A stretch of 64,000 bases of DNA, taken from positions 7,906,262 through 7,970,261 of the forward strand of contig OX421962.1 in NCBI GenBank assembly GCA_949128115.1, read 5' to 3'. The translations under genes and the position numbers were made by a program. A model generated the notes under the pieces. That model was not told the DNA's origin. It was given only the letters and a program-made list of their open reading frames with translations, and did no database searches. The DNA comes from Anaspis maculata. Taxonomy: Eukaryota; Arthropoda; Insecta; Coleoptera; Scraptiidae. Positions 1 through 64,000 of the stretch are shown here, piece after piece. Position 1 is the first letter of the stretch. The number at the start of each line of letters is the position of its first letter.

Positions 1-1000
1 GGGCTCCGTGTGTCTCATGAAGGCACAAGGGATTCACACTAGGGTTTCCAAGCCTGGGGGCTTACTGTAACTATGAAAGCCACGAAAAAGCACAGAGGGC
101 TCATTAGGGCTCCAAACGACACATGAGGACAGAAGGGGACCCAATAGAGATCCGAATGCTACGGAAAAATGCAAGGCAGTAAGGCTTCAAACGATACTGA
201 AGACACAAGGGGGCCCAATGGAGCTTTACATAAGAATGAAGGGGAAAGGGGACTTACTGGTACTCTGGAAGCCAATAAAAACATAAGTGGGCCAATCAGG
301 CTCCATCTTGGGCTCTGTACTACACTTGAGGACACAAGGGGGCCCGAGAGGGCTCCAAATATGACATCAAGGCACAAGGCGCTTACTTATGCTCTGAAAG
401 TCTCGGAAAGATGTAGGGGGACTCAGCAGGGCTTCAAAAGACATTGAAGAAATAAGGGGGCCCAATGGAGCTCTGGAACAAGTAGGCAACAGGAGGCTTA
501 CTGGAATTCTGATAGCTACAAAAAACCATAAGGGGGCTCATCAGGTCTCCAAATAATGACACATTACGGCAAAAGGGGGTCCAATAGAAATCCGAACGCC
601 ACGGGAAAATGCAAGGGGGTTCAGTAGGGCTTCAGACGATATTGGTTATACAAGGGGACCCAAGGGGATGTATATGACAAAAGAAGGCGGAACGAGGCTC
701 ACTGGTACTCTGAAAGCCAAAGAATTCATAAGTGAGCTGATTATATAGGGCTCGAAACTACAAATTTAGTTTGGAGAAGGCACAGGAGGTTCGATAGAGC
801 TCCGAAAGTCATGAAAAAACGACAAAGGGGCCCAATGAAGCTCTGTAGAATAAAAGCAGGCAAAAAGGGCTCACTGGAATATTCTGAATACCACAAAAAC
901 ACATACGGGGACTCATATCGGGGCTCCACCTACATTTGAGGACCCAAGGGGGCCCCAAAGGACTCTGAATAATACGAGAGGCAAACCGCTGGTCAAATTC
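1..1000. repeat. Degenerate tandem repeat array, left part
   Basis: The stretch is built of imperfectly repeated blocks containing words such as 'acacaagggggcccaatgg', 'gagctctgtagaacaaaa', 'ggcttactggtactctgaaagcc' shortened or varied, and 'gggctcatcagggctcca'. The same words recur at 3330-4700, so a single array was interrupted by the foldback element at 1020-3226. Open frames here (169-447 plus, 159-377 minus) are repeat translations with no recognisable domain. No gene is supported. Confidence 0.65.
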
Positions 1001-1019
1001 TGTACACCAGACTTCCCCC

Positions 1020-3226
1020 TCTAGTGCAGTAAAGATAGTCAAAAAAGACCCCAAACCTTGAAAAAATTAATTCATGAAATTTTATAGCAGATATCGATTC
1101 AGAATTTCATTCTTTACCACATACTCAAAATCCCCGAAAATCCCAGTTGAGCATTCTTCTTGCGGCGCTGTCAAAGTATATCATGTTTGCTGCAACTAGT
1201 CCGAAAATGGTATTCTTGTTTTTGTCACACTAGAGCTACATTGTTGGCTTAGAACTATTGGTATATACTGCAGAGCATGACCAGACCTTCGTTTAAACCT
1301 CTAACTCGTATTTCCCCCCCAAAAAAAAACACGGAAGTCGCTTTAATTTCCAATTAACAGTGTTGATTAAGTATAATCCGAGGGTTAGTAACCAAGTTTA
1401 TTACAATCTATTTGATTTGTGATAGAGACATGAAATTTGGTATGAGTGGTCTTCATGGTCTTTTTTCCAAATGTAAACATGACGCCTTGCCATATTTTGA
1501 GTAAGGGGGCCTAAAGACCCCCTTGAAAATTTGAAGTCTCAGGACTCTCAGGAATAACTCTCACAAAACCACCGGTAAATATCGTCACACATTTCAAAAA
1601 GTGATCATTCGACTCTACACCAAACCTTGACAAGAGACACAATAGTTTTCGCCATGTACGCATTGTTCTTCGTGTTAAAAAAAAAATTCTTTGGAGTGTC
1701 AAAAAAAACACAGTTTTTAATGATTTTTTAATCTAAGAAACGGTAAGTTAATCTGCTGTGTATTATTATTCACTAATTTGTATTTGCCGAAGCTATTCAT
1801 AGAGTCTGTTTTTTGATATTGTCATTCTAGGGATGACAGCTCCCGAAGAAATGAGCCAATTCAAGTGTGAAGTTCAACAGCGTTTTTTGATTGTTCCAAA
1901 TCAATATGATCGACAATTTATGAATGGATGGATAGCTGGAACTGTTTGGTAACCTAATTTTATATGACTACCTACACGTGGAACCAAGCGCAAAAGCATA
2001 GGAATTTTTTTTTTGCGTCGCTCACCATTATAAAATTTGTGCCCCTAGGGTGTGTTGAAAATATTTCTATACCGTGTATTCACTCGAACTGAGTGCTTTG
2101 AAGTATTCCACGCCTCAATCCTTATTCTTCGTGCCTTCTACTTGACAACTGCAGATTGTATTGACGTTTGTCTATACTCTTTAGTCTGTATTCGCTGTTG
2201 TTCCGCCAAAGTAGCATGAAATTTGGTGCAATTTTAACAATGATAGGTGGTGGTAAAAAAAAAAAAATTCGGGGCTTTTGCGCATCACTCCTCATCTAGT
2301 TATACTCAATAAAATTATAAAACAGTCAAAGCTATTCACCCAATAATAAATTGTCATTCATATCAATTGGTAACATCGAAAAAAACGCTGCTGAACTGAG
2401 AACTTGAATTGGCTGGTTTCATCTGGAATTGTAGCTTCTAGATGTCAATATGAAGAAATGGACTTCATCAGTGGCTTCGGCAGATACGAATTAGTGGATA
2501 ATGATATGCGGAAGATAAATTTATCCATCTATTACATGAAAAAATTATGAAAACCTGATTTTTTTTTTATATTCCGAAGAATTTTTTTTTCATTATGAAG
2601 AACAGTGCGCACATGATGACAACTGGTGTGTCTCTTGTAGAGATTTAACGTAGAGTCAAATGATTACTTTTCGAGATGCGTGCCAATTATTTTTATGGTG
2701 GTTTGCATGAGTTTCTGCAACTTCAATTTTCAAGGGGGTCCCTAAGCCCCCCTAACCAAAATGTGGCGAGACACAATATCTACATTTGAAAAAGGGGCCA
2801 TGAAGACCACTTATACCAAATTCCATGCCTTCATCACAAAAAAAACAGATTTTATTAAATTTGGTCACCAATCCCCGAACTACACTCGATTACCACTGGT
2901 AATTGCAGAATAAAGCGAGGACGTCTTTTCTTTTGCGGGAAATAGGATTTCAGCGGTTCAGATGACGTTCTGGTCATGCCCTGGAGTATATACCAACAGC
3001 TCTGAACTAACAATATAGCTCTAATGTAACAAAAGCGAGAATACAATTTTCGGACTTGTTGCAGCAAACATGATATACTTTGACAGCGCCGCAAGAAAAA
3101 TGCTCACATGGGATTTTCGGGGATTTTGAGTACATTCTAGAGGATGAAATTCTGAATCGATAACAGCTTTAAAATTTCATGAATTAATTTTTTCAACCCC
3201 AAAACCTATCTTTACTGCACTACTCG
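1020..3226. mobile_element. Foldback element with ~1.1 kb inverted arms
   Basis: The left arm (about 1022-2110) is the imperfect reverse complement of the right arm (about 2150-3226). The outermost match is tagtgcagtaaagatag at 1022 against ctatctttactgcacta ending near 3226. Further paired blocks include the 'ttgcggcgctgtcaaagta' region (1160 versus 3095) and the 'cctaaagaccccc' region (1510 versus 2745). No transposase ORF is present, so it is non-autonomous. The element sits inside the flanking tandem array; the phrase 'tgtacaccagacttcccc' lies on both sides (about 1001 and 3310), suggesting duplication or a repeat at the target. Confidence 0.8.
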
Positions 3227-3329
3227 TAAGGATTTCCCCCGGACTTCCTTCGGACTTCTTCGGACTTTCCCCGGACTTCCCCCGGACTCCCCCTGGACTT
3301 CCTCCGGCATGTACACCAGACTTCCCCAG

Positions 3330-4700
3330 CAGTCTGCCCCTCGGAATAATATGATGGCAGAAGGGTGATTACCAGCCTCTGAGAGTAAATAAAAATGCAA
3401 GGGGGCTCAGCAGGGCTTGAAATCAAATTGAAGACCCAATAAGGGGGCCACTGGAGCCCTTATTGGGCTTGTGGATAACACAAGATGGCAAAAGAGGACC
3501 GTGTGGAATTTTGGAAGCCATGAAGCACATAAGTCATTAGGGCTCGAAATTATTCTTGAAGACACAAGGGGGCTCGATCTCAGGCCGAATACCACATACA
3601 GGCACAAGGGGCATACTAGTGCTTCGAAAGCCTCAAAAAAGTGCAAGTGAGCTCAACAGAACTTGAAACGGTATTGAAGACACAAGGGGGCCCAATGGAC
3701 CTCTGTAGAACAGAATAACGGAAAATGAGGCATACTGGTAGGTACCTACTCCAAAAGCCATAAAAAACATAAGAAGGCTCAACAGAACTCCAGCTACACT
3801 TGAAGACACAATGGAGTTCTTAGGGCTCCAAACATGATATGACGGCATAACGTTGCTTGCTGCTCCGGAAGTCATGGAAAATGTAAGGGGGCTCAGCAGG
3901 GCTTCAAATTACATTGAAGACAGAATCGTGGGGGCGGGATGGAGCTCCTGATAACAGAAGACTGCAAAAGGGGCCTTACGTTCGAAAAGAAACTAGAAAC
4001 CACAAAGGGACATATTAAAGCTAAGGCAAAGGGCAAAATTTTATTTGGCGATGAATTTTCCGGTCACGTCCTAGAAGAAGGAGGAAGTCGGATATTGTGT
4101 TTTGAGATACTGTTCCGTCCAGCGAAATCATTTTCGATCAAAGTTCATTGCGGTGGAATTGATTCTGGGAAAATTTCTTCCAGAGGAAATTATTTCCGAG
4201 GAAAGTTCATTCCGGTGGAACTAATTCCGGAGAGATTCCTTCTAGGGAAAATTATTTCGGAGGGAACTTCATTCCGGTGGAATTACTGCTGGCGAAATTC
4301 CTTTCAGGAAAAATTATTTCCGGGAAATTGGTTCCGGCGAAATTCTTTCAGGGGAAACTCGTTCCTGTTACCCAATGGGCTTACTAACTCTCGGAAAGCC
4401 TCGGAAAAGTGCAAAGGGGCTCAAGAGAGCTTCGAACGGTATTGAAGACACAAGGGGGCACAATGGAGCTCTGTGTAACAAAATAAGGCAAGAGGGCTTT
4501 AAATTATGTTGAAGGCGGCCCAATAAAGCTCTTAATAACACAAGACTGCAAAAAGAGCCTTACTGGTCTGAAAGCTATGAAAAACATAAAAGGCGTCATA
4601 AGGTCTCAAAAATTGAATTAGAGGAATGAGAAGTCCGATAGGGGCCAAATATTACATGAAGGTGAAAAGGGGCTTGCTCTAGCAGAAATGTTCGGGATAG
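3330..4700. repeat. Degenerate tandem repeat array, right part
   Basis: Continuation of the array at 1-1000 beyond the foldback insertion: words such as 'gacacaagggggcccaatgg' (3680), 'gggggctcagcagggcttc' (3895) and 'gacacaagggggcacaatgg' (4446) recur. The ORF at 3939-4445 reads across the array and the minisatellite below and has no recognisable domain. Confidence 0.6.
4130..4365. repeat. Minisatellite, ~35 bp GGAAATTATTTCCG-type unit
   Basis: Around six to seven degenerate copies of a unit containing 'ggaaattatttccg', 'gttcattccggtggaa' and 'ttctaggg'. The units carry the self-complementary core GGAAATTATTTCC. They sit within the larger array. No gene is seen. Confidence 0.6.
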
Positions 4701-4890
4701 TTATGCAATTTCCAAGGATCATAATTTTAAGGGGACGTCATATGTAGGGGATTCAATTTTCAGGAGACGTAATTTCCTGGGGACGTTTTGTGAGGAATGC
4801 CTTCTGGTGGGTCTGAGATAGAAGAAGGACGATATTTGAGTAAAAATGTACTTCTTATCTGGTGGGTCTAAAAATAAGGAGAATGCTTGA

Positions 4891-5121
4891 GTCAGAAATA
4901 ATAATAATTTCGTCTTTGTTACGGCGAAGTCTAGCCAATGGCTACTCTACTTAACCGTGGACCGACAGCTTAACGTGCTCTTCGAGGCACGGTATAAGCG
5001 AGCTGATAGTTGAAATTCTGGTAGGTCACCCATCCAGAAATCTGACTGCGTCTGACGTTGCTTAGCTTCGGATATCGCTCTCCCGACATCCGACGCTCCG
5101 CGCCACGCTTATACAAGCGTG
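4891..5121 (-). mobile_element. SINE-like insert with a 5S rRNA-derived promoter
   Basis: Read on the minus strand, the sequence contains GAAGCTAAGCAACGTC (5055-5070) followed by GGATGGGTGACC (5023-5034). These match the two ends of the 5S rRNA internal control region (box A and box C) with about the native spacing. Downstream comes a unique tail with the hairpin-like 'ccgtgcctcgaagagcacg' and the phrase 'ttaagctgtcggtcc', ending in a short AT-rich run (aataataat). A 5S-derived head plus unrelated tail is the layout of SINE3-type retroposons. A plain 5S pseudogene is the alternative, but the tail argues against it. Confidence 0.6.
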
Positions 5122-5151
5122 AAATTAGTTCTTTATCTGTCGGGTCTAAAA

Positions 5152-5162
5152 AGAAGGATAAT
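5152..5162 (+). repeat. Target-site duplication, left copy (agaaggataat)
   Basis: The 11 bases agaaggataat directly before 5163 recur exactly at 6192-6202, directly after the Penelope-like insertion. The following base run in the array ('acttgagtc') is present only after the right copy, as expected for a target duplication. Confidence 0.85.
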
Positions 5163-5216
5163 ATGAAAACAAAGCTCTCCGACTACCACAACATCAGACG
5201 ATCGAACCGAACAACT

Positions 5217-5260
5217 GCACAGACACGTGTTTCGCCCCTACTGGGGGCTCATCAGTGCGC
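5217..5260 (-). ncRNA. Hammerhead ribozyme, copy 1 (minus strand)
   Basis: Exact mirror of copy 3 (6021-6064) in the inverted arm. The full core is present on the minus strand: CTGATGA, a 5-bp stem II with 5-nt loop, GAAA, a very short stem III (CACGTG) and the GTC cleavage triplet. Confidence 0.85.
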
Positions 5261-5600
5261 AGGCGTGATCAGCTCAACCATCCGATGCCGCGGCAGTCAG
5301 AGAACTCATGGTAATATACACCCAAGAGGACTCCTAATATGTGAGTCCTCCAAGCGGCGCCATCTATCAAAGGCATTCCGCAGATGCTATATTTCAAGGC
5401 ATCAGGCATGCGAGGGAATTAATAATATTCCACGTGAAGCAACACCGTCGCCAAGAGAGCATCGATGGTAGATGTACACATGTATACTCAAGCCGAGTAG
5501 AGCAATGTTAAACACAACAAAACACGCGAATATAAATAAATATTGCGCCTCTTAGGGCCATATAGCGGCACCTCGCATTTTCACGCAGCCGATCACGCCT

Positions 5601-5644
5601 GCGCACTGATGAGCCCCCAGTAGGGGCGAAACACGTGTCTGTGC
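5601..5644 (+). ncRNA. Hammerhead ribozyme, copy 2
   Basis: Core elements read directly: stem I 5' strand GCGCA (5601-5605); CTGATGA (5606-5612); stem II GCCCC/GGGGC (5613-5617, 5623-5627) with loop CAGTA; GAAA (5628-5631); minimal stem III CACGTG (5632-5637); cleavage triplet GTC ending at 5639; stem I 3' strand TGTGC (5640-5644). Stem I may extend past an internal loop through CGATC (5590-5594) pairing with GATCG near 5658-5662. The self-complementary two-base-pair stem III is typical of Penelope-like and retrozyme hammerheads, which are thought to cleave as dimers. All invariant nucleotides are intact, so activity is plausible but untested. Confidence 0.9.
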
Positions 5645-6020
5645 AGTTGTTCGGTTCGATCGTCTGATGTTGTGGTAGTCGGAGAGCTTTGTTTTCATAA
5701 AAATGCGAGGTGCCGCTATATGGCCCTAAGAGGCGCAATATTTATTTATATTCGCGTGTTTTGTTGTGTTTAACATTGCTCTACTCGGCTTGAGTATACA
5801 TGTGTACATCTACCATCGATGCTCTCTTGGCGACGGTGTTGCTTCACGTGGAATTTTATTAATTCCCTCGCATGCCTGATGCCTTGAAATATAGCATCTG
5901 CGGAATGCCTTTGATAGATGGCGCCGCTTGGAGGACTCACATATTAGGAGTCCTCTTGGGTGTATATTACCATGAGTTCTCTGACTGCCGCGGCATCGGA
6001 TGGTTGAGCTGATCACGCCT

Positions 6021-6064
6021 GCGCACTGATGAGCCCCCAGTAGGGGCGAAACACGTGTCTGTGC
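6021..6064 (+). ncRNA. Hammerhead ribozyme, copy 3
   Basis: Identical to copy 2 in all 44 positions and 420 bp downstream in the same orientation. Cleavage at copies 2 and 3 in one transcript would release a 420-nt RNA (5640-6059), the expected size class for retrozyme circles. Confidence 0.9.
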
Positions 6065-6191
6065 AGTTGTTCGGTTCGATCGTCTGATGTTGTGGTAGTC
6101 GGAGAGCTTTGTTTTCATAAAAATGCGAGGTGCCGCTATATGGCCCTAAGAGGCGCAATATTTATTTATATTCGCGTGTTTTGTTGTGTTT

Positions 6192-6202
6192 AGAAGGATA
6201 AT
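6192..6202 (+). repeat. Target-site duplication, right copy (agaaggataat)
   Basis: Exact copy of 5152-5162; marks the right boundary of the Penelope-like insertion. Confidence 0.85.
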
Positions 6203-6320
6203 ACTTGAGTCGAAAATGAGCTCCTTATCTGGTGGGTCTGAAAAGAAGGACGATACTTGAGACGACAATAGACTCGTTATCGGGTGGGTCTGAAATTCTA
6301 TATTAGTTATATCTAAATAT

Positions 6321-7358
6321 ACAGGGTGGTCCGACTTTTATGTCAATAAATTCAAGGAATGGAAAATGAAGGGGACTTTCTCCAGAAAACATACTTGAAA
6401 AATGCCTAATAACAGAGATACAGCCCTTCAAATTTGGAAATAAATAATCGTTTTTTCCGCATAACTTTTGAACCGTTCAACCGATTTGATTCAAAATGAA
6501 ACCAAATGTTTACTGAAATTATCCCCTGTCGAACAATCATAACATGCTCCATGAAAAAGTTTCAGGGGCGTAGACATTAGGGGGTGTCCCTACTTTTCCT
6601 CCCCTATTTTTCACCTCCCAAGTTATTTTTGGAAACTGTTCATAATTTTGAACTCTACGTTCAATTCAGCAGGAAAAGTCACCCTTGCAAAATTTTGATT
6701 AGAGGCTTCGTTTAGGAGATATTTGAGTTTCAAATTTTGGAAAACATCCCGAAATCGCCACTTTCCAGACCCCAGATTGTTTTTCCCTGAAAATTTCTCG
6801 TGTTTTGAAAAAAATGGTAGTTTATCAACTTAGAAATTCTAGAAAACCTATTTCAGCTGAGAAATCATGAGTTTTTTTGGATTTTAATTTTTAGACCTTT
6901 GAAAGTTGTGCTTTTGAGATGTTTTACAAACCTTCAATCCTAAATATCTCCCAAACAAAGCCTCTAATCAAAATTTTGCAACTGTGATTTTTCTTCTAAA
7001 TTGAACGTAGAATTCAAAATTATGAACAGTTTCCAAAAATAACTAGGGGGGTGAGAAATAGGGGGGGGGGGGGAAGTAGAGACACCCCGTAATGTCTACG
7101 CTCCTGAAACTTTTTTATGGAACATGTTATGATTGTTTGAGAGGGGATAATTTCAGTAAACCTTTAGTTCTATTTTGAATCAAATCGGTTGAACGGTTCA
7201 AAAGTTATGCGGAAAAAACGATTATTTATTTCCATCTTTAAAGGGCTGTATCTTTGTTATTAGGCATTTCTCAAATATGTTTTCTGGAGAAAGTCCCCTT
7301 CATTTTTCATTCTCTATCGATCCTTGAATTTAATGACATGAAAGTCGGACCAGCCTGT
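6321..7358. mobile_element. Palindromic MITE, TIR ACAGGGTGGTCCGACTT
   Basis: The ends are acagggtggtccgactttta (6321) and the inverted aaagtcggaccagcctgt (ending 7358), flanked by TA. The two halves pair over most of the 1 kb: for example 'acttttgaaccgttcaacc' (6463) against 'ggttgaacggttcaaaagt' (7188). The centre is near 6840. No ORF. A diverged relative lies at about 51650-52570. Superfamily unassigned; the TA flank is compatible with a Tc1/mariner-type target. Confidence 0.75.
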
Positions 7359-7402
7359 ATATTCTATAATATATCATCTATATTTTTGCACGGGACATTA
7401 TT

Positions 7403-7408
7403 GGAGGG
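7403..7408 (+). repeat. 6-bp target duplication GGAGGG, left
   Basis: GGAGGG directly precedes the AG terminus of the Polinton-like element and recurs at 10721-10726. Confidence 0.85.
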
Positions 7409-7439
7409 AGTAGATAATTTTTGGGCGTGCAACGGTGGT

Positions 7440-7690
7440 GGGGGGTACGACCTTGACCTTGACAGGTCATTGACTCCTGACCTTGACCTTGAATTTGACC
7501 TTGACCGTGAAAGGTCATTGGCCCCTGACCTTGACCTTGACAGGTCATTGACCCCTGACCTTGACCTTGAAAGGTCATTGACCACTGACCTTGACCTTGA
7601 ATTTGACCTTGACCTTGACTTCGACCTTGACCTCGGTCCGCGTCCTAACCTTGTCCGCGTCTGTTCCTTAACCTCGCCAGTTATCAACCT
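7440..7690 (+). repeat. TGACCTTGA array in left Polinton TIR
   Basis: A dense array of TGACCT and its complement AGGTCA, often as TGACCTTGACCT or TGACCTTGA. The complement, TCAAGGTCA, is the extended half-site bound by FTZ-F1/NR5A and ERR nuclear receptors. The mirror array is at 10480-10680. Open frames here on both strands (148 and 107 codons) are low-complexity DLDL or SRSRS translations, not genes. Confidence 0.8.
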
Positions 7691-7760
7691 TCAACATTAA
7701 AAACAAAGTCGTTAAAAGAAAACAGGTCTCGCTCATGTAAATTCCTTTGTGGCGCGACGG

Positions 7761-7768
7761 TATAAAAG
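7761..7768 (+). promoter_or_regulatory. TATA box, plus-strand Polinton gene
   Basis: TATAAAAG lies about 90 bp upstream of the ATG at 7858, just inside the terminal array. It is well placed to drive the spliced gene that follows. Confidence 0.55.
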
Positions 7769-8276
7769 AGACCGCTTTGTGCATGACAACAACAGTCCTC
7801 CTCCAGCATACCCAAGCGTTAGTTGTTGTTATTGTGCCGTGCATCATTCAAACGAATATGTCGCAGAATGGTGAAACGTCTAACGGATACGGAGAAAATA
7901 AGGTTAACATAATAAGCTATTACATTTTTATTCCACCAGTCAAAAAATTGAGACAAGACTTGAACGCTTGACATTTCAGACCGATGACACACCAAGACAT
8001 CGGTGCACTCAATGTCTTGAAACATTCGCACAGAAAGCAAGCTTGAACCGTCATATGCAGCAAAGTTGCAAGAATTTGAAACGCCACATGGAGGAAAGCG
8101 GCGGTTATTCTAATAAGCGAGCTCGCATGGCAGGTAAGAAAATAATTGCTCCACTGTGAGTATTATGAAGTAATGTAATCATTATTTTTTCAGAGGCACG
8201 TTATTGCGAATCATGCAAGTGTGACGTTGCCGACTTCCACACACACCAAAATTCAACCACGCATAAAAACAATTGC

Positions 8277-8284
8277 TGCACGCC
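8277..8284 (+). repeat. 8-bp target duplication tgcacgcc, left
   Basis: Recurs exactly at 8675-8682 on the other side of the hAT MITE. Confidence 0.85.
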
Positions 8285-8674
8285 CAGTGATGTGAGTCGG
8301 GTATTTACCGGGTAGGTAGGTAAATATAAATCGGGTATTTACCCGGTATTTTCCCGAGCGATATTTACCCACCCTACCCAGTTTGACAGAAAAGTTGACA
8401 CTGTTGACAGCTCGGTTGACAGTGTTGACGGTTAAAGGTTGAATGATTTCTTTTTCCAAGTTCTAAGGCTTTATAAACATAACCTTCAAAGCACTTATTA
8501 TTATTTTGCTGCTGTGAGCAAAAAAATCATAATTGTTTGTTGTTGTTTCTCCATTTGTTAATAACAATTGATGAAAATAGATACCCTATTAGATACCCAA
8601 TTTTGGGTAAATACCGGGTATTTACCCTGGGTATTTACCCTTAAATATAAAAACCCGGGTATTTTACATCACTG
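8285..8674. mobile_element. hAT MITE, CAGTGATG family, copy 1
   Basis: Ends CAGTGATG (8285) and CATCACTG (8674), with an exact 8-bp target duplication, as for hAT elements. The interior is rich in 'gggtatttaccc' words, near-palindromes that recur in the second copy at 47887-48250, which is in the opposite orientation. The 390-bp element has no ORF. It interrupts exon 3 of the Polinton PolB-like gene and so postdates it. Confidence 0.85.
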
Positions 8675-9036
8675 TGCACGCCGCTGGGAGATAATGTGCA
8701 ACTCATTAAAACTGCTTTCAAATGTCGTATTGTCACATATAGATTGACATCTCCTAATCAACACCTAATTTTACGAGAGTTTATGGATGATGTGTGGACC
8801 TCATTTAGGCAGTTGATTCAAGAACAGCTCGAGAAAGTGACAGCTGTCAAGGTCAATACCGAGCTGTTCGGTAATTACATCTTACAATCAAAAGATATCA
8901 CCGACTTAAAATCCTTTCGAACAAAAAATTTTCACATACGGGTTATATCAGAGCGTAAACCTTTCTTTCTGACGGTCGCTCGGCTCTTAATCAACTGTCG
9001 TGCTATCCGTTCATTCACTGGTAACGATCTTGCTTC

Positions 9037-9729
9037 TCAGATGTCTGTTATAAAACAATCAAGTCCTCTGCGGTATCTCCCTTTATTTATAGGTGAATCT
9101 TTGTCTATCGTTAAAAACCCGTGAGGTTCCCGCCAACACTGTGCACAAATATCTCTGAATTGTTCTCTGCTCATGTCCGGTGCGACATGATTGTTTAATA
9201 TGTGCTCCAAATCCAACGTGTCTTGTTTGAAGAGGATTAGAAAATTTGCATTGTCTCTCACCAATTGCTTTGGTATTGAGGAATATGTTTGTGCTAAATA
9301 GAAACAATCAATATTTCTATGTCTGCCAAAACTGAAGTAGTCTCTGACAATATTTTGATTGCATGATATAACATCGTCAAAAATTATAACTGAATTCTCA
9401 TTCGCTTGATTTGGTGGTATGACGTCTGCTCCATCTTGAAATTCAAAAAATCCGATTTCTTTGATTGGTTTTAGAACTTTTTTCAAGTGTAAATATTTTG
9501 GTTGGAGAAGGGTTTTGCAGTATAAATAAATATTTTGAAATCGCAAGCCATTCGGGTGCTCTAACAAACTCAACATCAAATTTGTTCTGCCGCAACCGCT
9601 TCCGCCAACTATCAAACCCCGTTTGCAACCTCCCAACAACGCACCGTGCGTGTAGAAATTTTGCATATCTGAAACAACCTCATCATAGTTTGTAACAGGC
9701 AGTGCGTGCTTTTGCTTTTCCAGTTTCAT
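9037..9729 (-). CDS. Polinton packaging ATPase (FtsK/HerA, A32-like), intact ORF
   Basis: The 230-residue ORF matches the usual length for Polinton/adintovirus packaging ATPases, which motor DNA into capsids. A P-loop region is at residues 42-50 (GGSGCGRTN), Walker B at 113-119 (SVIIFDD), and the conserved 'AQTYSSIPKQLVRDN' sensor-type block at 146-160. The canonical Walker A lysine (GCGKT) is arginine here, which should weaken or abolish ATP hydrolysis unless compensated. There is no frameshift or stop. A TATA-like AT-rich stretch (atataaatataaaaaata) lies about 20 to 45 bp upstream on the minus strand. The ORF's stop overlaps the truncated end of the PolB-like fragment, marking the internal deletion junction. 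Confidence 0.8.
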   Translation of the reverse strand: MKLEKQKHALPVTNYDEVVSDMQNFYTHGALLGGCKRGLIVGGSGCGRTNLMLSLLEHPNGLRFQNIYLYCKTLLQPKYLHLKKVLKPIKEIGFFEFQDGADVIPPNQANENSVIIFDDVISCNQNIVRDYFSFGRHRNIDCFYLAQTYSSIPKQLVRDNANFLILFKQDTLDLEHILNNHVAPDMSREQFRDICAQCWREPHGFLTIDKDSPINKGRYRRGLDCFITDI

Positions 9730-9848
9730 ATTCTCAACTAAGTGAAATTCTTGGTATTTTTTATATTTATATGTGATTTTCAGGTTGAAATAAGGTGTAT
9801 ATTAAAAGACAGATTCCGAATAGTTATTTTATTTTTTAACAATTCATT

Positions 9849-10256
9849 CCAATGCTTGACGTATTTTTACCGAAAGCAAATTATCGAGCTCCAGAAATAG
9901 ACGGTGAAGAGCCATCTGCTCTTCTTGGAAGAGTTTCCTCAGCCTCAGCTTCTTTGCAATCCTGGGAGGAATTTTACGGATTATCCGCAAATTTGGTTGT
10001 GGGGTGTAGGTGTCAAAGCTGTCCTCGCCCCAGCATTCTTCATCACCAGATTGTTCTTGGAAAATACAACAATATCAAATTATGCTTCCTTCAAAATTAC
10101 ATTTCGCTTATCTTCCGCATCAGAATCAAAATTCAAATGATGATGAGTCATTTTTCGAGCAGTTAGCTTTTTTGGTGTTTCATCTATTGTTCCTCCAGAG
10201 TGTTGTGGGATAGGATCCGACACTGGATTAGAAACTTTGTTCGTTTCGGTTGACAT
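9849..10256 (-). pseudogene. Unrecognised small Polinton gene, broken or spliced
   Basis: A minus-strand frame starts at 10256 (MSTETNKV...) and runs 58 codons to a stop near 10080. A second open frame (about 10050 down to 9849, ending near LSVKIRQALE) continues in another phase. A GTAATT...CAAG segment between them looks like a small intron, but the phases do not match exactly, so either a frameshift or a different splice is needed. AATAAA follows the second frame. It lies upstream of the ATPase on the same strand. I recognise no domain; an unidentified Polinton accessory or structural gene is likely. Confidence 0.4.
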
Positions 10257-10479
10257 GTTGTTATTGAATCTATGCTGACGACTAAACCTAACCGGTGACA
10301 ATCTGTAATATATGTACAATACCCCCACCAATTTCCATTGCTTTTGGTGGAGATTGATGATGATATTAGAAATCAAGCCTATAACTATACCGCTCCTCCC
10401 ACTCCTACACCTGATCCGCTCAGACAAGTCTAGACATGTTTCTTCAAGGTTGCTCCCCCCACTCCATGCGATTGAGGTT

Positions 10480-10680
10480 AATGAACTTTCGAGATCGAGG
10501 GTAAGGTCAAGGTCGGGGTCAAAGGTCAAGGTCACGGCCAAGGTCAAGGTGAGGGGTCAATGACCTGTCAAGGTCAAGGTCAAATTCAAGGTCAAGGTCA
10601 TGGGTCAATGACCTGTCAAGGTCAGGGGTGAATGACCTCTCAAGGTCAAGGTCAGGGGTCAATGACCTGTCAAGGTTGTC
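10480..10680 (-). repeat. AGGTCA array in right Polinton TIR
   Basis: Inverted counterpart of the array at 7440-7690, with 'tcaaggtcaaggtca' and 'gggtcaatgacctgtcaa' units. Together with the distal 'caccaccgttgcatg' block it forms the right terminal inverted repeat. Confidence 0.8.
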
Positions 10681-10720
10681 CCCCCCCCCACCACCGTTGC
10701 ATGCTCAAAAATTATCTACT

Positions 10721-10726
10721 GGAGGG
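10721..10726 (+). repeat. 6-bp target duplication GGAGGG, right
   Basis: Exact copy of 7403-7408, immediately after the CT end of the Polinton derivative. Confidence 0.85.
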
Positions 10727-10799
10727 GATATTTCTGCTGGGATATTTTTGGCCTGGGATATTTTGTCGCTGCACCAATTTAATAGCATTGCCCGTACAT

Positions 10800-11150
10800 T
10801 TCTCTTTGAATGAGTTCCTACTTAAAAAAAAATAAACAAAAACTGATTCCCGTCAACAACTTTTTTAAATGCCACTGGAAAAGTGTGTTAGTAGAAATCA
10901 CTTCTAGTACCTTTATTAAAAAAAAATCAAAGCCATGCCACTTCCTTAATGAGCATGGTTTCCGAATTTTCCAAAACAAAAAAAATTACACTTTCCAAAA
11001 CTTTGAAAATTAGATAGCATCAGCCATGCATTTCCCTTTAAAGAAGTCGCATGCCCAGTTTGAATTTCCTATTCTCAAAATCAAGGTACCAAAAGCGATT
11101 TTCACTGATCCACTTTTTCAGTGGCATCAGGAAGCCCGTAAAATACAGAT
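10800..11150. repeat. Rearranged copy of a palindromic repeat family
   Basis: Contains 'gattcccgtcaacaactttttt', split here as gattcccgtcaac and aactttttt, plus 'aagtcgcatgccca' and 'ggtaccaaaa', all shared with the palindrome at 24220-24746. Short inverted ends (ccactggaaaagtg against cactttttcagtgg) are still visible. No gene. Confidence 0.5.
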
Positions 11151-11552
11151 TCTTGTGCTAAAATCAACAAGTGTTTCACAGATACCTAGGTAAACTTCAC
11201 CTGCGGCAAGTCGCGTAATGAATTTAAACAATCGATATCCGCAGCCACCGGGTCGTCTGAGCCGCACTGCTCAGAGCGGAGTTGTAACGGCCTTGCGAAG
11301 TTCGCACAAAATTAGGGAGTTGCGAGCACACCACATAAATCTCGACAGTCAAGAGGGAACACTATGTCACATTCCGAATTTATTAACCAAGCGTGAAACA
11401 GGAAACTGATGGCCGGGGCGCTGGTAATGGCACGTATACATAGTACATACGAGCACATTATTAATGTGCCTGTATAACCAATCGGTGCAGTATGACTGAG
11501 CGATTTTAGAAGATTACAACCTACAATACGACAATACCTACACAGTATGTAC

Positions 11553-13042
11553 TACGAAGGCGCAGAGCGGACATGGGAGATATTTATTTGTAATTGCGAC
11601 TTTTTTCTATCAATTGACACTTTATTCTGGCATTTGCCACTTTTTTCTGTCAATTGACACTTTTTTATGTCAATTGACACTTTTTCTGGCATTTGCCACT
11701 TTTTTCTGTCAATTGACACTTTTTTATGTCAATTGACACTTTTTCTGGCAATTGCGACTTTTTTCTGTCAATTGACACTTTTTTCTGTCAATTGCGACTT
11801 TTTAGCACATTTCGATAGAAAAAGATGTTTATATGGCCGGTTTGTCCGTCTGTCTGTCCGTCTTTTATCTGCCTGTTCGTCCGTCTGTCTGTCTGTCCGT
11901 GTGAAAGTTGAGAAGTTGTACTTCTTCTCGGGAAATGAAGCTAGAGCCTTGGAACTTTTTCCGATTAATAGCTTAGGCCCTCAAATGTGGCCTATGGGTA
12001 GACTGTATTTCATGGTGGCGCTGCCATCTTGGTAGCTATATTGAAATTTCTCATCAGTGCAACGGAACCTCGAACGGAACTTACTCTGATCTCGTATGAA
12101 CATTCTTACTTTCAAGCTCAGTTTCATGATTACGCCGCCATCTTGGCCGCCACATCGAAATTTCTTATTATTGGAACGATTGTCATGAAACGTGAAACGT
12201 AGGTACCTACTCTTGTCTCGTATGAATCCGCTTCAGGTTCATTCGCTCTGAATCCGCTCTAGCGGATCATGAAACTCAGCTTGAGAATAAGAGTGATCAT
12301 ACGAAGCAAGGGTAAGTTTCAAGTTTCAGGAAAATCGTTCCACTGATAAGAAATTTGAATATGGTTACCAAGATGGCAGCGCCACCATGAAATCCAGTAT
12401 GCCCATTGGCCACCCCTATGGTGGAGTGACTAGCATGCACTGTGACTAGTGATTGCATACAACCACCATGCATACAACTAATATTTCGACTAAAAAACTT
12501 CCACTTCGCGCGTATTTCTCTTTTGCCAGTTCGCCGCGATCGGCCTGAATCGCCCATCCTTGTCTTACGGTTCCATCTCTGTTGCCTGAGCGTTTTGGAG
12601 ACACTCTACCTGTATGACACAATGCCGCGTGTCATCATCTATATACTCCACCATGGCCACCCCTGCGGACCTAAGCTTTCCATCGGAAAATGTTCCAAGG
12701 CTCTAGCTTCATTTCCCCGATGAGGAGTACAACTTCCTAATTTCTACACGGACGGACAGACAGACAGACAAATCGGCCATATCAAAGTAATTTTCTATCG
12801 AAATGTGTTGAAAAGTCGCAATTGACAGAAAAAAGTGTCAATTGACAGAAAAAAGTCGCAATTGCCAGAAAAAAGTGTCAATTGACAGAAAAAAGTGTCG
12901 ATTGACAGAAAAAAGTGGCAATTGCCAGAATAAAGTCGCAATTGCCAGAAAAAAGTGCCGATTGACAGAAAAAAGTGGCAATTGCCAGAAAAATGTCGCA
13001 ATTACAAATAAATATCTTCCATGTCCGCTCTGCGCCTTCGTA
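11553..13042. mobile_element. Foldback element with CAATTGACA subterminal arrays
   Basis: Perfect inverted ends TACGAAGGCGCAGAGCGGAC (11553) and its complement (ending 13042), flanked by the 6-bp direct repeat ATGTAC (11547-11552 and 13043-13048). Inside each end is an array of ~21-22 bp units 'cttttttctgtcaattgaca' (11590-11805 and, inverted, 12813-13005). The core holds GTCTGTCC microsatellite tracts and sequences like those at 25600-26230. ORFs of the form FFLSIDTFF are array translations. No transposase is seen. Confidence 0.8.
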
Positions 13043-13231
13043 ATGTACCTATCCTTGGTATAGTAAACTAGGGAACGGCCACGACATACCCTGGCATCAT
13101 GACACCCCTGGCACTTCGATAGAAAATAAACTGTCAGTCCCTCACAACAGGTCATCAAGGGTTTTTGGCTTGTTTCTTTGCCAATTAATATTGAATAGGG
13201 AACCTACAGTTCAAACCGAACCAAGTGTCAT

Positions 13232-13330
13232 GTTGCAGTAGTCACCCATCCCAAGACGGGCCGCGCTGTGGATTGTTTGATTTCGATGATCGAAGCCAAG
13301 TGCGATGTGCCACTACACTCACGCCCACGA
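13232..13330 (-). mobile_element. Second 5S rRNA-like SINE head or 5S relic
   Basis: On the minus strand, 'ATCGAAATCAAACAATCC' followed by 'CTTGGGATGGGTGACC' mirrors the 5S rRNA internal promoter (normally ATCACCGAAGTTAAGCAACG ... CTTGGATGGGTGACC). It is more diverged than the copy at 4891-5121. The downstream sequence is unique. It could be a SINE3-type retroposon or a decayed 5S gene; it is not a functional 5S gene because the interior is shortened and mutated. Confidence 0.5.
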
Positions 13331-13339
13331 TATACTCAC

Positions 13340-14012
13340 GCCCTATCGTAGGGACGGGCCGTCTCTACGATAAGAATCTGTCAATCTCACTCTTCGATCG
13401 AGTAGAATACGTTTTCTTTTAAAAAAGACTTGACTGTATGTCTGAAGAGGTTCGAAGTTAGTACTTTCCATAGGCATAGGCATAGAGCGAGCAGCATAAA
13501 TACAATGGTGACGCACAAACTTGCATCTAGCGTGTATTCGAGCTCAGTAGACCTAACGAGCTTATCGTTAACAATACCCTCGACAATACCAGCCTGTAGC
13601 TGGGCACCAAATCGTTGATCCGTTAATTGTTGATTAACATGTCAACTTTTTCATCAACGATTTATCTTTTAAGTAACTCAACTTGAAAATCATCAACGAA
13701 CTAAGTAATTTCCGCTACATTCAACTTCCGTTAACTCAAGTCCATTAGCATTTGTCTGAAAAAGTCTGAAAGTGTGGAGTGAAGTTTTCGACTGTAAAAA
13801 AAAAAACAGAAAACTTGCAAAATCTTTGGAAAAGACCAAAAAATAGCTGCTTCACCTATAACATTTTTGATTCATTATTGCATCTTGAACAAGGCTCTAA
13901 TGTAGCACTGCGATGTGCATTGAATCGAAAACCACGTAAGTCGTTTACAGAATTTTTTCAGGGGGAAGAATTCACTCACCTACTTTTTACTTACATTTTT
14001 ATCGATACTTAC
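13340..14012. other. Intergenic or intronic; no gene recognised
   Basis: AT-rich unique-looking sequence on the 3' side of the last visible guanylate cyclase exon. I see no further exon of that gene and no array. It is probably part of the next intron. Confidence 0.4.
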
Positions 14013-14149
14013 ATACTGTGTGTTGTCGAAATTCAAGCGTAAATTAACTATGATAATGTTCAGGCCGCTGACGGTGATGGTCTCTTCGCTGATCAAGGTA
14101 GTTTCAAGTTCCAAGTTGAAGATTTCGTTGGCGATTTGTTGCAGTTGTC
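14013..14149 (-). CDS. Atypical soluble guanylate cyclase, H-NOX exon (third seen)
   Basis: This 137-bp exon has an acceptor ttttacag just beyond 14149 and a donor GTAAGT at 14012-14007. It completes the split glycine codon left by the preceding exon and reads GQLQQIANEIF, then ends in the block 'VNLRLNFDNTQY', which matches the end of the H-NOX (HNOB) domain of insect Gyc-88E/89D guanylate cyclases. The protein would sense O2 or NO through haem and make cGMP. The following exons (H-NOXA/PAS, coiled coil, catalytic domain) should lie at lower coordinates, but I do not find them in 1-14012; they are probably outside the window. Confidence 0.85.
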
Positions 14150-14686
14150 CTGTAAAATAAAGAAAATTTTCTGCTAATCAGATCCAACTTGTTTTTCTTT
14201 GTATAAAAAATTCGGTCCTTTGTACACGCCTTTGTATAAATTCCTCGATAAATTCATACTGACGAGAAATGAAGGTGCTGCCGCAAGCTAGAGTTTTGTG
14301 TAAGGCAAAGGACTCTAAATAATGGTAAAATATTCAATTTTATACCCTGCCCGATATGACTGCCTCAGTTTTTAGAACGCTGTATTTGAATATAAAATGC
14401 TGCCTACCTCTGCTGGTGGTTTTTAAGTGACAGTCATAGGCTTAACAAGTTTTTTGCGCTTCTAGTTTTATGCATGAAAAATTCAAGGCTTTGAAAATTG
14501 TTACGGAAATCTGTATAATTACTTGGTACCGGGGCTTTCGTTCAATCCTGAAAACCACAGTTCAAAAAAACCAATTACCTATACACCTAGGGAAAACGTC
14601 GACCAATCGAGTCTCCTTCCCCAAGCTTTACAACTGGTTGCCTATATGAAAGCTTGACAGGTGATGTTTTTGAAAACAAAGCTCAC

Positions 14687-14880
14687 CCATCAGATAGTGC
14701 GTGAACCCCGTCCTTCCGCTGCGGTATACCAAGACACAGCCATTTTCGTCGACTTCGGTGCAGTACATGGAAGGACTCTTCATCTTCGGATACGACAGCG
14801 TGAACTGCTGGTGGATATTGTCGACGTTTTCTAGGAAATCCGTGAAATGCCTTCCGGTGGCTTTGATGGTCTCGTCATAC
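14687..14880 (-). CDS. Atypical soluble guanylate cyclase, haem-binding H-NOX exon
   Basis: A 194-bp exon bounded by ttccag before 14880 and GTGAGC after 14687. It encodes YDETIKATGRHFTDF..., then 'NVDNIHQQF', whose His is at the position of the haem proximal ligand, 'LSYPKMKSPSM', and 'YRSGRTG', which carries the Y-x-S-x-R motif that holds the haem propionates. Both key motifs are intact. The wording is closest to the Gyc-88E/89D (atypical, O2-responsive) group rather than classical beta-1. The upstream exon (23620-23819) joins in phase through a split glycine codon after an intron of 8.7 kb. The downstream intron is 537 bp. Confidence 0.9.
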
Positions 14881-15049
14881 CTGGAATTAGATTCGATTTT
14901 TACTTGACTGAAAAATATCACGTGTGTAAATAAAGTAAATAGTATAAGTGAAGTGAATGAATAGTTCATGTACTGTTTACTGACTACTTCTCATTAGGAA
15001 ACATGAAGAATTTCATTCGTGAAACATGCGATCACCAGTATTCGCTCAT

Positions 15050-15265
15050 ACTTTATTTCGTTCACTTTTTATCTCCAGTGGAATGACTTTTTGGAGAAAA
15101 AATAAAGTGACAAGCTGGGGGGAGGGAGGCTACGGCTAATGACACCTGCAAAGTTTTGGAGCGAAACTATCAGCGGTCATCAGCCGTATCCTCCCAGCGC
15201 TCCAGCTTGTCATTTTTTTTTGCTTCAAAAAGTCATCCTATCGAAAATAAAAAGTGAACGGGATT
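15050..15265. repeat. Short inverted-repeat element
   Basis: 'ttcgttcactttttatctcc' near 15058 pairs with 'cgaaaataaaaagtgaacgg' near 15242. 'gtgacaagctgggg' (15107) pairs with 'gctccagcttgtcat' (15200), with 'ctacggctaatgac' (15130) against 'gtcatcagccgta' (15176). A ~210-bp palindromic MITE without ORF. Confidence 0.55.
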
Positions 15266-15689
15266 ATAGGTGACTATAAAATTATAAGTACCAAATTAGA
15301 ATTATGTAAGGGAAACCAACTTCCGAAAACAGCAAATATAACTTATGATTCAACTTTGTCAAAGCTTGATAATAGACGTTCTTTCAACCCTGTTAATTGA
15401 TCCAAAAAGCAATTGTCAACATTTTGAATTTTTATTAACACTGTTTACGTTTATCCACGTTTATTCATTGTTCACATTTTTCACTCATTATTCACACGTA
15501 AACGTAAATAAATATTGTTTACACGTAAGCACATTTTCTCCTATGAATTTAACTTGTAACAATTTAACGTTGTAATAACGTTGTTGTGATAACTTTAAAT
15601 CAAACTTGGTCATCATTTCAAACTTCTACGTTAATTGATAACAAAGGTGATTATTAGTTTCATGGAAAGTTGAAATTGCAACTTGGAAG

Positions 15690-15870
15690 TTGAAACTAGA
15701 CTAAGGTAGTTTTTGAAGAACTAGACTCAGATATTTGTTGAAAAAATAGACTGAGATAGCTGTCCAAGAACCAAGAACTCGACTCAGATAGTTAATCGAG
15801 AAGTATTTAGAGCGAGATAGCTATTGAAGAACTAGACTGAGAGAGCTGTTAAAGAACTGACTCAGTTACA
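15690..15870. repeat. ~35-bp GAACTAGACTGAGATAG tandem repeat
   Basis: Units such as 'gaactagactcagatag' and 'gagatagctgttgaagaact' repeat about five times. Related units occur at 19640-19830 and 21225-21300, so the same composite repeat (this array, then 'gagcgcgccctacctgaatcc', then the ~135-bp satellite) is present twice. Confidence 0.6.
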
Positions 15871-16059
15871 AATAGCTCATGCCAAAATTGCAAACTGTAT
15901 ACTGATTCAACTATTGGGGAACTGGAGTCAGATTTCCTAGAAAAAATGCCAAATGGATGGAGTGGCCGACAAGCGCGCCCTACCTGAATCCAGTGGAACG
16001 TACCTACTCGGACTATGCAAGAGGGTATGACCTGGATAAAGTGATTTATGGGAAGTTCG

Positions 16060-16400
16060 GACATAAAAGTTCATTCAAAGGGAAAAAAACTTGGAAAAAA
16101 GTCGTTGGAAAGCTACAAAAAAGTACCCATGGATCAACATTCTCAAATTTTGAATTTTCAAAAAAATCGGGAATCTTTTTTTGATCAACTTGGTTTTCGA
16201 TCAGCTTAGCTTGAGAAGCACACAAGCAATTCTTTTGGAGATGGCTCGTTGGAAAGCTACAAACAAGAGGTCAACACTCACAAATTTTGAATTTCCAAAA
16301 AAAAGTCGGAATTTCGGATTTTTCTAAATTTGCTTAGCTTGAGGGGCACACAAGCGATCATTTTTGGGCTAGGCTCGTTGGAAAGCCTGTGTCGTTCAAA
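16060..16400. repeat. ~135-bp satellite, short block
   Basis: Two to three copies of a unit with 'gctcgttggaaagctacaa', 'caaattttgaatttt' and 'agcttgagaagcacacaagc'. The long block of the same satellite is at 21480-23540. Confidence 0.7.
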
Positions 16401-16453
16401 TTATTCAACTGCAGTGGAGTGGGGGACTGTCGCCGGCGACAAACGAAGTTCTG

Positions 16454-16575
16454 TAAAGCCGCCATTACACTACACAATTTCTTGAACAATCTGCCAAAAT
16501 AGTGTCAAAAAACAATCAACTTGATCGTTTAACTGACAGATTGTTCAAGAAATTGTCTAGTGCAACACAGCTTTA
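16454..16575. mobile_element. Small palindromic MITE
   Basis: 'acacaatttcttgaacaatctg' (about 16476) and its complement 'cagattgttcaagaaattgt' (16536) form long arms, with outer ends taaagc (16454) and gcttta (16575). 122 bp, no ORF. Confidence 0.7.
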
Positions 16576-16879
16576 AAACCGCCAAGGAAGTCTCGGTTGA
16601 AAAAAAATATTTTTTTTTGAACTTCAGCCACAACGACATGAATGTGGTACTCAAATTACGGGATGTTTTTCAAATTTTCCGCCCATTCACAGGTGTTTAC
16701 AAAAAAAATACCGTTTTGGTTTTGCAGTGACAACTAACTTTTCTCCTCGTTGACCGATTTTCGAGATTTATGGCTCACATTTGAGCCGAAACTCCAGGTG
16801 AAAGGATCCGAAGATCAAAACCGAGATCAAAACTGAATCAAGACAAATAAATAATTTGATGAAAATCAAGAATCGAAGG

Positions 16880-17215
16880 AATTATTCATTCTGAATACGT
16901 CAAGGTTTTTCTTGCTTGTCAGAATTGAGAACTGTGGATGACCGATAACAGTCAACAACTGTGTGTTTGGCAAGGCGAAGCAGCCTCTTGGTCACCTGAA
17001 AGTGCTCGTAACCAACACTACGAAAATCAGAACAATGAGTCACCTAAACTGGTTTGTCATCCAGTGTTCTTATTTTCGTAGTATCGGTAACGAGCATTTA
17101 CAGGTGATCAAAGGACTGTTTCTTCTTCCTAAACATGCAGCTGTAAATTGTGTTCCTTCATCCACATTTATTGACTATGACAAACAGGAAAAACCTTGAC
17201 GTGTTCAGAATAAAG
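16880..17215. mobile_element. Palindromic MITE, ~335 bp
   Basis: 'attctgaatacgtcaagg' (16889) pairs with 'ccttgacgtgttcagaat' (17195). Interior pairs include 'ctcgtaaccaacactacgaaaa' against 'ttttcgtagtatcggtaacgag', quoted in part. The ORF at 16963-17199 is a translation of the palindrome, not a gene. Confidence 0.65.
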
Positions 17216-17459
17216 TAAGTTTTTGTTTCTAAATTGAACGTAGCACCTATAAAAATATAAAACAAGTGAGTATGCCTTCACGTGCGTGAGTCTCAGTAGC
17301 GCATTTTCTCGAAGAGGCATATTGTGGACGTAAAGAAATTTGATTGGAGGAGAAACACCATTCCTTGCCCACTTTCTTCATTCGAAACTCATTGTGATAT
17401 TTTGTTATCAGAATGGGGTATTTGCCAATAAAATAGATTTGAATGAAAATTCTTTCACT

Positions 17460-18920
17460 CATCAATATTTTTTTGTTCGAGGGCGGGAGCTGGGAGCGGC
17501 GACTAATCAACAGTAGTCTATTCTTTCCCATTTTTAGTCGGCTATCCAAATAGCGAAAGAATCAGATCGCTATGTCTTCGGGTTTATGTTTTCCATTTAT
17601 CTCTTACTTTGAGGGCAGCGTGTGGGGGTGGCAGCATCCGGCAAAGTAACTGTTCCACAGTTTGAGTTTGGAGTTTCTGAATGTTCAAGGGAATATGACA
17701 ATAAGTGAAAATTGTGAGAGTTGAATTTTTTTGTTTGGGGACGGGAGCTGGAGGCGGCGACTAATCAAAAGTGGCCTATCTCTTCCCATTTTTAGTCAGC
17801 TATCTATATAGCGAAACAATTGGATCGCTATGTCTTCAGGGTTATGTTTTACATTTATGTATCTCTTACTTTGGGGGCGGCGTGTGGGAGCGGCAGAGTT
17901 TGGCAAAGAAATTCTTCCACAGTTTGAGTTTGGAGTTTCTGAATGTTTGAGGTAACATTAAAATGTAAATCAGTGGAAATTATTGAAAGTTGCACTTTTT
18001 CTTTTGGGGGTGTAAGTTGGAGGCGGCGCCATATCAAAAGTAGCCTATTCTTTCCCATTTTTAGTTAGCTATCCATATAGCGCAAGAATTAGATCGTTAT
18101 GTCTTCGGGTTTATGTTTTTCATTCATCTCTCACTTTGAGGGCAGCGTGTGGGGGCGGCAGCATTCGACAAAATAACTGTTGGACAGTTTGAGTTGGGAG
18201 TTTCTAAATGTAAGGGAAATATGACAATCAGTGAAAATTGTGAAAGTTGCATTTTTTTTGTTTGGAGGCGGCAGCTGGAGGCGGCGGCTAATCAAAAGTG
18301 GCCTATCTTTTTCCAATTCCATTCAGCTATCAATATAGTGAAAGAATTAGATCGCTATGTCTTCAGGTTCATGTTTCACATTCATCTCTCACTTTGGGGG
18401 CGGCGTGTGGGAGCGGCAGAGTTTGGCAAAGAACTTCTTGCACAGTTTGAGTCAAGAGTTTCTAAATGTTCGAGGTAACATTATCAGCTAAATCAGTGAA
18501 AATTGTTGAAAGTTGCTTTTTTTCTTTTGGGGGCAGAAGCTGGAGGCGGCGCCATATCAAAAGTAGCCTTTCTTTTTCCATTTTTAGTTAGCTATCCATA
18601 TAGCGAAGAACTTAGATCGCTATGTCTTCGGGTTCATGTTTTTCATTTATTTCTTCCTTTGGGGGCGGCGTGTGGAAGCGGCAGCGTTCGGCCGAGCAAA
18701 TGTTGCATAATTTGAGTTGGCAGTTCCTAATGTTTAATGGAACATCTCAATCAGTAACATTTGTAAAAGTTGCACTTTTTATCGTTTGGGGGCGGAATCT
18801 GGGGGCGGCGACCAACCAAAAGTAGCCTATCCTTTCCCATTTTCAGTCAGCTATTTATATACCGAAAGAATCAGATCGCTATGTCTTTGGGTTTATGTTT
18901 TTCAATTTAAAGTGATTGGG
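17460..18920. repeat. ~262-bp tandem repeat, about six units
   Basis: The landmark 'tagtcagctatccatatagcg' (with variants) occurs near 17536, 17793, 18062, 18325, 18586 and 18845, spacings 257-269 bp. Each unit also has 'agatcgctatgtcttcggg', 'gcggcgtgtgggagcggcag' and 'gtttgagttggga'. Spacer words alternate between neighbours, hinting at a higher-order two-unit pattern. Open frames on either strand are repeat shadows. Confidence 0.85.
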
Positions 18921-19640
18921 GGCGGTTTTTAGCAGTTTTTTCATGTCGGCGGCGCATATTGAAGACGGAATGTTTCTTGGCTTACGTTTATAAGTGGCAA
19001 TGGCAACTATGTATTATTCAAAAAATGAGAACACCAGAGCATCAGGTCTGGTAGAGAGTGCAATATTATGTTATTTCAAGTTTATCGGGGGCGGTTTTCT
19101 CTATGTTGGCGGCGCAATATGGACATCCAATATAGCCTAGCCCTCCTTTGGGAGTGGCAGCTATGTAACAGCGAAAAAATTAGAAAGCTAGGTCGTCTAG
19201 TTTGGGAGGAGTTCAAGGCACGGACGGACGGACGGACAAAGCGGTTGCAATAGCGATTTTCATCAAGATGGAAAATGCGCTAAAAATACAAAATACCTAC
19301 CAAGTGGCATAGAAAATTGCTCGGAAAATTGGGTAGAAGAGAAGCAACTTCCCGTATCTATGCCACTTGATAATTTTGAAAAAAGTTATCACTGTCAAAT
19401 TCATGTATTTATCTAAAAACTAAATGTGCAAGATTTGGACGAAATCGGTTGAGCGGTTCAAATGTTACGAACGCATAAAAACCGATGAAAAACTCGAACT
19501 TTGAAGAGCTTTAACTCGATAACAAAGCTCCAGTTTGGAGAACGGTAAGGAAGACACCACATCTCTTCGTAAGAGGACAGTGTAGAGGAGACAACTTCAT
19601 TGTGAGACACCCTTCATAGAAGTACTCTAGAGTACCTAAT
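18921..19640. other. Mixed repeat-derived stretch, no gene
   Basis: Further 'gggggcggttttt' blocks (18915, 19088) related to the array, then a CGGACGGACGGAC tract (19221) and text also typical of dispersed repeats ('gaaatcggttgagcggttc'). No coding signal. Confidence 0.4.
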
Positions 19641-19842
19641 ATAGTTACTGACGTACTAGGCTGGGATAGTTATTAAAAAACTACACTTAGATAAATATGA
19701 ATGACCAGCCTGAGCTATTGAGAAACTAAACTAAGCTATTCATTCAAAAACTTGATTGAATAGGTATGAGATAGCTGTTATCGAGAAGCTAGACTGATGA
19801 ATTTATAGAAAAATTAGACCAAGACCAAGTTTGGGGAAATGA

Positions 19843-19995
19843 GGCACTCAATGTTTTAAACACAATTGGGCACAAAATCATCGATGCTACCAGTGAGAGA
19901 AGAGCCTCATACTTCCTCTTCCAGAGGCTGAGTGTCGCTTTACAGCGCAGCAATGTTGCGTCCATCATAGGAACTCTACCGCCAGGAAGAGACCT
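19843..19995 (+). pseudogene. C-terminal relic of a retroelement-type protein
   Basis: An open stretch reads ALNVLNTIGHKIIDATSER, then 'ASYFLFQRLSVALQRSN' and 'ASIIGTLPPGRDL'. This 'FLFQRLSVA-QR-N-A' block is one I associate with C-termini of arthropod mobile-element polyproteins, though I cannot name the family firmly. The foldback 19996-21166 is inserted directly after it, and the open frame can be followed for a few codons beyond 21166. There is no upstream coding sequence, so it is a relic. Confidence 0.4.
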
Positions 19996-21166
19996 GGGGT
20001 GGTATGATTAAAAGAAGTATTTACTTTTACTTCAAGTAAATACTTCACTTGGTAGTAAGTGCTTCGAATCCTGTAGCATTTACTTCACCTTCTACTTGAA
20101 GAAAAACTAAAGTAAGAAGTAGAAGCTTTTACTTCATACTCCGCTCTATGTACTTGAGTAAATAGAAGGTGATACTACAGCTTATGCTACTTTCGTGTAG
20201 TATTTACTTCGAAGTGAAGTTTTTACTACAGTATTGCTGGAGTTGACTAAGGAGCAACTTCGCATTTGAAATTTAATTCAAAAGTAGTCAAATGGTCATG
20301 TTTGTTAGACTCGGAAGAGTCGGAAGAAACTGTAGAGAAGTTCGGAAAACAAGGGCGTTATGGAGGAGCGCAATATAGAAAGTATCGGTCAGTTCTCTTT
20401 CATTTTCAACATTTCAGCAGAGAGGAAGTAAATTGATGTTACTTGTCCAAAGCCAAGAGGAGGAATTGTGAAAAAATTGTATACTTAGACTCAACAAAGA
20501 CAACGTGCAGTGGATGGCGGGCATATTCTATTTTTGGGGACTCACGTCGGAGGAAGAGGGGCAGCTCTAGGTAACAAAACCAAAAAGGAGATTTTCCTCA
20601 GACGTTGGGCAATCCCGGTTTTCAAGTTGGCTTGGTCAGACTTGCAAACTTGGGAGTCCATGAAATAGTGTTTGAAAAATTATCAAAGAGGTCGCGGATA
20701 AATATGTATGAAACCCACCCTTTTTGCATCGAAATTCTTATTGTTGATGTTTCCACTATACATTTTTGCAATTTCAGCGACTGCATTATCTTTTATGCTT
20801 TTATTGCTGGGGCCTTCCCCTTGTCCTGCAAAATTTTGCAGTCCTGCAAGAGTATCACAAAGACCATCTGCAGATCCTTATCTTCCTCGCTTTTTGCTAC
20901 ACCGTTTCCTCTGGCATTTTCTTTGTCTCTACTTAAACTTATACTGGCCACAAAATGGATTCAAAACCAGGATCACGTTCAGAACGAAAGACTTTTCAGG
21001 TGACGTTAACGTTCAAGTTTATCACTGTAGTAACAACTTCAAGGCGAAGTAATTACTTTTCATAGAAGTATTTACTTCATGTATAGGATTATGCTTCACA
21101 AAATACTACGAAGTAAAAGCTTCTACTTGAAGTAAAAGTAAATACTTCTTTTAATCATACCACCCC
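19996..21166. mobile_element. Foldback element, TIR GGGGTGGTATGATTAAAAG
   Basis: The ends ggggtggtatgattaaaaga (19996) and its complement (21166) continue into arms rich in 'aagtatttacttttacttcaagtaaa' words (quoted in part), i.e. repeated AAGTA/TACTT that can pair in many registers. The core (20240-21000) is not recognisable; the 132-codon frame at 20605-21003 has no known domain. Confidence 0.75.
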
Positions 21167-21224
21167 TTGGCGAGATTTTTTATTTATAAATTCTATAATG
21201 TACTTCTTTATTCAGGTCTATTAA

Positions 21225-21370
21225 AAATATTTTAGACCAAGATAGTTAGATAGCTATTGAAGAACTAGACTGAGATAGCTGTTGAAGAACTGACCCAGTT
21301 ACAAATAGCTCATGATGAGATTGCAGAACTGTATACTGATTCAACTATCGGAGAATTGGAGTCAGATTTT
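21225..21370. repeat. GAACTAGACTGAGATAG repeat and linker, second copy
   Basis: 'aactagactgagatagctg' and 'cagttacaaatagctcatg' match 15830-15880, and the linker with 'gagcgcgccctatct' follows as it does near 15972. This shows a duplicated composite repeat. Confidence 0.6.
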
Positions 21371-21479
21371 CTAGGAAAAATATCAAATGGATGAAGTGGC
21401 CGGCGAGCGCGCCCTATCTAAATCCAGTCGAACGTACTCAGACTATTCAAGAGGAAACTCTGGAAAAAGTGAGTTATTG

Positions 21480-23540
21480 AAAACTCCGATATAAAAGTTC
21501 ATACAAGGGGAAAAAATTGGAAAAAAAGAAAGCTATAATAAAGTACCTAGAGATCAACATCCTCAAATTTTGAATTTAAAAAAATCGGAATTTTGGATTT
21601 TTTCTTCAATTAGCTCAACTTGAGAAGCAAACAACCGATCACTTTCGGGCGAGGCTCGTTTGAAAGCTACGAAAAAGTACCACAAGATTAACATCTCAAA
21701 TCTTCGAGCAAATCTTTAATAAAAAAAATCGGAATTTTGGATTTTTTTCAATTATCTCAGCTTGGAAAACACATAAGCGACTACTTTAGGAGTAAGCTCG
21801 TTGGAAAGCTACAAGAAATGCTAGAGTTCAACATTCACAAATTTTGAATTTTTCTCAAAAAATCGGAATTTTGGATTTTTTCTTCAAGTAGCTCAACTTG
21901 AGAAGCAAACAAGCGATCATTTTTGGGCTAGGCTCGTTAGAAAGCTACGAAGAAGTTTTTGAATTTGAAAAAAAATCGGAATTTTGGATTTTTCTTGAGA
22001 AACACACAAGCAATAACTTTCGGGATGCTCGTTGGGGAGCTACAAAAAAGTGCTAGGATTCAACATTTATTCACAAATTTTAGATTTTGAGAGAAATTGG
22101 ATTTTTCTTTCAATCAACTTAGCTTGATAAGCAAACAAGCGATCACTTTTGGGCTAGGCTCGTTGGAAAACTACAAAAAAGTACCATAGATCAACATCTA
22201 AAATTTCGAACTTTCATAAAAAAATCGAAATTTCAGATTTCCCTTTTCAAGCTCAGGTTGAAAAGCACACAAGTGATTACTTTTGGAGTAAGCTCGTTGG
22301 AAAGCTACAAGAGAGTACCAGGGATCAACGTCCTTCTATTTTGAAATTTCCTAAAAAAGACTCGGAATTTTGGATTTTTGTTCAATTAGCTTAGCGTGAG
22401 AAGCACGCAAGCGATTACTTTCGAAGAAGACTCGTTGAAAAGCTATGAAAAAGGGCTAGAAATCGGCATTCACAAATTATGAAGTTTCGGAAAAAAACAG
22501 AATTTTTGATTTTAATTCAAATTACTTAGTTTAACTGAGGGGCAAACAAGTGAATTATTTTGGAGTAGGCTCATTGAAATGCCACCAAAAATTATTAAAG
22601 ATCAACATCCTCAAAATTTGAATTTTCTGAAAAATCAGAATTTTGGATTTTTTACCAGGTTACCAAGGATCAGAATTTTGGAATTTTTCCAAATTGGCTC
22701 AGCTTGAGCAGCTTGAGCTTGAGGGGCAAACAAGCGAATTATTTTGGAGTAGGCTCGTTGAAACGCCATCAAAAATTATTAGAGGTCAACATCCTCAAAG
22801 TCTAAATTTTCTGAAAAATCAGAGTTCTGGGTTTTTTACCAGGTTAGCAAGGATCAATATCTCAAATTCTGAATTTTCAAAAACAATCGAAATTTTGAAA
22901 TTTGTTCTTGGATTAGCTTAGCGCGAGGGGCAAACAACCGAATTGTTTCGGAGTCGTTGGAAAGATACGGAGAAGTTCCAAAGATCAACATTCACAAACT
23001 TGGAATTTTCAGAGAAAATCAGAGAAAAATCGGAATTTCGGATTTTTTCTCAAATCAGCTTAGCTTGAGAAGAAAACAAGCGAATACTTCAGGACTAGGT
23101 CGTTGAAAAGCTAGAGGAAAGTACCAGAGATCAACATGCACAAATTTTGAATAAAAAAAACGGAATTTTGGAATTTGTTCTTATTAAATCAGCTCAGCGT
23201 GAGGGGCAAACAAGCGAATTATTTCGGAGTAAGGTCGTTAGAAAGCTACAAAAAAGCACCAGGGATCAACATTCACAAACTTGGAATTCCCAGAAAAAAA
23301 TCTGAGTTTTTGATTTTCACCAGGGTGCCAAGGACCAACATCTCAATTTTTTCCATATTTAAAAAAAAACATACAAAAAAATCGAAATTTTGGATTTTTC
23401 TTTTCTTTTAGCTTAGCTTGATAAGCACACAAGCGATTACTTTCGGAGTGGGCTCGTTGGAAGGCTCCTAAAAATATAAGGGATCAACATCCTCAAGTTT
23501 TGAATTTTCAAAAAAAAATATCGGAATTTTGGATTTTTCT
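21480..23540. repeat. ~135-bp satellite array, about 14-15 units
   Basis: Units contain 'agcttagcttgagaagcac', 'aagcgatcacttttgg', 'gctcgttggaaagctacaa', 'gatcaacattctcaaattt' and 'aaatcggaattttgga'. They are diverged, with indels. The array ends about 80 bp from an H-NOX exon donor (23619). Confidence 0.8.
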
Positions 23541-23619
23541 CAGTCAAAATTTGAAGATGTTGTTGATCCGAGCAACACGTTTTCTGACAGCCTATTGGCA
23601 AAAAGCTCATTGCACCTAC

Positions 23620-23819
23620 CCGTAGTTGCTGAAGAATCGCACAAAGCACCGTCCGAAGAACGTCATCAGGCTATCGTACGATTCGGATGTGATTTTGGCC
23701 AGAGCTGTGGCCAGCGAGGCCATGATGTGATCCGGGTAAACCTGGTGCGTGTTGAACACCGCATATTTGCACTCGGCCATGTGGAGCGCCCTCTTCCAGA
23801 TTTCTTCTCCATATTCCAG
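23620..23819 (-). CDS. Atypical soluble guanylate cyclase, N-terminal H-NOX exon
   Basis: A 200-bp exon with acceptor tttctag before 23819 and donor GTAGGT after 23620. It reads LEYGEEIWKRALH..., then 'VFNTHQVYPDHIM' and ends 'FFGRCFVRFFSNYG', all standard landmarks of the H-NOX N-terminal subdomain in Gyc-88E/89D-like cyclases. The last two bases of the exon plus the first base of 14687-14880 form the glycine codon, confirming the join. The short first coding exon (the MYG... start) is not found; it must lie above 23819, possibly beyond the TIR element at 23866-27345. Confidence 0.9.
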
Positions 23820-24219
23820 CTAGAAACAGATATGAATTGAAGCTTGATTATCTCTCTCGTTATTACACTGTAAGAAAAATCTGTGGTAATTTTTCCATAC
23901 GTGTATTGGAAGTCGTTAACCCATACAAGCTTAAAATATTACCACATGTCGATATGGAGAAAACGAGGGAGAAAACGTCATAATGTGTATTGGAATTTTC
24001 ATTTACCGAGTTACTATTTTTCCATACTTTGACTGCGGGAAAACGCCTTACGTCAATTGTAATTTTCATCCAACAGGTTTATATTTTTCCCATGCCCAAG
24101 TATGGGAAAAATAAATTTTACCCAATGTGTTGATTGTAATTTTCGTGAACCGAAGTATGGGACACGTCCCATACATAAGAATAGGAAAAATGCAATTTCT
24201 CGTATTTAGTCCATACGTG

Positions 24220-24746
24220 GGTTTCTGATGCGACTAAAAAAGTTGTTGTTGGGAATCGGTTTTATTTTATTTTTTTCGTCAAAAGGAACTCCTTCAAGAA
24301 GAGAATGTACTAGCAATGCTATCAAATTATGAAAATTTACAAATTTTTTTGCAAATTTTCAATTTTGATTTTTGAAAATTCAAAAAATAGATAGCATCGA
24401 CAATGCATCTTTCCTCAAGAAAGTCGTATGCCAAGTTTGAACTTTTTATTTCCGAAAAAAAGGTACCAAAAATGATTTCTACTACTTAATTCACTTTTTC
24501 ATGTCTACGAGAAATCGTTTTTGGTACCTTTTTTTTACAAATAGAAAGTTCTTTGGCATGCGACTTTCTTGACGAAAGATGTATTGTCAGAGCTATCTAG
24601 TTTTGAATTTTCGAAAATCAAAATCAAAAATTTTCAGAAATTCACAAAATTTGATAGCATTTTCATTTTGAAGGAGTTCCCACTTAACGAAAAAAATAAA
24701 ATAAAACCGATTCCCGTCAACAACTTTTTTAGTCGCATCAGAAACC
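24220..24746. mobile_element. Palindromic MITE, TIR GGTTTCTGATGCGAC
   Basis: 'ggtttctgatgcgactaaaa' (24220) is inverted as 'ttttagtcgcatcagaaacc' (ending 24746), and nearly the whole 527 bp pairs around a centre near 24483. A rearranged relative is at 10800-11150. No ORF. Confidence 0.8.
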
Positions 24747-24985
24747 TTTTAAAATGGATGATACATCAACTTCCTACTGCGAATCAAAGGGAATTATCAA
24801 GTTACTGAAGTCATAAATTGCATGTATTTTATGTGAACAAAGTGACCAAATACAAAACCTAAAGATAAACTGGTATATGATTCTTAGCAAAACAAAAACA
24901 ATATGATGAAGCAAACATACACAAATTGGTAACTAATGGACCGAAACTATTGAGTTAAACAAAAAAAATCAGATGATCATCACTA

Positions 24986-25018
24986 ATCTTCTTCTTCTTC
25001 TTCTTCTTCTTCTTCTTG
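24986..25018. repeat. (TTC)n microsatellite
   Basis: About ten TTC units. Read on the minus strand as GAA/AAG codons it would encode a poly-Glu run, but it lies after the stop codon of the spliced ORF described next. Confidence 0.8.
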
Positions 25019-25100
25019 TTCACAATCAGCTAGGTGACCCATTACTTAGTTAGCTTGTGGGTTTATGTTGTGGTGAATTCGTTAAGCTTCATTTTCTCTC

Positions 25101-25492
25101 TTAGGTCGTCCTGATGGAGGATTGATTTTTTGGAAAACTCTGTAAAAATTTCATCTTAATATCACAGCTCCAAGGTTTCACAAGTAGACTTACCGTTGAA
25201 TGAATTCTAAGGTTTCTTCTGAATTTTCTCCATAAGTATAACTTCGGTTTAAGAATTTGCTCATTTTCGACGAAGACTTCGCACGTTGCAGTGTCGTCAA
25301 ACAAGGACTTTGCTGTAATGAGATATATTATTTTAGTACTCCACGAGCGGTAGGTACAAAGATTATTCACTAACAAATTATTTTTGAATTAGAAAATATT
25401 TATACCACTTGGATGTAGGAGGTAGATAGTGAATATTATTAACCTTTGATAATAAGAATCGGTCTTTCCTCGCTGCCCATGTCCACAAGCAT
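25101..25492 (-). CDS. Small spliced ORF of unknown function
   Basis: Three segments join in phase on the minus strand: 25444-25492 (ATG), 25194-25312 and 25101-25139 (stop), with introns 25313-25443 (GTTAAT..ACAG) and 25140-25193 (GTAAGT..ACAG). The ~69-residue product has 'SEERPILIIK', 'FDDTATCEVFVENEQ' and a basic 'LWRKFRRNLR' stretch. I recognise no family. An in-frame stop lies upstream of the ATG in the same potential exon. It sits inside the CACTG-ended TIR element and so may be element-encoded or a captured gene fragment. Confidence 0.4.
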
Positions 25493-25559
25493 TTCTTGGT
25501 ATGATCAAGGGTATGATGATGTATCCTGTGGAAAAATATGAAAATATGACATATTCCTT

Positions 25560-26121
25560 ATACTTATGAAACTGTTGATGGCAATGAAGTCCAGCTTGAG
25601 AATAAGAATGTTCATAAGGGACCTAAGTTAGTTTCACGATTCATGACAATCATCAATCATGACGGTCATCAAGATGGCGGCGAAATCATTAAACTCAGCT
25701 TGGAAATAAGAATGTTCATACGAGACAAGAGTAAGTTCCAAGTTTCATGACGATCGTTCCACTAATGAGAAATTTCAATATGGCGGCCAAGATGGTGGCG
25801 GAATCATGAAATTCAGCTTGAAAATAAGACCCATTGAAATCCCATCAGCCCACTGGCCACCCTTTCGATGACCTAAGCTAAGCTATCCATCGGAAAAAGT
25901 TCCAAGCTCTAGATTCATTCCCCGAGGAGGAGCTCAACTTCTTCGAAGTGCACAGGAAATCTTAGTTTTTCGAAAATAGTAATAATGATAATATGAATGT
26001 CTAGATGAAAAAGCCCATTGGCCACCCTTGGGAACATCAGCTATCCATAGGAAAAAGTTCCAATGAGGCTTTGGCTTCATTCCCCGAAGAGGAGTACCTA
26101 AAACTCCCTAATTTCTACATG

Positions 26122-26208
<87 letters not shown>

Positions 26209-26240
26209 CGGCCATATACCTAAGCGTGATTTTCCATCAA
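25560..26240. repeat. Dispersed ~110-bp 'gccgccatcttgg' repeat and (ACAG)n tract
   Basis: Units with 'catgaaactcagcttgaga', 'cgatcgttccactaatgag' and 'ggcggccaagatgg' match text at 12000-12400 and 42130-42340. The block ends in (GACA)n, about 80 bp at 26125-26204, followed by 'aaaccggccatat', the same order as in the 11553-13042 element. It may be a fragment of that family. Confidence 0.65.
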
Positions 26241-27140
26241 AAATGCGCTGAAATACATTAGTTTAAAACTAGGTACAATTTCAATTTATCGTTCGTATTT
26301 AGTATACGGCTATACGCGTATACCTGTACCTACCTATTTTCTGGTAGAAAAATGTAAAACCGGCCTGCGTTTTTGAGACCGGACTTGAATGATGGAGCTT
26401 AAGGTGAAGCCTCAATTGAAGATTTTTTACAATAAGATGATTTGGAATAACATTCAGGTTTTCCCGGAAAATCCAAATTTTCCTGGCAAAATTCCCAATT
26501 TCCTGCAAATTATTTTCAATCTTTCTCTCTAATTGTAACTTCTCACCCGGAGGGACGTTTCGAACAAAAATCTCCATAGGTTCCTGGATGCTAGTCGGGA
26601 AAGTTTTGGGGTGACACAACCGATTTTTTCAATTTTGGATCTGGCACCACTGGGCCGGGTTCCCAACCTCCATCCCTCCAGCCTCCTAGCTCAGCTCAGC
26701 TGACTGTATGCAAAGTCGCCGGTGCAAGTTGCATGCTTACGAGGAATCGAGGAATAGTAACCCTTCTCTTGCCGTATTTGGGAAAATAACAATCGAATTG
26801 TAGGCACTTATTTTCTCAATCTAAAGCGACTTACACCCACACTAACATGGACGACGCATGTAACGGCATGCAAATCATAGAAATACTTAGTTTAGTTTAA
26901 CCGTCATCGGTCTAACCTATCAAAAATTGTCTCAAAAATTGTGGATAAGTTATATAGGTACTACCTACTCACCTTTATAGACTATTTCTGTTGTTCTGCC
27001 CAGTGTACAGACTTGTCCAATGCTCATTCCGACGATGAAACTCTCACTCAATTCACAGCTCACTAGTTCGTGCAAATAATAATACAATAATAATAAACGG
27101 TCTTCCGATTCCGATCTCTGCTGGGAGTATGTTGATTTTC
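26240..27140. other. No gene recognised
   Basis: Mostly unique-looking AT-rich sequence inside the CACTG element. The 106-codon minus frame at 26299-26619 has no known domain and no splice context I trust. Confidence 0.3.
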
Positions 27141-27510
27141 ATTTGTAGATGCTGTACCACGTGATCGGTAAAACTGATTTGAATTACTACCTTGAATTTT
27201 TCCATACCGATGTATGGAGAATCTCAAGTTTATTGGAAATCTTCCATTAAGTGATGGAGAAGTTCCATGCATGTATGGTATTTTGAAAAGTATGGGAAAA
27301 AAGCAATGTGGTCGCATGGGAAATTCACGATTATTTCTTACAGTGTACCTATAGAATTTATAACAATCACGCTGGATTCCAGACAAGACAACTAAAGCTT
27401 ATCAGTGATTACAGGGCTTCTGTTTTGATCAATTACACTTGACCGACCCATGGAAATGCTGCAGTTTCTTGTAATACTCGTATACCCAGAAAAGAAGTAC
27501 CGTAATCATA

Positions 27511-28538
27511 CACACATCAAAAGAATCTAGGGGACAAGCAAATTCAGACGATTTCTAAAATCATCATAACTTTTGATTGCCGTCAGCGATCTCATGTCTG
27601 TTTTCAGTGTTCGATAGCCCAATCCTTCGTTTTCATGTCTTGATCACGTCGAATACGAACAATGTTTTATAAGGTTGCTACAGGGTGATCAATGGAACAG
27701 TGTAAAATAGTCAAAAGTTCAGTACGAGCGCGATTTCCCAAAAAAAATATTTTATGCATTTCAATAGCACAGTTATGAAGACTGGTATTTCAGCTTCAGT
27801 AACGTTTTTGAATTTTGAAAATCGAAGGTGAATTGCCAAAGATATTGATCATTTTGTGCCGCCATGTTGAATTCCCAAGAAGTGATCCGATTTCATTGAG
27901 ATCACATTCATGTCTGGTTTCAGTAATTGGAATTTCAAGGTCAAATGTCTTTCTCGGTCACTTCCAAGCCGCCATATCAAACTTTTATGTAAATGATTCG
28001 ATTTTAGTGTGTTCCAAGTTTCATTCAAATTGAATCATTTATGTAAAAAGTTCAATATAGCGGCTCGAAACTGATCGAAAGTGACATTCAACCTTGAAAT
28101 TCCAATTACTTGAGCCAGACATGAGTGTGTTCCAAGTTTCAATGAAATCGGACCACTTTCTTTTTTCTTGGAAATTCAACACGGCGGCACAAAATGATCA
28201 ATATCTTTGACAATTCACCTTCGATTTTCAAAATTCAAAAACGTCACTGAAGCTGAAACACCGATCTTCATAACTGTGCTATTCGAATGCATGAAATATT
28301 TTTTTTTTTGGGAAATCGCGCTCGTACTGAACTTTCGGCTATTTTACACTGTTCCAATGATCACCCTGTAGCAACCTTATGAAACATTGTACGTATTTGA
28401 CGTGATCAAGGCATGAAAACGAAAGATTGGGCAATCGAACACTGAAAACCGATATGAAATCGCTTACGGAAATCAAAAGTTATGATGATTTAAGAAATCG
28501 TCTGAATTTGCTTGTCCCCTAGATTCTTTTGATGTGTG
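27511..28538. mobile_element. Palindromic MITE, TIR CACACATCAAAAGAATCTAG
   Basis: Paired coordinates sum to 56049 at both the tips and the 'aggttgctacagggtgatca' block (27672 versus 28365). Arms are about 480 bp, centre near 28025. The inner parts carry 'ccgccatgttgaattcc' words. No ORF of interest. Confidence 0.8.
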
Positions 28539-28544
28539 TAGATC

Positions 28545-30250
28545 AGCTTAATCATCTGTTCTGAAACCGGCAGTTGCGGAAGTAGGTATGCACTAAAGAT
28601 TCATAATATTGCAGGTATACTTGGTATAGATTACCTATCTAGAATTTTATAGAATTCTGCCCTTCGAAGGTCGAAAAAATGTAAGCATGAAAAAATCGAA
28701 TTGGTATTCGCAGAACGTTTTCTATTTCAGGCCCGCGCTCCTACTTAGGACAATTAAACTCCCTTCCTATAAAGGACGAAATCCAATTAAGAATCTATTA
28801 ATGCAGCAATTGGTATTACAAACACGCGGTCCTGGGATGAGACAATAATAAATAAATGTTTACTTGTAAGGAGCGAGTACACATCAGGTAAATACATCAT
28901 AATATAAAGGAAAATTCCGAATATCACTTCTCACGTCAGGGTGAAACTTATAACTAAAATAATTTGAAGAATTTTGAATGAAATGTTTACGATTTTCGCG
29001 GTTCCTACAAAGTCCAATAAATCACATTAGAAGTACGCTCGAGAGTGTTTAATAATAGATTAGCGGCGTGTGTTTATAATTTAAACACAAAAAACTATTA
29101 ATAATAAATTTCCCAAAATTATAAGAGAAGTTTATCATACCTGCACGAAATGCTGAACACTTTCCAGAAGCATGCCGTACATGACTGAATTTTATTGGCT
29201 TTTTTGATTTGAAAAATTTCAAATCCTCAAACTTGAGGTGTACAATGGAACATATTTCTTTGTGTGTGTGCGATGATGAAGCGGTGCTATGCTGTTGTGT
29301 GAATCTCAAAGCCCGCACGCAACAAAGTGAATATTGCGACAGTCCATGAACGGATCAGGAAGAAAAGGCGAAACGTGCGGGCAATAAGGAGTACAGTGCG
29401 TTGCGCTTCGGAAGAGGGGGATAGGGGATAGGATGTTGTAACACGCGCTTCATCCAGACGCGAAAATTGGGGATTATCGGAAGGCGGATTTGAAAAAAAT
29501 TCGAATGGAAACAAAAGACATTTCAACCGCAAAAACGTCTCTTTCACAAGCAGCGTACAAAACTTTGTGGCTGCCTTCCTACTTATTGATTTTGTGGTAG
29601 GTATACGTCTTCGTATACAAATTTGGTTTGGGTGGAAACTTCACGCCCATAAAAAGTTTGAAAGTTTGAGACATTCGATCTTTTACTTCTTTGCTGAAAC
29701 GCGAAACGTACGGTTTCACTCGCCATACTGTTTGAGTGTTTGATATGAATCCAATTAGAAATCATTGTTTGACGTTGAAGGCGAAGAGAAAAAGATGGAA
29801 CGAAGACAAAAGTGGTGCTTTACTTTGGAACAATACGAGCGTAATTGGATTCTACGAGGTGGGATTTTAGTTGATGAAGGCTTTTATATTTTATTCCATT
29901 ATTGAGCGATCGATTCACTAGTTCATATATTATTTTTTTGCTAATTAAGAAGCAGAAATGAAAATAGACACAAAAACAAATATGCATGTTTGAGAATATA
30001 GCTCTGGGGATAGCGCTCTTTTTTTCCCAGTATGATAACTCTGGTCATTTGATGAATAATTTTCATTGTGTGGCGAGCCTGATATCCTTCGGGATGTTAT
30101 GCGAGTGTTTTGCTATTATATTATGCATTATAAAGTCTCATAATGCAAAGAGCTCCAGCAGTTCGCAGCACTCTGTACTTCATCCCATGCATGATAAAAA
30201 TATTACCACAAATTTTTTTGAGTTACTTGAATTTACAAAATTGCGATTTT
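28545..30250. other. Unique-looking interval, no gene recognised
   Basis: Low-copy AT-rich DNA with a slightly GC-richer patch at 29280-29560. Minus-strand frames of 86-89 codons lack domains. If the guanylate cyclase first exon is in the window, this is one of the places to look, but I see no MYG-type start with donor. Confidence 0.3.
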
Positions 30251-30299
30251 GATAATTGATTTTATTTTGCTGCAATTTCCCTTATGCTTCACTTTATTG

Positions 30300-30471
30300 C
30301 ATCGTACCGTCAAATTATTGGAACATCTATGCTGTTACGAAACTCGCTGGAGACTACGACGTGCGAATAAGACACATACCTGCACAATTGGCGGAGGAGC
30401 CAGCATTGAGAGCTTGCACTGGAGTACTTGCGAGGCCACACATTTTTGTAGAGCTCTCGCTGGTAAACTGG
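30300..30471 (+). pseudogene. Coding-looking fragment, family unknown
   Basis: One frame reads 'VTKLAGDYDVRIRHIPAQ' and 'LAEEPALRACTGVLARPH' before a stop at 30471, with a composition unlike neighbouring AT-rich DNA. The MITE at 30511-30859 follows, and beyond it another coding-looking stretch reads 'FPEEVWNADETGTG', which resembles the DDE region of Jerky/Tigger-type transposases. The two may or may not belong together. Speculative. Confidence 0.25.
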
Positions 30472-30510
30472 TAACCGATGCTGTAATATACAGGAGTGAT
30501 AATACCGAGA

Positions 30511-30859
30511 GTTCATAAATTAAATGGGTCAAGGGTGCCTGTGAATTCAAAAACGTCTGTCGAAACTAGCGTAATCCTTTTGTAATAAATTTGTCAAACT
30601 TTGACAAGTTACGTCCCATTTTATTGATATCTGATCTGCCATAAGTGCACGAGAATACACCAAGTTCGAAAATATTCCTCGATCATGTAGGTTTTGTGCC
30701 CAGCTGTGAAAACCACATTTAGAATGTTCCGAAAACGAAAACTGCGACTGGTTTGACAAATTACGATAACCAAAAAATTACAGACATCAAATAAACGATG
30801 CTAGTTCCGACAGATGGTTTCAAAGTCACAGGCACCCTTGACCCATTTAATTAATGAAC
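30511..30859. mobile_element. MITE, 34-bp TIR with GGGTCAAGGGTGCCTGTGA
   Basis: 'gttcataaattaaatgggtc' (30511) and 'gacccatttaattaatgaac' (ending 30859) continue inward through aagggtgcctgtga. 349 bp. The frame fragments MNSQAPLTHLI/MVSKSQAPLTHLI on opposite strands are both TIR translations. Target duplication not resolved. Confidence 0.75.
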
Positions 30860-31625
30860 GCCCGGTACAAATGACGAGAACCTTCAAGGCCTTTCCAGAA
30901 GAAGTCTGGAATGCAGATGAAACAGGTACAGGAAGACGACTGGAAACTGGAGCAAGTGGAGTAAGATTCCGGGCAACACGCTGCGCTCGTCACTCAAGCG
31001 GGTTGATTCACCTTGCCACCCAATGTATAATTATAAGTTTCTTGCATCGTGACAATGACCAATAATTACTAATTTTAGTCGCTTCACAACTACATTCTTA
31101 CGTCATCAGTTTACACCGTACCTTTCAACTAGGTAATAGCATTGTATAACTACTACTAGTAGGTCAGCCTCGGGTTTAGGATGTTATTACGAGAGGTCGC
31201 ACAAATCGGGAAAGAGCACCCGTCCTGGAAGAAATTATTCGCCATCTAGCAGCAAATGCAGCAAACTGATAAAATGGAATAAGGTGCGCTGCCCGGCTTT
31301 CACAAGCGATGAGGCTTGGTGCATAACTAATTGGCTTCGCCCACGGTCTATTGTTAATAATCGAGTGTACAGTTAGTACTTATGCCCAATGCACTTTACT
31401 ACCTGAAAATGTGTTTCTTTGCGCCTCGCCACTGCAACCACAGTACAGTGTGCGTAGTTTGTGTGGATTTTTGGCGTATAGTGCGAGTGCCTGTATCTCC
31501 TATTTCCAAAATAGTGCCTTGTTGGGTCCACTTCTTTGAAATTTTGGCGCTGCGCTCTCGCTAAAATTGACTATTGCTATGATCAGCTATTATGATTATG
31601 AATGATCTATGCAAATGCAGCTGAA

Positions 31626-31896
31626 AATGATCTATTATGGCCTCAAATTTCAGCCGTTTCATCAAAAACAAAATTTGCTCTCGTTTTCTTAGTATGTAGT
31701 AACGAAAAGTTGTGGCAACATTTTTTTTTGTAACGTCCCTTGACTTGAGCTCAATATGGGATGGAAGAGAAGTTGAGGGACGTAACAAAAAATGTTTAAG
31801 AATTCTGCTGAAACTTATCGTTACTACTAAGAAAACAAGGAAACTTTTTTTTTCTGATGAAACGGCTGGAATTTAAGGCCATAATAGATCATTTTT
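31626..31896. mobile_element. Palindromic MITE, ~270 bp
   Basis: 'aatgatctattatggcctcaaattt' (partly quoted) at 31626 pairs with 'ggaatttaaggccataatag' (31868). 'gtagtaacgaaaagttgtgg' is mirrored by 'acttatcgttactac', and 'gtaacgtcccttgactt' by 'gttgagggacgtaac'. No ORF. Confidence 0.7.
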
Positions 31897-32124
31897 GCAC
31901 TCGTTTTTGCAAAAAATATTTGAATATATAAATTTACAAAAAATCCTAACATCAAAAATCTTCAGGATTTACAAAATTTTCTTGTTAGCTCAATGGTGCC
32001 AAGCAATTTTTTTGCAATATGAATAATATGTTTCATGTTAGTTTCTAAATAGAAGAATGAGTTTTAAAAAATGTGTATACAAAATGTCTTTGTTTTAAAA
32101 AATGCTTTGAAGTTTTTTTAAGAA

Positions 32125-35100
32125 TCGCCCTGGAAAGGACCCCGCACGATTTCTATGGAAAATGGGTCTCGGTCAAATTCCCTAATTTTTCAATATTTTG
32201 TAGCACAATTTGACACGAGCCAAAATCCATCGTCTGTTACCCAAAAAATGGACAGTTTTTTCTCTATAAGGGGTTGAAGATGGGTTATTTCAAGGTAAAG
32301 AAATATATTCCCACGCAAGTTAGAACATTTCAACGTCCTTTATAACATATATGGCTCATGACAATTCCCTTTTTCTTATGTGAAAAAATCAACCCCCTTC
32401 CTCACCCCCAACCCCTACTTGTGAGTATCAAATTCGAAATAACGTTTGAAAGTCATGCAGATGGTTCTATTTTGTCGAATTATGAATTTTGGCACAAATT
32501 GTTTTTCCAACCCCCAAATAGGGGGTGGGGTTGAAAAAAAAACATCGGTCAATTCGGCTGAATTTCTGATATTATTGTGCTTCATCAGTTACGCTAATCA
32601 AGATGACCAAAGGAAAACTCATTCGTGTGACCAGTTTCCACCCCATAGAGGGTTGAAGTTGACTATAATGAAGCATAAAACATTCTTCCATGTCATAAAC
32701 CAAAGGAATGAAAATAGTGAACTTTCATATCGTCTTGTTTTGTAAAAATGTCCATTCTTCAAAAATAATTTCAACCCCGTCTCTCATCCCCTATCCTTGT
32801 TTCTGAACATCATATTCGAAATAAATCTTGAAAATGTAGGAGAAGGTCTATGGTCGGATCTCTGCATCTGATTGTGAATCCCCTCTCAAAATTCACTTTC
32901 ACTATGCTTACGTTAGAGTGCTAACATAAGCAGGGTGGGATATACCTATATATATATTCTTTTATGACTTTTGACTGGATTATTATTCAAAATATTGGTG
33001 TTCCTATCAAGATTCAGCTTCACAGCAGGTTAATTATGTTCACCTGTACATAATTCCCAACTTTTTTCTTTTGTACGGATACACCTTTATTTGTAGTTTA
33101 GATTGAAGAATTGAATGTCATTTAAAGCGAAAGCTGCTCAATCAAGGCAAAATATTATGTCACACTGTTATTCCAGCTACTGCGACCATAAATATAAATA
33201 TAAATAAATAAATATAAATATCATATATTTCCATTAAACTACAATACGGCAGCATTGGATAATGTCAAAAGTATATAATAAAAAAACTTAAAAATTAAAC
33301 AAGTAGGTATATAACATATTATACAAATACAATACAAAACATTAACCAGCGCCTTCTCTACCATGTGAAGGATGAAATAAAAATTATTATAATTTTTGAG
33401 ATTTATTTAGAATATGATGTTCACAGTGGCGTAGCCAAGGGGGGGCGAGGGGGGGCGAATGCCCCCTCCGCCCCTACCCTTCAAGCGCCCACGGCGCCCC
33501 ATCCCGCTTAACTAATCGGGCAATACAGAGGCGTATTCAAAGGGCGCAAACTTTTGTGTAAAAAAATGTTCAATACAGTTTTAAGCATATATGCGATATG
33601 CGATACTTTTCATTTCTCGGAGGGTGAGGATGCTGGTTGTCGCCCATAAAAATAATCTCACAAACAACCGTTCTTTTCGAAAGTAAAAACTCTCCGCCCA
33701 TTCTCGAACGGTTTTGCACCCCCATAAAACATAGGTCTCGTATTATTGTACGTAGGTATAATACCCTCGATAATACCTTTCTCTGCAATACTCTAGGACC
33801 TTTTAGTGGGTGGTGCAGAAGCAAAACGTGACTTAACAATGACCAAGTCTGTTTTATATGCATGCACTTGCGACTAGCTTCTTTGTTAATTCGGCGCCAG
33901 AATTTTATAGTCCACTTTCGTGGACAGAGTCTACATACCTAGCTGCTATGATATGAATGGGATTTTGATGAATTTTACTGCAAATACATTTTCACAAATA
34001 CATCACATACCACTTTTATTCACCAGCATGATGCACGATCAGTCGATCACCCCCAGCGTTGCAGGTTGTTGATCAATCTCACACACTGCTCCAATAAATA
34101 ATAACTGTTTATCATAGAAAGTAGGTTTGTGCAATAATTGTGAATTGTGATTAGTGATTATATGGGATGGCAAAAAAAAATGGAGCCTCTTTCCGTCAGG
34201 AAAAGAAGCAAGAGCTCTTGCAGGCTGCGGCTTCAATAAGCTTCAGAAACATACGCGATTTCTTCAATAAGCCTGTCAAAAGTAGTATACTCTTGCTTCT
34301 TCTGTTAAAGGCCAAAGCGCTGCCTCAAGTAATGGACTGTATCAAGTTTGATTTTTGAACTCGAGAAAGCGTCAATAAAACCCTGAATTTTTTTTCTGTA
34401 AACGTCATTTTTCAGTTTCTGACTTTTAATTTTCTCTATGATAATTTTATTGGAGGTAGATGATAATAAGTAAATATGCCTATTATTATCATCATTATTA
34501 TTATTATCCCCGAAAAATTTTCGCCTGCGGCGCCGTCGCTCGCTCCGCTCGCGAAATGCCGCCCTCGTCATTGCCTTTGCCCCCTCCGCCCTCAAATCCT
34601 CGCTACGCCACTGGATGTTCAGAAACAGGAATAGGGGATGAAGGACGGGGTGAGAGTATTTTTGAAGAATATACATTTTTACGAAACAAGATAATATGAG
34701 AGTCCACAATTTCCATTCATTTGGTTTATGACATGGAAGAATATCTTATGCTTCATTGTAGTCAACTTCAACCCTCTGTGGGGTGGAAACTGGTCATACG
34801 AATAAGTTTTCCCTTGGTAATCTTGTTTAGCGTAACTGGTAAAGCACAATATCAGAAATTCAGCCGAATTGACCGATGGTTTTTTTTTCAACCCCACCCC
34901 CTATTTGGGGGTTGGAACAATAATTTGTGCCAAAATTCATAATTCGACAAAATAGAACCATCTGCATGACTTTCAAACGTATTTTCGAATTTGATACTCA
35001 CAAGTAGGGGTTGGGGGTGAGGGATGGGGTTGCTTTTTTCACAAAAGAAAAAGGGAATTGTCATGTCATGAGCCATATGTGTTAGAAAGGACGTTGAAAT

Positions 35101-35305
35101 GTTCTCACTCACGTTGGAACATATTTTTTTACCTTGAAATAACCCATCTTCAACCCCTTATACACAAAAAACTGTCCATTTTTTTGGGTAACGGACGATG
35201 GTTTTTGGCTCGTGTCGAATTGGGCTACAACATATAAAAAAATTAGAGAATTTGACCGAGACCCATTTTCCATAAGAATCGTGCGGGGTCCTTTCAAACT
35301 TATTG
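32125..35305. mobile_element. Large palindromic element, ~0.7-0.8 kb arms, holding a hAT
   Basis: The left arm (32125-32860) is inverted in the right arm (33350-33423 plus 34622-35305). 'ggaccccgcacgatt' (32138) pairs with 'aatcgtgcggggtcc' (35277), and 'cccctatccttgtttctgaacatcat' pairs with 'atgatgttca' plus 'gaaacaggaataggggatg' on either side of the nested hAT. The centre (32860-33350) is AT-rich with a TATAAATAAA microsatellite near 33186. No transposase. Confidence 0.75.
33424..34613 (+). mobile_element. hAT element, CAGTGGCGTAGCC family, internally deleted
   Basis: Ends CAGTGGCGTAGCCA (33424) and inverted GCTACGCCACTG (34613), with exact 8-bp duplication gatgttca (33416-33423, 34614-34621). 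The frame at 34167-34355 (MAKKNGASFRQEKKQELL... RDFFNKP) resembles the basic N-terminus of hAT transposases preceding their zinc-finger domain; the rest is missing. It therefore looks like a deletion derivative of an autonomous hAT, nested in the right arm of the palindrome 32125-35305. Confidence 0.85.
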
Positions 35306-35309
35306 ATAA

Positions 35310-36100
35310 ACCTACAAAATTTCAATCAAATCCATGCGGCCATTCTAAAAATATGGCTCATCAAAAAATTCGACAAAATAATGGAATCGCACCGTGTCGT
35401 AACTTCGAAACGAATGAACAGCGTTAGAGAAATTTCAAAGCCAGATCCTGGTTCGCCTGAAAAAACTGGACCTATCCTTGAGCTATGTCCATTTGGTGAT
35501 TTCTCGCTTTTCCTCTCTCAAACTCAGATCAGAGCAGTGAGTTTTGTGGTAAAAGGAAAGCACCTAATTTCACCCTAAAATGCACGATGTAGCCATACTT
35601 CCGGAAAACAGAAATTTTGTCAGAAACACGTGACTCCTGTCAAGTTGGTTTCAAAAAATTCGGCTCCATATCCGTAAAGAAGACACGTACAGCTCTTAGA
35701 ACTTTGATTTTTTGCTGGCATTTCATCGATAATTTTCGAAAACCGGTTGAGGAAACTTGAATTTCACTAAAATCCAAACAGTGGCATCAAAGTTACAAAA
35801 TAGTCCCACAAAAAATTTCCCAAGAATTGATTTTTGAAAATTCTGTCCATCACTTTCTCTTTACTTCGATTGCAAAGTTCTTGTACCTACAGAGATGAGA
35901 TATTGCTAGTTTGTTCATCAAAATAGGTGTTTTTCGAAATAACAGAGTGCATTCGCCAAATTTTAGGCGGGTTTTTTGAAACAACCGGACAAAAACATTT
36001 GAATCCTACTCAAAAATTTTGTTTATGACAAATCTGCGTAAATGAATTGGTTTGTCCGGTTGTTTTCAATATCCCGCCATTACTTGCTCTTGCACGTGTG
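35310..36100. other. No gene recognised
   Basis: AT-rich, with no array, TIR or coding signal that I can support. Confidence 0.3.
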
Positions 36101-36106
36101 CAATGC

Positions 36107-36291
36107 GTGCTTTCCACCTAGCCTCAAGTTCGGTACACCTGCCATTTACGCATGTGCGGGTTCCAAACGGTGCTTTCCATCTACGTGTTTCTACTCGGTT
36201 CTGCGCCATTCATTGGATCACGTAAAATTTTGTGCCACACCATGGAACATGTGCCGTCTGGTGGTATTTGTACCGTCTAGGTGGAAAGCAC
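36107..36291. mobile_element. Short MITE, TIR GTGCTTTCCACCTAG
   Basis: 'gtgctttccacctag' (36107) and 'ctaggtggaaagcac' (36291). This tip resembles that of the MITEs at 44948-45113 and 61094-61281 ('gggcgctttcc' ... 'ggaaagcgtcc'), which suggests one loose family with variable interiors. Confidence 0.65.
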
Positions 36292-36501
36292 CCAATATGG
36301 CCAGATACGCGGTAGAAATCTTTGAAATGTGTACAATGTCCCAGTATTCAGGAAACTAACAATCGGAGGGAGCTTCCCGCTGCGCAGGAGGGCGGAGCCA
36401 ATTTCACGGTAAATGATGAAGCCGAGCGCTGAACCCAGCTTTCGCGCTCTTTGCTGAGTTTCGAAAAGCGACAGATCCTGAACACGCCATCTGTCCGTGC
36501 T

Positions 36502-36720
36502 TTACACAACCTTCACAATTTGAACGGAGGCTGGCCTACTAGGAGTAGTTATACAATGGTAATAGGTTGGTGGTTTGTGCACTACAGGTGTTATAGTCAT
36601 AAGTTGAGCCTTTGGGTCTTCGATTGCTTTGATAGACCTATTCAGAGCAAACTCTAGTTCGAACCATGTAGCAGGTAGCTTCAAATGACTTGGATTTTTT
36701 TCAGGTTTTGTGTGGGAGAC
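36502..36720 (-). pseudogene. Minus-strand coding-looking fragment beside a hAT insertion
   Basis: The frame reads 'HLKLPATWFELEFALNRSI' then 'TPVVHKPPTYYHCITTPSRP' to a stop at 36502. The composition is protein-like but I recognise no domain. The hAT at 36728-37420 is inserted just upstream. It could be a final exon of an unknown gene or a relic. Confidence 0.25.
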
Positions 36721-36727
36721 TTTCTCG

Positions 36728-37420
36728 CAGGGCCGTCTTAAGCGGGCGTGCAACTCGTGCATGGCACAAGGGCGGCCAGATCCAGGTGGCGGCATTTCTG
36801 GGCAGATATGCGTTTTTTCTCTATTTTTTTGCTTTTCATATTTTACCTCCGCGGCCGCCTCAGAACATTTTGAAATTTTTGTTTGTTTTTTCATATTTTA
36901 CGCCTGCGGCCCGGCCGCCCTGAACATTTTTTTCAAACGGTATGATGGATACCTACCTTTGAAACACGTGAATATGAAATCAGATTTTGCAAGATCCTTT
37001 CTAAATTCTTAATTTCTACCAAAGGGCGGTGGAATCTTATTCGATTGGTAAGTACAAGTACCTACCTAGAAGCAGTTCGGTATTCAAGTGTAGTTATTGT
37101 TTATTCCTAATAGACACGAGAAGAAGTCAGGCGTCTCATTTTGACGTTATTTTATCTTATTCACAAACCGTCCGGTAAGTAAGTCAACTTTCGTTTATTT
37201 GTTAATTATTACAATATCGTTACTGACTACCTACTTAATAAAAAAAAAATAGGTTCAAAATGCGAAAATTGCAATTCCAGTCGGTTTTTTTTGTTATTTT
37301 CATAAAATATAATTCAAATTAAAGAAGCTATATACAAAATTCAACACTTGAAAAAAATGGAGAGAGGGGCGGCCTAACAGTTTTTGCACGAGGGCGGCCA
37401 AATGTCTAGAGACGGCCCTG
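36728..37420. mobile_element. hAT MITE, CAGGGCCGTC family
   Basis: CAGGGCCGTCTTAAGCGGGC (36728) and inverted AGACGGCCCTG (37420), with exact 8-bp duplication ctttctcg (36720-36727, 37421-37428). The 'gggcggcc' words occur in inverted positions near both ends. Lacks a transposase. Confidence 0.85.
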
Positions 37421-37686
37421 CTTTCTCGCGCCTTTGATTTCCTCAATTACTGCAATTTCCGCTCTCATTACTATCGCGCTGCGTTGTTTGGTGGTCAGGG
37501 TCCGGACTGATTAGCTTTGACGAGCGAGCATCTTTTCAGACGGGTCGCGTCTAGTCCGTCCTGTCGTCGGAAACTACCTGTTGATTATCCCTTTTGTTTG
37601 GGTTGTTTGGACTCGCATCGTTCATGGCATCATCTTCTCATCTTACCTTGTTCTTTGTGAAGACAGCGCTGTGAAGACAGACACAC

Positions 37687-38635
37687 TGATGATTACTCAT
37701 TTGTCATCAAAAAGTCCGCATTGTTCATTAAATTATAAATAACTGCGTTTTACATTGATCGGATGTGCGTACGCATCCCATAATGCAACCCCCAACAACT
37801 CTATTTTCAGTTTGACTAGCGAAAGTTGCCTAAAAACCACGATTTTAGGCAACACTCGCTACATCAGTGTACTGCGGAATGTATTTTACTTCCAGGGACT
37901 TTTCCCACACGATTCAAGAATAGCGGCCCTGTGCTCTTCAAAGTATAAAAATCAGTTTTTTCAAAACTAAATCAGCGGTGTTATCCTTCCAAAAATCATG
38001 GAAAAACAAGTGAAAGGGGCCGTGAAACATTGTGCTCATGGGAATGGGCACAGCGATAGTCGGTATTATGACAAAAATATGTATTTCTTTATCCGATTCT
38101 CAAAAACGTGCTTAAAATAGCGTAAAAACTTGGTACTGGAGAAATTTGAAAAACACGCAAAGTCTTGCGAGGAATGTGACAATGTGCACGGTGGGTGAAG
38201 CTGTGTAACCGAAAAAATTTCACTCCGAAACGGGTCACCAAGGATAGATTCAATACATCCATACACAATACATTCCGCAGTACACTGATGTAGCAAATGT
38301 TGCCTAAAATCGTGGTTTTCAGGCAACTTTCGCTACAGAAGTGTAGTACGGATTGTATAAAACTTCCAGGGACTTTTCTCACACGATTCAAGAATAGCGG
38401 GCCACTTGTTCACAAGCGTACGACACTCGGAGCGAACTTCAAAATGGCGAATAAATAATTGATGTTGACAGCAGACAGCAGCGGAAAGTCACGGCCGTTG
38501 CTTGTCAAACTGAAAATAGAGTTGGTGGGGGTTGCATTATGGGTTGCGTACGCACATCCGATCAATGTAAAATGCAGTTATTTATAATAATTTAATGAAC
38601 AATGCGGACTTTTTGATGAAAAATAAGTAATCACT
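37687..38635. mobile_element. Inverted-repeat element with repeated stem modules
   Basis: 'atcaaaaagtccgcattgttc' (quoted 20: atcaaaaagtccgcattgtt, 37707) pairs with its complement near 38612, and 'gatcggatgtgcgtacgcat' (37758) with 'gcgtacgcacatccgatc' (38546). Inner modules 'cgattcaagaatagcgg' occur as direct copies near 37911 and 38383, while 'gttgcctaaaa' stem-loops occur in both orientations. No ORF. Confidence 0.7.
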
Positions 38636-40375
38636 AGTAGTGGACGTGCTACAACCGAAATAGGGAATATAAGTTGCAAATGATGATAAAGGCAAACCAC
38701 TTGGCAGAGTTACAACTAAGACCTGAATAAACGATTTGACCCGCAGTGCTTTTCTTTTCGTCCCTTAGGATTTGAATAGCGCCCTGTTTCCAAAATGGTG
38801 GATATTATCTAGGGGCAGAACGTATCGAATAGCCTGGTGATGTACAGCTTAGTAGAAATATATGGGGTTGTGTCTCAATTGGTTTCTGGGACATCAAACA
38901 CTAATCAAAAAAATGGTGGAACATTGTCATCTACCGCAGGCAAATTTGGTGGAGGCGCCAGAAGGAATTTAGTACTGTCACAAGAAAATTGCTGTAACTT
39001 TTTTATTTCTCAACGGATTTTAACACAAGACATTTCATTTTGTGAAAAAGTAAATTCTTCTTGTTACCAAATACCTTCCATTGAAAAAAGACGTTGAGGA
39101 ATGTTGAAAAAAAAATTAAAAATGATTTGAAAAAAAAAGATTTTCAACATTTTTTTATTTTTATGCAATTTGCCCTATTTGTAGACATTGATGTGCCTTT
39201 TCTAAATTTGCACTTTTCCGGTTTATATCTTTGCAGTACGCGCCGCCATATTGAAAGAAATATGTCTGAAAAGAAGTTTTCGACAATAATAAATTTTGGC
39301 CTTTGTGACATTGAAATGTTCATATACATATGAAAGCACATTCAATCCTCCACAGTTTGACATCTGAACCAGCTCTGTGCGACCCACGGTTCTTGAACTA
39401 GACCTTCTGGAAGTATCAATTTTCGGTTCCAGAAGAATTAAAAATTACCTCTTAGGTCTGTGCCAGGTCCACCAATGTTTATTATTTGAGATAAATTACG
39501 ACGCGTTATTGATGGGTAACTTGATTAAGACATGGTGGTGATCCAGTGGTGAAATCCGGTAGGCACAGTCACTATTCAACACCGAAAATTGATACTTCCG
39601 GAAGCTCTAGCTCAAGAACTCCGAGTCGCACAGAGATGGTTCAGGTGTCAAATCGTGGAGAATTCAATGTTCTTCCAGACATATATGAACAATTCAATCT
39701 CGCATGGACTTAAATCCAGATATTGTCGAAAACTTCTTTTCAGATATCATTTTTTCAGCATGGCGGTGCGCACTGCAAAGATATAAATCAAAAAAGTGCA
39801 AATTTAGACAGGGCAAATCAAAATATACATATAAGGCAATTTTCATTGAAATGAAAAAATAAAAAGAATCTTTTTTTTTCAAATTATTTTTAATTTTTTT
39901 CTTCAACATTCCTCAATGTCTTTTTTTATGGTAGATATAAGATAACAAGAAGAATTTACTTCTCTACAAAATGAGATACCTTATGTTGAAATCGGTTGAA
40001 AAATAAAAGTGCAACAGCAATTTTCTTATGACCGTACTAAATTCATTTTGGCGCCTCCACCAAATTTGCCTGCGACAGATGTCAATGTTCTACTATTTTT
40101 TTAAAAAGTGTTTGATGTCCCAGAAACCGATCGAGACATAGGCTCCATATATTTTAACGAAGCTGGACATCACCAGGTTATTCGATTCCTTCTGCCCCTA
40201 GATAAAATCCGCCATTTTGAAAAAGAGGCGCCATTCAAATCCCAAGGGATGAAAATGAAAGCACTGCGGGTCAAATCGTTCATTTAAGTCTTAGTCACGA
40301 TTCTGCAAAGTGGTTTGCCTTTATCATCATTTGCAACTTGTTTTTTCCCTACCACGTCCACTATAGTGTGTATTA
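38636..40375. mobile_element. Palindromic element, ~0.85-kb arms
   Basis: 'tagtggacgtgctac' near 38638 and 'ccacgtccacta' near 40363 are the tips. 'gcaggcaaatttggtggagg' (38937) is mirrored by 'cctccaccaaatttgcctgc' (40054), and 'caaaccacttggcagagtt' by 'attctgcaaagtggtttgcc'. The centre is near 39510. It abuts the previous element. No transposase ORF. Confidence 0.8.
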
Positions 40376-40504
40376 ACCTCTAGCCTATTACCCTGTTCGC
40401 TGCGGCGCGTATTTTTCAACTTTGTGGCGGTTTTTCTTGCGATTTTGTAGCATTTGTTCGCAAATTTTGTATTTGACGCCAAAATTTGGCGCAAGCGTTG
40501 GGTA

Positions 40505-40555
40505 TACCACTATAATTATTATTATTATTATTATTATTGTTATTATTATTATTGT
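40505..40555 (-). repeat. (TAA)n 3' tail of a non-LTR retrotransposon
   Basis: An ATT/TAA microsatellite at the 3' side (minus sense) of the reverse transcriptase ORF. TAA-type tails are usual for I/Jockey/CR1-like elements, so it probably marks the retrotransposon's 3' end. Confidence 0.6.
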
Positions 40556-41520
40556 ACTGCACCCAACAGGCAAAAAAGCCCAGTTAAAGGGTGAGGGATA
40601 CCAGAGACAAAACCGAGAGGGGGTACATACTTAGGAAAAAACCTTCGCTCTTATGTCGGACAGAGAACAGTTGAAGAGATCAACCTCGCTCTCATAAGCA
40701 GAGTAATTGACAATCATCTGATAGAGAGGAGATGCCACTAGGATGTTGGTTCTAGCTGTGGGAAGGTGGAATAAACTGTGTGATCTAGAGGAAAGCCGAG
40801 GAACACTGAGACCCACAGCAACAAGAAAATCAGGGCAATCCAACGTGTTGCTAAATAGACCAAAAAGAAAATGGATTGACTGGAACACTCTTCGAGACTT
40901 CAAAGATGACAGGCTGAACCGCTCCAACATGATCTCCTGAGGAAAACCACGTGGAGGGTATTGGTTGTCCAGTATAAAATAAGCCGCCTTCAAAAACCTC
41001 CTCTGAACTCTCTCCAAATCATTGACGAAGGAGTCATAAATCGGACTCCAGACAAGAGAGGCGTATTCAAGTTTGGACCGGACGAAAGAAACATATAAGG
41101 CTTTCAGTGTTTCAACGTTGGTAAATGCCTTTGAGTTTCTCAGCACAAAGCCAAGACTTTTGTATGCCGAGCTCGAGACATAACTGATGTGCTCCTTGAA
41201 GGATAGACCGCCGTCAAAAACTACCCCAAGGTCCTTCACCGTCCGAGGTCTCTGCAATATTTCTCCCCCCAAAGTGTAGTCGAAAACGACGTTTGCATGT
41301 TTTCTGCTGTAGGACATAACGCTGCACTTACTCACATTGATCGGCAAGCCATTCTCACTGCACCAAGCAACAATTGTATTGAGATCTGCCTGCAGGCGCC
41401 CGCAGTCTGCGAGGGAAGACACCACACTAAAAACCTTCAAGTCGTCTGCATAAAGCAAGTACCTCGCATTGATGTTCATAACTATATCGTTTATAAAAAG
41501 GATAAAAATATAGGATATAG
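40556..41520 (-). mobile_element. 5'-truncated non-LTR retrotransposon
   Basis: Contains the C-terminal part of a reverse transcriptase and a short 3' UTR ending in (TAA)n at 40555-40505. Truncation at about 41520, inside the RT palm, is the usual 5' truncation of LINEs. Short ATATAGG repeats abut the truncation point. Confidence 0.75.
40631..41514 (-). pseudogene. Reverse transcriptase C-terminal fragment (Jockey/CR1-like)
   Basis: Open from about 41514 to the stop at 40631, with no internal stop or frameshift. The catalytic 'LLYADDLKVF' box (YADD) lies at the start, followed by 'INVSKCSVMSYSRK', 'KDLGVVFDGGLSFKEHI' and 'KLEYASLVWSPIYD', the standard RT blocks D-E, thumb and post-thumb region of I/Jockey/CR1-type LINE ORF2. 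The endonuclease and RT fingers are missing. The intact frame implies a recent insertion. The truncated protein itself is non-functional. Confidence 0.85.
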
Positions 41521-41529
41521 GATATAGGA

Positions 41530-42345
41530 AGGATATAATGAAAGTTACTATTCGTGAAATCAGAATAAATCCGTCTGTCCGTCCGTCCGTACCCGGGATA
41601 ACTCCTCAGGGAAGAAAGATATCGATGTGGTGTAAACGCTGATCAATAATACATATGTCCAGGATGTCAAGTTGACTTTTAGTTTTTTGTTATTCTGTCG
41701 CCATCTTTAATCCGCCATTTCTCTAAAAGTGATCCGATTGAAATGAAATTTGCAGGCAATGTGAACCACATCAAAATCTATCCAATTTCCGACAATTGAT
41801 GCCCCGCCGCCATCTTGTATTCTCACTATTGAACATATTTCGAAGTGATAGAACTAGGTAAATTATGCCTCAACGAAAAGAGATAGCGATGTGGAGCGAA
41901 CGGCAATCGAATGCGTACGTGATCACCATATAAAGTTGACCAATAATTTTTGCCACTTGGCCGCCATATTTGATCCGCCATTTTGAATTTCTCTGAAAGT
42001 GGTCCGATTTGAGTAAAATTTGCAAGCGATGTGAACTTCATTAGGTAAGATACATCCAATTTTTGACAATTGATGGCCCGCCGCCATCTTGTATTCTCAC
42101 TATTGAACCTTATCTTTGTAAGGTTGACTTTACCTTTGTTTCGTATGATCATTCTTATTCTCCAGTCAAATTCCAACATTCTGCCACCATCTTGGCCGCC
42201 ATATTAAAATCTCTTACTAGTGGAACGATTTTCATGAAACTTGTAACTTACCCTTGTCTATAGTACGATCATTTTGATTTTTAAGCCAAATTTCATGATT
42301 CTGACGCTATTTTGGCCGCCATATTGCAATTTTTTGCCCAAGACG
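41530..42345. repeat. ~260-bp tandem repeat with 'ccgccgccatcttg'
   Basis: Two units (about 41590-41830 and 41850-42120) share 'gaaatttgcaggcaatgtgaa', partly varied, and the 'ccgccgccatcttgtattct' end. They are followed by ~110-bp units with 'catcttggccgccatatt', related to 12120-12400 and 25600-25800. A CCGTCCGT tract sits at 41577. No gene. Confidence 0.6.
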
Positions 42346-42349
42346 GTAG

Positions 42350-42735
42350 AACCCTAATCACTTAACATCTTGCGTTCACTAATCCTCCAAAAAGGAAGTG
42401 CGCTACTGAGCCTCATGCCCATGAGGCATATTCGCTTGTCTCTATCTCGTAAGGGAAGGGCGCTAGGAAAGCCCGACGCCCGACGGACGCACTGTTGCAG
42501 GCCCTCTCTGTATACCAAGAGACCAAAGTGAATTTTCAATCCCGCGTGGGTGAAATCTGTTGCTCGAAGGTCCCTTGGGCCCTTGGGAGTAAAATTGCTC
42601 TTTAGGGTTCGGTCGAGGGTTCGGTATAGAGAAAAAAGCTCAATAGTATCTACCGGGTGTTTATAAACGTTTGTGATCGCATCGCCTTTGGAATCCCCTT
42701 CAAATTGTTCTCTAAATATAATGCCGTACATGCAG
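42350..42735. other. GC-richer unexplained block
   Basis: This patch differs from the AT-rich surroundings ('aagcccgacgcccgacgg', 'cgcgtgggtgaaatctg', 'gaaggtcccttgggccc'). A 125-codon minus frame spans it without a known domain. It has no array structure. A structured RNA or a fragment of a mobile element are both possible. Confidence 0.3.
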
Positions 42736-43335
42736 TGATGTATTTCATTAAGAAATTGTAGTTGCCTGCATATCGCAACTTTCTACATCTTACCGCGAAT
42801 GCCAGCACTTGATCGGCGAAGCCGCCCTACACCAAAATGTTATTTTTGTAATTGTTCATGATTATTTCGGCAACATTTTTCTTGATTGGCGTACCAAGGC
42901 CATGAGCTACCCATTCGAGTTGAAATATTTTCTGTATTGAATTTCGTTTTGTTCGGAGGAAAGGATATCAAGCACCAGCAAGCAACGAATAAATCATTTG
43001 CGGCCGAGCCGATGGTTCGGAGTCATTTTCAAAAATTTATAACTACTAATCGGCACCTCGCACCGATGTGAAATTTTCATTAAAATAAAGTTCAAATCAT
43101 CCTCTAAATATAACTCCGCATATGTATTATGGTAAAATGATAAGATCGGGTACTTCCTCGCATGTGATAACTTTCGAGATCAGGCCGGCTTCTGAAATGC
43201 AGCATTCAACGGCGATGCCGCGTCACACTAAATTGTTATTATTGTCATTGTTTATTATTATTATTTCGTCAAGATTTTTTTTGGTTCGGGATACAAGGTC
43301 ATGAGCTAAGAGCTACCCAATGGAGTAAAAATTTT
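42690..43335. repeat. Two ~370-bp tandem units
   Basis: 'ttcaaattgttctctaaatata' (42701, shortened) and 'ttcaaatcatcctctaaatat' (43090) start each unit. Both run through 'cggcgaagccgcc/cggcgatgccgcg', 'taattgttcatgattatttcg' or 'tcattgtttattattattat', and 'ccatgagctaccca'. They are followed by (GGAC)n at 43373-43399. Confidence 0.6.
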
Positions 43336-43589
43336 TCGCAAAAACCTTTTCGTCTAGGACTAGATGCGGGGACGGACGGACGGACGGACGGACGGACAAA
43401 GCGAGGACAAAAGCGCCTTCCCGTTTGGAGAAGTGCGCTAAAAAGGTGTGTAATACATGAAATGAATGATTTGGAAAGTTCTATCCCGTAAAATTTATTT
43501 TAATTATACAGGGTGTTCCATTTTTGCGCTGTAACAAAAAAAGAGATTTTCTCAAATTAAATGCCCCAGTTTTGATTTGATTTTCATAT

Positions 43590-44845
43590 CTATTAGTATA
43601 TTGGAAATGGAAAAAATAGGTGCTTTGCTGGAATCAATTCAAACAAAAACGATTTTTTACCATGGCAAGCTTACAGTCCCTTCTCCAACATATCAAAAGT
43701 CCTCAACTCTGGGACTGCTACAAATCAGAATACAGGGTGAAAGTTTGTTATTTTTCTTTACTTTCTTTTTATCTTGGAAATCTTATGACCGAAAAAAACG
43801 GTTACAGGCTAGTGTGATAGGCCATAGTCTTCCAATAAACATGTGAAAAATATACTACCCAGCAACTGCTGCGTATCAAGTTACAGGGTGAAAACTATTT
43901 TTCAACATCAATTTTTTTTCTTGGTGGAACTGATCTAGATTGAAGTTGGTTCCAGTTCTTTTGCAAGCTGATAATGTCATACTGAACATATAAAAAGGAC
44001 ACATCTCTGCATCTGCTGCTTTTCAATTTACAGGGTGAAAAGTCATTTTCACGTTTAAATTTTTTTCTTGATGAAATCAGCTCACACAACAATTGCGACT
44101 GGTTCTTCTGTAAATTTGAGATTTCTAATCAAACATATCAAAATAACACATTTCTGCTACAGCTACGTTCTTATTCACAAATTTAAATGTTCAGTTGTGT
44201 TCCAAGATTTTTTGAACTTTTGATGCAATATACCCGAATATTCCCAAACATTTAAATTTGTTAAAAGAAACGTAGCTGTAACAGAAATGTATTATTTCGA
44301 TATGTTTGACTAGAAACTTCAAGTTTACAGAAAAATCAGTCGCAATTGTTGTGTGGGCCAATTTCATCAAGAAAAAAATTTAAACGTGAAAATGGCTTTT
44401 CACCCTGTAAATTGAAAAGCAGCAGTTGCAGAGATGTATCGTTTTCATATGTTCAGTATGACATTATATGCTTGCAAAAGAACTGCAACCGGCTCCAATC
44501 TAGATTAGTTCCACCAAGAAAAAAAATCAAAGATGAAAAATAGTTTTCACCCTGTAACTTGATACACAGAAGTTGCTGGGTGGTATATTTTTTATATGTT
44601 TATTGGAAGACTATGACCTATCAAACTAGCCTAAAACCGTTTTTTTTTCCAGTCATCATTTCTTCAAGAAAGAAAGGAAGTAAAGAAAAATAATACACTT
44701 TCACCCTGTATACTAATTTGTACCAGTCCTAGAGTTGAGGACTTTTGATATGTTGAAGAGGGAACTAAAAGCTAGTCATGGTGAAAAAATCGTTTTTGTT
44801 TGAATTAATTCCAGCAGATAATTTCTATTTCCAATATACTATATA
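43590..44845. mobile_element. Palindromic array of ACAGGGTGAAA monomers
   Basis: Monomers of ~150-170 bp, each with 'ttacagggtgaaa', occur at 43733, 43884 and 44032, and inverted at 44400, 44550 and 44701. 'tattggaaatggaaaaaat' (43600) mirrors 'atttctatttccaata' (44820). The centre is near 44215. A multimeric foldback element. Confidence 0.75.
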
Positions 44846-44947
44846 GTTTCTCAAGCTAGCTCTATTATAATAGACCGGGAAGTAGCGACAGATTTTCGGA
44901 CGTGATTTTAGGCAGTATGCCTTTTGGAGGGTATCATAAAATGCGTA

Positions 44948-45113
44948 TTCCGATGATATTGGGCGTTTTCCATTCAGCGACACAGGTCGACTTGTGTCGA
45001 CACAAACCGACACAAACGCGTTCCATTTGATCTGTGTTCCTTTGTTTCATCGACACAAGCTAACACAAGCTGACACAAACCGACACAAATGTTTTAAATG
45101 GAAAGCGTCCATT
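44948..45113. mobile_element. Short MITE, TIR GGGCGTTTTCCATT
   Basis: 'gggcgttttccatt' and 'aaatggaaagcgtcc' are the ends. The interior is made of 'gacacaa/ttgtgtc' words in both orientations. Same style as 61094-61281, whose interior also uses 'gacacaat'. Confidence 0.7.
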
Positions 45114-45199
45114 GAAGGATAAATCAAAGAGTCATCCCGGGGTCCTTCATGTATTAAAATTGGTAAACATTTTTTTTTGCAAAATGAGCGTTTTGATGT

Positions 45200-47810
45200 C
45201 CCACTAAACAAAATAACGTCATACTATTGTTCAAATAACGTTCACTCTTGAACAAGAACGTTCGGATTTGACGTTCATTTGATGTCAAATTAACGTTTTA
45301 TACAAGTCCTATATTCGCCTTATTGAACGTTCTCACAAAAACGTTCTCACAAGAACGTTTTCGTTGGAATGGTTTTTAAACGTTGAAAAATGAACAACGT
45401 TTGGACATTGATTGCATCACGTTCAGTGAACGTTTTGTACTCTTACTACTTTTTAATGTTATGGAATGAACGTTCTATTAATGTATGTTTCCTCATGTTA
45501 AATAGATGTTTTTAATTATTCAACAATGAAACATTCGAATAATAGGTATCTAACTGGAATAATGTTGCAAAAATAAACAATTGACTCAATTTTCATTATA
45601 AGATAATACCATGGAATTGGTTGCCATCAATGAAGTAGCAACAAATCAGATGGATGCATCATAATGAAAATGAAAGTCTATTGGTGATTTCTGCTACCTA
45701 ATTTCAGTCCTTAGTTCCTTACCTATTAATACCTGAGTGATTTTTTTTTCGTAGCGTGAACCTAAACCTCAACGATTATTATTATTATCATCATTATCGT
45801 GAACCATGCAAGCCGGAGCTACATATCACTATGACAGAAATTAGAAATGTGTCTAAACTCTAAAGTAAAAGACTTGTTAATTTAATAATATTAGTCTATT
45901 TCAGAACCAGATACCTTCTGTTGAATAATAGTAACAGTATTGCTATATATGTATACTGATTTTATTACAAAAGATACTAACTAAAAAATGTATAAAATGG
46001 AACATTTTTGGACAAAAAAACTTTTAAATGAATAAAACTACATATAATTATTTTCTAAACAAAACTTAAGATGAGATAGATTCGGTATAGGTAACTTAAA
46101 GTCACGTGTTACTAAAGGGTCATTCATAGAGTAATTCAGCGTTGGTTCCTGGTGCGGAACCATTGCTTGAAGATGTTTTCCAATTATTTAGCTGTACTCT
46201 ACCTCTGTCCAGCAAGTCAGAGGGAAAAGGAAATATCACTCGGTGATTTGGTGTAGAAGACGCAGGTGCAGTTTTTTCCTTCAAGTTTTGCACCGCTTCA
46301 ATAATGGCTTTCTCCCTGAAGCTACTTGAAACACATTGAGAAATGACCTTCAGCCCTACTTTAGTCAGTCAGAGTGGACTCAAAATTAATTTCAACTATA
46401 GAAAATTGTAAATTTCATACTTACAGAATATGGCGACGACGGACGACATCGTACTTGCAGTGTTCGTTCTTCGTCACTCTTTACCGTCAGTCGGGGTAGC
46501 TAATCGAAAATCGTAACTTCTTCGAAGCACAATAAACTTTTGCACGTACTTACCGTCGGTTCCACAAAACAGATAATACGAGATTAGTTGATTTGCGATT
46601 TTTGTTTTCCAATTTGTAGCTGACTGATCAATGGAAATGCTGGTTTATCCCTCAAAAATTAAAAGATGATGGGTCTAGTAGGTACAGATTTCAGGCATTT
46701 TTTGTGAGTAACCACCTAGCATTCAGCAGAAAAAAGTTCAGTTAATCTGCAATCAGCCTTGATCGCTGATCATCTTTTTTGTGGAACTGACGGATAGTGG
46801 ACAACAACGATGGCGGTCGAGCTGTGGTGCTTGCCGTCGCCTAATGCCGCAAGATTTTTCGCGAGAGGATTCATACCACGCTTGCTCAAAGACGCCGTTA
46901 AGCGTTGTTCATACTTTTTACGTTTTATAAACGTTTTTGGCAACTCGTTTTTTGAACGTTCTCCTTCAAACGTCATCAAGACATTTATAAATAAATGATG
47001 GATTTTGCTGAATGCTGGTAATTTATGTAGGCAGGATTATTCAACCCAAAATTTTTAGTAGGTAGGTACATTCTTATTGTCTTCCATCAATGCACAACGC
47101 ACAAACCACAAACGCACAAAATGTAGGAATAATAACTTGAATAATAAAGTATTCATTTGTACTTTATATGGATAGAAAGCGTTGTATACTTACACTTACG
47201 CAATGCGAGATAGATAGGAAACAGTGTTTTCAACACAATTTTGAAAAAAGTTTCTTAAAAACAATTACTGAAACGTTCTCTTCGAAACGTCATGTTGATT
47301 TCAAACAATGAAAAACACATGTACGTTTTGCTGAAAACACTCATTCAAGTTATGAATTTTTAACGTGCAAGTTTTGAACATCAAAAAACCTTTGAAACAA
47401 AAACAATTTAAAAACGTTGACTTTCGAACGTTTGCTCAAACTCGTTATTCAACCGTTCAAAATATAACATCATATTCATTTATAAAAAGAAACGTTCAAA
47501 TAACGTTTTCTAGCGAACGTTTGTTCAAACTCGTTATTTAACTGTTCAAAATATAACATCATATATACTTATAAGAAGGAACGTTCAAATAACGTTTTCT
47601 TGCGAACGTTTGCCGAAAATCGTCCTGGAAACGTTACATCAAGAACTGAAGAATGCCGTTTCCTTATTAACGTTACATTTATGTTCATAAATAGAACGTT
47701 TGGCAAATCACGTCACATTAACGTGTCTTGAACGGTTTTCAAGAACGTTATTTTCTGAACAACAAATATAACGTTCACAAACGTTCATATGATGTTTCAT
47801 GTTTAGTGGG
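45200..47810. mobile_element. TIR element with AACGTT subterminal arrays
   Basis: Ends CCCACTAAACA (45200) and its complement TGTTTAGTGGG (47810). Both 300-550 bp end regions are packed with AACGTT and 'gaacgtt' words (45225-45480, 46880-46980, 47270-47790), a self-complementary hexamer. The interior is less repetitive and contains an apparent spliced coding region on the minus strand. Target duplication unresolved. Confidence 0.7.
46111..46370 (-). CDS. Coding-looking terminal exon inside the AACGTT element
   Basis: Minus-strand frame 'VISQCVSSSFREKAIIEA' continues through 'HRVIFPFPSDLLDRGRVQ' to a stop at about 46111. Upstream, a strong donor-like GTAAGT (46433) and acceptor candidates tatag/agtag near 46360-46405 suggest a spliced gene with part of an earlier exon around 46435-46470. 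I do not recognise the family; it might be a protein of this element. Exon limits are uncertain. Confidence 0.35.
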
Positions 47811-47878
47811 GTGATTTTACTCAGGCTGCCATGCGTACTAAAATAAAATTCAACGAAAAAGCTACCTGCAAAATGATA

Positions 47879-47886
47879 GGCATACC
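47879..47886 (+). repeat. 8-bp target duplication ggcatacc, left
   Basis: Recurs exactly at 48251-48258. Confidence 0.85.
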
Positions 47887-48250
47887 CAGTGATGAAAAAT
47901 ACCCGGGTTTTTATATTTAAGGGTAAATTAGGGCAAAATCGGGTCTCTGAAAGGGTATCTATTTTCATTAATTGTTATTAACAATTGGAGAAACAACAAC
48001 AAACAATAATGATTTTTGCTCACAGCAGCAAAATAATGATAAGTGCTTTGAAGATTATGTTTAAAAAGCCTTGGAATTTGGAAAAAGAAATCATTTAACC
48101 TTGAAGCGTCAACACTCTCAACCGAGCTGTCAACAGTGTCAACTTTTCTGTCAAACTGGGTAGGGTGGAAATATCGTTCGGGAAAATACCGGGTAAATAC
48201 CCGATATATATTTACCTACCTACCCGGTAAATACCCGACTCACATCACTG
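47887..48250. mobile_element. hAT MITE, CAGTGATG family, copy 2
   Basis: CAGTGATG (47887) to CATCACTG (48250), with an exact 8-bp duplication. It has the same interior as 8285-8674 in inverted orientation ('gggtaaatacccg', 'gtgtcaacttttctgtcaaac'). No ORF. Confidence 0.9.
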
Positions 48251-48259
48251 GGCATACCG

Positions 48260-48932
48260 TTTGCGTGAGTCCGAAAGGTTGGCATAGCCAGGTCACTAGT
48301 AAAAATCGAAGAGGAAGAAAAAAGCTACCTATCTAATGGTACTTACCTATGATAAAATAGGTCATTTTATTTGAAAAAAAAACAAACTTATATGGCACTT
48401 TGAAATCAGCGAAGTTCGAAAAATAATTGTGCACACCCTGTATCACTGTGTGGTTGTATACCCTGTATATTGTACACCCCGTAATTTTGACTGGTTTTCC
48501 TGTGGACATCACCGTACAAATTTTCAACAATGCCTGGCACAAGGATGAACTCTATTTTCATTTTTCTTCAACCGTGGATGTGCGAGAGCTCTTCCTAATA
48601 AATTGGCAAATTATTGATGAAATAGGAGACAACATAAAATAATAAATACCAAGGAAAACCGTCGTAGATAATAAATTTCAATTTTTCGGCTTTGCTCTGC
48701 GATGCATTTGAAACTGACCGCGCCATCTGTGTCCGGGTAGCGCAGCCGTTATCGATTTTGACCGACCGCAGCGCCGCGTCTCGCAACTACTCCCTGCAGC
48801 GAAGCGACGCCAAGCCGCCGAAGCCGAGCCGACCACCATTTTGGAATAGTGCGGCATGTTAGCGAGTGTGTAGATTTTTCGGGGGACTTTCGGTGAATTT
48901 TTGCCATTTCGAAAATCCAACCGGCCGGAACG
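48260..48932 (+). promoter_or_regulatory. Presumed promoter/5' region of the ZAD gene
   Basis: 48700-48930 is GC-rich relative to its surroundings ('gaccgcagcgccgcgtctcgc', partly quoted, and 'aagccgccgaagccgagccg') and lacks an obvious TATA box, as for a housekeeping-type promoter just before the ATG at 48933. 'ccaccattttgg' at 48832 resembles a YY1/Pho-type site. 48260-48700 shows no gene. Confidence 0.45.
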
Positions 48933-49091
48933 ATGGAAGCAAGGGCCAACGTGCTGAGGGCCATGGAAATCTGCCGTTTCTGTTTGACAGAAGACGGTCC
49001 GTTGACCAACATCTACGACCGACAACCCAAGTCCGACACCAAGCAAACTGTTCCGCTGCCGCTGCAGCTCATGGCGTGCATTGCCATCGAG
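48933..49091 (+). CDS. ZAD C2H2 zinc-finger protein, exon 1
   Basis: Starts at ATG 48933 and ends at GAG|GTTCGT. The 53 codons contain the first half of a zinc-finger-associated (ZAD) domain: 'ICRFCLTED' supplies Cys14 and Cys17, followed by 'IYDRQPK' and 'LPLQLMACIAIE'. An in-frame second ATG (codon 11) also exists. The ZAD domain mediates dimerisation in arthropod transcription factors. The exon joins in phase 0 to 57730 across an 8.6-kb intron. Confidence 0.85.
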
Positions 49092-49684
49092 GTTCGTAAA
49101 TGGACTAGATTTTATTTCGGACGTGCTATTTTCGAAAGTAGGTAGATGCACGTTCACTACTTACACACAAGTGATATTGTAGCAAAGTGGAAAACCCCTG
49201 TAAAATTACTCACCTACACTTGATTCGTGGCTCGTGGCATTTATTTTTATTGAAATTTATTATAATAGGTAGGTAGGTACCTAGATAGGTATTTATGATT
49301 GATCTTCGGGTATTGGGTAGAATAGATAGGCAAGTAGGTAATAACAATAATAACAAGCAGCGAATTTAATTTACATGTTGTTTCTGCTCCGGGAAATAAA
49401 GTTTTGAGGGAACCGAAAAAGGGTGCATAATTTTGATAATTTATTGGGGTACTGGCACCGTACAGGTTCAGGTACCTGCACTACCTGCTTTTTGTAGCTG
49501 TCGCTGTCACATTTTCGGGTTTTGTACTCTCGCTTGTACTAGCCCATCCCATCTGGCAAATTTTCTCGAATAAAATCACAAACCACTTAATAAAAAAAAA
49601 ATCAAATCAAATGAAAAAGTTTTCTCTGTATGTTTTTATTGAATTAAATATTTTTATATTTAGAATGCTGTCTTGGACAAAATA

Positions 49685-49951
49685 GGGTAATTATTGACGA
49701 CCACTACTTCTCGACTTCAGCCACCAACTTTTCACGGTAGGTAGACACCACCACAACATCACGTTCGTCGACCGTAGTTTCCTGGGGAAACCACTATTTC
49801 CACTGTAAAATGCTCCTTCTTTCTATTACTTATCCACCAATGTCCTACGACGTAAGTACAGTCAAGAAGGAAGCGTCCTACATAGCTGTTTAAGTGGTTG
49901 CCTAACTCTTAGAAAATGCTAGTCGAGAAGTAGTGGTCGTCAATAATTACC
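49685..49951. mobile_element. MITE with ~30-bp perfect TIR, GGGTAATTATTGACGACC
   Basis: 'gggtaattattgacgaccac' (49685) is exactly inverted at the right end (49951), continuing through 'tacttctcgac'. Flanked by aaaata on both sides (49679-49684 and 49952-49957), a probable 6-bp duplication. 267 bp. Confidence 0.8.
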
Positions 49952-50435
49952 CAAAATAGTCCAGGAGCTTATGTAATCCCGTTAGATTTTGAATGAAGGA
50001 AGCTGCTTGATATTTCTTGCAGGGGATTTATACAGGGTGAAACAGAAAAAATATATATAAAAATTTTTAGTGGTGGAGTTTTTCTCAAAACAAAGTTCAA
50101 ATTGTTTTCTAAATACAGGGTGTTTCAGTTTTAATCGATCAAACTTTGGGATAAGATCCTCCTCATCCTCTTGATTATAAAAACATAACATACGTGCCTG
50201 TCACTCGCTTCCTGAGAAAGATACAGGATGTCAAAGTTCACTTTTTCCGATTTTTAAAAATTGATAACTTGCTAACCATTCAAGCAAATGAGTCTAAATT
50301 CAGCATAGACTGGTATGTCGGGAATATCTACTTACCGTTACGAAGTTATCGTAAATGTTGTGGGCTGATTATGACCTCATACTGCGCACCGGAAAGGACA
50401 GGTCGGCAGGCCAAGGCACCACGCCAACAATTACT

Positions 50436-50709
50436 AGACCTTTATATAATGAAACAAGTTTACCAAACGGCAGACGCAGGTCATTTGACTTTAATTTAAA
50501 AGTACGGTGAACCAAATTTCAGTAGACATTTTTAAAAACATAATTAAAATGCGACTCTATCTGTCAATGAAATAAAGCGGCAACATGGCGAAATCGCGAA
50601 GTCGCAGTTCAAGTTCAGTCTACTGAAATTTGGTTCACCGTACTTTTAAATTAAAGTCAAATGACCTGCGTCTACCGTTTGGTAAACTTGTTTCATTTTA
50701 TAAAGGTCT
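50436..50709. mobile_element. Palindromic MITE, ~120-bp arms
   Basis: 'agacctttatataatgaaac' (50436) and its near complement (50709). Arms run through 'aaatttcagtagac' / 'gtctactgaaattt', leaving a ~65-bp loop. Flanked by CTA/CTAG remnants. Confidence 0.75.
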
Positions 50710-50959
50710 AGTTATAGGGTGATTGCATGAAATTTGTTCACCTGATCACCGGCAGGCAGCGCAAGGATCGATAGTTATGTTTTGACGTTTGTTAGGGAAT
50801 TGCATAGGCTACTTCGTTTGGGCAGGTGCGCATGCTTGAAGGCTCCAAATTTCGTAAACATTCGTACACCTGTCAGTTGAATGGCAACGCTGCATGCTCT
50901 GTCTAGCCGCCTGACCCAACTACTGGTTTCTGGCTGTCACTTTTAAGCACACCGTAAAT

Positions 50960-53543
50960 TAGTGCTGTCAGAAAAAAATAAATAGACCGGTTAACCGGTC
51001 AAGAAAATTTTGACCAGTTACGGAATAACCGGTCACGGTTAACCGGTCAATAACCGGTTAAAAATAACCGGTCAATAACCGGTTAAAAATAACCGGTCAA
51101 TAACCGGTGAAAAATAACCGGTCAATAACCGGTGAAAAATAACCGGTCAATAACCGGTGAAAAATAACCGGTCAATAACCGGTTAAAAATAACCGGTCAA
51201 TAACCGATTAAAAATGACCGGTCAATAACCGGTTCAAAGCCGGTCACGGGTAACCGGTTTGACCGGTCGTGGTTAGCCGACTTGACCGGTACGATTAACC
51301 AACCAATAATCGGTCAAGGTTAAAATGCCGGTTTTGGTCCATTTGTTCAAAATCGTTTACGGTTAACGACGGAGTCATATTGGTGGAATAAGCGTTGCGA
51401 AATCAATCCGTGTGGGTTTAAATCCTTGACGGATTCTTACCATTTTGGTCTCTTTCGATAGCTACAAGGATGTACTTTGGTTTGAGCCCATTGGAATTTT
51501 TTTCGATTGTGGAAATGCCAATGGGCTCAAACCAAAGTACATCCTTGTAGCTTTCGAAAGAGACCTAAATGGTGAGACTCCGTCAAGGAATAAACCCACA
51601 GGGATTGATTTCGCAACGCTTATTTTACCAATAAGCGTAAAAGCGTATTTTACCAATAAGGCTTTTTTTAAAAAAACTTTTTTTCAAAAACGTATATCAA
51701 CTGAGATACAGCCCTTCAATGTTAAAATTCAAATATCGTTTTTCCACATACTTTTCGCACCGTTGAACCAATTCGCCTCACATTTTGGATACGTGATTAT
51801 CAAGTGAATCTTCAAAAACTGTCACTCAAGGACTTTGAAGGATTTTGAGTTTCGACACATTGGTCCAATGGCGTGGATATTGGGGGACTCGTCCCTGTTC
51901 TCCCCTCAATTTCTGTGCCACTGACTATTTGGCAAAAATGCCTAGGCATTTGGACTGGCAATTAGTTTAAAGGAAGAAATTACTCCTGGCAACTTTTGTT
52001 AAAGGCTTCGTCTTCGACATAATTGAATCATAATGTTTGAAAAAAATCTTGTAAACCAATTTCAAGAGCCAAAAAAATAATTTTTAGAAAACTTGTTGCT
52101 TCTCAGCTAAAATATTGGTTCATGAACTTAAAACGCCTGGAAAGTCTGTTCCAGTAAAGAAATCATGACTTTCCCCCGATCATTATCTTCAATTTCTTGG
52201 AATTGGCGTTTTCAACATGTTTTTCAAACATTCGGATTCAAATATCTTGACAAGGAAGCTTTTAATATTTACCAGGAATAACTTTTTCTTCTGAATTGAT
52301 TGCAGAATTCAAGTGCCTATAGGCATTTCTGAAAAATAGTCAATGGCGTAGAAATAATGGAAGATAACAGGGACGAGCTATGTAAAATTTGAGGCAAATT
52401 GTTTCAACGGTGTGGAAATTATGTGAGGAAAACTTCATTTCAATCTCAACTTTGAATGGCTTTATCTCAGTTTTTGTACATTTCTGGAGAAAAACGGAGA
52501 AAAACCACTTATTTTTTTATGCTTCATCCGCTGTCAAAACGTTTCCGATTAAACACGAAACATCCTGTATACTTATTTAAAAATCTTGATGGAAGTCTAC
52601 TCCAGCGTTTTGATCTTTTGGTTTGAATATGTCAAATTTCAACTTCACTTCCCACGAAATTGAACCCTCAATCAAAAAATAACTAAATAGGTACCTGCAA
52701 GTTTTCCGTATTTTCGCCATCATACACAATAATTTTGATAAACATATTTTCAAAAGACTAGGTATAGGTGAGTGAGTGTACTTGCCTTGCAGCTTATAGG
52801 ATAAGTAGGATAAGGATATCATAGATATCAAAGATATCATAAGGATGGACTCTGCATTACCTCCGCTGTGATAATTACCCTATACCATGATGCACCAGTT
52901 GTTTAAATTCACCGGTGATTGACCAGCTAGTTGTAGTAACTGATTAAGAACGGAGTTGGATTGGTAAAATAAGCGTTGCGAAATCAATCCCTCTGGGTTT
53001 ATTCCTTGACAGAGTCTCACCATTTAGGTCTCTTTCGCAAGCTACAAGGATGTATTTTGGTTTGAGTCCATTGGCATTTCCAAAATCGAAAAAAATTCCA
53101 ATGGGCTCAAACCAAAGTACATCCTTGTAGCTATCGAAAGAGACCAAAATGGTAAGAATCCGTCAAGGATTTAAACCCACACGGATTGATTTCGCAACGC
53201 TTATTCCACCAATATGACTCCGTCGTTAACCGTAAACGATTTTGAACAAATGGACCATAACCGGCCTTTTAACCTTGACCGATTATTGGTTATGATTAAT
53301 CGTAACCGGTCGAGTCGGTTAACCATAACCGGTCAAACCGGTTAACCGTGACCGGCTTTTAACCGGTTATTGACCGGTTATTTTTAACCGGTTATTGACC
53401 GGTTATTGACCGGTTAACCGTGACCGGTTTTTAACCGGTTATTGACCGGTTAACCGTAACCGGTTATTCCTTTGCGAAATTTGACCGGTTATTCGAATTT
53501 TATGACCGGTTAACCGGTTAACCGTAACCGGTTGACAGCACTA
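50960..53543. mobile_element. hAT element with ACCGGT subterminal arrays
   Basis: Ends TAGTGCTGTCA (50960) and TGACAGCACTA (53543), with exact 8-bp duplication ccgtaaat (50952-50959, 53544-53551). Left array 50985-51260 has a 24-bp unit with 'ataaccggtcaataaccggt'; the right array, 53265-53530, is inverted. Inside lie inverted copies of a ~255-bp palindrome (51365-51640, 52950-53225; 'gtactttggtttgagccca') and a diverged copy of the 6321-7358 MITE family (about 51650-52570). No transposase found. Confidence 0.8.
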
Positions 53544-54404
53544 CCGTAAATGCATCTCTTCGTAGCTTTTTTGAACTTCTTTCTCGGTACAGTTATATCC
53601 AACAAGTTGTGTTCTATCGTCAAAACATGAGCAAATGAAATGTAGGTCAGGTAGAAACGAGAAATGTCATCATAATTGTCACAAGTGACAGTTGGCGCCG
53701 ATTTCTTGTTGTTTTGAGCGCTGTTGCCATTTTCGTTGTTCCTGAACTTCCACAAATGATCATTGAACTTAATTTCGATGAAACATTTCCTTTGAATATA
53801 AAAAATGGTATCTAACATTCAACCAAATTATTTGTGGAATTTTAGGCACACTACAATATTTTTTAGTGTTAATTTTCAATATCGGTGTACGAAACTATGA
53901 AATTCGCGCCACACATGCGCACTCAAAAAAACCGAAACGAAGGGACCTATTGGGGCACATAATAGCTAGGTGTAAGGCATAGACGTGTGAGGCATTGTTA
54001 GAATGATCAGAAATCACAATCTATCGATCTCGTAAACGCCGAACAAAACAGTATGTAAACAAAACACGTAAAAGGGACAGTATTTAGTGAGGTTAGTCCG
54101 GTTGACGTTGACTCCGGGATGAAACTTGACAGATGACAGTGACACTATTGAAATTTTGCCATAAACTCCCTCTACATGCAATCACCCTATTGTTGGCGTG
54201 GCGCCTTGGCCTGCCGACCTGTCCTTTCCGGTGCGCAGTATGACGTCATAATCAGCCCACAAAATTTACAATAACTTCGTAACGGCTTGGAATTTTTTGG
54301 TGCGATTTTGACTAAAAATCAACTAAAGCCATCCCGCAGCTATATAAATTCCAAAATTGACACAAAATTTTACCCACAGTCCCCCTTTAAGGCTGAAACA
54401 GATT

Positions 54405-54497
54405 GAACGCCGTCAGACGGCGTCAACTGTCAAGTCGGGCCGTTAACGCCGCTCGACTGTCCTGATTTGACAGTTGACGCCGTTCGACAGCGTTCAT
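54405..54497. repeat. Short palindrome with GACAGTTGACGCCG
   Basis: 'gaacgccgtcagacggcgtc' (54405) and 'gacgccgttcgacagcgttc' (54497) with inner 'aactgtcaa/ttgacagtt'. A ~93-bp foldback element. Confidence 0.65.
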
Positions 54498-55353
54498 TCT
54501 CGGTTCATTCTATGTCAACCTTTTGAACTGAGCTAGTTAGGCTCGAAATCCGCTATCACTGATTGGCCAGGGGTTTTCGAGAACCAATCGAACTCCTGAT
54601 TTTCAAGCTGAACTGATGCGGTTCTAGTGACTTGAGTAAGGCTAAAGTTTTCAGTTCTCCGGTTTCCCCTTCATTCAAGTTACGGGACGACCTAGGAGGA
54701 TACGACAGAACAAATTGTTTAATTTTTATGTTTTTTATTTTTACGAATTGAAATTTTTGTAATAAGAATTAATTTTGGAGTGCTAAGCGGGTAAAAAAAT
54801 ACAAAAAAGGCCAAAATCATTGGGAAAATAAATGAGGTGACCGTGTCATAAAGGGGACCCCCCAGCTGTACATTTTACAGTAACGATTTTACCACCATTC
54901 TCTTCCTCACGCAATTTCGAATCGAGCTAAGTACGGGAGAATGCGATCTACTTACGTTCGTTAACTATTCCATTTTCGCACTTGAACATCGCCCACTCTT
55001 CTTGCTGGTCGTCATGGTAACCACTCTATTCTCGCTGTTCTTTTTTTTTGACAATTGACGTTTCATTCACATCTGTCAACGTTCGACAGCTAGCCGACAG
55101 CTATCAAACGACATTGCTCCTTGCATGTTATTGTGCCTTTCAAACTGTATGCTGTAATGAAGGAAACAGAATATAGGTACGTGAAAGATGTTTCAGCCAT
55201 TGTGTCATGCACGGCCAATACGAAACTCTCAATGGGCTTCCACGGGCTCGACATAGGCAACAGTGAAAAAAACTGTATTGTTGGTTGTCTATATCACTTG
55301 AGCGGATAATAAAAGCACGCTACAAAAATTGTACAGTTGTATAAAAAAAAATA

Positions 55354-55382
55354 CTCACTTACTTACTTACTTACTTACTTAA
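55354..55382. repeat. (ACTT)n microsatellite
   Basis: Six to seven ACTT units, followed by 'aatactaacttaatactg'. Confidence 0.8.
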
Positions 55383-57729
55383 TACTAACTTAATACTGTT
55401 ACTTGCGATTTTCGCCCACATGCGAAAAATGTGAAAATGCATGTGCTCCACAAAGCTGTCGTCAACGTCCACAAAGTACGTTATTGACACGAGTATTGCC
55501 ATAAAAAACACCAATATGAATTATGAAAACCAAATAGAGCAATCTACGCGTCAGCTACCTAGTTTTCGCGACTTTCTTCCCGTTTTTTGTGTTTTATTAT
55601 TCTTTCTTTTCAAACGTACTTCAGCTCATTTTTATGCTTTTGCGCGATACTTTTCATGCGTTGTTGTCCTTTCTTTGCGCTCTTTCACTTTTTTCCTGCA
55701 TTTTCATTCTTTTTAATGTTTTTTTCACGATTGTCAGCGATTTTTAGCCCTGTTTCTTGTTTTACGACGCGTTCTTTTTTATCTTCTCTCCGCTCAACAC
55801 TCCTATTTTGCTCCCCGATCCCGTTGGTGTCTTTTGGTAGCGTATTGCCACAAAAACAATCCACCTTTCCCATCAGAGTTTCGCGCATACCTGTGAACCC
55901 AGAACTAGCGGTCTGTGGTAGCCATTTGTACTAGCGAGAGTATGCGCTCACACGTATGCGCGCAAGTGATTTTCGTCATGGAAAAGGTGGATCGTCGTTT
56001 GGTGGTTTTCTTACGATTTCTCGCGATATTTCGTCCTGTTTTTTTGGTTTTATGACGCGTAATTTTCAGCTTCTCCCCACCCAACACCCTTATTTTGTTC
56101 CCCGGTCCCGTTGGTGTGTCTTATCTTTCGTTTAGTATCATTTCCACCTCGTTCGGGGAGCTGCATATCCGTCCGGCGCGGCGCTAGAAATACAATGCGT
56201 AGTTTTCTAACTTTCATGATTTTTTTTTCGAAACTTTGTGGATTTTCCGCAAAATTTTCTTCGAAAACTTTCTTGGCCACTGCTTCCAGTCCATTCCTTC
56301 TTTTGAAATGATCGAAATCGAGGTCCCCTTCATGACACGGTCACCAAAAGTTGATATGTACCATAAAACGCAACAGCGGGACCGGGGAGCAAAAAAGGTG
56401 TGTTGGATGGGAAGAAGCTTGAAATAACCAACTGTAGTGGTTTTCTGGCCCTCAAAATAGTGACAAAACAAAAGAAAACCGTCTCAATTCAGTAAATAAA
56501 ACAGAAAAAAACTTGAGAAAAAATTAAGAAATTAAAACCCACCAACGGGACCCGAGAGCAAAAAGGGGGTGTTTGGGGCGGGGAGAAGCCAAAAGTTCAA
56601 AGTTCCATTAGATTTGCTCAACATTTCAACTTGAATCAAGTGCGCTACGTAAGATGATGAAAAAAATAGTTACTCACTTGATTTTATTTTGTACTTCATG
56701 GCATACTTCACCATTTTGTGAGAAAACCAATCCAAAATCGGCAAAACTTTCAATTTTTCCCCTACTAATTTTGAACCAAGGGCATTTAAAGAAAATGACT
56801 TATGCGGCCCAAAAGCTTGTCAAACAATTTTTTTTCTAAAGTCACGTCATAGCTGGCTTTGAACCATTAATTCAATATTTGGATTTTGGAAATCGGGCAA
56901 GGAATAATGATTTCACAGCTGTGGCCGTTTTTCACGCAATCCTCGATACAGGGTGTTTCACTTTTTTGACAATATTTTAGGAGGTGGTAGAGCATCAAAC
57001 AATAAGTGGACTTTTTCGAAAGAAATCACATCGGAAATTCAACTACTAGATTTCAATAAAATTTAAATGTAGCCGCGGGGTTGTAAAATCCCATTTTTGG
57101 CGACTTTCTCAAGTAACGATATTTGTAACTTCACCGTCACTTGTTTAATTTTGTTAAAATTTGATAGGTAGATAGACGATGTCTGTTAGACAACTTATGC
57201 CAAATTAAGGTTCAGTTACTTGGACCGTTCAAGAAATATAAATTTTCAAAAACGAAAAAAGTTCAACTTCAAGTCGGATAATTTTGATGAAAACTACACT
57301 TTTTCAAAAATTATCACTGCTGAACCCTCTATTGTCACTTCAGTTCTCTACCCCAAGCCTCAAGACTTCAAATACTCCACCTATAGTACAAGTGTCCCAG
57401 AAATAAGCGAAAGAAAAAACCCGATACCCCTGTATACAGACTTCCCGGTCCAGTCTGCCAACTCCGCGGGAGGTGATAAAGAATCGAAAAATAAGTAGAC
57501 TTTCTGGAGAAAATATATTTCAGATGCAAAATAACGGAGACACAGGCTTTTAAAGTTGAACCTGAAAAGCGGTTTTTTGCAATAATTCTTGAACCTCCGA
57601 ACCGATTATCTTCAAATTTGGCACACATGTTTTCATGACACAGACCTCTATGATCCACTGATGATAAATTCCCTCAATTCGGATCCAGTGGCATAAATCA
57701 AATTTATTTGAAATCAAGTCTATTTTCAG

Positions 57730-57897
57730 GTGTTCCCAAACGATGGCATGCCGCAAATGATCTGCGAGCTGTGCCGCACCCAAACCCAGCACGCATACAT
57801 CTTCAAAACCAACTGCAAGAAAGCGGACGACGCTCTCAAAGTCTATTTGGCCACCGGAGACTTGGTCAAGCCTTGGACCGATGACGAACTACGAGAG
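57730..57897 (+). CDS. ZAD C2H2 zinc-finger protein, exon 2
   Basis: Acceptor tattttcag|GTG and donor GAG|GTACAA; 56 codons in phase 0. It completes the ZAD domain: 'PQMICELCRTQ' supplies Cys65 and Cys68, followed by 'AYIFKTNCKKADDALKVYL'. The four-cysteine ZAD signature across exons 1 and 2 is complete. Confidence 0.9.
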
Positions 57898-57989
57898 GTA
57901 CAATCCTCTTCAGTGCGCTACATATCAGTAACTATAACCATTTTAATTCCATAACAGCAACAACTACTAATCGACGTTTTCTCTTCCAG

Positions 57990-58742
57990 GAAAGAGAAAA
58001 ACAACAACAGCAGCAACAACAACAACAACCCAAGCAACATATTCCAACGCCCTACCGTCCCGCCAAACGCCAGGCGACTCCCAGTAAACCGGCGGAACAA
58101 AAACACCAACCGAAAAAGCCCAAAGTGGAAAACACGGAAATGATCACGCTGAACTATTCGGCCAACATGAACCAGTCCCAGTCGTCGTTCGACGACGAAC
58201 ACGACGACGACGACGACGACGACGAAGGAATGAGTTTGAACAGCCGGAGCGCCGACGACGAGGAGACGACCAATTTCGAAGAAGTCACCATTCCCGACAT
58301 GAACCTCGAGGAGGAATCGCTGCTGAACCCCACGCTCAAAGTCAACCAGGTCAAGACCGACTGCTTTCCGTGCCCGCACTGCGAGCGTTCCTTTCCGCTC
58401 AAGCAGCTGCTCGACCTGCACAAGGAGAACCACAACAGGGAGAGGAACTTCTCGTGCGAGGAGTGCGGCAAGGCGTTCTTCACCAAGTACGATCTGAGCA
58501 AGCACCTGCTGACGCACACTGGCTGCAAGCCGTTCACCTGCGTGGTGTGCAAGAAGAACTTCGCCAGGGAGTCGCTGCTGCACCGGCACGAGAAGACGCA
58601 CATCGACGTGCCCAAGTACCTGTGTCCGCAGTGCGACCGGACGTTCTTGACCGGCGAAGATCTGGACGCGCACACCGCCAAGCACAAGAAGAAGCGGCCG
58701 TTCCAGTGCAAGATCTGCCAGAAAAGCTTCGTATTCAAGCAG
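57990..58742 (+). CDS. ZAD C2H2 zinc-finger protein, exon 3 (gene continues)
   Basis: Acceptor ctcttccag|GAA, donor CAG|GTCAGT; 251 codons. It opens with a poly-Gln run (10 Q), a Pro/Lys-rich linker and an acidic run (DDEHDDDDDDDE), then four full C2H2 fingers: CPHC...HKENH, CEEC...HLLTH, CVVC...HEKTH and CPQC...HTAKH. A fifth (CKICQKSFVFKQ) is cut by the donor before its histidines. TGEKP-like linkers are weak. The codons are markedly GC-richer than the flanks, typical of a constrained host gene. Likely a nuclear DNA-binding transcription factor. The next exon is not found before 64000. Long frames on the minus strand here are shadows. Confidence 0.9.
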
Positions 58743-58789
58743 GTCAGTACTGGAAGATGCTGACGCGCGTCAGTGGTTGGCTTGCGACA

Positions 58790-59420
58790 AAGCAGAACTG
58801 AGTTCGGGCAAGAGAAGCGGTTCGGTAGCGATATTGGATAGAATCGGTCCTAAAAGTGAACCCTGGGTAAGGACTAGAAGCCATGCTTACGATAATTTTT
58901 TCAAACGTATCAAGCAAAGATGTTGCCAGTGAGACTTGGTTGCGATTTCATTTGAGTTTTGTCACTTTTCGTCTTTCACGCGCAATTGCTCGATTGATCT
59001 TCCATTTTTTTTTTTCGATGTCAAGTATTTAGTACTGCTAATTTCCGAAAACTTTTTTCTAAAACCGCAAGGACATGACAAGAGCTTGCTTGACATGAAA
59101 CTGAATCGAAATTGGACAAGAAGAGTCGTTTGATAGCGATATTGGATAGAATCGGTCCTAAAAGTGAGCTCTGGGTAAGGGCTAGAAGCTGTGCTTTCGA
59201 TGATTTTTCAAACATTTTGAACAAATATGTTGTTAGTGAGACTTGGTTGTGATTTAATTTCGAGTTTTGTCACTTCATTAGTAAAAACGCGCAGTTGCTC
59301 GATTGATTTCCCATTTTTTCCGATGTCAAGTATTTAGTACCAATGATTCCCGAAAATATTTTTCAAAAATCGCAAGGACATGACAGAAGCTTGGTCGACA
59401 TGAAACTGAATCGAAATCAG
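58790..59420. repeat. ~310-bp tandem duplication
   Basis: 'cgatattggatagaatcggtc' (58825, 59135; shortened) starts successive units. Each runs through 'gagacttggttg', 'gctcgattgat', 'gatgtcaagtatttagta' and 'cgcaaggacatgac'. A third unit begins at about 59410 but decays. It lies directly behind the ZAD exon 3 donor, hence intronic. Confidence 0.75.
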
Positions 59421-60760
59421 GCAAAAACACCAGTTTGATATCGTCACCCCATAGAATCCGCTGACGGCAACCAAACGACCTGCCGACAGAATTTGTGATA
59501 ACCAGACGTCAGATTTTGGCGGGGTATTTTTTCAAAAATTTTCGCAAACGAAGCGCATTACAAGTTGAGGGTGAGATTTTTTCAAAATTTTTGCTGAATT
59601 TGTCAAGATTTTTGGAAATTTCACAATCCATTCAAAATTTTACAAGGGAACCGATGTTCGAATAACTCGTTCCAAATACCTTGTTACCTTTTCGCGGCGA
59701 AAACTCGGCTTTTCGGGGAGAATTTCGAGAAATTTGGTGTGAAATGCCGACCGGGGGGTTTCGGGGACCCAGTGTCGTCCGGTGCGGGCCATGCGGCGGC
59801 GTTTTTCTCGAAATTTCGCCGTATAATTGATCAAATTCGACCACGGCACGGCCAAAGTGACAGGAACGTCAATAGACGCTCTGGGTTTTGGAAAACTCAA
59901 CACTTCGGGGCATTTTAACAGTGTTTCTGGAGAAAACGTACCGTGTCTGCGTGCGAAATTGAATTGTGGTCTCGAGGAGACTTTTGAGCGTCCACCAGAC
60001 ACCACAAACCCAACATCTCCTTCAAATTCGACGGCATTTCGGTTAAAAATTCCCAGGGCGGGCCAGACGTTGACGGCGTATTATGGGGACAAAACACGTC
60101 TGGGGGGTACTCACATTTTATTTGCTATTTCCAGCGGCTTCACATTTCGAAAAAGGAGCCTTTTCGGTCCTCCAGAGCACATTTCATGTCAATTACAGAA
60201 GTTCTTTGTCGCGACTTGTTTTCTACGGAATCCATAATAATTCCATCGGACCTTCTGGCCAGACCTCCAGAAAGGGTCCGTGTTTTGATGTGCGTCCTTG
60301 TTTCGGAGTTTTTCTTGTCAAATTTTCCAAAATTTCACTACAAAGATCGGCAAGATTATTGAGCGTCGCAGTTGTGTTGTGCCATTTGCAAATGTCAATG
60401 TAATGTCACAGCACTAGCACTCCTTTGAGGCAATTTTTCGCGGACTCTTTAGGTATGTTCCGATATTCAAATCGGTTAACCAGCCGGTCGACCACTTTGA
60501 TATCGAAACGACAGTTGACGTTTGGGTTAACCTGCACTGACCGGCCTCCGAAGCTGGTCGTTGTGGTTGACAGCTGGTTAACCTTTTTCAGGCAGCCGGT
60601 CGTTCCAATATACAGTTTTTCAGGCGGTTGGTCGACCAGAACGAAGATCGGAACGTACCTTGAGTGCCATTTTTCGCGAGTGCTCTTAAATACGTTGGAA
60701 TGATGCTGACAGTTATGGACGTTTTCGCGAGTAAATGTAATGATGAAAGCGGAAATCGTT
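59420..60760. other. No gene recognised; AACCAGCCGGTCGACC-type words at 60470-60660
   Basis: 59640-60240 is slightly GC-richer with overlapping frames on both strands, none with a domain. 60470-60660 carries loosely repeated 'ccggtcg' and 'gttaacc' words in both orientations, reminiscent of the ACCGGT arrays, but without clear ends. Confidence 0.3.
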
Positions 60761-60769
60761 ACATGACAT

Positions 60770-61020
60770 TTTTCTATCATCATTACCACAAGATCCGATT
60801 GGGATTTTGAACCTATGCCAACTAGAAATAGACAGTCTAAATGCATCTGTCAAATTTCGATTTTTGACGTTTCGAGAGGCCGCCATATTGAACTCTTGCA
60901 TTTTTCAACCTATCCGATTTGGATCCAGAACCTATACCCACTTGGGGTGGACAACCGAGATGCATCTGTCAAATGTGATATTTTGACAGTTCTAGGGCCG
61001 CCATATTGAACTTTTGCAAT
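60770..61020. repeat. ~121-bp satellite, block 1
   Basis: Two units with 'atgcatctgtcaaat', 'ttttgacgttt' and 'ggccgccatattgaac'. The same satellite continues at 61850 and 62909; the gaps are insertions. Confidence 0.8.
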
Positions 61021-61093
61021 TGAGGTCTCCAATTTTCCGTTGTCTCTCTTTACTGTGACGTCATGCGTATAAGATACGGTTAATCGAGGTCAT

Positions 61094-61281
61094 TGGGCGC
61101 TTCCCAATAAGGCGTATAAGGACACAATTCGACACAATTTGACACAGCTAGCGTTCCAATAGCAGTAATAGCACCACATGTCGACACAATCGAAACATTG
61201 GCGAGGCTGAGTTTAGAATTGAGCTGGCAAGTGCACTTTGACATTGTGTATCCGTCTTGTCGCAGTTATTGGAAAGCGTCC
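61094..61281. mobile_element. Short MITE, TIR GGGCGCTTCC / GGAAAGCGTCC
   Basis: 'gggcgcttcccaataa' (61094) and 'ttattggaaagcgtcc' (ending 61281; written on the plus strand). The interior is rich in 'gacacaat'. Relative of 44948-45113. Confidence 0.65.
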
Positions 61282-61470
61282 TATGTTTCTTGAGATATGA
61301 CATTTCGTTTCTGACAATGGGAAATTTTTCGAATCTGACAAGCGCTCTGTCGTGTATTTATTTGATTTCAGCATGGATTTCATGATTTCACTTGTTCTTA
61401 CCCTCGTTCTTGCCAATAAGTGTGTTATATGTAGTGGAAAACTGAGAAGATACTGAAGATACTTACAGAA

Positions 61471-61659
61471 ATGGTTCAAGGGTGTTGTGTCGCTCTATGC
61501 GAGTGCGAGAATAAGACGAATACACCCGGCATCACCATGCACCGGTTCAGGAAAGACCCAAACTTGATGGAAGTGTGGCTGCACCAGCACCACCAGGGAT
61601 CACGCTGCACCAGACACGTGCATCTTACTACGAAAAAACTCTATTACTTCGTCCATTAA
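61471..61659 (+). CDS. THAP-domain ORF, 62 residues, partial
   Basis: The ORF starts MVQGCCVALC and shows the THAP C2CH zinc signature with near-canonical numbering: Cys5, Cys10, Trp36, then Cys46-x2-His49 (CTRH). 'MHRFRKDPNLMEVWL' is the typical segment between the Cys pair and Trp; the usual 'FP' is 'FR'. The C-terminal AVPTIF box is missing and the frame stops soon after His49, so this is either a first exon whose donor I cannot place or a relic. THAP domains occur in host DNA-binding proteins and in P-element-type transposases. Confidence 0.6.
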   Translation: MVQGCCVALCECENKTNTPGITMHRFRKDPNLMEVWLHQHHQGSRCTRHVHLTTKKLYYFVH

Positions 61660-61849
61660 AAACTCCCTTATGGGCTCTAGTGACTTTCCCCACATGATAA
61701 TGGGAACAGTATAGCTAACCGATTCAAAATTCCCGCAAAAGTCAGAAACGAAACGTCCAAACGTCATAAACGTCAAAACGTCAAAGGTGACCTCGAAAAA
61801 CCATGTACTTTCTATCTCCTAAAATTGGAAAGGTCAATTTCAACACCGA

Positions 61850-62570
61850 TGCGATTGGGATTTTATACCCATACCCACTTGAGGTCGACAATCAAAATGC
61901 ATCTGTCTGATTTTGATTTATGACGTTTCAAGAGGCCGCCATATTGAACTTTTGCATTTTTCAACCGATCCGATTGGGATTTTGAACCTCTATAACAACT
62001 TGAAATAGGCAATCTGAATATATCTGTCAAATTTGTCATTTTGACAGCTCTAAGGCCGCCGCCATATTGAACTTTTGCATTTTCAACCGATCCGATTGGG
62101 ATTTTTAACATAATAGGTACCCCCCACTTGAAGTGGACAATCGAGGTGTATCTATCAAATTTGACGTTTTGAAAGTTCCAAAAGGCTGTCATATCGAACT
62201 TTTGCATTTTCCAACCGATTCGGTTGGGATTTAAAACCTATAACCACTTGATACGGACAACCGAAATGCATCTGTGAAATTCTGATTGTTGATGTTTCAA
62301 GAGGCCGCCATATTGAACTTTTGCATTTTTTGACCTACCCGATTGGGATTTAGGACCTATACTTTCTTTGGTCAGGCAGTCGAAATGCATCTGTCAAATG
62401 TCGATTTTTAACGTTTCTAGAGGTCGCTATATTGAACTTTAGCATTTTTCAACCGATCTGATTGGTATTTTGAGCCCATAGCCACTCGAGATTGGCGATC
62501 AAAATGCATCTGTCAAATTTGGATTTTTGACGTTTCAAGAGGCCGCCGACGTTTCAACAGACCGCCATAT
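61850..62570. repeat. ~121-bp satellite, block 2
   Basis: About six units, each with 'accgatccgattgggatttt', 'atgcatctgtcaaatt' and 'gccgccatattgaacttttg' (varied). Spacing between successive 'gccatattgaac' is about 120-122 bp. Confidence 0.85.
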
Positions 62571-62908
62571 AGGTCGCGGGAACAAAAATGGCGTGCTGAA
62601 GATGGGTATATGGTATGATGTTATTTTCACTAGTACCTACTTGTTGGTACAATTTTCTTCAGTTGTAAAGTTGTAATAAATATCTAGATAATTTATTGAA
62701 CAATTCTCGCTTTATCATAGAAATTAATGTGCTAAACTCAAGATTCAACTGAGTAATATCAAAAACAAGCGAATCTTTACAGCGGTACTTTGGCACCCTA
62801 TCAGGCGCAAGCGCGGGCAAGAAGCTGACAAGAGGCGCTTGGTTGTGCCGGCGTGCCTGCAACGTTGCCATAGCGGGTGCCAAGGTGACGGTTATGTTTC
62901 CGCGACCT
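62571..62908. mobile_element. MITE inserted in the satellite, TIR AGGTCGCGG
   Basis: 'taggtcgcggga' and 'tccgcgaccta' are the ends; the satellite word 'gccatattgaac' is broken exactly at this point and resumes after it, with TA or AT at the junction. 338 bp, no ORF. The clean split defines both boundaries. Confidence 0.8.
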
Positions 62909-63480
62909 ATTGAACTTTTGCATTTTTCAAACAATCTGATCGAGATTCTAGACCTACACCCACCTAAGGTTGGCGATCAAAATGCATCTGTCAAATTTTG
63001 ATTTTTGACGATCCAAGTGGCCGCCATATTGAACTTTTGCATCTTTTAACCGGTCTGATTGGTATTTTGAACCCATAGCCACTTGAGATTGGCGATCAAA
63101 ACGCATCTGTCACATTTTGATTTTTGACGTTCCCAGATGCCGCCATATTGAATTTTTGCATTGTTCAACCGATCTGATTGATATTTCAAGCCTTTACCTA
63201 CTTGAAGTAGACAATTGAGATGCATCTGTCAAATTTTCCATTTTGACATTTCAAAGGCTGCCATATTGAACTATTGTATTTTTCAACAGATTATATTGAG
63301 ATTTTAACAAATACTTCGTCAAGATGGTCAATCGAAATGCATTCGTCAAATTCGACATTTTGGCAGTTTGAAGCCGCAGTATTGAACTCTGGCTTTTTTC
63401 AACCGAATCCATCTAGTTTTCAAACCTAGACTTGGTTCAGATGAACAATTGAAATGTGACTGTCAAATTTTGAATTTTGC
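62909..63480. repeat. ~121-bp satellite, block 3
   Basis: Four to five more diverged units, decaying toward 63480. 63480-64000 shows no gene or repeat that I recognise. Confidence 0.8.
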
Positions 63481-64000
63481 AGATATTTCTATTTCATCTC
63501 AATTTCTCCTCCAAATATTTAGAAAGGCTCCTAAATAATACTAATACACGGTTCTGCTTTTTCTTCCACTACACGGTGTCTTCCACGACAGTACCTTCTT
63601 CACGGTTTAGGTTTCCATAACACATATCGTCGCTCTCATTTTCAAAGTTTCATCATGTTTCCAGTATTTCCAGTAGTTACCTTGAACAAAAGTAGAAATA
63701 CATATATTTATGAACAAAGTAATGGTGTCTCAATTTTCTCCAACTGACCAGACCCTACTCTCAGTGACATGCGTTCCGTTCACAATAGAACCCTACGAGT
63801 CCAGGCAGAAATTTCAAAACACGCGAAAAACAAACATTTTCTCGAATTCGTGTTACTCGTACACAATCAATTACTTACGTCTCTTGGAAAACTTCATTTG
63901 ACCAAGACACTATCGACGGACATGCATAAAATTACTAAACTCGCCAAGGAAGATCCTGATATTTGCCTAAAACAACGGAAAATCAACATCATGTATACAA

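Follow-up and report, generated by a model that had tools for sequence, protein, structure and literature searches.

Among the systems closest to the locus described here, metazoan retrozymes carry no conserved motif that would betray an autonomous mover, according to passages of a 2020 review (PMC7761336). Sections of PMC7229834 name Penelope-like elements as the suspected mover, as a strong candidate only, and describe most metazoan retrozyme circles with the ribozyme free to form. Penelope pLTRs bear type I hammerheads, which passages of PMC7761336 describe as minimal, with helix III or the loop contacts missing. As given in sections of PMC3846280, the typical Penelope element of Adineta vaga combines direct pLTRs with one in inverted orientation, with target duplications of 8 to 10 bp where these are stated and with one insertion that has no target duplication; head-to-head order is the commonest arrangement in Adineta, and pLTRs mobilized an unrelated gene in trans. 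Inverted pLTRs are also recorded in passages of PMC8969392. The purified Penelope-like protein PAc cleaves and extends both target strands, initiates internally at two sites, and carries out insertion in vitro independently of ribozyme cleavage (PMC11167929), so Penelope movement alone does not demand a circle.

We analyzed a stretch of 64,000 nucleotides from the beetle Anaspis maculata (hereafter, the window). It contains a 1,028-bp insertion at 5164-6191, flanked on both sides by one 12-mer, AGAAGGATAATA (Table 1). Overall, we estimate a probability of roughly 55% that the insertion is a non-coding, non-autonomous retrozyme that was inserted by two-strand target-primed reverse transcription, probably by a Penelope-like enzyme.

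Table 1. Features of the insertion and its flanks in the window, with hammerhead-like motifs from four IMG/VR contigs in the last row.
Feature	Position	Strand	Basis or remark
Left target-site duplication copy, AGAAGGATAATA	5152..5163		exact 12-mer; array register
Inverted copy, reverse complement of phase 5700-6117	5164..5581	-	1 mismatch in 420
Hammerhead, inverted copy, predicted cut 5222/5221	5216..5261	-	RF00163 25.6 bits; descriptor
CACGC, five nucleotides matching neither arm	5582..5586		inner junction
First direct unit, 420 nt	5587..6006	+	repeat comparison
Hammerhead, first direct copy, predicted cut 5639/5640	5600..5645	+	RF00163 25.6 bits; descriptor
Putative circle, RNA between two predicted cut sites, 420 nt	5640..6059	+	RNA folding
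39-bp rod helix, 5' arm, extends ribozyme stem I	5651..5689	+	predicted fold, partner 5974-6012
Predicted unpaired loop, 13 nt	5690..5702	+	holds both inverted-copy ends, phase 5697/5699 and 5700
39-bp rod helix, 3' arm	5974..6012	+	predicted fold, partner 5651-5689
Second direct unit, partial, 185 nt	6007..6191	+	repeat comparison
Hammerhead, second direct copy, predicted cut 6059/6060	6020..6065	+	RF00163 25.6 bits; descriptor
Right target-site duplication copy	6192..6203		exact 12-mer at both edges
Host ~52-bp tandem array, insertion target	6192..6295	+	TRF 52 x 2.0
Hammerhead-like motif, IMG/VR contigs	L001 2024-2055, L002 2992-3023, L003 8271-8302, L004 7050-7081	all -	pattern search

Since diverged tandem copies of a ~52-bp unit make up the flank, with related pieces at 4803-4900 and 5122-5158, the two 12-mers could in principle be two array copies. 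In a scan of 4501-6600 that allowed up to three substitutions, exact AGAAGGATAATA was found nowhere but at both insertion edges; the other array copies of the 12-mer read AGAAGGACGATA at 4823 and 6244 and ATAAGGAGAATG at 4874, with a fourth match of looser fit at 4712. When the flanks are joined with the 12-mer present once, their alignment to the array keeps its register for 75 bp (score 81), whereas only one side aligns when both 12-mers are kept (score 64). This register fit favors a single insertion event with a target-site duplication of 12 bp, which is the maximum; the last two bases of the left copy (5162-5163) match the element unit as well. Partial loss of an array unit at the site is a less likely alternative, and from the flank alignment scores we also judged it less likely that the 52-bp array fakes a duplication. 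The 11-bp duplication of the original prediction falls inside the 12-bp maximum.

The sequence around the insertion holds other repeats and gene fragments. On the minus strand at about 5000-5110 lies a stretch that we take to resemble the 3' half of 5S rRNA; Rfam returned nothing there up to an E value of 10, and the stretch is possibly a 5S-derived SINE within the ~52-bp array. A Pfam scan of 9 of the 29 listed frames of the window found C2H2 zinc fingers, among other domains. The open frame at 9037-9801 (-) matches Pox_A32 and has 735 relatives at E ≤ 1e-5 among 928 candidates, the best of the 120 listed being 69% identical; we presume it to be the packaging ATPase of a Polinton/adintovirus-type element. 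This frame is bracketed by a minisatellite pair at 7449-7633 and 10503-10676 (units GACCTT/AAGGTC, seemingly reverse complements), which, judging from position, could be its terminal inverted repeats. A second pair, at 11592-11803 and 12811-13003, has CTGTCAATTGAC-like units that also seem to be reverse complements. Arrays at 51040-51238 and 53337-53465 are built on the short palindrome AACCGGTT, and a satellite-like array at 17468-18909 has a period of 258 and 5.5 copies. A haem-NO-binding (HNOB) protein probably has one of its exons at 14628-14990 (-) (E 1.5e-22), and at 40631-41605 (-) there is a fragment of a LINE-type reverse transcriptase with a YADD motif (RVT_1, E 1.2e-9). Together with the zinc fingers, these two matches are in keeping with an animal genome.

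Three type I hammerhead motifs, two direct and one inverted, lie within the insertion. Their cores (CTGATGA ... GAAA ... GTC) begin at 5606(+), 6026(+), and 5255(-), and each motif has a stem I of 7 bp, a stem II of 5 bp, and an intact core; the cut site of the inverted copy was assigned from arm symmetry. A full descriptor, requiring the core with a stem I of at least 4 bp and a stem II of at least 3 bp and applied to both strands, found these three motifs and nothing else in the window, exactly the three full cores with 5-bp stem II that had been predicted. The same descriptor matched once in all across 60 dinucleotide-shuffled windows (mean 0.017). A simpler core pattern with up to one mismatch gave four matches, three of them exact and one mismatched at 32562, against an expectation of 0.51 and a largest count of 3 in 100 shuffles.

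The corresponding Rfam model bore out the hammerhead assignment in part: RF00163 aligned over its whole length (model positions 1-45) at all three motifs, with an E value of 0.002 in a 2-kb stretch, but the score of 25.6 bits falls under the curated gathering score of 34. The Rfam scan of the whole window at gathering thresholds listed nothing. Matches to MIR869 and mir-322 were discarded, as both span the long palindrome, and matches to TtnuCD24 (E 3.8) and snoZ118 (E 7.1) were treated as noise. Helix III reads as weak, consisting either of 2 bp closing ACGU or of the self-complementary CACGUG, and the latter variant could pair between molecules. Taken by itself, the 78-nt ribozyme region is no more stably folded than its shuffles (z -0.97; 30/200), and the hammerhead fold lies 2.6 kcal/mol above the free fold. 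These modeled folds argue against activity of the hammerhead as a lone motif.

The repeated unit of the element is 420 nt long, and the two direct hammerheads are likewise spaced 420 nt apart, as originally predicted. The direct part (5587-6191) runs for 605 nt, or 1.44 units. The inverted copy is one circularly permuted unit, amounting to 420 nt with 5162-5163 included; 418 nt of this arm were copied, and the 2 further nucleotides could have been annealed. The palindrome arms measure 420 nt (5162-5581 and 5700-6119) and are separated by 118 nt, which displaces an earlier figure of 478 bp, and the single substitution reported between them is confirmed as one mismatch in 420 (5426 vs 5855). One substitution also separates the direct copies (5590/6010). 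No second copy of the 420-nt unit occurs elsewhere in the 64-kb window. That the copies are nearly identical is consistent with a recent insertion; gene conversion keeping the arms alike could account for it as well.

Other possible origins are an assembly or sequencing artefact, of which palindromes this long and near-perfect are a known kind, a DNA-level rearrangement, or two separate insertions. We regard all of these as very improbable. The palindrome lies entirely between the 12-mers, with no flank duplicated beyond them, there is an offset of 118 nt between its arms as well as a mismatch at one position, and no second duplication is seen at the inner junction.

The RNA between the two predicted cut sites is predicted to fold strongly on itself. 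Its minimum free energy is -171.8 kcal/mol, compared to a shuffle mean of -127.9 kcal/mol (z -8.23; 0/100). Folded as a circle, the same RNA reaches -166.1 kcal/mol and forms a rod with the hammerhead at its tip, and enforcing the hammerhead within the circle costs 2.6 kcal/mol. The antisense circle, at -111.2 kcal/mol, is less stable than the sense circle in raw energies. An integrated viroid-like RNA was considered and set aside, the rod-like fold alone pointing that way.

In the repeated unit, the longest open frame encodes 49 amino acids in the sense direction and 111 in the antisense direction, and there is no long open reading frame, and no reverse transcriptase or endonuclease open reading frame, within the element. 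The proposal of a non-coding insertion with hammerheads, near-identical copies, and a 420-nt unit able to circularize has good support. A motif scan for GIY-YIG endonucleases covered 809 reading-frame pieces of the window, each 40 aa or longer, and found none. Penelope-type movement, as originally predicted, is plausible on the structural grounds of the layout.

Instead of a retrozyme, the insertion might be what is left of an autonomous Penelope-like family, reduced to its pLTRs, a reading we find improbable. Its layout and duplication agree with those in sections of PMC3846280, and Penelope pLTRs contain type I hammerheads in passages of PMC7761336; however, the two direct units abut with no open reading frame between them, and RF00163 aligns in full, whereas the Penelope hammerheads in those passages are minimal. 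Given that stem III is weak in either of its two forms, the full-model alignment is not decisive against such a remnant.

Where the element begins and ends bears on its template. The outer ends both lie inside the unit, at phase 5771 on the right and phase 5697 on the left, 74 nt apart. Neither these ends nor the inner junction coincides with the predicted cut site (phase 5639/5640). Copying ran across this site three times, and the template was therefore either a circle closed by ligation or a multimer left uncut. We compared the ends to the predicted pairing of the linear unit, in which 11-nt windows have a mean unpaired probability of 0.46 at the 75th percentile and 0.55 at the 90th percentile. 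The start on the left and the point where the inverted part ends have means of 0.80 and 0.65 and fall in the same 13-nt stretch, predicted to be unpaired. The right start, with a mean of 0.41, is below the 75th percentile and outside any exposed loop. Where the direct part ends on its inner side, the unit is in a helix (0.01).

That the inverted arm is one exact permuted unit hints at a circular template, although we noticed this after the fact. If lengths were uniform over 605 nt, the chance of matching one unit within 2 nt would be 0.008, a value that is likewise post hoc. The exact length suggests either a single turn on a circle or a full copy of a circle opened in the loop. Because the direct part exceeds one unit, halting after one turn cannot be a general rule of the enzyme. 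We regard as less likely than not the more specific reading that a Penelope-type enzyme copied circular retrozyme RNA from both nicked target strands at once, leaving an inverted arm that is an exact turn and whose ends fall in one exposed 13-nt loop away from the cut site.

Taken as insertion of a retrozyme by two-strand priming, the locus would have arisen as follows. A multimeric transcript would be cut by its own hammerheads into a 420-nt self-paired RNA, which, by analogy with the retrozyme family, a host ligase would close into a circle. A trans-acting reverse transcriptase, most likely Penelope-like, would then cut the target with a stagger of about 12 bp, and both nicked target strands would serve as primers. 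The bottom strand would copy 605 nt (1.44 units) to give the direct part, and the top strand would copy one complete permuted unit to give the inverted part. Finally, the two cDNAs would be joined with 5 extra nucleotides. The sequence itself displays the motifs, the geometry, the edge 12-mers, the lack of a long open reading frame, and the predicted fold; we infer self-cleavage, circularization, the identity of the enzyme, and two-strand priming. Because two-strand priming accounts for the layout, template switching is not needed, and we rank this earlier suggestion below it.

The main alternative for the inverted arm is snap-back, in which the same element was inserted and self-priming followed the folding back of either the first cDNA or a template of antisense RNA. 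This mechanism has been put forward for Penelope palindromes at inverted junctions (sections of PMC3846280), and it needs only one primer. We nevertheless think it unlikely, since five unmatched nucleotides occupy the place where self-priming should leave paired ends and the exact one-unit length of the arm is left unexplained.

The main alternative enzyme is that of a LINE, which would have mobilized the retrozyme RNA in trans through twin priming; this appears rather unlikely to us. In passages of PMC4245944, L1 5' inversions with duplications of 10 to 20 bp are attributed to twin priming; they have in common with our element an inverted 5' part, a direct 3' part, and a duplication in that size range, and the window itself contains the LINE-type reverse transcriptase fragment at 40631-41605(-). 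The right end of the element, however, has no poly-A or simple-repeat tail, and the inversions are nearly confined to L1 in human cells according to the same passages. The element differs from LINE inversions both in having no 3' tail and in the overlap in sequence between its two parts, which a template in circular or multimeric form would be expected to give.

Should the reading of a circle copied from both strands be true, it would identify the class of enzyme by which animal retrozymes are mobilized and would show the circle as the inserted template. The combination of Penelope-like geometry with a whole permuted inverted unit makes the questions of mover and template testable genome-wide; one locus settles neither.

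We also looked for relatives of the element outside the window. Copies of the unit were absent from phage and plasmid records, and a 27-base core had 0 exact matches in viral and genome contig collections; both results carry little weight, since these are not animal-genome collections. Three separate looser hammerhead patterns gave 0, 4, and 2 loci, and BLAST of the element against all six loci gave no match with an E value of 1 or lower. A single short hammerhead-like motif recurs in four IMG/VR contigs, with near-identical downstream context and no similarity to the 420-nt unit (Table 1); these motifs are possible viral hammerheads.

Plant LTR retrozymes, as described in passages of PMC7761336, share with the element a non-autonomous nature and hammerheads flanking a unit that can be circularized. 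They differ in having a type III hammerhead, LTRs, and a 4-bp duplication, whereas here the open helix is stem I and the duplication is 12 bp.

The element looks as if it was inserted in a Penelope-like manner, since its layout resembles that of Penelope-like elements while their coding feature is absent. Compared to the sections and passages cited above, it shares a type I hammerhead, two kinds of internal ends, and direct copies that lie with an inverted 5' copy inside a short duplication, and it has the Penelope arrangement of direct pLTRs, inverted 5' pLTR, and short duplication. The inverted-plus-tandem geometry had been called unusual; sections of PMC3846280 give it as the typical layout of Adineta vaga Penelope. 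Unlike Penelope-like elements, ours contains no open reading frame for a telomerase-like reverse transcriptase with a GIY-YIG endonuclease, and its hammerhead fits the full model. Its two start sites are 74 nt apart, whereas the optional Penelope tail, which separates two internal start sites, is about 30 to 40 bp (PMC11167929), or 31 bp in Adineta (in sections of PMC3846280).

From the features examined, the element is best read as a metazoan non-LTR retrozyme. All six of these features, out of nine listed for the group, were found: a type I hammerhead (three copies, at 25.6 bits against a gathering score of 34), a direct repeat of a unit of 150 to 450 bp, the range in PMC7229834 (420 bp x 1.44), a GC content below 50% (47.9% for the unit), a target duplication longer than 4 bp (12 bp, with the flanking array a possible source), no protein-coding region, and a strongly self-paired RNA (z -8.23). 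The unit of 420 nt exceeds the approximately 170 to 400 nt given for metazoan retrozyme RNAs in sections of PMC7229834. The inverted head-to-head copy sets the element apart, the word "inverted" being absent from the main text of PMC7229834, and across the abstracts, passages, and sections consulted we found no report of a retrozyme with such a copy. In the predicted circle the ribozyme is able to form, and most metazoan retrozyme circles in the sections of Cervera and de la Pena 2020 (PMC7229834) likewise leave it free to do so.
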